The notes below the pieces were generated by a model, which was not told the DNA's origin, made no database searches, and saw only the letters and a list, made by a program, of their open reading frames with translations. A stretch of 27,271 nt of DNA, from positions 1 to 27,271 of the IMG/VR virus record IMGVR_UViG_3300044515_000034, one strand, 5' to 3'. The position numbers and the translations under genes are program-made. Source of the DNA: a virus. Of this stretch, positions 1 to 27,271 are shown piece after piece (position 1 is the stretch's first letter; every line of letters starts with the position of its first letter).

Positions 1-492
1 ATCAGCCCATGCGGCACCTCTCGGTACAGCCTCACGCGCGAGGAAACGCCGCTATTCGCCAGCAAGGGGACGGTGCTATTCGGACTGAACAATCCCAGCA
101 AGGCAGACGCCGCGATCGACGATCCGACAGTGCGTCGAGGATGGGCGTACACGCTGGCCTGGGGCTACCACCGGATGATTTACGCGAATGTGAACCCTTT
201 TCGCGCTACAGAGCCGGCGGACGCTCTTATTCCTCCCGAATCGGTGTTGACCGAAAACGATACGCATTTGCGATTCGCGGCGGCCGAAGCTGATCTGGTC
301 ATTTGCGCCTGGGGTACAAAGGCCCGACCAGAGCTGGCGACGAGAGCCATGGGCGTCCTGTGGTGTCAGAAGCCGCTGCACGTCCTGGAATTGTCTAAGG
401 ACGGTATTCCAAAGCACCCGCTTTATCTGAAAGGCGACCTGCAGCCGACGCTCTGGCGCTCGCGGTCTTTGACTCATGCCCATCAAACCTGA
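1..492 (+). CDS. DUF1643 family protein, 5' end cut by window edge
   Basis: The frame is open from base 1 and ends at TGA 490-492, so the true start lies upstream of the window; GTG 73 is internal. The first visible residues (CGTSRYSLTRE) followed by LFGLNNPSKADA, then DDPTVRRG and a WGYHRMIYANVNPFRA segment, match the conserved N-terminal half of DUF1643 proteins. These are small soluble proteins common in phages and mobile elements, with no settled biochemical role. Further motifs are DLVICAWGTKA and a C-terminal LKDGxPKHPLYL-like segment. The gene heads the plus-strand operon visible here and overlaps the next gene by 17 bp. Family assignment is by recognition of these motifs; function is unknown. 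Confidence 0.8.
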   Translation: MSPCGTSRYSLTREETPLFASKGTVLFGLNNPSKADAAIDDPTVRRGWAYTLAWGYHRMIYANVNPFRATEPADALIPPESVLTENDTHLRFAAAEADLVICAWGTKARPELATRAMGVLWCQKPLHVLELSKDGIPKHPLYLKGDLQPTLWRSRSLTHAHQT

Positions 493-910
493 AAACCTCG
501 CCCGCTATCCCGCGAACTGGCCGGTAGTCCGCGCCAGGATTCAGGATCGAGCGCGAAATCGATGCGAGCAGTGCGGCGTCGCCAATGGCGCGTGGGGATA
601 TCGAGTCGACGGCGTATTCCATCGAGTCAACAAGCGTCAGACGATTGAAGTGGTGAGAAGTGGGCGCGAGTGGGTGCGGCCGCCATTTTGGCTCGGCCAG
701 CATCGGATCATCGTGATTGTCTGCACGACGGCGCACCTAGATCATCAGCCGGAGAACTGCAGCGACGAGAACTTACGATTCTGGTGCCAGCGATGCCATT
801 TGCGCTATGACCATGCGCATCACCAGCGCAATGCGTGGGAGACGCGCCGGGCTGGCAAGGCGATCGAGATGTTTCCGACAGAGCTTCGAACTATACAGGG
901 GAGAATCTAA
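476..910 (+). CDS. HNH-type zinc-binding endonuclease-like protein
   Basis: This 144-residue protein carries a CEQCG zinc knuckle near residue 35, a central HLDH (the HNH-type histidine pair), an ENLRFWC segment and a second knuckle CQRCH followed by HAHH. That arrangement (CxxC, DH, N, CxxCH) is the HNH beta-beta-alpha-metal fold that cleaves or nicks DNA. The region between the knuckles is longer than in compact phage HNH enzymes. ATG 476 overlaps the DUF1643 gene, and TAA 908-910 is three bases before the first DGR target. In this place it could be a free-standing homing-type nuclease or a phage nuclease with a recombination role; the sequence does not decide. It is distinct from the packaging-associated HNH at the right end. 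Confidence 0.75.
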   Translation: MPIKPENLARYPANWPVVRARIQDRARNRCEQCGVANGAWGYRVDGVFHRVNKRQTIEVVRSGREWVRPPFWLGQHRIIVIVCTTAHLDHQPENCSDENLRFWCQRCHLRYDHAHHQRNAWETRRAGKAIEMFPTELRTIQGRI

Positions 911-913
911 TAA

Positions 914-1330
914 ATGAGCCGATTTACAAAAGTGGGCGCCGACGGCGCAAAGCTCGCGGACGATGCCGCCGAGTGGGTTGCCGTCCTCGACAACAGGACA
1001 TCGCTCGTCTGGACCGTCAAGGAAACGAAGCCGATGGCTTGGAAAAAGGCACACGCCGCGGTCGCCAAACTGGACATCGCTGGCTTCACGGATTGGCGGC
1101 TGCCGACCGTCGAGGAGTTGTTCCTGCTGGCCGATCGGACGAAGTATTCGCCGGCGATCGACACGGCGTTCTTTCCGGACTGCAAGTCCGATTGGTACTG
1201 GACCAGCACCCCCGCAGCGTCGTCGCCCGGCGATTGCGCCTGGTATGTCAACTTCGGCCTCGGCGACGCCTACTGGAACGTCCGGGGCGGCAACCTTCCT
1301 GTCCGTGCCGTCCGCGCCAGTCAGTTCTAG
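914..1330 (+). CDS. DGR target protein 1 (DUF1566/Lcl-like, C-type-lectin fold), carries VR1
   Basis: This 138-residue protein has the DUF1566 (Legionella collagen-like C-terminal) signature: a TSLVWT strand, FTDWRLPTVEEL near residue 57, a YSPAIDTAFF segment, then DWYWTST and the variable C-terminus. In DGR targets this domain adopts a C-type-lectin-like fold that displays variable residues on a ligand-binding face. There is no signal peptide, membrane segment or tail-fibre domain. The last 35 or so residues are encoded by VR1 (1216-1325), and the stop TAG 1328-1330 follows directly. A GGGGAG ribosome site lies about ten bases before ATG 914. The gene is a diverged tandem copy of the next one. 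Its ligand is unknown; a role in host or surface binding is inferred from the family. Confidence 0.88.
   Translation: MSRFTKVGADGAKLADDAAEWVAVLDNRTSLVWTVKETKPMAWKKAHAAVAKLDIAGFTDWRLPTVEELFLLADRTKYSPAIDTAFFPDCKSDWYWTSTPAASSPGDCAWYVNFGLGDAYWNVRGGNLPVRAVRASQF
1216..1325 (+). repeat. DGR variable repeat VR1
   Basis: These 110 bases align without gaps to the TR at 2378-2487. Within the variable core 17 bases differ, and all 17 are adenine in the TR (examples: TAC to TGC, AAC to GGC, AAC to CTC, AAC to GTC, CAG to CGG, CAT to CCT). No C, G or T of the TR core is changed. The only other difference is G to C at TR base 2484, beyond the invariant GC-rich 3' segment, which fits an IMH versus IMH* distinction. 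Adenine-only substitution is the hallmark of mutagenic retrohoming. Confidence 0.96.
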
Positions 1331-1351
1331 GTCTTTTGGCAAGGAACAACC

Positions 1352-1897
1352 ATGGTTACGCTTGAACAGGAATTGAAGACGGTGATCGCGCGGCGCTTAG
1401 ATGCTGCGGGTTCCCGCGAGGTCCTCGCAATCGCGAGCGCGCTCTGCAACGGCGCAGCGGCTGAACCCAAACTGCAGGTCCTCGAGATTCCCGAGAGTCC
1501 GCGCTTTCGGGTCGACGGCGATACGGTTCTCGATCGAACGACCGGCCTCCTGTGGTCGCGAGAGAACGTATCGGGCGGTTCCATGAACTGGAAGGCCGCC
1601 CAGGAGGCCTGCAAGAAGCTGCAACTCGGTGGCCACTCCGATTGGCGTCTGCCGACGATTCGTGAGCTCCTCACCCTGGTCGACTACGAGCGCCACGATC
1701 CTGCGATCGATACCGAGGCGTTCAAGTGCGAGTCGGCCTATTACTGGACCAGCACGCCCACAGCGTCGTCGCCCGGCGATTACGCCTGGGTTGTCGGCTT
1801 CAGCTACGGCAACGCCTACTGGGGCTTCCAGGACGGCAGCCTTCATGTCCGTGCCGTCCGCGCCAGTCAGTCATTGGATCTTTGGCACGTTAGATGA
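1352..1897 (+). CDS. DGR target protein 2 (DUF1566/Lcl-like, C-type-lectin fold), carries VR2
   Basis: This 181-residue protein has about 45 extra N-terminal residues relative to target 1, a helical segment beginning MVTLEQELKTVIARR. The DUF1566 domain follows: TGLLWSRE, SMNWKAAQEACKKL, HSDWRLPTIRELLTLVD, DPAIDTEAF and YYWTST. VR2 encodes most of the remainder, and the protein ends with eight residues downstream of the repeat (SLDLWHVR). An AAGGA site six bases before ATG 1352 supports the start. Its TGA (1895-1897) overlaps the ATG of the Avd-like gene as ATGA, implying translational coupling. The extra N-terminal helix could be an anchoring or oligomerisation element. No secretion signal is seen. 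The ligand is unknown. Confidence 0.9.
   Translation: MVTLEQELKTVIARRLDAAGSREVLAIASALCNGAAAEPKLQVLEIPESPRFRVDGDTVLDRTTGLLWSRENVSGGSMNWKAAQEACKKLQLGGHSDWRLPTIRELLTLVDYERHDPAIDTEAFKCESAYYWTSTPTASSPGDYAWVVGFSYGNAYWGFQDGSLHVRAVRASQSLDLWHVR
1762..1871 (+). repeat. DGR variable repeat VR2
   Basis: This repeat aligns without gaps to the TR at 2378-2487. Sixteen core bases differ, and all are TR adenines (examples: AAT to GTT, AAC to GGC, AAC to TTC, AAC to AGC, AAT to CTT). Non-adenine core positions are invariant. Like VR1 it has C where the TR has G at 2484. VR1 and VR2 differ from each other as well as from the TR, so both have been written at least once. Confidence 0.96.
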
Positions 1898-2325
1898 GCT
1901 TTAGCCTGCCCCCAATTGTGAAAGCTGCGGAGCGTTTGATGCTTGAGATCGAGCAGGCAGTCCGCCGCTTTCCGCGGTACCACAAGTACACGCATGGAAC
2001 GCGGCTGCGCGAGCAAGCCATGGGAGTAGCGCGGCTGGCGCATCGAGCATGGCGCGATCAGGCGCACCGCGAGGTGTGGACGACTAAACTCATCTGGGCG
2101 GTTGATGATTTGAAGCTGAGTCTGCAACTGGGCAAGCAGATCGAGGCATTTGTGAGCTTCGCGCAGTTCGACCTGCTGGCGCGACTGTGCTCAGACCTGG
2201 GCAAGCAATGTGGAGGGTGGCGAAAGCAGCAGCACCGAGACAGCCAGAATGCGGCGGGGCAGCGGTCCCAGTCGCAGCGCGCTGAGATACTGAGTTCCCG
2301 GACCGCCCCTGAGGCAAATCCATGA
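1894..2325 (+). CDS. avd: Avd-like DGR accessory variability determinant
   Basis: This 143-residue, strongly basic, helix-rich protein lies between VR2 and the RT, the usual place of avd. Residues 1-110 look like the four-helix Avd fold, with long amphipathic helices (for example VKAAERLMLEIEQAVRRFPRY, then ARLAHRAWRD, then WAVDDLKLSLQLGKQ, then FDLLARLCSDLGKQ). In Bordetella phage BPP-1 the Avd pentamer binds the RT and is required for template-primed cDNA synthesis. The last 35 or so residues (Gln/Arg/Ser-rich, from GGWRKQQ) exceed the usual family length of about 110-130; that DNA lies just upstream of the TR and may be constrained as RNA more than as protein. The start overlaps the VR2 gene (ATGA) and the stop overlaps the RT start (ATGA). 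Confidence 0.85.
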   Translation: MSFSLPPIVKAAERLMLEIEQAVRRFPRYHKYTHGTRLREQAMGVARLAHRAWRDQAHREVWTTKLIWAVDDLKLSLQLGKQIEAFVSFAQFDLLARLCSDLGKQCGGWRKQQHRDSQNAAGQRSQSQRAEILSSRTAPEANP

Positions 2326-3854
2326 CGAAGCCGCGCCGCCAGTGCCGTGCGGCCGGGTCGCAAGCGTCCGGGATAATAGCGTCGTCGCCCGGCGATTACG
2401 CCTGGAATGTCAACTTCAACAACGGCAACGCCAACTGGAACAACCAGGACAACAACAATCATGTCCGTGCCGTCCGCGCCAGTGAGTATCACGCTGCCCC
2501 TAGCTTTCGCGCCCTCCATGCGGCTTGGCGGCGTGCCCGCCGCGGCAAAAAGCCGAGTCCCAACCAGCTATCGTTCGATAGTCAATGGATCGATGGCCTC
2601 CTGCAGCTCGAGCAGCAGCTGACTGCCGGGACCTGGCAGCCGCGGCCGACGACCTGCTTTATCGCGACAGCTCCGAAGGCCCGTGAGATCCACGCGCCTG
2701 GCTTTGCGGATCGCATCGTCCATCACTGGGTCGTGCCGCAGCTCGAGGCGATCTACGAGCGCACCTTCATCTTCGACAGTTTCTCGAACCGCGTCGGCAA
2801 GGGCACGCACGCCGCCATCGATCGCCTGCAGGGCTTCATGCGCGAGGTCGAGAGTGGCCAGGGCGGCGGCTACTATCTGCAGCTCGACATCAAGAACTTC
2901 TTCAATCGCATTCATCGACCGACGCTTTACGCGCTGCTCAAGGTGCGCATGGAACGCCACGGCCTATCGGTCGAGTGCCGCCGCGCCGTACACGCGTTGT
3001 TGCGACGCTCGCCGCTCGAGGCCGGTGTCACCTTTGCCTGCACGCCGGCGGAGCGAAATCGCGTTCCGCCACATAAGCGATTGGACCAGGCGCCGGCGGG
3101 CTGCGGCATCCCAATCGGCAACCTGTCGAGCCAATTCTTCGCGAACGTCTATCTCGATCGGCTCGATCAATTCGTGAAGCGAACCCTATGTGCGCCGCGA
3201 TATCTTCGCTACGTCGATGATTTCGTGCTGGTCCATGAGAGCCGCGAGCAGCTCGAGGCCTGGCAGGCCGCAATCGTCACCTTCCTGCGCGAGGATCTCA
3301 AGCTCGAGTTAAAGGCGGATATCAAGCTGCGCCCGCTCACCGCCGGCGCCGACTTTCTTGGCTACGTGATCTTCCCGACGCACAGAATTGTGCGCCGGCG
3401 AGTCGTCGGCCATTGCCGGGCGAAGCTTCATGGGTGGGAGCGCCATCACGTGCGTGATGCCCGCATTGTAGCAAGCCGTGAGGATCTCGATCGATTGAGG
3501 TCGATCTGTGCAAGCTACGGCGGCCACTTCTCCCATGCCAGCAGTTGGCGACTGCGGCATCGTATCGGCAAGCAATTCCCATGGGTTGTACGCTATTTCT
3601 CCTCACCGGAATCGGCGGCCGCAATACGAAGCCGACACAGAGGCGAAATAGTGAACCGCACTAATTTAGAAATCTGTCGCCAGATAAAACAAGGCATCGA
3701 CGCGGCGCGCGAGAAAGGCGTCTGGTGCAGCTATCCGGTCGGCGTATGGATCAATGACCAGTGCCATCCGTGGCCATTCCCCCGGGACCGAGTGCCGTTA
3801 TCGATTTACGGGCTCGCGCACGCTCTGGCACCTTTCGATGGAGAGGTGAAGTAA
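2322..3854 (+). CDS. DGR reverse transcriptase with TR-encoded leader
   Basis: This 510-residue ORF is a DGR-type reverse transcriptase. The RT domain runs from about residue 60 to 430: LDIKNFF around D189, the DGR-type motif IGNLSSQ at 265-271 (in place of the QG motif of intron RTs), catalytic YVDD at 297-300, then the LGYVIFP segment and a C-terminal thumb-like region. ATG 2322 overlaps the avd TGA and has a GAGG site seven bases upstream; no other in-frame ATG or GTG occurs before the RT domain. Residues 20-54 are therefore encoded by the TR itself, which is unusual. Residues 444-510 extend past the normal thumb and begin at an in-frame GTG (3651) with its own GAGG site, so this part may be a fused or internally started small protein. 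With Avd, the enzyme copies TR RNA into adenine-mutated cDNA that replaces VR1 or VR2. Confidence 0.93.
   Translation: MTKPRRQCRAAGSQASGIIASSPGDYAWNVNFNNGNANWNNQDNNNHVRAVRASEYHAAPSFRALHAAWRRARRGKKPSPNQLSFDSQWIDGLLQLEQQLTAGTWQPRPTTCFIATAPKAREIHAPGFADRIVHHWVVPQLEAIYERTFIFDSFSNRVGKGTHAAIDRLQGFMREVESGQGGGYYLQLDIKNFFNRIHRPTLYALLKVRMERHGLSVECRRAVHALLRRSPLEAGVTFACTPAERNRVPPHKRLDQAPAGCGIPIGNLSSQFFANVYLDRLDQFVKRTLCAPRYLRYVDDFVLVHESREQLEAWQAAIVTFLREDLKLELKADIKLRPLTAGADFLGYVIFPTHRIVRRRVVGHCRAKLHGWERHHVRDARIVASREDLDRLRSICASYGGHFSHASSWRLRHRIGKQFPWVVRYFSSPESAAAIRSRHRGEIVNRTNLEICRQIKQGIDAAREKGVWCSYPVGVWINDQCHPWPFPRDRVPLSIYGLAHALAPFDGEVK
2378..2487 (+). repeat. DGR template repeat (TR)
   Basis: This adenine-rich 110-base repeat has near copies at VR1 and VR2. 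Its core from TAC (codon at 2397) to CAT (codon ending 2462) contains 26 adenines, mostly in eleven AAY codons. The 3' segment 2463-2480 has no adenine, is GC-rich and is invariant, as expected of the initiation-of-mutagenic-homing region. The TR normally stays unmutated. Here it lies downstream of avd and inside the RT reading frame (residues 20-54), in the same frame used by both VRs. Confidence 0.96.
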
Positions 3855-4051
3855 TGCAGTACATCCGCAATGGCTGGTGCTGGCAATTGCTCACGAAGTT
3901 CGAGCCGCGCGATATCTGGGTCGGCGCTTACTGGAAGCGATATCCGTGCGCGCTCGAAGTCTATATTTGCGTGCTGCCATTACTGCCGATTCGGGTCTAT
4001 GTGCAGTGGCCGTTCACGAACAGCGGAGAAACTGTCAAAGATGGAGCATGA
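3854..4051 (+). CDS. Small Trp/Tyr-rich phage protein, paralogue of the protein at 5130
   Basis: This 65-residue protein starts at ATG 3854, whose A is the last base of the RT stop (TAATG), implying coupling. It contains FEPRDIWVGAYWKR, then a hydrophobic stretch VYICVLPLLPIRVYVQW that could be one short membrane segment or a beta hairpin. The same pattern (FEPRDVWIGVYWKR followed by CIVPMVPISVYCQW) recurs in the gene at 5130, so the two are paralogues. I do not recognise the family. The 3' end overlaps the methylase start at 4041. Confidence 0.65.
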   Translation: MQYIRNGWCWQLLTKFEPRDIWVGAYWKRYPCALEVYICVLPLLPIRVYVQWPFTNSGETVKDGA

Positions 4052-4547
4052 GCCCTCAATCGGCCTTTCGGACGACTGGTACACGCCGCCTGAGATATTC
4101 GAGGCGTTGGGCGTGCGTTTCGATCTGGACCCATGTTCTCCCGGTGCCGATCACTGGGTTCCAGCGGATCGCGTCTATACGATTGCAGACGACGGATTGA
4201 AACTGCCGTGGTCAGGATTCGTGTTTATGAACCCGCCGTTCGGAGGTCGCAATGGGCATGTGCCTTGGCTGCGCAAGTTCATTGAGCACGGTGACGGTAT
4301 CTCGATTGTGCGGGCTTATACGAGCGCAGGCTGGTTCCACGATCTAGTGCCATCTGCTGACCTGATCCTATTCCCTCGCGGCAAGACTAAGTTCGTGCGA
4401 CCTGACGGGAGCATTGGAAAAGCGCCGGGCGCTGGCGTCGTTTTGATCGCCATGGGAAACCAGGGATGCCATGCGCTTATGAATAGCGGATTAGGTATTT
4501 ACTGCGTCCCAACCTCACAATCTGATGCCGCAACAGACGATGCGTAA
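4041..4547 (+). CDS. Phage DNA N6-adenine methyltransferase (Dam family)
   Basis: This 168-residue protein matches the phage DNA N-6-adenine-methyltransferase family (PF05869 type). It has DDWYTPPEIFEALG at residues 11-24, FDLDPCSPG just after, and the catalytic NPPFGG at 64-69 (a variant of the [DNS]PPY motif), followed by WLRKFIEHG and a C-terminal GAGVVLIA strand. It uses S-adenosylmethionine to methylate adenine in DNA. Phage versions often guard against host restriction or alter regulation, and the target site cannot be read from sequence. ATG 4041 overlaps the preceding gene by 11 bp and fits the usual family start, placed shortly before the DxWxTP motif. It is within the same operon as the DGR. 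Confidence 0.88.
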   Translation: MEHEPSIGLSDDWYTPPEIFEALGVRFDLDPCSPGADHWVPADRVYTIADDGLKLPWSGFVFMNPPFGGRNGHVPWLRKFIEHGDGISIVRAYTSAGWFHDLVPSADLILFPRGKTKFVRPDGSIGKAPGAGVVLIAMGNQGCHALMNSGLGIYCVPTSQSDAATDDA

Positions 4548-4779
4548 ATACGACCCCCTCGCAACCCTTGCCACCGCGATCGTCGCCGCCAGGAATGAGA
4601 TGTCGAAACAGAATAGGCAATCGACCGTGCTGCTGATTTGCCCGACCTGTGGCCGCAAATATCAGCCCATCAAGAACGCGATGCGCACTTGCGGGGCCGT
4701 GAGCAAGGGCGTGGTGTGCGGCGGGGTGCTCGTGCCACAGGAGAAGCAGCATCGGCCGCCGGAGAAGCCGCATGGATAA
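4525..4779 (+). CDS. Small zinc-ribbon protein
   Basis: This protein of up to 84 residues has one treble-clef or zinc-ribbon-like motif: CPTCGRKY, then about 16 residues later CGAVSKGVVCGG. Two knuckles of this kind would hold one zinc ion. The start is uncertain: ATG 4525 and ATG 4540 both overlap the methylase stop, while ATG 4600 has an AGGA five bases upstream and would give a 59-residue protein starting MSKQNRQ. The motif is kept in all cases. Such proteins may bind nucleic acid or act as adaptors; no specific role can be assigned. The stop overlaps the next start. Confidence 0.6.
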   Translation: MPQQTMRKYDPLATLATAIVAARNEMSKQNRQSTVLLICPTCGRKYQPIKNAMRTCGAVSKGVVCGGVLVPQEKQHRPPEKPHG

Positions 4780-4966
4780 AACCCATTTCGCGACGGCTGC
4801 CCTCACCTTGAATCAATACGGCATCTGCAAGGAGGTGCGCATCGACGGCCACAAGCTGCCGCATGTCGCCGAGGCGCGCGTCATCTTGAAGCCGGGCGAG
4901 ATTACGCTGCTGGTGCTCGAGATCTATGTCTCGACCGTCGAGACGATAACGGAGCCTGGCGCGTGA
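4772..4966 (+). CDS. Hypothetical small phage protein
   Basis: This 64-residue protein reads as a small beta-rich domain: EVRIDGHKLPHVAEARVILKP followed by EITLLVLEIYVSTVET. A strand pattern with alternating hydrophobics and an LPxVxxxxVxLxPGE layout is common among short phage proteins of unknown function. ATG 4772 overlaps the preceding stop, and its own TGA overlaps the following GTG (GTGA), so it sits in the coupled chain. I do not recognise the family and assign no function. Confidence 0.6.
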   Translation: MDKTHFATAALTLNQYGICKEVRIDGHKLPHVAEARVILKPGEITLLVLEIYVSTVETITEPGA

Positions 4967-5142
4967 AATTCCGCTGCCTACTCGGTGACCGCTTTCTCGA
5001 CGTCGAGGCCGACAGCGAGGCCGCTGCCCAAGAGCAGGCTTTCGCCCGGCTGGTGCGGGATCTGTCGCCGGCGGACTTCACGGCGTGGCGGACCGGGCCG
5101 CAGGATGAGTGGCGGGATGAGTCGGCCAAATGCAGTTCATAA
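4963..5142 (+). CDS. Hypothetical 59-residue protein
   Basis: The start is GTG 4963, which overlaps the TGA of the preceding gene (GTGA); the stop is TAA 5140-5142. The product begins MKFRCLLGDRFLDVEADS, followed by an acidic helical part rich in Ala, Glu and Asp (EAAAQEQAFARLVRDL). The GTG coupling matches the pattern of neighbours, which is the main support that it is translated. The 3' end overlaps the next gene by 13 bp. Function unknown. Confidence 0.5.
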   Translation: MKFRCLLGDRFLDVEADSEAAAQEQAFARLVRDLSPADFTAWRTGPQDEWRDESAKCSS

Positions 5143-5300
5143 GCAAAAAACGGCTTTGGCGTGTCCAGGTTCTCTTCGAGCCGCGGGACGTCTGGATAGG
5201 CGTTTACTGGAAGCGCTGGCCGCAGGCGATCGAGTGTTTCCTCTGCATTGTGCCAATGGTGCCGATCAGCGTTTATTGTCAATGGTGGAAGCGGCGGTGA
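5130..5300 (+). CDS. Small Trp/Tyr-rich phage protein, paralogue of the protein at 3854
   Basis: This 56-residue protein runs from ATG 5130 to TGA 5298-5300. It contains FEPRDVWIGVYWKRW, then ECFLCIVPMVPISVYCQWW and a basic tail KRR. Against the product at 3854 the aligned core keeps FEPRD, the W(I/V)G and YWKR motifs, the CxxP turn and the VYxQW end. Two diverged copies within 1.3 kb suggest a real, maintained family rather than chance ORFs. The hydrophobic second half could be a membrane hairpin. Function unknown. Confidence 0.62.
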   Translation: MQFISKKRLWRVQVLFEPRDVWIGVYWKRWPQAIECFLCIVPMVPISVYCQWWKRR

Positions 5301-5497
5301 TCTTCCTGACCGACGAAGAAATGGTCGAATTGACCGGCTACCGCCAGCCGGCGGCGCAGATCCGCTGGCTGCAGAAATGGCGGATCCGCCATACCATCAA
5401 TCGGAACGGGCATCCAAAGGTCACCCAGGCCGCGGTCGAGGGGAGCGAGGCACCAAAGACCAAACCGAACTTTGCCGCCCTCCGCCAGGTGGGATAA
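5282..5497 (+). CDS. DUF4224 domain protein next to integrase
   Basis: The product is about 71 residues, with FLTDEEMVELTGYRQPAAQIRWLQ near the N-terminus followed by an IRHTINRNGHPKV segment, the DUF4224 pattern. These short proteins look like winged-helix or MerR-like DNA-binding domains and are typically encoded just upstream of phage integrases, so an excisionase-like or regulatory role is plausible but inferred. The start may be ATG 5282 or GTG 5297; the latter makes a GTGA overlap with the preceding stop, matching the coupling style of this operon, and leaves 66 residues. The stop is one base before the integrase GTG. Confidence 0.82.
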   Translation: MVEAAVIFLTDEEMVELTGYRQPAAQIRWLQKWRIRHTINRNGHPKVTQAAVEGSEAPKTKPNFAALRQVG

Positions 5498-5498
5498 C

Positions 5499-6515
5499 GT
5501 GGCGGCCGTGGGGAAAACCCGAAAAAAGAACAAACACCTGCCGCGGCGCATGTACCAGCAGCACGGCGCCTATTGGTACGTCGATCGTGGCAACAAGTGG
5601 CATCCGCTCGGAAAAGACTACGCCGAGGGCCTCCGACGCTATGCGGGGCTCGTGGAGGCCTCCGCCAGCAATGCCCGGGTCGACCTCCTGATCGGCCGGT
5701 ACGAAAACGAGATCCTGCCCCACCGATCGAAGGAGACGACCAAAGGCCGCAAGCAGCAGTTCAAGCGAATCCGGAAGGTTTTTGGCCACATGGCGCCTCG
5801 GGACATCCAGGGCGCGGATGCCTGGGACTACATGCGCGAGAACGGCGGGACGCAGCAGGCCAGACACGAGATCAGCGCCCTATCGGCGGTCCTCGGCTGG
5901 GCGGTCAAATGGCGGGCAATCGAGGTCAATCCGTTCACGAATCTACGCCTCGAGGGATTCAAGCCGCGGGACCGGTATGTGACCGATGCGGAATTCATGG
6001 CGGTGCGCTCGATCGCCCTCCCGATGATCCGGTACTGTATGGATATCACTCTGATCACATCGCTCCGCCAGGGCGATATTCTGAGTCTCGAGCGAAAACA
6101 CATCGCCAATGGCGTCCTGACCATCACGGCGAGCAAGACCAAGAAAAGCAAGAAGAGCAAGGCGCAGTCATTCCCGGTCGCCGGCGACCTCAAGGCTGCG
6201 ATCGACGAGGCGCTTGGGACGTCGCCGCAGCTGCGGCCTCACGTCATCGTCAACCGCAAAGGCCGGCGGTACACGATGAACGGCTTTCAGGCGAACTGGC
6301 AGCGGCTCATGCGCAAAGCCTTGAAGAAGGGCCTCATCCAGGAGCGATTCACGTTCCACGATATCCGAGCGAAGAATCTGTCGGAGGCCGACACGCTCGA
6401 GGAGGCGCGTGCACGAGCTGGTCATGCGGATGCTGCGATCACCGATCGGGTCTATAGAAGACTGCCGCAATCCACCACGGTGGCCGACATCAGCCGCCTG
6501 GTGCGAAAGACTTAG
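5499..6515 (+). CDS. int: Tyrosine recombinase (phage integrase)
   Basis: This integrase has about 338 residues counted from GTG 5499, which directly follows the DUF4224 stop; GTG 5508 is an alternative. The N-terminus (KNKHLPRRMYQQHGAYWYV, GKDYAEGLRRYA) is the arm-binding type often seen with DUF4224 partners. A SAM-like core-binding domain follows at about residues 60-145. The catalytic domain shows Arg190 (TSLRQGDIL), His287 and Arg290 (HDIRAKN), His309 (AGHADAAITD) and nucleophile Tyr319 (RVYRR). It would catalyse integration and, with a directionality factor, excision at the tRNA-derived core 55 bp downstream. All catalytic residues that can be checked are present. Confidence 0.93.
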   Translation: MAAVGKTRKKNKHLPRRMYQQHGAYWYVDRGNKWHPLGKDYAEGLRRYAGLVEASASNARVDLLIGRYENEILPHRSKETTKGRKQQFKRIRKVFGHMAPRDIQGADAWDYMRENGGTQQARHEISALSAVLGWAVKWRAIEVNPFTNLRLEGFKPRDRYVTDAEFMAVRSIALPMIRYCMDITLITSLRQGDILSLERKHIANGVLTITASKTKKSKKSKAQSFPVAGDLKAAIDEALGTSPQLRPHVIVNRKGRRYTMNGFQANWQRLMRKALKKGLIQERFTFHDIRAKNLSEADTLEEARARAGHADAAITDRVYRRLPQSTTVADISRLVRKT

Positions 6516-6524
6516 GGCCGCAAT

Positions 6525-6556
6525 TTTTATTAGACACTTCGACGTTTTATTAGACA
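6525..6556 (+). repeat. Direct repeats TTTTATTAGACA, putative integrase arm sites (left)
   Basis: Exact copies occur at 6525-6536 and 6545-6556, spaced 20 bp start to start (about two helical turns), immediately left of the tRNA core. Arm-type sites of tyrosine integrases are short direct repeats of this kind. The assignment is by position and repetition only. Confidence 0.65.
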
Positions 6557-6570
6557 GCCGCGTAGAAATA

Positions 6571-6617
6571 TGGTGCCCCGGGCCGGAATCGAACCGGCGA
6601 CCTAGCGCTTAGGAGGC
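6571..6617 (-). other. Att core: 3' half of tRNA-Arg(CCU)
   Basis: Read on the minus strand it gives an anticodon loop CTCCTAA (anticodon CCU), a five-base variable loop AGGTC, a perfect T-arm (GCCGG, loop TTCGATT, CCGGC), the seven-base 3' acceptor strand CCGGGGC, discriminator A and CCA. There is no 5' half (no D-arm or 5' acceptor strand), so it is not a complete tRNA gene. Integration with this core would rebuild the 3' half of the host tRNA-Arg gene. Confidence 0.85.
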
Positions 6618-6670
6618 AATACGCCGATCGAGGTTAAATGTCTGGCGGGATTCGAAAATCAGGAATTCAC

Positions 6671-6745
6671 TGTCTAATAAAATTATGCCAGATCGCGTCG
6701 GTTTATGCCTATTTCTGTAGATATCGACCTTGGAATATTAGACAC
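6671..6745. repeat. Inverted and degenerate copies of the TTTTATTAGACA repeat (right)
   Basis: TGTCTAATAAAA at 6671-6682 is the exact reverse complement of the left repeats, and AATATTAGACAC at 6734-6745 is a degenerate direct copy. Copies on both sides of the core fit P and P' arms of an attP. Confidence 0.6.
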
Positions 6746-6783
6746 TTTTAGGCCTTCCCAGGGCCCTGATGGAGGAGATGAAC

Positions 6784-6957
6784 ATGGATGAACTTCCATT
6801 CGAAACTTACGAAAGAATCCTGCATCAGTCGTGGCCCGGAGGTACCTCGGAGCGTGTCGTGAATTTGTTGCATACCTACGGAATCAAGTACCAGCCTGGC
6901 AGCGCGGAAGCTAACCTCGCTTTGCAGGCGGAGTTGATCCGAGAGCATAGGTCCTGA
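6784..6957 (+). CDS. Hypothetical 57-residue protein
   Basis: ATG 6784 is preferred over ATG 6769 and 6778 because GGAGGA at 6771-6776 sits seven bases upstream of it. The product starts MDELPFETYERILHQSW, is helical and acidic, and ends LALQAELIREHRS. It has no membrane segment or recognised domain. It lies between attP and a hairpin at 6968-6999, apparently as a single-gene unit. Being next to attP on the non-integrase side it could be cargo or an attachment-associated regulator; neither is supported by a motif. Confidence 0.5.
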   Translation: MDELPFETYERILHQSWPGGTSERVVNLLHTYGIKYQPGSAEANLALQAELIREHRS

Positions 6958-6967
6958 TGGGGGCGGC

Positions 6968-6999
6968 GAGGAATGCCTGGCGCCAAGGCAGGCATCCTC
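6968..6999 (+). terminator. Strong hairpin after the 6784 gene (possible terminator)
   Basis: An 11-bp stem (GAGG plus ATGCCTG pairing with CAGGCAT plus CCTC, one bulged A at 6972) closes a nine-base loop. It begins 10 bases after the stop at 6957. No long T run follows (TTGGGCGC), so it is at best an imperfect intrinsic terminator; an RNA-stabilising or processing hairpin is the alternative. Confidence 0.45.
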
Positions 7000-7081
7000 T
7001 TGGGCGCAAGCCGTTGGCGGGATTTGACTTTGCAGGTTTCAGAGTGTGGGGAATCTCACAGGGTTACCAGGACATAAGCCC

Positions 7082-7109
7082 TTGATTGGCTTAGATCGGC
7101 TATGCTAAT
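7082..7109 (+). promoter_or_regulatory. Weak candidate promoter before the membrane protein gene
   Basis: TTGATT (7082-7087) is followed after 16 bases by GCTAAT (7104-7109), four of six matches to the -10 consensus, 35 bases before ATG 7144. It lies after the hairpin at 6968-6999, where a new promoter would be expected. The match is weak. Confidence 0.25.
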
Positions 7110-7143
7110 TCCCCACGGAAAAACAGCAGGGAGCAGCCAGTTT

Positions 7144-7323
7144 ATGGACGAACCACCAGTCAAGCTGACGCCCGTCACGATCGTCGATTTCGATATGCCC
7201 ATTTGGTCGATGATGAGCTTCATGATCAAGCTCGCGATCGCCGCGATTCCCGCGGCCTTCATCATTGCCGCCGGGTACGCCGGCGTCGTCTATCTGTTTG
7301 TAGTCTTGGGGAGGCACGGATGA
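7144..7323 (+). CDS. Small membrane protein
   Basis: This 59-residue protein starts at ATG 7144, ten bases after a GGGAG site; ATG 7102 in the same frame lacks one. Residues 1-20 are polar (MDEPPVKLTPVTIVDFDMP). Residues 21-56 are strongly hydrophobic (IWSMMSFMIKLAIAAIPAAF then IIAAGYAGVVYLFVVLG), enough for one long or two short membrane spans. Its TGA overlaps the ATG of the lipoprotein gene (ATGA), so the two are coupled. It runs opposite to the lysis cassette, so it is more likely an accessory or lysogenic-conversion gene than the holin, although that cannot be excluded. Confidence 0.65.
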   Translation: MDEPPVKLTPVTIVDFDMPIWSMMSFMIKLAIAAIPAAFIIAAGYAGVVYLFVVLGRHG

Positions 7324-7703
7324 GCGTTCGAATTCTGGCAGGGTTTGTGCTGGCGGGAATTCTGGCGGGATGTACGTCGATTCCAGCGATCGAGCATGCG
7401 AGCTCGCCCGAGAAGCTCAAGACCTTTTCGACGCAGGCTCTGTGCGATGCCTATGGTCACTCCAATCAGGCGCGGCTCCTCGACGAGCTGCGCGGCCGCG
7501 GCCAATTCAGCGATCAGGATCTCGAGGCGATCGGCGCGCATGCGATGCGGGTGGGGATGACGGACAAGGCGGCGCAATGCAGCTGGGGGACGGATTACGC
7601 GGTGTTCAAGGTCGCGGGCGGGGATTCGGTGAGATGGGTGTACCTGCTGAAGACCAGCACCCTGTTCGTCGATAATGGCGCGGTGACAGGCTTCCAGAAT
7701 TGA
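7320..7703 (+). CDS. Predicted lipoprotein
   Basis: This 127-residue protein has a classical lipoprotein signal peptide: MSVR, hydrophobic core ILAGFVLAGI, and lipobox LAGC, with the acylated Cys at residue 18. The mature part includes LCDAYGHSNQARLLDELRGRG and DLEAIGAHAMRVGMTDKAAQCSWG, with two further Cys (STQALCDAYG and AQCSWG) that could form a periplasmic disulfide. Similar short lipoproteins occur in bacterial chromosomes and prophages without known roles. It is coupled to the membrane protein upstream. A moron that alters the lysogen envelope, for example superinfection exclusion, is plausible but inferred. Its stop lies three bases from the converging spanin gene stop. Confidence 0.7.
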   Translation: MSVRILAGFVLAGILAGCTSIPAIEHASSPEKLKTFSTQALCDAYGHSNQARLLDELRGRGQFSDQDLEAIGAHAMRVGMTDKAAQCSWGTDYAVFKVAGGDSVRWVYLLKTSTLFVDNGAVTGFQN

Positions 7704-7706
7704 GCG

Positions 7707-8183
7707 TTACCGACTGATCGGCTGCCGTCGGCGGAAGGCGGCTAGAAGATCGTCGGCCTCGTCAGCAATGGCGAGCAGTCCCGGCCGGATGTCTCCGCTT
7801 CCTTGAGACACGCTTCCATTTCCGTCCGGAAGTGACCCGGCGGCGGTAGGTCCAGCGCCTGCGTTTCCGCCGGCGGGCAGGAGGGGACCGGGGGCTGATG
7901 GACACACCCGCAAAGCAACGCCAGGAAGAGGACCCGCGCGCAAATCGCGAAGCAATGCAGTTTCCCTGTCATGTCGGTCGTCCTGGGCTTGGGTTTGGAG
8001 TTCTCGCGCCTGCCATGCATCCGCCAGGGCGCCGAGCTGGACGGCATGGGCGGCTTCCTGCGCGGTTTTAGCTTTCGCGGCATCCAAGCGTCCGGAGAGG
8101 GCGCCGAAGTAAAAGCCGCCGCCCGCGAGCGCTACGGCGGCCGCGCCTATCGCATACAGTTTGACGACCGGTGGCATGATCAC
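7707..8183 (-). CDS. i-spanin (Rz-like)
   Basis: This protein of about 158 residues has an N-terminal transmembrane segment (YAIGAAAVALAGGGFYFGAL) followed by an Ala/Gln-rich helical, coiled-coil-prone region up to about residue 75 (AAKAKTAQEAAHAVQ, then WQARELQTQAQDDRHDRE). This is the topology of Rz inner-membrane spanins, which bridge to Rz1 and fuse inner and outer membranes at lysis. The start is GTG 8183, overlapping the preceding stop as GTGA, or ATG 8177. The C-terminal half is Gly/Pro-rich because it overlaps the o-spanin gene read in another frame. Assignment rests on topology and the embedded partner rather than on conserved residues. Confidence 0.82.
   Translation of the reverse strand: MIMPPVVKLYAIGAAAVALAGGGFYFGALSGRLDAAKAKTAQEAAHAVQLGALADAWQARELQTQAQDDRHDRETALLRDLRAGPLPGVALRVCPSAPGPLLPAGGNAGAGPTAAGSLPDGNGSVSQGSGDIRPGLLAIADEADDLLAAFRRRQPISR
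7742..7972 (-). CDS. o-spanin (Rz1-like lipoprotein) embedded in the Rz-like gene
   Basis: This 76-residue ORF lies entirely inside the i-spanin gene in a different frame, the classical Rz/Rz1 arrangement. It starts at ATG 7972 (MTGKLHCFAICARVLFLALL) with a lipobox LCGC, acylated Cys at residue 23. A Pro-rich mature part follows (HQPPVPSCPPAETQALDLPPPG), which is typical of Rz1, and then a short helical tail (RTEMEACLKEAETSG). The protein would sit in the outer membrane and bind the Rz-like protein across the periplasm. The combination of embedding, lipobox and proline content makes this assignment strong. Confidence 0.87.
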   Translation of the reverse strand: MTGKLHCFAICARVLFLALLCGCVHQPPVPSCPPAETQALDLPPPGHFRTEMEACLKEAETSGRDCSPLLTRPTIF

Positions 8184-8608
8184 AGCTTCGGCGGTTCCTT
8201 ACCGTCGGTCAGCCATTCTTTGATCTGCCCGGGCAATGCGCGCACCCGGTCGGTCAGCAAATCGCCAGCCCGGATGAGGTGCTGCACCCGCTCTTTGAGG
8301 CTGGTCATCTGCCCCCGGAATTCGTTGCTATCCATGGTCTGACGCTCGACGAAGTCGTACATCGTCTGCTTACTGAGCTTAGTGTCGCTGCGAACGGCAT
8401 CGACGGCGTTCGAGACGTGCTTTCGGGTCGCGTCGTTCTCAAACTTCACGACACCCTTCAGGGTCTCCCCATTGTCGACCGCGCCCTCGGCGAGCTGGTC
8501 GCTCACCTGATTCAGGCGCCGGCGGTGCAGGATCGTGAGCACCAGTATCGCTATCGCCACCGCGAGGGTGGTCCAGGCGAGATAGAGCAACGTTCGATGT
8601 TCGCTCAC
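8180..8608 (-). CDS. Membrane-anchored coiled-coil protein of the lysis cassette
   Basis: This 142-residue protein starts at GTG 8608, overlapping the preceding stop (GTGA). An N-terminal membrane segment (LAWTTLAVAIAILVLTIL, about residues 9-27) is followed by a basic patch HRRR and a long, charged helical region likely to form coiled coil (NQVSDQLAEGAVDNGETLKG, TKLSKQTMYDFVERQ, QMTSLKERVQHL). DUF-type proteins with this topology occur next to phage lysozyme genes. It may be a lysis accessory protein or an antiholin-like regulator. Its own stop overlaps the i-spanin start. Confidence 0.6.
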   Translation of the reverse strand: MSEHRTLLYLAWTTLAVAIAILVLTILHRRRLNQVSDQLAEGAVDNGETLKGVVKFENDATRKHVSNAVDAVRSDTKLSKQTMYDFVERQTMDSNEFRGQMTSLKERVQHLIRAGDLLTDRVRALPGQIKEWLTDGKEPPKL

Positions 8609-8982
8609 TTGGACCGTCTCCTCGCATGCGGTGGTGATTCAGCGATCCCATGAACGTGGTCCCACTCCTCACGCTGACGGTCGACCTCATCGGCAATATT
8701 ATCGAGTTTCACGCCCATTTCGCCGACGGCCTTATCAATTTTGTTGAGCATGTCCCGATCCCGGTCGCGCTGCGCGGCAGCCTCTTTGCGATCCTGCTCG
8801 AGCGCAGGGACGGTCTCCTTGAATCGGCGCATATCGGACTGCATGTTGACAATCCATGTAATCGCGACCACGAGCACGGTGACCAGCGTGCCGATCGCCG
8901 ACCAGAGGACCGTCGGGGTGACGCGCCTCCTGACGTATGCGATGACCGCCGTGGTTGAGCCGAAGTCGGGCTTGTGATCCAC
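8605..8982 (-). CDS. Membrane-anchored coiled-coil protein of the lysis cassette
   Basis: The start is uncertain. GTG 8982 lies two bases after the stop of the preceding 24-residue ORF and is preferred; GTG 9036 would add 18 residues and overlap that ORF. From 8982 the product has about 125 residues: a short basic N-terminus (VIAYVRRRVTP), one membrane segment (WSAIGTLVTVLVVAITWIV) and a charged helical C-terminal part (TVPALEQDRKEAAAQRDRDR, KIDKAVGEMGVKLDNIADEV) that looks like coiled coil. It resembles the next protein in layout but not obviously in sequence. A holin partner or lysis accessory role is inferred from place only. Confidence 0.55.
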   Translation of the reverse strand: MDHKPDFGSTTAVIAYVRRRVTPTVLWSAIGTLVTVLVVAITWIVNMQSDMRRFKETVPALEQDRKEAAAQRDRDRDMLNKIDKAVGEMGVKLDNIADEVDRQREEWDHVHGIAESPPHARRRSK

Positions 8983-8984
8983 AC

Positions 8985-9059
8985 CTATGGGATATCCGGC
9001 GGCTTCGGGTTGAACCAGGCCCAGAAATCTTTCCACAAGGCTTTGAGTTTGGCGATCAT
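8985..9059 (-). CDS. Putative 24-residue Trp-rich small protein
   Basis: ATG 9059 overlaps the stop of the upstream gene (ATGA) and has a good ribosome site (GAAGGA, about seven bases upstream). The peptide begins MIAKLKALWKDFWAWF and ends NPKPPDIP: a cationic, aromatic, amphipathic helix with a Pro-rich tail. Its stop is two bases before GTG 8982 of the next gene. The strong ribosome site and exact coupling support translation; it could be a genuine microprotein or a leader for the next gene. Confidence 0.45.
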   Translation of the reverse strand: MIAKLKALWKDFWAWFNPKPPDIP

Positions 9060-9301
9060 GGCAGTTCCTTCAATGTCTGATGGGTGCCGGTCGATTCTTG
9101 GATGGCCGTGGTCGCAGCGTGGACCACTTCGACCTTGGCGGCCGTATCTCGAGTCAGGGCGGTGTTCTCATCGATCTTGCGGCCGTTCTCGCGTGAGCGG
9201 CGGGTCTGCAGGATCTGCAGCACCAGGTTACCGATGACCGTGACGAGTGTGCCCACGGCGGTGATGCTGGCAGCGATGTCGCCGGAGAGACTCAAGGTCA
9301 T
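9056..9301 (-). CDS. Small membrane protein, holin candidate
   Basis: This 81-residue protein starts at ATG 9301, overlapping the endolysin stop (ATGA). It has a polar start (MTLSLSGD), one membrane segment (IAASITAVGTLVTVIGNLVL, residues about 9-28), then a basic patch QTRRSRENGRK and a soluble, mildly acidic tail. A single-span protein with a basic cytoplasmic flank directly beside an endolysin fits a class III-like holin or holin accessory protein. The 65-residue two-span protein upstream of the endolysin is the rival holin candidate. Confidence 0.6.
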   Translation of the reverse strand: MTLSLSGDIAASITAVGTLVTVIGNLVLQILQTRRSRENGRKIDENTALTRDTAAKVEVVHAATTAIQESTGTHQTLKELP

Positions 9302-9822
9302 GCGAATTCTCCGCCGGCGTCGCCATAGGCCTGCACCAGGTTCGCCATTGGCGTCTGGGGCTGCCCTGAAGTGCTCCCGGGCAAGCTCGCCCAGATCGGA
9401 TGGCATCTGGCGATCGCGTCCTCGAGGCGCCCTGAGTTCACGAGCTCGAGCGCGCCCTGCTTCTTGATGAGCTGGACGCCAATGTCGTCCTGGGCGGCCG
9501 GTCCGAAATTGGACAACAGAAGCACGTGTTTCCAACCGAGCCACGTCGGACAGGTAATCTGATAGCGGCCCGCCGCGGTCGAGACGCAGCCGGGCTTGAG
9601 ACCCAACTTGATGCAGTACTCATCCTTGAGGCCTTCGCCGCCCCACTCGCGGGTGCCGTCCGGGCGCTCCTCATGGGGATGCCAGTTGAGATCCTGGATG
9701 ATATGGCGTTTGCCATAGCAGACGCGATAGGGGTCGACGAGCGCACCGCTGGCATCACGGACCTCATCGACCCCCTCGCTATGCGCCACCATGGTGAGGA
9801 AGGCGCCGACGTTGGGCGTCAT
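9298..9822 (-). CDS. Endolysin, lambda R-type lytic transglycosylase
   Basis: The 174-residue product matches phage lambda gpR in length and motifs: FLTMVAHSEG with catalytic Glu16, STAAGRYQITCPTW, the FGPAAQDDIGVQLIKKQGAL block, then AIARCHPIWASLPGSTSGQ and an AGG near the C-terminus. It cleaves the MurNAc-GlcNAc bond of peptidoglycan by transglycosylation, forming a 1,6-anhydro product. No signal or SAR anchor is present, so export needs a holin. ATG 9822 overlaps the preceding stop (TAATG). The loop after HSEG (about residues 25-75) differs from lambda, with extra residues around RHIIQDLNWHPHEE. Confidence 0.93.
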   Translation of the reverse strand: MTPNVGAFLTMVAHSEGVDEVRDASGALVDPYRVCYGKRHIIQDLNWHPHEERPDGTREWGGEGLKDEYCIKLGLKPGCVSTAAGRYQITCPTWLGWKHVLLLSNFGPAAQDDIGVQLIKKQGALELVNSGRLEDAIARCHPIWASLPGSTSGQPQTPMANLVQAYGDAGGEFA

Positions 9823-10019
9823 TAGTGCGTGCCGCTGATCGGATGAAGCGCGATCACGATGCCGTTGACCATCAGGGACAGGAGCCACAGGAACATGCCT
9901 AACCAGCCCCATTGCGGCTTGCCGGATGGTCGCGGAAATAGATTGAAGGCCGCGAAGAAGAGGAACAAGAGCGCGGCCAGTTGGAGGATGAAGGGAAAGA
10001 TATTAAAGCTGCTGCTCAT
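9822..10019 (-). CDS. Two-span small membrane protein, holin candidate
   Basis: This 65-residue protein has two hydrophobic segments (FPFILQLAALLFLFFAAFNLF and GMFLWLLSLMVNGIVIAL) joined by a short polar turn RPSGKPQWGW. This is class II holin-like topology. An AGGAGA site six bases before ATG 10019 is strong. It is the first gene of the lysis cassette and its stop overlaps the endolysin start (TAATG), the usual holin-endolysin order. The family is not recognised, so the holin call rests on topology and position. Confidence 0.62.
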   Translation of the reverse strand: MSSSFNIFPFILQLAALLFLFFAAFNLFPRPSGKPQWGWLGMFLWLLSLMVNGIVIALHPISGTH

Positions 10020-10029
10020 CGGAGTTCTC

Positions 10030-10452
10030 CTAGCTAGATAGATCCGCGCGGAGCGCGGCGATTTGATCGTCGATCGATTTCAATCGGTCCACGGCGCCCG
10101 GGACGTTCAGGGCGAGCTCGCGCATGGCCCGGATGCCCTTCGCCTCGAGCGCGCCGATCCCGGCGAGCGCATCGCGGCGGCGGCCGAGTGCTGCCTGCGC
10201 GGAAGGGCTCAATTGCCAGCGCTTCGCGTCCGCATTCCATTCATGCGATGGGGATGGTTGCGGCGGCTGATAGTCGACGATCTCGCCCGTGGCGATGTCC
10301 ATTTGCTGGGACAAATGGTCATAATCGCCTTCGATCGGTACGTACCCCGCCGGCACTTGGTTTCGAAGATGCTCCGGATCCTCCGACGTCGACCAGTACT
10401 TGGTATCCGAAAAAAGCCCGGTTTGCGCGTGATAGAACGAGTAGGCAATCAT
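10030..10452 (-). CDS. Tail-associated protein (possible tail-tip or fibre accessory)
   Basis: This 140-residue protein begins MIAYSFYHAQTGLFSD, continues with VPAGYVPIEGDYDHLSQQMD, then GEIVDYQPPQPSP, and ends in a helical region with a paired-helix look (AQAALGRRRDALAGIGALEA, DRLKSIDDQIAALRADL). The layout (small beta domain, Pro linker, C-terminal helices) is seen in phage proteins encoded just after the tail-tip gene, sometimes acting as fibre assembly chaperones or short fibre components. ATG 10452 overlaps the tail-tip gene stop (ATGA). Function is inferred from place. Confidence 0.6.
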   Translation of the reverse strand: MIAYSFYHAQTGLFSDTKYWSTSEDPEHLRNQVPAGYVPIEGDYDHLSQQMDIATGEIVDYQPPQPSPSHEWNADAKRWQLSPSAQAALGRRRDALAGIGALEAKGIRAMRELALNVPGAVDRLKSIDDQIAALRADLSS

Positions 10453-13214
10453 TTTTTGATCACTTCCGCCTTGAGGGTAATGCCGCTGACAGTGAACTTC
10501 GGCAGGGTCGCGCCGCTAGTCCCCTTCGCAAGCAGGTAATAAGTGGTCGTCGTACCCGACGCAAGCGAATAAGCTTTCTCGGCGGCTTCGGCCGATTGCG
10601 TATCGATGGACGCCGGGAAAGACTCTTGGTTATAAATGCTGTCCACAAAACCGGTATTTACTGTGTTATATCCTGATTGGATTACCCCAGTGAAAACAGT
10701 AACTCCGTTGTTTAAATCCCAAGTGAATGTTGCCGTTAAAACTACTTGCGTGGCGTATGGATAGGGACCGACCGTCACCGATGCTAGGGTCGTAACTACT
10801 GGAACACCGACCGAATAGGTCAGCGTGACCGGACCTGCCACCGACACAATGGACATGTCTGTCGCCGCGTTATTCTCCAATTGCGGGGTGGAGGCCTGCG
10901 GAATATTCTCAGTCGGTCCGAACTGGATCGAGTTGATTCCTCCGGCCGGCCCATAGATATTGAACATTCCGAAAACGCTTGCTAGCGAGACGGTGACCGT
11001 TCTGAGAAGAGCGCCATTTTGCCAGTACTTAATGGCCGTACCGTCATAGGTAATCGCGAAATAGTCGGACGTCGTGTAGGTGCCGCTAACGCCGGTCGAC
11101 ACGCCCAGCTCATAAATGAGCCAGTTGCCGGATCCCTGACAATTAATCGCGTAGTCCAGTACCGTATAATTGATGGTGGCGGGGACCGCTGGGACGAGAG
11201 CGCCCATGAAATCTATGTTGGCCTGATTGGCCTTCCAAACGAGATGAGCGGTCGGATAATTATTGACGCTGTAGACGTCGGCATTGATCCAGGTATTGCC
11301 CGAACCGCCGGTCTTTTTGTACGCTCCTTGCTCGCTGACGACAGCGAAGCCGCGCGCCGCGAACATGTTCGGAACTCCCGTCCCATAGAGGCCCGCGCCG
11401 GCGATGCCCGTGACGCCCGGATACTGGTTTGAGAGGCTGCCGTTCAAGGAGACCGCGCGAATCCAATAGTAGCGCGTGAACGTGTCGAATTTTGTGAGGT
11501 GATGTGCGATCCCCACGAAACCCGATGCGACCTTCGTCGCCGACGAAAACGGGGTCGACGATGTGTACTCCCAGAGCTCGTAGGTCGTGCCCGGTGCTTC
11601 GTACGAGGGCCGGTTCCAGGTGAAGAAAATCCCATAGGCATCGCCCGTGGCGACCAGGCCCGAGGGGTCGTCCGGTGCTTCGACGGTCGATGAGGGCGCA
11701 ACGGTGCCCGGCGCCGCATAGTCGGTGATCAGCGGATCCGCGTAGGGCGTCGAGCTTTCCTCTTTGGCGGTGACGACGATCCGTCGGTTGGCGAGGTCCA
11801 TGACGACCGATTGGGCGCGAAAGACCTTGTTCTGCCAGCCCTGCTCCATCAACGTCAGATTGAACGTCTCCCACGGTGCGACCTTGGCGCCGGTCAATTT
11901 CAGATTCAGGGTCGTAACGATCTGGTTGCGGCTTTGCTTCTTAATAACCTCGCAGATCCGCTGGGCGCGATATTCGTCGGTGACGCCGGCGAGCGTGATA
12001 TTGCGTAGGAGCGTCTGCCCGCCATCGGCCGTGACGTAGGTCGATTGGGTCCTCACTGCACATTGCACGTTCTGCCAGTCGCGATTCGGGTCGAAATAGC
12101 TCGCGACGACGGTATTGTAGAGATCGGTTCCGGTGACCGTGCCCTGAACCGTATAGCCGTCCGGTGAAAGGTCGTTATCGGTGATGGTGACGCCGGGCGC
12201 ATCGTATTCTCCGGCGTAGATCCGGTACATGCCCTGACTGAAGATGCGCTGCCCGATCATCGCGGTCAAAATGACGTCCAAGTTGTTGTCGTGAATATCG
12301 CCGCAGGAGAGGACACAGCCAAGGACATAGCGCAGCTGTGTGGTCGACCCCGGGAGTGCGACCGACTGGTCGCATTCGTTCGCGGCGGCGCTCACAAAGG
12401 TCCAATTGATGCGGTTCGTCGGAACCTTCATGCCTAGGACCGAGACCGGCGTCGGCACGCTGAAATAGATCGAGCCGCCGTACATATAGTCGGCGGCACA
12501 GAGGGCCGGATTCGCGCTGAAGGTCCAGGTCGTCGCATCGGTGAGGCGCTGCGAGCCCGAGCCGCCGTTCGTGGAGTCGAGCCGGGGATCGTATACGCGC
12601 TTGCCGCTCACGAACGCCCGAAAGTTCGACGGCGCGCCATTGGGCCATGCGCTCGTCGAGCGTTTCATGCGAATGACGAGTTTGGCGACGCCGTAGCCGA
12701 TGTGATTGGTGCCGATCGCGGCGAAGGCAGCGTCGAGATCCGGCTGGACGACTTCGGTCGAGCTCCCGAAGAGGCGCCAGATATTCAAAAAGCCGGTGAA
12801 CGCCCCTTGCGTGACAGCGCCGGTCGATGAGTTGATGTTGGCGCTCAAGATGGTCGTCGAGTCGAGGACGACGTCGGTGATCGCATCGACCTGATGTCCG
12901 GCGAGCGCGATCACGAACCAAAGATAATCCTGCGTCGCGCCGGAGCTGCTCGAGGTCCCGGGGAAAGCGACGACGCCGGTGGTGAGAACCTGACCATAGA
13001 CAATGCGCCGCGGTTCGAGCGTGCCGCGGACCGTGACGGTTTGCTGGGGCGGACCCTGGTTATTGGACGGGGTCCCGGCAAGCGCCCGCGCGATTTTGCC
13101 GAGCGCGAAGCTGATGACGGCATCGACGATCACGGTGGCGATGATCGAGGCGATAGCGGCGCTGACGCCGACCTCGACCAGAATGGCGGCGATGTAGATT
13201 ACAACCGGCGGCAT
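10449..13214 (-). CDS. Central tail-tip / host-specificity protein (gpJ-like)
   Basis: This 921-residue protein is the largest in the tail module, in the J position after the peptidase-like gene. The N-terminus is hydrophobic (ILVEVGVSAAIASIIATVIV) as in many phage tail-tip proteins. A hub-like part runs to about residue 500, with repeated phage-type motifs (RRIVYGQVLTTGVVAF, WPNGAPSNFRAFVSGKRVYD). A fibronectin type III-like domain lies near 515-610 (GLVATGDAYGIFFTWNRPS, TTYELWEY, RYYWIRAVS). A lectin-like beta domain follows at about 640-790 and a C-terminal beta region ends the protein. It would contact the host receptor at the tail tip. No DGR variable repeat is present here. Confidence 0.86.
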   Translation of the reverse strand: MPPVVIYIAAILVEVGVSAAIASIIATVIVDAVISFALGKIARALAGTPSNNQGPPQQTVTVRGTLEPRRIVYGQVLTTGVVAFPGTSSSSGATQDYLWFVIALAGHQVDAITDVVLDSTTILSANINSSTGAVTQGAFTGFLNIWRLFGSSTEVVQPDLDAAFAAIGTNHIGYGVAKLVIRMKRSTSAWPNGAPSNFRAFVSGKRVYDPRLDSTNGGSGSQRLTDATTWTFSANPALCAADYMYGGSIYFSVPTPVSVLGMKVPTNRINWTFVSAAANECDQSVALPGSTTQLRYVLGCVLSCGDIHDNNLDVILTAMIGQRIFSQGMYRIYAGEYDAPGVTITDNDLSPDGYTVQGTVTGTDLYNTVVASYFDPNRDWQNVQCAVRTQSTYVTADGGQTLLRNITLAGVTDEYRAQRICEVIKKQSRNQIVTTLNLKLTGAKVAPWETFNLTLMEQGWQNKVFRAQSVVMDLANRRIVVTAKEESSTPYADPLITDYAAPGTVAPSSTVEAPDDPSGLVATGDAYGIFFTWNRPSYEAPGTTYELWEYTSSTPFSSATKVASGFVGIAHHLTKFDTFTRYYWIRAVSLNGSLSNQYPGVTGIAGAGLYGTGVPNMFAARGFAVVSEQGAYKKTGGSGNTWINADVYSVNNYPTAHLVWKANQANIDFMGALVPAVPATINYTVLDYAINCQGSGNWLIYELGVSTGVSGTYTTSDYFAITYDGTAIKYWQNGALLRTVTVSLASVFGMFNIYGPAGGINSIQFGPTENIPQASTPQLENNAATDMSIVSVAGPVTLTYSVGVPVVTTLASVTVGPYPYATQVVLTATFTWDLNNGVTVFTGVIQSGYNTVNTGFVDSIYNQESFPASIDTQSAEAAEKAYSLASGTTTTYYLLAKGTSGATLPKFTVSGITLKAEVIKK

Positions 13215-13615
13215 CAGTCAATCCGCCACGCTTTTTGGATGACTTCGCGCGGCCGAAACGAGAGGCCCACCGGAATCATGACGAACGCGCAATTCGTGCC
13301 ATTGCACATGCCGCCCGTCTCGAGACCATCGATGGTCGCGACGATGATGTCGCCGGCGCGCGCCCAATTGGGAGCCACGGGCTCGCCGAACGCATGCGTC
13401 AAGATTCCGGCGATACCGCCATATTCGATCAGGAGCTTCGCCGCCCCGAGCTCGGTCGAGTACTCACCGAACGCCGCGGCCGGATCCACGCCGGTCATGG
13501 CGAGGACGCACTTCGCGGGAAACTGCAGGCAATCGTGCACGCCATACGCCAGCGGCCGATCCCGCGCCGCGTCGATCTCTGCGTGAAATCGCTCGCGCCA
13601 GTCGGGGAATCTCAT
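13214..13615 (-). CDS. Tail-assembly NlpC/P60-like protein (DUF6950 type)
   Basis: The 133-residue product starts at ATG 13615, which overlaps the preceding stop (ATGA); upstream starts in the frame would overlap that gene more. Motifs are YGVHDCLQFPAKCVLAMTG, with the Cys of the putative Cys-His pair, and WARAGDIIVATID. This is the pattern of DUF6950 or NlpC-like proteins found directly before gpJ-type genes. The family may be a catalytic or degenerate peptidoglycan-amide hydrolase acting in DNA entry or tail-tip assembly. The stop overlaps the tail-tip start by one base. Confidence 0.78.
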   Translation of the reverse strand: MRFPDWRERFHAEIDAARDRPLAYGVHDCLQFPAKCVLAMTGVDPAAAFGEYSTELGAAKLLIEYGGIAGILTHAFGEPVAPNWARAGDIIVATIDGLETGGMCNGTNCAFVMIPVGLSFRPREVIQKAWRID

Positions 13616-14259
13616 TTGCGGCCCCCGCCGCCGCCGCGGCCGGTATTCGGCGTCTGATTCGCCGGGTCGATGGTCGTGCCGCCCCATTGAACCTTTTTGT
13701 TGGCGATGGCCGCGATCTGATCGAAGAAATTGTCGGTCGCGAACAGCGATTTCTGCGATTCGTCGGTGTAGAGGAGCCCGACCGTGTTCTGAAAGAGCGA
13801 GTCGTAATGTTTGACCGTCAACTGAATCGCCGCGGAGGTGCGGTTGCGCGTATAGACGAGCAAGTCCATGAACCCTTCGAAGATCGGCGGCTCGATCGGG
13901 CTCAACGGCAGCAGGGTCTTTGAATCGAGCGGAATGAAATAAATCGAAGCAAATTGGTTGTAATACTCCGCGCGCTGCGGGACCTTGCCGAGAATGGTGG
14001 GATCGATGCCGGACAGCGATAGGAGAAGTTCGCCGACGTTGCGTTGATTGGGATCCTCGGTAATGGTAGATAGGCTGCCGAAGCCGCCGGAACCCACGGA
14101 TCCGACGCCGAGGAAGGCATTCCCGCCGATGGTCAAGGTTCCGACGCCCATGTGGGCTCGGATGATGCCGGAGGTGAAGTTAAGCTGTACTGCGAGCGCA
14201 AAATCGACGTGTTCCTGATCGAAGGCCGCCTGATTCGCGGGCTGCGTATAGCGGGTCAT
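13612..14259 (-). CDS. Minor tail protein (tail-tip hub component)
   Basis: This 215-residue protein is beta-rich, with DFALAVQLNFTSGIIRAH at the N-terminus, FGSLSTITEDPN, ELLLSLSGIDPTILG, IFEGFMDLLVY and IQLTVKHYDSLFQ. It ends in a Gly-rich basic tail (TGRGGGGGRK). The pattern of a hub protein measuring contour-like fields and its place between the distal tail protein and the NlpC-like gene point to a gpL-like baseplate hub subunit. ATG 14259 overlaps the preceding stop (ATGA). The exact family name is not recalled with confidence. Confidence 0.65.
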   Translation of the reverse strand: MTRYTQPANQAAFDQEHVDFALAVQLNFTSGIIRAHMGVGTLTIGGNAFLGVGSVGSGGFGSLSTITEDPNQRNVGELLLSLSGIDPTILGKVPQRAEYYNQFASIYFIPLDSKTLLPLSPIEPPIFEGFMDLLVYTRNRTSAAIQLTVKHYDSLFQNTVGLLYTDESQKSLFATDNFFDQIAAIANKKVQWGGTTIDPANQTPNTGRGGGGGRK

Positions 14260-15824
14260 GCGGCTTCGACGAACTCGAGCGAGGCCTGGCCGAAGACGCC
14301 CGGCGTGTACTCGACGCCCAAGCTCGAGGCGGCAAGGACGAAGCGCCCCATGGGTTGCTGTACGATAACCGCCGCGTTATCGGCGGGCGACTGCTTCAGG
14401 GCGTTTTCGAACTGCAGAACGCCCAAGCCCGCGGCATCGCTATCGAGCGGCGTGATCACGCGCACCAACTGCGAATAGGACGGCAGAGCGATTTCAACGA
14501 TATCGCCCTGCAGGAGGAGGCCCTGGGTGCTCACGGGCAAGCCCTTGATGCGCAGGAGTGTGCCGGTTTGCCCAATCGCAGCAATGCCGACTGTCGTCGT
14601 CGGCGTAATCCCCGCGACCGGGAACGAACTGCCGCAATTGCCGGCGCGCCATAGGTAGATTCCGCTGGCGCCGTCGCCCAAGTAGGACAAGGCACCCGAA
14701 ACCACGTAAGCGACGGTGCGACTACTGGTGCTTGCCGGGACGTAGGCGATAAGCCAACAAAACCACCGGCCGCCGCCCATGTCTCTCGAGAACGCGCGAG
14801 GGTTTAAGCCGGTTCCGGTAGCGGTGACGGACGACGCGACGCCAGTCGACAAATTGAAAATGGCGGTCGCACCATTGCCGGAACCGTCATCGACCAGCAA
14901 GGCGCAATCACGCGTTCCGACTGCGCGCGCGGCGCATACAAAGGCGCAACGGTCTTCCGCGACGGAGGCCCGTGACACCGTTTGCAGCGCGTAGTGCTGC
15001 GCGGTCGCGGCGGCTTCGGTCAACGTATCCATGGTGGTCGTGTTGTCGGGCGCGCCAGCCGTATTGGTCGTGACGGTCGCGGAATTTTTCGTCCATGCAG
15101 CGTTCGAGAAATCGTCCGACCATAGGACCGCATTCGGCGCGTTATCAACGAGCGCGCAGCGCGCCACCGACGCCCACGGAATGTCAAAGGAGTCGCCGGC
15201 AACGCCGCCGGTTGCGGTAGCTTCGTAGATGCCTAGCGCCGGCCCCGCTATGCTGACCGGAGTCAATACAATCGCGGAATAGGAGCTTCCGGCGGGAAAG
15301 GCGGCATCGACGCCCGGCCCCGAACTTAAATTCAGGTGAAATAAGGCCGGACCGGCGCCCGCGACGACCATGGCGCGCCCGACATAGGGGACACTAAGCG
15401 ACAGCGTAACGGGTCCATTCGTGCCGTAATTTTGCCCTGCAATCGTCCGCTTTAGCCTTAGCGCCCTATCTTGTGCGGTTAGCGTTTCATGACCCGTTGA
15501 GCCAATCCACGATGTTGTACCACTAGCAAACGTATTATTGGGGAGGAGCTCCAGATCCGGAAACGAGCCGCGCGTGAGGCGCGTCAACGGTGAGATGAAG
15601 ACCCGGTTTTGACGACCGCGCAGCGCCGCCACGAGCGCCTCGAAGCGCGCCAACCGCGCGCCAGTGAGCACGGGGAAGTCCATCCGCAATCGCCAGCGCC
15701 GCGTGCCATAGAGTGTCGAGCTTTGCATTGCGCCGGTGGTCGCCGATTCGTCGACCGCGGTGAAGTCATCGACGCCGAACATCATGCTCGTCGGCACGAG
15801 ATCCGCGGGGAAGAAAATGTCCAT
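14256..15824 (-). CDS. Distal tail protein with inserted carbohydrate-binding-like domains
   Basis: This 522-residue protein has an N-terminal segment (MDIFFPADLVPTSMMFGVDD, RRWRLRMDFPVLTGARLARF, residues 1-100) and a C-terminal segment (about 415-522, with GDIVEIALPSYSQLVRVITP and MGRFVLAASSLGVEYTPG) that together look like one distal-tail protein. Between them lie two beta-sandwich-like modules: about 110-200 (LELLPNNTFASGTTSWIG) and about 230-390 (VLWSDDFSNAAWTKNSATVT, DNTTTMDTLTEAAATAQHYA). The second pattern is widespread in phage tail proteins and resembles carbohydrate-binding modules. The insert would project from the tail tip and may bind host glycans. Support is from recognised sequence patterns only. 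Confidence 0.72.
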   Translation of the reverse strand: MDIFFPADLVPTSMMFGVDDFTAVDESATTGAMQSSTLYGTRRWRLRMDFPVLTGARLARFEALVAALRGRQNRVFISPLTRLTRGSFPDLELLPNNTFASGTTSWIGSTGHETLTAQDRALRLKRTIAGQNYGTNGPVTLSLSVPYVGRAMVVAGAGPALFHLNLSSGPGVDAAFPAGSSYSAIVLTPVSIAGPALGIYEATATGGVAGDSFDIPWASVARCALVDNAPNAVLWSDDFSNAAWTKNSATVTTNTAGAPDNTTTMDTLTEAAATAQHYALQTVSRASVAEDRCAFVCAARAVGTRDCALLVDDGSGNGATAIFNLSTGVASSVTATGTGLNPRAFSRDMGGGRWFCWLIAYVPASTSSRTVAYVVSGALSYLGDGASGIYLWRAGNCGSSFPVAGITPTTTVGIAAIGQTGTLLRIKGLPVSTQGLLLQGDIVEIALPSYSQLVRVITPLDSDAAGLGVLQFENALKQSPADNAAVIVQQPMGRFVLAASSLGVEYTPGVFGQASLEFVEAA

Positions 15825-15847
15825 TGGCTAGATCACTGCGGCGCGGT

Positions 15848-17746
15848 TCATGCGAAGGCGCCGCCCTTAATCAATTTCGTCATATGGGCGATGGTGGTTT
15901 TTTGCGTGGTTTGACAGGCGGAGATGACATCCGAGCGGCTGACGCCGGAGCCGATGTTATAGACCGGCGAGAAGACGATGCCGGGCGCGGCGCTCTGACC
16001 CGGGCCTGAGACGGTCACTCGTTCATTGGGACTGGCGCGAAATTGGACGAGCTGCGAATCCGTGCCGCCGGTGCCCCCGACGGGAAAGGATCCGCCGCTC
16101 GCGAACCCCAAGAGGCTGGCGGTTCCGGCGCCGCTGTTGAATGTCACGGCCGTCGAATCGCCGGCCCCGAAGAGTGATCCCAGCGCGCCGAAAATGCCGC
16201 CGGTCGCCGAGCCGCCGCCCTGATTGCCGAAGATCTTATCCAGGCCCAGCGCCTTGAAGAGATCGAAGGCGGCTGCCTGGTCGAAGATCTGCCGGAATGC
16301 GTTCGCGAAGTCCGCGACGAGGCCCTTGAGGCCGCCTTTCCCGATATTGTCGAAGGCCTGCGCAAACGAGCTTTGAACCGCGCGGCCGGTGTTCTGAGCG
16401 AACTGCGCGGTTTCGTCGAAGCTTCTCTTCGCCACTGCAGCCGCTTCTTTCGAGTCCTCCCCGAGCGCTGCATAGTAGGTCTTGAACGAGTCCTGACTCT
16501 CGCGAATCGACTGGTCGACGATCGTCTTGTTGCTCGAAAAGAATTCGGACAGCGCCTTGGTGTCCGCTGGGCCGCGCTCCCGATTGAACGCGTCCGACTG
16601 GGAAATGATCCCGTCATTGACCAGCACAGCGAGCTTCGCCTGCAGGATCGCGGTGTCGGAGAGGAGTTTCTCGCCGCTGGTCTGGGTGATCGAATCTAAG
16701 TCCTCATAGAACTTCTTGAGGGAATCCTCGCGGATCTTGAGGTTTGGATTGATCTTGATTTCGGTGACGTCGGTACCGAAACCGGGCGGCGGCGCGAGCG
16801 CGCCCAGCAAGCCATTGATGTTCTGATTCTTGATGTCGATAGAGGTCGCCTCGATCAACTTTAAGGTGGCGAGCTTGGTCTCGAGGGCGAGCAGATCCTT
16901 GTCGCTGACGGAGCCCGCGGCGGGCCCGAAGAGGCCGGATCGCTGCTCGCTCAATTGAGTCTTGACGAGCGCGATCTGGGCGGTGACTGACTTCAGTTCA
17001 TCGCCGCTGATAAATGCCGTCAGCCGGTCGGCGAGGAGGCTCAAGGAGGGTGCCGCATCGACGACGATCGCAGTGCCGAGGCCCTTTAAGGCCGCCGATA
17101 CATGATCGATCGACTCCTGGGTCTGATGCATCCGCTCGATCGTGTCATCACTGAACGAGGCGCCCAAGAGCCCAGCTTCAGTGCGGGCCTTGGCAATGCC
17201 GTCAGCACCTTGAGCGAATAGCGGCAGAAGGTCCGCGCCGGCGCGGCCAAAGAGCTCGATCGCGGCGCGGGTCTTATCGGCGGGAACTTTGAGGTCGTTG
17301 ATACGCTGGGCGAACACTTCGAATTGCTGATCCGGCGTCAGCGTCTTGATTTCCGAGAAGGTGAGTCCCAGGGCGGCGAAGGTCTGATTGGCGACGCCGA
17401 CGCCGGATCCCGCCGAGGAAATCGCCTTCTGCATTTTGGCGAGCGAGGCGGAGAGCTCGTCGAGGCCGACGCCCGACCCCTTGGCCGCGAACGCGAGTTC
17501 GGAGAAGGCGCCCGCGCCGACGCCGGCCTTCACGGCCGCCTTCGACAACTGGTCGCCGAATTCGATGGTCGACTTGGTGAATTCCACCAGCGCGGCCGCG
17601 GAGAGGCCGACGCCGATCAACTCGAAGCCCGATTTGATCTTCTCGACCGCGTCGTTGGTCGCCTTGACGGCTTCGTTCAATTTGCCGCGAAAGCCGGCAA
17701 TATCCGCCGCCATTTCGACGACGATGGAACCGATTGTATTAGCCAT
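15848..17746 (-). CDS. Tail tape measure protein
   Basis: This 632-residue protein starts IGSIVVEMAADIAGFRGKLN, the usual opening of phage tape measures, followed by long Ala-rich helices (FSELAFAAKGSGVGLDEL, SASLAKMQKAISSAGSG). It ends with a Gly-rich segment and FASGGSFPVGGTGGTDSQLV then FRASPNERVTVSGPG, a common tape-measure C-terminus. By tail-length scaling it would set a tail of roughly 95 nm (about 0.15 nm per residue). It sits after the tail chaperones and before the distal tail protein. ATG 17746 overlaps the end of the -1 chaperone frame by three codons. Confidence 0.93.
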   Translation of the reverse strand: MANTIGSIVVEMAADIAGFRGKLNEAVKATNDAVEKIKSGFELIGVGLSAAALVEFTKSTIEFGDQLSKAAVKAGVGAGAFSELAFAAKGSGVGLDELSASLAKMQKAISSAGSGVGVANQTFAALGLTFSEIKTLTPDQQFEVFAQRINDLKVPADKTRAAIELFGRAGADLLPLFAQGADGIAKARTEAGLLGASFSDDTIERMHQTQESIDHVSAALKGLGTAIVVDAAPSLSLLADRLTAFISGDELKSVTAQIALVKTQLSEQRSGLFGPAAGSVSDKDLLALETKLATLKLIEATSIDIKNQNINGLLGALAPPPGFGTDVTEIKINPNLKIREDSLKKFYEDLDSITQTSGEKLLSDTAILQAKLAVLVNDGIISQSDAFNRERGPADTKALSEFFSSNKTIVDQSIRESQDSFKTYYAALGEDSKEAAAVAKRSFDETAQFAQNTGRAVQSSFAQAFDNIGKGGLKGLVADFANAFRQIFDQAAAFDLFKALGLDKIFGNQGGGSATGGIFGALGSLFGAGDSTAVTFNSGAGTASLLGFASGGSFPVGGTGGTDSQLVQFRASPNERVTVSGPGQSAAPGIVFSPVYNIGSGVSRSDVISACQTTQKTTIAHMTKLIKGGAFA

Positions 17747-17933
17747 CGTGTTTGGGTCGTCCGAAGATTTTCTTGAGCTTGTCCTCTACCGGCACGAAAT
17801 CGTCCGGCGCGAGGGAATAGAACGCATTCCAGAGGTAGTACTCATGCGCCGGCAGCGCGAGGATCTCGCCCAATGTCTTGCTCAACTTCTCCGCAAGGAC
17901 CATCGCGAACCGGAGCGACGGCTGGGCGATTAT
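17739..17933 (-). CDS. Tail assembly chaperone second frame (gpT-like), made by -1 frameshift
   Basis: A -1 frame opens at the stop of the upstream chaperone gene and runs 64 codons to TAA 17739-17741. It reads AQPSLRFAMVLAEKLSKTL, GEILALPAHEYYLWNAFYSL, APDDFVPVEDKLKKIF. The HEYYLWNAFYSLAP pattern is typical of gpT-like chaperone extensions. ATG 17903 could start it separately but has no ribosome site, so fusion by frameshift at GGAAAAATAA is more likely, giving about 175 residues. It precedes the tape measure gene as in lambda G/GT. Confidence 0.75.
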   Translation of the reverse strand: MIAQPSLRFAMVLAEKLSKTLGEILALPAHEYYLWNAFYSLAPDDFVPVEDKLKKIFGRPKHDG

Positions 17934-18265
17934 TTTTCCTTGGCGTCCTCGAGCGATCCCATGCCATTGATGAGCATCCCGGCATCCACCACGCGCCGGA
18001 TCACCCGTGGGAGCCGCTCAAGCATCGGGAGCGCCTCCTGGTGGGAGGCAAATAGCGGTGTTCCCGCCTCATCGCAGAGGAAGGCGGCGAGCTGACAGGC
18101 CATCAGCTCCCCCCGGTCCTCGATCGGGCGCATGATCTGCTCGAGCGACAACGCCTCGGCCGCCGAGAGGGAGCGCACATGGACGGTACCGCCCCACTCC
18201 GGCACCTCTACGGCGACGATCTTGCGATCCTTCGCGCCGAGTATTTCCGCCGCGGTGAGGGCCAT
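17930..18265 (-). CDS. Tail assembly chaperone (gpG-like)
   Basis: This 111-residue protein starts at ATG 18265 (MALTAAEILGAKDRKIVAVE), which shares a base with the major tail protein stop; an upstream in-frame ATG would overlap that gene. It contains VPEWGGTVHVRSLSAAEALS, MRPIEDRGELMACQLAAFLC and ASHQEALPMLERLPRVIRRV, the common layout of phage tail assembly chaperones that coat the tape measure before tail tube polymerisation. It ends GSLEDAKEK with the A-rich sequence GGAAAAATAA at the stop, the likely -1 slip site. About 175 residues result when the frame shifts. Confidence 0.85.
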   Translation of the reverse strand: MALTAAEILGAKDRKIVAVEVPEWGGTVHVRSLSAAEALSLEQIMRPIEDRGELMACQLAAFLCDEAGTPLFASHQEALPMLERLPRVIRRVVDAGMLINGMGSLEDAKEK

Positions 18266-18909
18266 CAGGCAAACCACGCCGGAGCGCCGGTCACGCGCAG
18301 CGTCACATTGCCCTTGACCGCGCTATCCGGGCCGCCGGCGTCGAAGGAGAACTGCTTGACGAGCGCTGCGAAGGCCGCGACGGTGCCATCCGACAGGCCG
18401 ACCGTGAATGCGCTCACCGCGGCCGTGGTCTTGATCGTTCGCAACCGCAACTGGCCAGTATCGGTGACGAGCCAGATGGACATGGTGACATTGCCGAAGT
18501 CCTGCAGGCCGACCAGGAATTCCTTCGCGGTCGACTGCAGATTGGTGACGTCGATTTCGGAAGCGGTCCCATCGAACCCGGTCAGATTCGTGACCGAACC
18601 GACCGCGACCATGGTCTGCAAGGAGGCCAAGCCGCCGCTCACGTATGCGCCGAAGGAGGTCGCATCGACGCCCTTCAGATTGAAGGTGTTGGCCGCCGGC
18701 GAGTCGACGACATAGACGCCGAAGCCGCCGCTCGGGTTGATCTGCGGCATGCCGACGACCCCGGAAATCGTCACGATCTGGCCCTGCAGATAGCCGTGCG
18801 CGGTCGAAGTGACGACACACGGGGATGCGCTCGTGATGCCGGTGATCGTCTTGGTGGCGGCGGAGGCGCTCGAGACCGAGAGGCTGGCCGTTTGACTCTT
18901 AATTGCCAT
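18265..18909 (-). CDS. Major tail protein with inserted beta domain
   Basis: This 214-residue protein sits upstream of the chaperones and after the DUF3168 gene, the tail-tube position. The tube-like parts are MVAVGSVTNLTGFDGTASEI, DVTNLQSTAKEFLVGLQDFG (the usual DVT, E, LK or LQ DFG motif of siphovirus tube proteins) and the C-terminal strands. Residues about 20-95 (ITGITSASPCVVTSTAHGYL, GQIVTISGVVGM, YVVDSPAANTFNLKGVDATS) form an extra module. Modules of this pattern recur in many phage structural proteins, often annotated as ubiquitin-activating-enzyme FCCH-like, a name not to be taken as function. It may decorate the tail surface. Confidence 0.83.
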   Translation of the reverse strand: MAIKSQTASLSVSSASAATKTITGITSASPCVVTSTAHGYLQGQIVTISGVVGMPQINPSGGFGVYVVDSPAANTFNLKGVDATSFGAYVSGGLASLQTMVAVGSVTNLTGFDGTASEIDVTNLQSTAKEFLVGLQDFGNVTMSIWLVTDTGQLRLRTIKTTAAVSAFTVGLSDGTVAAFAALVKQFSFDAGGPDSAVKGNVTLRVTGAPAWFA

Positions 18910-18936
18910 GTTCTGCTTACTCCAAAGTGATTGAGA

Positions 18937-19305
18937 TCAAGACCAGAGCTGATATTCCTGCGTGATCTGATAGACGCCCGGAACCGGGTCCAACTGAAAG
19001 CTATTGTCGACCTCGAGCGTCATCAGCACCGGAACCGCATCGAAGGCGGCGCGCACCGCAATCGCCAACGCCCGCGCGCCCGCGTAGGTCGTAGCCCAGG
19101 AGTCGACTTGCACGCGGGCATCATCCAGGCCACCGTTGCCGGCGAACGTATTGGAGGGCGTGAGCGTGATCCGCTGCAGCGTGATCGCCGGCAGGATGAG
19201 CTCCTGCGTCCGAATGAGCGGCGAGATCCGCGTCCCCACGAGCGCGACCACGGGCGACGCAGCGCTCAAGATCCCGAGCGCCTGGGCGATCGCTTCGGCC
19301 GCCAT
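18937..19305 (-). CDS. Tail completion / terminator protein (DUF3168)
   Basis: This 122-residue protein has ILSAASPVVALVGTRISPLI near the N-terminus, PAITLQRI, VQVDSWATTYAGARALAIAV and a C-terminal IYQITQEYQLW-like strand, the DUF3168 pattern. The family caps the tail tube and links it to the head connector (the gpU-like position). It lies directly after the gp10-like gene; start ATG 19305 abuts that gene's stop at 19306. A short gap of about 27 bases separates it from the major tail protein. Confidence 0.85.
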   Translation of the reverse strand: MAAEAIAQALGILSAASPVVALVGTRISPLIRTQELILPAITLQRITLTPSNTFAGNGGLDDARVQVDSWATTYAGARALAIAVRAAFDAVPVLMTLEVDNSFQLDPVPGVYQITQEYQLWS

Positions 19306-19803
19306 CTATCCGCCTCGAGCGCGACTGACGAGGCTCGGCAGCATTTTCTCAAGGTAATTGGCGAAGGCGCTCACTGCGGCCTCTTTCTTGGTCTCATAGG
19401 CCGGCCGCAGGAAGGGTTTCGCAGGAACCGCCTTGACCTTCTTGCCGAAGAATCCCTTCGCCGGGGTTCCAAGTGAGCGTTTGTCGGTCGTGATGATCCC
19501 ATGGCCGTATTCGACCCAGACGGCGTAGTAGGCGTCCTGATTCTTCTTCGCCGCGCGCTTGCCTGTATGCACGGTCACGTTTCGGACCTGGTAGTCGCTA
19601 GTCTCTTGACGCTTCGCCTCGATCGAGTAAATGGAGAGCTGCAGGCGTCCCGTGAGCTTGGGCGCGCGCTGGCGAGCCTCGGCGACGATCACATCGCAGC
19701 CGGCGCCGAGACCGTTCTGCAGAGCTTCCCGCTGCAAAAGGTTCGGGAAATTGATCAGCGCGAAGCGAAGCTCGGAGAGTCCCTGGACCTGAATTTCGCT
19801 CAT
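19306..19803 (-). CDS. HK97 gp10-like tail/connector protein
   Basis: The 165-residue product starts at ATG 19803 (MSEIQVQGLSELRFALINFP), which overlaps the preceding stop (ATGA). It has the HK97 gp10 layout: an N-terminal LSEL helix, AGCDVIVAEARQRAPKLTGR, LQLSIYSIEA, YAVWVEYGHG, then AKPFLRPAYETKKEAAVSAF. The RAPKLTGRLQ and PxKPFLRPA motifs are diagnostic. The protein acts at the neck in joining head and tail. A basic Gly tail ends it. Confidence 0.9.
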   Translation of the reverse strand: MSEIQVQGLSELRFALINFPNLLQREALQNGLGAGCDVIVAEARQRAPKLTGRLQLSIYSIEAKRQETSDYQVRNVTVHTGKRAAKKNQDAYYAVWVEYGHGIITTDKRSLGTPAKGFFGKKVKAVPAKPFLRPAYETKKEAAVSAFANYLEKMLPSLVSRARGG

Positions 19804-20135
19804 GCGACTACCGTCTTGCAGGTCAATTCCAAGCGCTCCCGGCGGCCGAGCTCGGCGATATACGCGATCATGTGGGTCACACCGTCGACCATGAGGCGGC
19901 AAGTCGCCGTGACGTCGGAGCGCCAGCGGATCCGAAATATGGTCGTGACCTCGGCGCTCACCTGTTGTGCGGCCACCTGTTCCTGGCCGCTCAATTCGAC
20001 TTTCTCCGCCCAGACGGTGTCGAGGGTCGCGAAGGTTTCGATCTGCTCTCCGTAGCCGTTCTGAGAGAGCGTTCGCGACAAAATGGTTGCGCGGCGATCC
20101 ATCTTGCCCGCGCCTTTCTTGTAAGGTTCGGCCAT
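19800..20135 (-). CDS. Head-tail adaptor (stopper) protein
   Basis: This 111-residue protein has the head-tail joining (SPP1 gp16 / HK97 gp7-like) pattern: KMDRRATILSRTLSQNGYGE, QIETFATLDTVWAEKVELSG, TIFRIRWRSDV then VDGVTHMIAYIAELGRRERL and a C-terminal ELTCK strand. The WAEKV and IRWRSD segments are characteristic. It closes the portal channel after packaging. Its stop overlaps the gp10-like start. Confidence 0.88.
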   Translation of the reverse strand: MAEPYKKGAGKMDRRATILSRTLSQNGYGEQIETFATLDTVWAEKVELSGQEQVAAQQVSAEVTTIFRIRWRSDVTATCRLMVDGVTHMIAYIAELGRRERLELTCKTVVA

Positions 20136-20137
20136 CG

Positions 20138-20755
20138 TTAGATCCAGCCTTCGGTCATGGAGTCCTGCAGCAACGCGGTGACTGTGAACGGCAGCTCCAT
20201 CGGTGTGCCGCGAACATCGACCACCACCGCTTCGCGATGTTCATTGAAGTGACTCACGAGCAGCAGAATGGCCTGGCGAAGCGTATCCGGGAAATCGCCC
20301 AGTTGACCATAGCCCGCGACATAGCGGACGGTGACCGTTTCCAGCTGATTGCGAACGGAAGGCCAGGAGATGCCGTAGGCCGGTTCAATGAAGCCGAAAA
20401 TATCGCCCTTCGAAAAGGTGTATTGATTCGATGCAAGCGTTTGAAGTGCGCCGGTCGTGTCGATGTACGTGATGCTCACCACCGACTGCGCCGGCGGATT
20501 GGGGAGAACAATCCGCTGCCGTTGTTTCACCGTCGACCGATCGAGGAACGTCGGCCAGTTGCCGTCGACTTTCATCTCCCACGTCTGAGTCGCAAATACG
20601 CGCCCGGTGTGATTCTCGCAGTGACGGCGGGCCGCCAGCAGGTAGCCCGCAAGGAGCCCATCCTCCTCCGTCGTCGTACTCCGGCACTGCGCGCGGGCTT
20701 CGGCGAGCGTGACTGGATCGAACGTCGGCGGGGTGATGAGCGACAGCGAGGACAT
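20138..20755 (-). CDS. Head-tail connector (HK97 gp6-like)
   Basis: This 205-residue protein has the gp6-like connector layout: LITPPTFDPVTLAEARAQCR and DGLLAGYLLAARRHCENHTG in the N-terminal helical part, then beta strands (ATQTWEMKVDGNWPTF, IVLPNPPAQSVVSITYID). It closes with VRYVAGYGQLGDFPDTLRQA, ILLLVSHFNEHREAVV and a C-terminal LLQDSMTEGW. The YVAGYG and FPDTLRQAILLLVxHxxxxRE motifs are typical. It binds the portal ring. The stop is two bases before the adaptor start. Confidence 0.9.
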   Translation of the reverse strand: MSSLSLITPPTFDPVTLAEARAQCRSTTTEEDGLLAGYLLAARRHCENHTGRVFATQTWEMKVDGNWPTFLDRSTVKQRQRIVLPNPPAQSVVSITYIDTTGALQTLASNQYTFSKGDIFGFIEPAYGISWPSVRNQLETVTVRYVAGYGQLGDFPDTLRQAILLLVSHFNEHREAVVVDVRGTPMELPFTVTALLQDSMTEGWI

Positions 20756-20756
20756 A

Positions 20757-20966
20757 TCAGCCCGCTGCTAGCGATTCGGCGTAGGTGACCGAGTCCTCAT
20801 TCGAATCGACCGAGCCTTGCGCTTCCAGTCCCTTGATGACTCCCGCCGCCGCGGTGACGACGGTATTCGGGTCGTGCCATTCGCCGTCGATTTGCACGCG
20901 TACCAGAACGCGGGCCTTGACCGGCGCGGTGTCATCCGCCGCCTCTTGTGTGCCTCTCTTCGCCAT
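20757..20966 (-). CDS. Small hypothetical protein of the connector region
   Basis: This 69-residue protein starts at ATG 20966 with an excellent AGGAGG site eight bases upstream, directly after the terminator at 20983-21005. It reads MAKRGTQEAADDTAPVKARV, then LVRVQIDGEWHDPNTVVTAA, then GVIKGLEAQGSVDSNEDSV, a small beta-rich fold. Short proteins of this kind occur between capsid and connector genes in HK97-like phages. Function unknown. The strong ribosome site after a terminator suggests this gene sets expression of the downstream connector genes. Confidence 0.7.
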   Translation of the reverse strand: MAKRGTQEAADDTAPVKARVLVRVQIDGEWHDPNTVVTAAAGVIKGLEAQGSVDSNEDSVTYAESLAAG

Positions 20967-20982
20967 ACAAAAACCTCCTGAT

Positions 20983-21005
20983 AAAAAAGGGCCCCGGCGG
21001 GCCCT
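20983..21005 (-). terminator. Intrinsic terminator after the capsid gene
   Basis: On the minus strand the stem AGGGCCC, loop GCCG, GGGCCCT is followed at once by TTTTTT. Seven GC-rich base pairs with a tetraloop and a T tract is a textbook rho-independent terminator. It lies 120 bases after the capsid stop and before the 20757 gene, so it would reduce readthrough into the connector and tail genes. Confidence 0.85.
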
Positions 21006-21125
21006 GTGAGTTGACTTCGGCAGCAAACCGAATTAAGAAACAGCGAACCGCGCGACGTAGGCTCGCGCAGCGCGTGGTGGCAGCGGACGAAGGGGCCGCA
21101 CCAGCACGTTGCTATCAAATTCTAA

Positions 21126-22436
21126 CTACGTGGCACTATGTTGAAAATATTTTACCGCGTTGGTGTCCATGAGATTTCCGCCCATTCGGCACCAGGCCAA
21201 AAATGCGACCTGGCCGACGGAGGTATAGACCGAATCGGTGAAGCGGAACATCTGCACTTCCATGGCATCGCGAATCTTGTAGTAGTTCAATCCGCCGAAG
21301 ATCATCGACTTCGCGTTCGCCGCTGGCACCGCCATGTCATTGTTCACCCAGACCGGGTAGCCCAACAGATAGTCGAAAATGGTTGCGCCACTTTGACCCG
21401 TGAAACCACCCTCGCCATTGCCAGAACCGGTCGCCTGATCTCCCGTGTTCGGCGTACGGCTCACATTGAGGCCCGAACGAATGCCGCCGTCATAGGACGG
21501 CGTCCAGATCGGCCGGCCAGCCGTGTCCTTGATCTTGCGCAGTGTTTTGAGCAGCGTATCGCTCGTCATGAACGCGGCATCGTAATTACGATAGGCGGGA
21601 TCGACGGAATGCACGAGGTCAACCACGTCATCGTAAATGATCAACAGCGTTTCACCTACGATTCCCACTTTGCCAACGCTCGCCTTGGGCACAATGCCGT
21701 CCGGTTCCGTCGTGCCAGCACCGACGGTGAACTTTAAATTGCCGATTCGCCCGAGGCGCTGCGCCAGGCGATTCTGTATGAAGGTTTCCATGTCGAGCAC
21801 GGAGTCCTGCAACAGTTCGAACGGGACCGGGAAAATTTTCGAGCCGAATTTGAAGACGTTCAACGACGCAGTGCCGAACGTGGTATCAAGAGTCGTTGCC
21901 GCGGCGTTCTGCGCGACGATTTCGCCGACTTCCGCCGTACCGTCGGAGGTCGGATAGCTCAAGGGCTTGCCATCCGCCGTCTTTAGGATCTCGGAGGTCG
22001 CGCGCATGGTTCCGTACGCCTTCATCGCGTCATAGAGCTGATTCGCGATCAGCGACGGGACCGTGAATCCGCCCTGCGAACCTGTCGTGGTGCTCATCGT
22101 GTTCTTGATGACGAGCTGCTGCTCGGCAGTTAAGCCTTTCATGCCGTCGCGCAAGAACGCGTGGTAAATGCCGCGCGGCGAATTGGCGTCCACCCGGCGC
22201 TGCGATTTGCTGATGTCGGCGATAGCTGCGTCAACCGCATTGTCCGCGTCGAGATCCGCCTGCTTTTGCATGCGGCCGATTTCGGCATCGACGCGGTTGA
22301 TTTCGTCGACCTTTTCGTCGTAAACCGTCTGCTGGGCAGGCGTCCACAGCTTTCCCGGGTGATTATCGAGCAAATTGCGGGTCTCTTTCGCGAGGGCTGA
22401 GCGCTGCTCCCGCAAAGCATTGACGGAAATTTTCAT
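21126..22436 (-). CDS. Major capsid protein, HK97 fold
   Basis: This 436-residue protein has an N-terminal helical, charged scaffolding-like delta domain (about residues 1-105: REQRSALAKETRNLLDNHPG, VDEINRVDAEIGRMQKQADL). The HK97 fold follows: NTMSTTTGSQGGFTVPSLIA near the predicted maturation site, TSEILKTADGKPLSYPTSDG, FGSKIFPVPFELLQDSVLDM (E-loop and spine region), GRPIWTPS, and a C-terminal MIFGGLNYYKIRDAMEVQM. The delta domain would be cut by the ClpP-like protease encoded just upstream. A GGAG site lies eight bases before ATG 22436. Confidence 0.94.
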   Translation of the reverse strand: MKISVNALREQRSALAKETRNLLDNHPGKLWTPAQQTVYDEKVDEINRVDAEIGRMQKQADLDADNAVDAAIADISKSQRRVDANSPRGIYHAFLRDGMKGLTAEQQLVIKNTMSTTTGSQGGFTVPSLIANQLYDAMKAYGTMRATSEILKTADGKPLSYPTSDGTAEVGEIVAQNAAATTLDTTFGTASLNVFKFGSKIFPVPFELLQDSVLDMETFIQNRLAQRLGRIGNLKFTVGAGTTEPDGIVPKASVGKVGIVGETLLIIYDDVVDLVHSVDPAYRNYDAAFMTSDTLLKTLRKIKDTAGRPIWTPSYDGGIRSGLNVSRTPNTGDQATGSGNGEGGFTGQSGATIFDYLLGYPVWVNNDMAVPAANAKSMIFGGLNYYKIRDAMEVQMFRFTDSVYTSVGQVAFLAWCRMGGNLMDTNAVKYFQHSAT

Positions 22437-22496
22437 TGAATTACTCCGATTGGTGTTAGGCCGAAATTGGCCCAGAAGTTCGCTTTGCGGGATGCG

Positions 22497-23402
22497 CTAC
22501 GCGAAATCGAGTTGGAACCGCCGAAGTCGCTCGGCGTTCTCCATATTTGCTTGTTCGGTGGCCGCCGCCTCGTCGTCAGCAGTCTTTTTGACAGCGGCGG
22601 TTGCCCGATCGATCGCTGCAGACGCCGCATTCGCCGCGGCTTCGATCCTGGCCAGCGCCTCGACGGCCTGGGTGGAATCGCACTTGACGGTGATCTCCAG
22701 GGCGTCCTTTTTGGGCGCCGGCGCGGCTTTCTGCTTCGGCGCATGCGCGAAGACCGAGAGATCCCATGCGTTATCTACGCCTTCGGGGTCGTCTTCGGAG
22801 ACTTTTCCAGCGAATCCTTCGGCAACGGCTTCTTCGGCGGTGAACCAGGTTTCGGCTGACATCCATTCATCAATCTGCGCGGATGATTTGCCAGTTTTTT
22901 TAGCGTAGTCGGCCGCAAGGGAACCATCGATCTTCTCCAAGAGTGCCGCGGTGGCGAGTAGATCCTCGGAATTGCCGTATGCGAACGTCCAGGCCTTATG
23001 GATCATCAGGAATGAGCCTGGCGCCATTTCAACCTGATCCGCCGCGATTGCGATGTAGGAGGCGGCCGAGGCCGCGAGCCCGTCGACGTGCGCAATCACG
23101 GTCGAGTCATGCTGTGCGATGGCGGTCGCGATCGCCCGGGCATCGAACACGTCCCCGCCCGGGGAATTGATGCGAAGGTGGATCGTCGGCGCCGTGATTG
23201 CGTTGAAATCCTTGACGAAGGCTTCCGCATTCACGCCGTAGTAGGGATCGATCGAGTCGTACAGATAGACGGTCGCCTCGGGACCGGCCGCGTTCTCGAT
23301 CTCACGCCGCTTCGGCCGATCCCGGTTCGCCGCTATCAGTGCCAGAAGTCGATGTCGATTGCGTTCCATTGGTGCCACCAGGTAGAGGGTTGTAAATTTC
23401 AT
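22497..23402 (-). CDS. Prohead protease, ClpP-like (S14)
   Basis: This protein of up to 301 residues carries the ClpP-type fold: LRINSPGGDVFDARAIATAI at 76-95, nucleophile Ser112 (GLAASAASY), and His135 (FLMIHKAW), with a third triad member expected near D158 (EKIDGSLAADY). A C-terminal Ala/Glu-rich helical tail from about residue 205 is longer than the protease core and may act as scaffold. ATG 23402 overlaps the portal gene by 101 bp; ATG 23369 is an alternative. Neither has a clear ribosome site. It matures the capsid. Confidence 0.9.
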   Translation of the reverse strand: MKFTTLYLVAPMERNRHRLLALIAANRDRPKRREIENAAGPEATVYLYDSIDPYYGVNAEAFVKDFNAITAPTIHLRINSPGGDVFDARAIATAIAQHDSTVIAHVDGLAASAASYIAIAADQVEMAPGSFLMIHKAWTFAYGNSEDLLATAALLEKIDGSLAADYAKKTGKSSAQIDEWMSAETWFTAEEAVAEGFAGKVSEDDPEGVDNAWDLSVFAHAPKQKAAPAPKKDALEITVKCDSTQAVEALARIEAAANAASAAIDRATAAVKKTADDEAAATEQANMENAERLRRFQLDFA

Positions 23403-24654
23403 CGCCGCCGGCGACGGCCGGCAGGTTCATCCGTCGACGGACTTCGTTGATGCGCATGAATCCCGGCCCTTGCGCACCGCCCAAGGCCTGCCGGAACCAT
23501 TCGCCCAGAGATTTCATGTCGCCGCGGGCCAGCGCTTCTTCGTCGAAATCTGTGCAGTAACGTGCGGTACCGAACAGTTTTCGCGTACTTTCCTGCTCGA
23601 TCTCCGCGATATGCGGCGCCAGCGTATAGCGGATGAAGGCCTGCGACATCTGCTCGATCCCACTGCCCCAGGCGCTCGTCTTCTCCGTCTCGCCGATCAT
23701 GAAGGGCGGCACGCCGAAGCCGCGCGCAATATCGATGACCTGAAACTTGCGCGCCTCGAGCATCTGCATCTCTTCGGACGTGAAGGTCAATTTCGTCGCA
23801 TCGCCACCGTTGTTGAGGATCAGCGGCAGGGCTGAATTTGCCGCGCCCCCATACCGCGCCACCCATTGATCGCGCAGTGCGTTGATCTGCTTATCATCCA
23901 GCTTCACGCCGGCGGGATATTTCAGGATCGTTTTCGGCATGCCGCCGTTCGAGAAGAACCGGCCGCAATATTCCTCGATCGCGAGCACGATGCCGACGGC
24001 TTGACGCGTCGAGTCTAGGACCGCCGAGAGCGGCGGCTGCGCGATGGAGACGCCATCGCCCATGATCGATTGCTGCGAGATCGACAGCAGCGCCTGACTA
24101 TCCTTGAAATGCAGCATGTCCTCCGGGAGCACGCCGAAGATCCGAGCGTTCGCGGTGATCTTGTAGCCGACGATCTCCGCGCGCCGCGTGGCCGGATTCC
24201 ACTGGCGCATGGTCTGCACCTGGCGGTTCGGTACGAAAATGATCTCGCGCACGTCGATCCCGCGGCCGCCGGCGGTGCGATTCATACGCGCAAACGATTC
24301 GCCGAACAGCAGTTTGTGCGTCAGCACTCGGCGCCAGAACTGCGCCGCGGAGATCTCTCCGTCTGGCGATTCGTTGAAGAGCCACCAGTACGGATGATCG
24401 TCCGCCGGCGTCTGCAGCCAGGAGCCGTCGACCAACTTGCGGCTCACGATACGCAGCGGCATCGCCGTGATGCCGCCCGAGATCAGTGCGCAGCAGGCCT
24501 GCACCGGGATCGCCCGCGAGGCGGACTCGGGAGTGACATCCTGGCCGGACCAGGACGGCATCGCGAACATCGAGGCGAACTGATCCATCGTTAGGCCGGT
24601 GATGTCGTTCTTGACCTCCCGTTTGAACAGCTTGGAAAGCGGCCAAAATTGCAC
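23302..24654 (-). CDS. Portal protein (HK97 family)
   Basis: This 450-residue protein starts at GTG 24654, three bases after the large terminase stop. It shows the HK97 portal pattern: IPVQACCALISGGITAMPLR, LQTPADDHPYWWLFNESPDG, SAAQFWRRVLTHKLLFGESF, EDMLHFKD, GVSIAQPPLSAVLDSTRQA, KLTFTSEEMQMLEARKFQVI, DIARGFGVPPFMIGE and MSQAFIRYTLAPHIAEIEQE. It forms the dodecameric DNA channel. The low-complexity C-terminal tail (Gly/Ser/Thr) overlaps the protease start. Confidence 0.95.
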   Translation of the reverse strand: MQFWPLSKLFKREVKNDITGLTMDQFASMFAMPSWSGQDVTPESASRAIPVQACCALISGGITAMPLRIVSRKLVDGSWLQTPADDHPYWWLFNESPDGEISAAQFWRRVLTHKLLFGESFARMNRTAGGRGIDVREIIFVPNRQVQTMRQWNPATRRAEIVGYKITANARIFGVLPEDMLHFKDSQALLSISQQSIMGDGVSIAQPPLSAVLDSTRQAVGIVLAIEEYCGRFFSNGGMPKTILKYPAGVKLDDKQINALRDQWVARYGGAANSALPLILNNGGDATKLTFTSEEMQMLEARKFQVIDIARGFGVPPFMIGETEKTSAWGSGIEQMSQAFIRYTLAPHIAEIEQESTRKLFGTARYCTDFDEEALARGDMKSLGEWFRQALGGAQGPGFMRINEVRRRMNLPAVAGGDEIYNPLPGGTNGTQSTSTSGTDSGEPGSAEAA

Positions 24655-24657
24655 AGT

Positions 24658-26394
24658 TCAGAGCTCCGTAAAGGGTTCGCCGCTCTGAATCGCGCTCAAC
24701 GCACGACCTAAGGCGGTAATTCCAGCGACGACACCGTCGATTTTGTTTTCGGGCCGCTCTTTGCGCGGGTAGATGTTTTCCTTCGCGTCCGTGTGACACA
24801 CGACGTTCGATACCATCCAGGTCAGGACCGGGTCGCCGTTGTGATGCAGCCGGCCCTGACGGATCAGCGCGTCGAATTCCTTCATCGGCGCCGAGAAGTT
24901 CGCCACCGTGTTGCGGTATTCGATCATCGTCGCGCCGTTATCCGTGAGCTTCTGCGCGAGGAACGTCGCCTGCCACGGGTCGTATCCGATGTCGTTCAAC
25001 TGCGCCCGGCTCGAGATCGCGAGGAGGTCGTCGATCACCACCTGAAAATCGAGCGTATCGCCGGGCGTCACGGTCAGAAGGCCTGCCGCCTCCCAGCCGC
25101 GGTATTGGCTGTTGCGGCCGTCGGTCACCGCCTGTTCCGGCAGAAAGTAGCGGCCGAACAGGTAGTAGTGTCGAACGTCCTCAATGTCTCGCGTGTAGAT
25201 GATCACGCGGGCCGCAATGTCGGTCTTGCTCGCGAGATCCAATCCGCCCCAGGCCGGATCCTTCGCGAAGTCCGCCTCGTTGAGCTCCGGGTCGCCGGCG
25301 CGCTCCCAGGCGCGCATATCCATCCAGGCCTGGTCGGCATTGACCCAGACATTGAGGTGCTTCGTCTTGAAATTCGACTGCGCCGCGGGCATCTGCATGG
25401 CTTTGGTCGCGAGCTGCGCCACGATCTCGGGCTGCACCGACACCCCCCAATTCGGGTTTGCCTTGCGCCAGGAGGCCTCATCCGTCCAGTCGTCGCCGTC
25501 ATCAATCGTATAGATGATCGCGAAGAAGGATTCATCGACCGCGACGCCGGAGAGCACCTTGATGGCATATGTACGTTGCTCGTAGCAGATGCCGGCGCGA
25601 TCACTGCCGGCGGTCGTAATACACCACATCATCGACTGACCGCGCTTGCCGGTACCGGTCTCGAGCACATCGAACACTTCGCGTGTGCGATGCGCGTGCA
25701 GCTCGTCGACGACGACGAAATGAATGTTCTTTCCGTCGAGCGTATTCGCATCGGCGGATAGCGCCATCATGACCGAGGCCGTACTTTTCTGAACGATCGC
25801 ATGGGCGAGCACTTCGACGCCCAAGGCCTCGCACATCTCCGGACGCTTTCGCGCCATTGCCTGGGCGTCCGCAAAGACAATGCGCGCCTGGTCGCGAGTC
25901 GTCGCGGCCGAATATACTTCGGCACCGCCCTCGCCGTCCGCGAATCCCGCCTTGAGCGCGACGCCGGATGACATGGTTGACTTTGCGTTTCCGCGCGGCA
26001 GTTCTTTATAGCTGCGGCGAAAGCGGCGCAGCCCATTGTCGCGGCGCAGCCAACCGAAGATTGTCGTCAAGATGAAGCACTGCCAAGGCTCAAGCCGAAT
26101 GTTCTGACCTGCCAATGCGCCCTTGATATGCGGCATCTGCTCGATGAACTCACACCACTGATTCGCCTCGTCTTCGTCGAAGCGATATGGTCCGCGCCGT
26201 TCCCAGCGCTTGATGTCCTTCAGTTGCCGCGTGCAGGCCTGGCGTACAAATTTGCACGCATCGATGCGTTTCGCGCGCACGTCCTCCGCATATCGAATCG
26301 CCTTCGCAACGTAGCTAGTGAACCGGCTTGCGCGCTTCCGCTGCTTTGCTCGCGAACTTGGCGAAGGGGTTCGCGATTTTTTCTTGCGGCGCAT
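24658..26394 (-). CDS. terL: Terminase large subunit
   Basis: This 578-residue protein has an ATPase domain with a Walker A-type motif ELPRGNAKST at 131-140 and Walker B FVVVDE at 226-231. An arrangement of nuclease-domain acidic residues follows: DPAWGGLDLASKTDI, IGYDPWQATFLAQ, and KEN/NKIDG near the C-terminus. It cuts concatemeric DNA and drives packaging into the prohead. The N-terminal about 25 residues are very basic and overlap the small subunit gene by 80 bp; no alternative start is supported. It is of the P2/HK97-type terminase 1 family. Confidence 0.95.
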   Translation of the reverse strand: MRRKKKSRTPSPSSRAKQRKRASRFTSYVAKAIRYAEDVRAKRIDACKFVRQACTRQLKDIKRWERRGPYRFDEDEANQWCEFIEQMPHIKGALAGQNIRLEPWQCFILTTIFGWLRRDNGLRRFRRSYKELPRGNAKSTMSSGVALKAGFADGEGGAEVYSAATTRDQARIVFADAQAMARKRPEMCEALGVEVLAHAIVQKSTASVMMALSADANTLDGKNIHFVVVDELHAHRTREVFDVLETGTGKRGQSMMWCITTAGSDRAGICYEQRTYAIKVLSGVAVDESFFAIIYTIDDGDDWTDEASWRKANPNWGVSVQPEIVAQLATKAMQMPAAQSNFKTKHLNVWVNADQAWMDMRAWERAGDPELNEADFAKDPAWGGLDLASKTDIAARVIIYTRDIEDVRHYYLFGRYFLPEQAVTDGRNSQYRGWEAAGLLTVTPGDTLDFQVVIDDLLAISSRAQLNDIGYDPWQATFLAQKLTDNGATMIEYRNTVANFSAPMKEFDALIRQGRLHHNGDPVLTWMVSNVVCHTDAKENIYPRKERPENKIDGVVAGITALGRALSAIQSGEPFTEL

Positions 26395-26734
26395 GGACCT
26401 TCGAGCGATCGGTGGGCGTCATGCCCATCACGGATAAGCACTTGATGAATTGAGCAATCAACGCCGATTCCGGCAGCACATCGAACGGCAGCCGACGAAA
26501 ATTAAACAGAAGCTTCGTCGCCATTTCGAGCAGCGCGCGATCGGCCGAGCGCAATACGTTGAGCGGCGCATGCTCGGCGAGCTCGTACCACGTCGCGTGC
26601 AATTGCAAATTCAATGAAGGCGACGGATCGCCGACCGGGCCGCTTGTCTTCGCATCTTTGCGTTTGCGATTGGGATTTTTCGCGAACGCGCCGTTGCGCT
26701 CGAGCTCCGCCGTGGGCTTGCGAGGTCTGGCCAC
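26315..26734 (-). CDS. terS: Terminase small subunit (P27-type)
   Basis: The start GTG 26734 gives 139 residues (MARPRKPTAELERNGAFAKN), the usual opening of P27-type small terminases; upstream ATG 26770 would overlap the preceding gene more. A basic disordered region (PNRKRKDAKTSG) is followed by helical segments (WYELAEHAPLNVLRSADRA, LLEMATKLLFNFRRLP, IAQFIKCLSVMGMTPTDRSK). The MGMTPTDRSKV motif is typical of the family. The protein binds packaging-site DNA and brings in the large subunit. It ends inside the large subunit gene (80 bp overlap). Confidence 0.88.
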   Translation of the reverse strand: MARPRKPTAELERNGAFAKNPNRKRKDAKTSGPVGDPSPSLNLQLHATWYELAEHAPLNVLRSADRALLEMATKLLFNFRRLPFDVLPESALIAQFIKCLSVMGMTPTDRSKVHAPQEKIANPFAKFASKAAEARKPVH

Positions 26735-26741
26735 GTGACGA

Positions 26742-27014
26742 TTAGGCTTTTCGCGCCTGCAGGCTTGCATTGATATTGACGCTCGCGCTCAGCAGACCCG
26801 CGTCGGTACTCCAAAGCGATCCGCTGACATTGACCAGCACGTCTTGCGTCGCATCGTCTGCCACCAGATCGATGAAGGCATCGGCCGCGGCTTGCGCCTG
26901 TGATTGGTCTGCAGCGTGCACGGGCTGCGCGACGACGACCGCCGCTAGCTGCTCGGCAACTTTGGTTTTGAGTTCCGCTTTGGTCGCGGCCTGAGCACTG
27001 AACGAATACGACAT
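26742..27014 (-). CDS. Hypothetical 90-residue protein upstream of terminase
   Basis: The product begins MSYSFSAQAATKAELKTKVA, continues with an Ala/Gln-rich helix (ADQSQAQAAADAFIDLVADD) and ends with a beta strand pair (VLVNVSGSLWSTDAGLLSAS then VNINASLQARKA). AGGGGA lies about seven bases before ATG 27014. Similar short proteins occur just before terminase genes in several phages; function unknown. The stop at 26742 is eight bases before the small terminase GTG. Confidence 0.7.
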   Translation of the reverse strand: MSYSFSAQAATKAELKTKVAEQLAAVVVAQPVHAADQSQAQAAADAFIDLVADDATQDVLVNVSGSLWSTDAGLLSASVNINASLQARKA

Positions 27015-27122
27015 GCTAATTCCCCTTGCGTTTTGCGATTGGAGAGCGGCGGTTAGGCCCGGTTTAAGGCCTAATTTGGCTATTTTAGTTTTGTGGATGC
27101 GTGTAATCGGCGAAGACGTCGG
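27015..27122. other. Intergenic gap before terminase genes, with an inverted repeat
   Basis: This AT-richer gap contains the inverted repeat TTAGGCC (27053-27059) and GGCCTAA (27068-27074), separated by eight bases. It could be a terminator-like or packaging-site element; no T run follows on the minus strand. Cos sites of HK97-like phages lie near here, between the HNH and terminase genes, but no staggered-cut signature can be recognised. Confidence 0.4.
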
Positions 27123-27271
27123 TCACTGGCGAGCAACCGTAGGCTTTTGGCACCCCCCGGGTTGGAGCTTTTCGCTCTGCGCGAAGCCCTGCGTTCGCGC
27201 CGTGTGACGATCATGGCAAGTCTTCGACATCGCACGCAGGTTCGTCCACGACAGTCGCAAGTCTGGTCGCT
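27123..27271 (-). CDS. HNH endonuclease, C-terminal part (cut by window edge)
   Basis: On the minus strand the frame reads LRLSWTNLRAMSKTCHDRHT then ARTQGF and ends at TGA 27123-27125. The N-L-R-A-M-S-K-T-C-H-x-x-H-T pattern is the last metal-binding half of the compact phage HNH fold, in which the conserved Asn and CHxxHT contact the metal. Such HNH enzymes sit next to terminase genes in HK97-like phages and assist the packaging cut. The 5' part lies outside the window. Confidence 0.85.
   Translation of the reverse strand, partial: RPDLRLSWTNLRAMSKTCHDRHTARTQGFAQSEKLQPGGCQKPTVARQ

Follow-up and report, generated by a model that had tools for sequence, protein, structure and literature searches.

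The viral record IMGVR_UViG_3300044515_000034, analyzed here over its positions 1 to 27,271 (the window), carries a complete and genuine diversity-generating retroelement (DGR), in which the template repeat (TR) lies wholly and in frame within the reverse transcriptase (RT) ORF, and not between avd and the RT gene. The TR directly follows a conserved, covarying RNA fold that contains the RT start codon. It is this arrangement that makes the cassette unusual, and both the position of TR and the fold at its 5′ edge were missed by the initial annotation. A DGR with one TR and two targets of the DUF1566/Lcl_C type is in itself known, and most of the 78 related loci are alike. The claim of a complete DGR is supported by all features that were tested, namely A-only TR/VR differences, a DGR-type RT, Avd, targets of lectin fold, a nearby integrase, and heterogeneity of the variable repeats (VRs) among relatives. 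The coordinates are collected in Table 1.

Table 1. Features of the DGR cassette and its surroundings (positions in the window).
Feature	Position	Strand	Remarks
Target gene 1, Lcl_C (DUF1566) protein of 138 aa, stand-alone	914..1330	+	Pfam PF07603 8.3e-30
VR1, variable repeat, 3′ end of target 1	1216..1321	+	differs from TR at 17 sites, each an adenine in TR
Target gene 2, Lcl_C protein of 181 aa	1352..1897	+	Pfam PF07603 3.6e-35
VR2, variable repeat, 3′ end of target 2	1762..1867	+	differs from TR at 16 sites, each an adenine in TR
avd, accessory variability determinant	1894..2325	+	PHROG 3206 'Avd protein of DGR' 1.7e-20
ACTGAGT, (nearly) invariant motif inside avd	2289..2295	+	just 5′ of the RNA element; 52 sequences
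Conserved structured RNA element	2297..2372	+	52-sequence alignment, covariation; ends 5 nt before TR
Helices of the element	P1 2297-2303/2366-2372, P2 2305-2308/2312-2315, P3 2324-2326/2357-2359, P4 2330-2336/2347-2353	+	alignment
GAGG, likely Shine-Dalgarno of RT	2311..2314	+	overlaps 3′ strand of P2; 7 nt before ATG2322
RT ORF, 510 aa	2322..3854	+	phrog_1423 3.6e-97; PDB 8ub7 1.1e-53
TR, template repeat	2378..2483	+	encodes RT residues about 19-54, same frame as VRs
Donor label	2484..2484	+	G in TR (GT|GAGT), C in both VRs (GT|CAGT)
RT C-terminal extension, absent from relatives	3612..3854 (start approximate)	+	relatives stop near aa 421-444
Tyrosine integrase, temperate phage context	5472..6515	+	Pfam Phage_integrase 1.8e-11; PHROG integrase 3.5e-35

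Alignment of TR with VR1 and VR2 over their shared core of 106 nt places every one of the 17 and 16 mismatches at a TR adenine, and the two VRs are not identical to each other. The initial annotation had located the three repeats correctly, except that its ends at 2487, 1325, and 1871 overshoot the core by 4 nt. Leaving adenines aside, the first difference met in either VR is the change from G in TR to C in VR at 2484, which marks the 3′ boundary of the repeats. An IMH/IMH*-type difference is present at this edge, and in the clade the label is G (GAGT) in 78 of 78 TRs and C (CAGT) in 153 of 154 VRs. The previously described set of one TR and two VRs was recovered and exceeds chance, the repeat finder detecting no further pair within 6 kb, and no additional VRs were found elsewhere in the record. 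A consensus fold 3′ of VR, where a stem-loop helps homing in BPP-1, was not found in 133 VR flanks; hairpins of at least 5 bp are present there in 52% versus 37%, a weak excess of short ones.

Both targets are Lcl_C proteins with a C-type-lectin fold, as indicated by Pfam and by AlphaFold/Foldseek, which bears out their earlier description as lectin-like. The AlphaFold model of target 2 has a pLDDT of 90.8, and its best PDB match in Foldseek is the C-terminal domain of Legionella Lcl (8q4e). The likeness concerns the fold of the target proteins, whereas Lcl is a collagen-like surface adhesin and the phage targets are small, stand-alone proteins. In the clade, 146 of 194 targets end one codon past the VR. 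The combination of a single TR with two targets had been regarded as notable but is ordinary: at least two VRs are present in 61 of the 78 scored loci, one survey gives several VRs for about 28.6% of DGRs, and DUF1566 is the commonest annotated target type of DGRs (PMC6642488). All genes had also been described as chained by overlapping starts and stops. This holds for the avd start, which overlaps the target 2 stop (ATGA at 1894), and for the avd stop, which overlaps the RT start (ATGA at 2322), but not for targets 1 and 2, which are 21 nt apart, nor for HNH and target 1, which are 3 nt apart. The tyrosine integrase close by agrees with the proposed temperate-phage setting. A role of the targets as tail fibres was considered and is unsupported, the targets lying on the integrase-side strand and the tail genes being distant and on the opposite strand.

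The Avd-like gene is present as annotated; it matches NF033474 at 1.2e-10, and its scores lie under the curated cutoffs of both NF033474 and PF22296. The RT contains the IGNLSSQ and YVDD motifs, at residues 265-271 and 297-300, respectively, and in addition to its phrog_1423 match it is closest to the DGR RT of BPP-1 (8ub7; 1.1e-53, and 2.4e-22 in Foldseek). The core of the RT model has a pLDDT of about 90, and the N-terminal segment encoded by TR, at about 37-54, is predicted to be unstructured. This segment gives a Pfam Lcl_C match (6e-4), which annotation pipelines would otherwise misreport as an N-terminal 'lectin domain' of the RT; the structure model does not support the idea of a folded lectin piece. 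The C-terminal extension of the RT probably arose when a frame change fused the ORF to the next gene.

The comparison set consists of 78 scored loci from one Lysobacterales-phage clade. In the 153 TR/VR pairs of these relatives, which were found without an assumption of A bias, 2274 of 3738 A positions differ, as do 204 of 12993 non-A positions. Variation among the VRs themselves, which the initial annotation had expected at TR adenines, was assessed in 158 VR pairs from phages with identical or nearly identical TRs, where 2107 of 3673 TR-A columns differ versus 87 of 13542 others (57% vs 0.6%). For example, L074 and L077 have an identical TR, and their VRs disagree at 21 of the 23 A's, all other bases being the same. 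As judged from these alignments, A-specific diversification of the VRs within the clade is shown, and the VR variants that occur naturally among relatives fit with active retrohoming. These data also bear on the possibility that the present cassette is a fossil, with a damaged RT and frozen VRs. Such a reading could draw on the RT ORF, which continues into the next gene and has a C-terminus unlike that of relatives. However, neither VR core contains a single non-A mismatch, VR1 differs from VR2, both RT motifs are intact in a confidently modeled core, and the VRs of relatives diversify, so that we consider a fossil very unlikely.

The RT ORF begins at ATG2322, and the next in-frame ATG, GTG, or TTG is not found before 2733. 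The frame is open from the start of the leader through TR in all 78 loci, the other two frames being open in 0 and 6, respectively; the start context is ATGA in 76 loci and GTGA in 2. The same arrangement is present in 19 of 19 close relatives from genome contigs, and the 91 RTs of this type form one branch of the RT tree, with a support of 100. The reading frames and the tree together show that TR is placed inside the RT ORF and that this placement is conserved in the clade.

It could be argued that the true start of the RT is a non-standard codon located downstream of TR, and that the ORF through TR is merely open since TR matches the coding VRs. Homology alone would indeed keep TR without stops in the VR frame, the TR-encoded N-terminus is predicted to be unstructured, and in distant relatives the RT mostly begins past TR, from which it follows that translation through TR is dispensable for DGR function in general. 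However, the open stretch extends past TR on both sides, taking in roughly 55 nt of leader as well as the joint after TR, and all 78 loci keep the start codon, together with ATGA coupling and an SD-like stretch rich in purines. Moreover, the other frames are shut in 78 and 72 of the 78 loci, the RT ORF is nonetheless open in six loci where TR is read in another frame than that of the VRs, and 46 of 78 loci have no ATG, GTG, or TTG at all from TR to the RT domain. A downstream start is thus quite improbable, and we retain the start upstream of TR.

The helices of the RNA element derived from the alignment are the same as those of the single-sequence MFE fold. Over the 52 sequences, 96.7% of the cells are paired, 12 of the 19 pairs show double changes, and the compensatory cells number 109 vs 20.8 in shuffles (0/500), with a covariation of 0.405 vs 0.157 for shuffled and at most 0.098 for slid alignments. 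We regard both the fold and its position at the 5′ edge of TR as shown. The TR/VR homology starts a median of 5 nt past P1, and beyond P1 in 105 of 109 cases. The numbers of G-U and A-C cells, 64 and 12, respectively, point to a sense-strand RNA. They also argue against the inverted repeats being a DNA cruciform or a recombination site, as could be suggested by the DNA stem-loop 3′ of VR that matters in BPP-1 (PMC12875486); since, in addition, the element lies at the donor TR and not at the recipient VR, we find this explanation barely conceivable.

In the phage clade, the element contains both the start codon and the likely Shine-Dalgarno of the RT, and the purine-rich 3′ strand of P2 is conserved over the 52 sequences. 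The fold might for this reason be a translational regulator of the RT alone, acting by sequestration of the RBS without any role for the template RNA. Most distant DGRs, however, have the fold 3′ of the avd stop and the RT start after TR, and yet the fold adjoins the TR edge, which makes a purely regulatory role unlikely. In the adjacent ACTGAGT motif, the C, T, G, A, G, and T columns are invariant and the A is present in over 90% of the 52 sequences. Its ACTGA is complementary to TCAGT of the VRs and not to TGAGT of TR, both sides being invariant in the clade, and a pairing of the motif with the VR label can be put forward as an idea.

Two RNA models of the element, R1 and R2, were used for searches. 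R2 locates the element next to TR, on its 5′ side, in the majority of 73 distant DGRs; there are 43 matches, all on the + strand, and 34 of 41 end at most 12 nt from the TR start. A covarying 5′ fold is common to DGRs of several phyla. In whole genomes, all 17 matches are located at DGRs, and 34 Xanthomonas genomes without a matching RT gave zero; being specific in this way, the model is usable as a DGR detector. It has no match in BPP-1 or in 11 other sequenced phages/viruses with DGRs. Rfam 15 has no match at the gathering score in the window, nor at E up to 5 in 1880-2700. A conserved RNA structure 3′ of TR was found neither in the full clade set nor in six subgroups.

To our knowledge, BPP-1 is the one phage for which the mechanism of DGRs has been worked out in detail. 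Its template is non-coding and has on its 3′ side a structured spacer that recruits RT-Avd and is required for priming. The present cassette resembles that of BPP-1 (Bordetella phage, L084; 8ub7 and others) in the VR-avd-TR-RT order, the A-specific mutagenesis, the homologous RT (PDB profile 1e-53, Foldseek 2.4e-22), the involvement of flanking RNA, and the IMH/IMH* label. It differs in the surroundings of TR: in BPP-1, a spacer of 144 nt separates TR from brt, whereas the present TR lies within the RT ORF, with no room between it and RT, and the clade lacks a conserved structure on the 3′ side. Furthermore, R1/R2 do not detect the 5′ element in BPP-1, and the target is Mtd in BPP-1 and Lcl_C in the present phage. 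In BPP-1, RT-Avd is recruited by RNA on the flanks of TR, and reverse transcription is terminated by a motif that lies within the 3′ end of avd (PMC12875486); the present clade has a conserved fold at the same place.

We consider it probable that the cassette, with its template in the RT ORF, is a DGR of working type, and that the 5′ fold serves as an RT-Avd platform and barrier and as a translation switch. The RT-Avd complex would reverse transcribe the TR RNA, making errors at its adenines, and the resulting cDNA would take the place of VR1 or VR2, so that the ligand face at the C-terminus of the two small Lcl_C proteins is randomised. The fold would offer RT-Avd a platform for binding and would also be the barrier halting reverse transcription at the 5′ edge of TR. 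The single G/C difference at the 3′ edge labels donor and recipient. A single transcript would be the RT mRNA as well as the template, and as TR is within the RT ORF, ribosomes making RT must traverse it. The RT would be begun by termination-reinitiation from avd, and because the fold holds the Shine-Dalgarno and start codon, its translation and the use of the template may be mutually exclusive in the clade. We infer RT-Avd binding, the cDNA stop, the translational control, and activity in the present phage. Priming is left unexplained by the proposal, as a conserved structured 3′ spacer, which BPP-1 needs, is absent here. The aberrant C-terminus of the RT ORF in the present phage also speaks against it, as do the lack of a model match in BPP-1 and the 11 other phages/viruses and the RT start past TR in most distant relatives.

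A more far-reaching reading, which we offer only tentatively, is that a widespread and undescribed DGR RNA element sets the 5′ end of the template. Here it would have merged with the RBS of the RT, and the template with the RT frame, so that the RNA would switch between mRNA and template and the 5′ element would replace the 3′ spacer for scaffolding and priming. A large lineage with a coding template, no 3′ spacer, and a shared 5′ fold offers a direct test of what fixes the template edges, of cDNA priming without a spacer, and of how translation and reverse transcription of one RNA stay apart.

Overlap of TR with the RT ORF has been noted in earlier literature as a class, one of many arrangements whose spatial order was thought to be irrelevant. 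Here, in contrast, the whole TR is internal, and a single clade has this arrangement as a fixed trait, along with conservation of both the start codon and the RNA fold. The DGR of Vibrio phage VP58.5 (L095) likewise has TR in the RT ORF and its sole start codon upstream of TR, but it lies elsewhere in the RT tree, has a target of the SUMF1/EgtB type, and gives no R2 match. Burkholderia phage Magia (L088) and Pseudomonas phage LPPA56 (L087) share the two targets upstream of avd, TR, and RT near an integrase, but their RTs are about 38-41% identical and neither has an R2 match; in LPPA56, the RT is annotated as starting past TR. The DGR of Stenotrophomonas sp. SKA14, by its description, is similar in having several DUF1566 targets and a Lysobacterales host (PMC6642488).

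In the window, the template repeat (TR) of the diversity-generating retroelement (DGR) aligns without gaps over 106 nt to two variable repeats, VR1 and VR2, and all mismatches, 17 in VR1 and 16 in VR2, fall at TR adenines; the TR with two VRs proposed in the initial annotation is thus genuine. A third VR was not found in the entire 27,271-base record, an IMG/VR virus record and possibly a fragment. The Avd-like gene and the DGR-type reverse transcriptase (RT), likewise proposed, each match their own PHROG family, the closest solved structure to the RT being the DGR RT of Bordetella phage BPP-1. The lectin-like assignment of the targets agrees with both proteins being Lcl_C and with a target structure model that matches the C-terminal domain of Legionella Lcl. 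The targets are small and, judged by eye, apparently lack a signal peptide.

An RT query of IMG/VR gave 579 relatives, from which 80 loci (RT ~56-86% identical) were fetched; a further 80 loci came from genome contigs, where the 19 closest named-host loci have hosts mainly from the Lysobacterales (Stenotrophomonas, Xanthomonas, Lysobacter, Rhodanobacter, Dyella, Arenimonas, and others). Each TR was scanned against its whole locus without assuming an A-bias, and in the resulting 153 TR/VR pairs 61% of the TR adenines are changed, versus 1.6% of the non-A bases; the adenine changes comprise 1246 A>G, 690 A>T, and 338 A>C. Heterogeneity of the VRs at TR-adenine positions, which had been suggested as a check, was assessed across phages rather than in reads: among relatives whose TRs differ at no more than two sites, the VRs differ from one another in 57% of the columns where the TR has A, against 0.6% of the remaining columns. 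A single TR with two targets had been considered notable; it is instead usual here, since at least two VRs are present in 61 of 78 loci, making two targets per template the rule in this clade.

The only standard start upstream of the conserved RT domain in the window is ATG2322, whose ATGA is shared with the avd stop, and the TR therefore codes for RT residues ~19-54; the first in-frame start beyond it is GTG2733. The TR-encoded part gives a weak Pfam Lcl_C match. The RT frame is open from the leader start through the TR in 78/78 loci (the window counted), versus 0 and 6 for the other frames; all 78 have an ATGA/GTGA start context, 46 lack an alternative start, and the genome contigs share the arrangement. 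In a FastTree phylogeny, 91 RTs with the TR inside the ORF form a single branch (support 100). In distant relatives the RT starts mostly 3' of the TR; Vibrio phage VP58.5 is one of the scattered exceptions. Overlap of the TR with the RT ORF is not new as such, because the DiGReF survey classed it as 'group 3' (PMC3521204). In six loci (L028, L032, L041, L053, L055, L056) the RT ORF reads the TR in a frame unlike that of the VR genes and is still open. Compensating indels are thereby implied, and it seems to be ORF continuity rather than the encoded peptide that is maintained. The AlphaFold pLDDT is ~37-54 for the TR-encoded N-terminus and ~90 for the RT core; as modeled, this N-terminus is a passenger segment.

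Codon-level conservation beyond that of the protein is high across the leader and the TR and falls immediately past the TR. In a MAFFT alignment, not fitted to structure, of the leaders of 52 non-redundant relatives, the consensus fold has 19 pairs, helix P1 enclosing P2 and P3/P4 (see the table below). Double changes occur at 12 of the 19 pairs and 96.7% of cells are paired; compensatory cells number 109, where shuffling gives 20.8 (0/500) and sliding 13-20. The covariation evidence rests primarily on this alignment, the two others being fitted to structure. The minimum-energy fold of the window sequence alone gives the same helices. G-U cells outnumber A-C cells (64 vs 12), as would be expected for a sense-strand RNA. 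TR/VR homology sets in at a median of 5 nt beyond P1, and past P1 in 105 of 109 cases. The ACTGAGT motif is (nearly) invariant in the 52 relatives, and its ACTGA is complementary to TCAGT of the VR, not to TGAGT of the TR.

Coordinates of the DGR, its RNA element, and neighboring features
Feature	Position (nt)	Remark
DGR and targets	914-3854	plus strand, beside integrase
VR1	1216-1321
VR2	1762-1867
ACTGAGT	2289-2295	directly 5' of the RNA element
P1, 5' strand	2297-2303	avd 3' end
P1, 3' strand	2366-2372	separated from TR by 5 nt
P2, 3' strand		overlaps GAGG of likely RT ribosome-binding site
P3, first base		G of RT start codon
TR	2378-2483
RT ORF, extra tail	3612-3854	~70-80 codons past relatives' stop
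TAGTGA	3649-3654	out of frame, within extra tail region
Small paralogous ORFs	3854-4051, 5130-5300	MQYIRNGWCW... / MQFISKKRLW...; common core FEPRD-W-G-YWKR
ORF	3870-4547	phage DNA methyltransferase match (phrog_111, 3.8e-34)
Tail genes	10030-17746	minus strand

A first search model of the element, R1, matched 11 distant DGR loci, and R2, in whose building these 11 were used, matched 43 of 73, always on the + strand, counting matches at E up to 1 with E-values that are rough. Of these 43, 32 lie outside R2's own alignment, and among the 41 whose TR was mapped, 34 end within 12 nt of the TR start. R2 matches below 1e-3, on the same rough scale, include bins titled Desulfoarculaceae, Desulfobulbaceae, Desulfococcaceae, Nitrospirae, and Spirochaetes, as well as Pseudomonadota. 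Most distant matches have an avd-like ORF stop just 5' of the element and the RT start 3' of the TR, so that an RT start codon within the fold is peculiar to this clade. On 15 whole genomes R2 gave 17 matches, 15 of them at previously identified loci and two at further avd-RT pairs, and on 34 other Xanthomonas genomes, all without a matching RT, none. The two additional pairs (G009:C221, L186; G015:C3, L187) are second DGRs in their genomes, located by the RNA model alone and confirmed for avd and RT by tblastn. The RNA model has no match in BPP-1 or 11 other sequenced phages and viruses, and the element none in Rfam 15; an earlier description is possible, the literature covered being mostly without subscription papers.

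In BPP-1, RT-Avd is recruited by RNA flanking the TR, priming is by a spacer adenine, and reverse transcription is terminated by a motif at the 3' end of avd (PMC12875486). Here the RNA element occupies the place of that terminator and its edge is that of the copied segment, for which reasons we consider its most likely role to be that of a barrier and platform. Because the RT start codon lies inside the fold, translation of the RT and use of the same RNA as template should be mutually exclusive.

On the 3' side of the TR, no conserved structure was found, either with all loci taken together or within six subgroups, and only ~13 nt, GTGAGTnTCAGGG, are conserved. The first non-A difference, at position 2484, is a G-to-C change shared by VR1 and VR2; at this label the TR reads GAG(T) in 78/78 loci and the VR CAG(T) in 153/154. 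In distant DGRs the TR base facing the C of the VR is A or G, and once T.

The extra tail of the RT has no relatives among the fetched loci, and the RT has probably been fused to the next gene by a frame change, either natural or an assembly error. Two small paralogous ORFs, a methyltransferase-like ORF, and, on the opposite strand, the tail genes lie further downstream.
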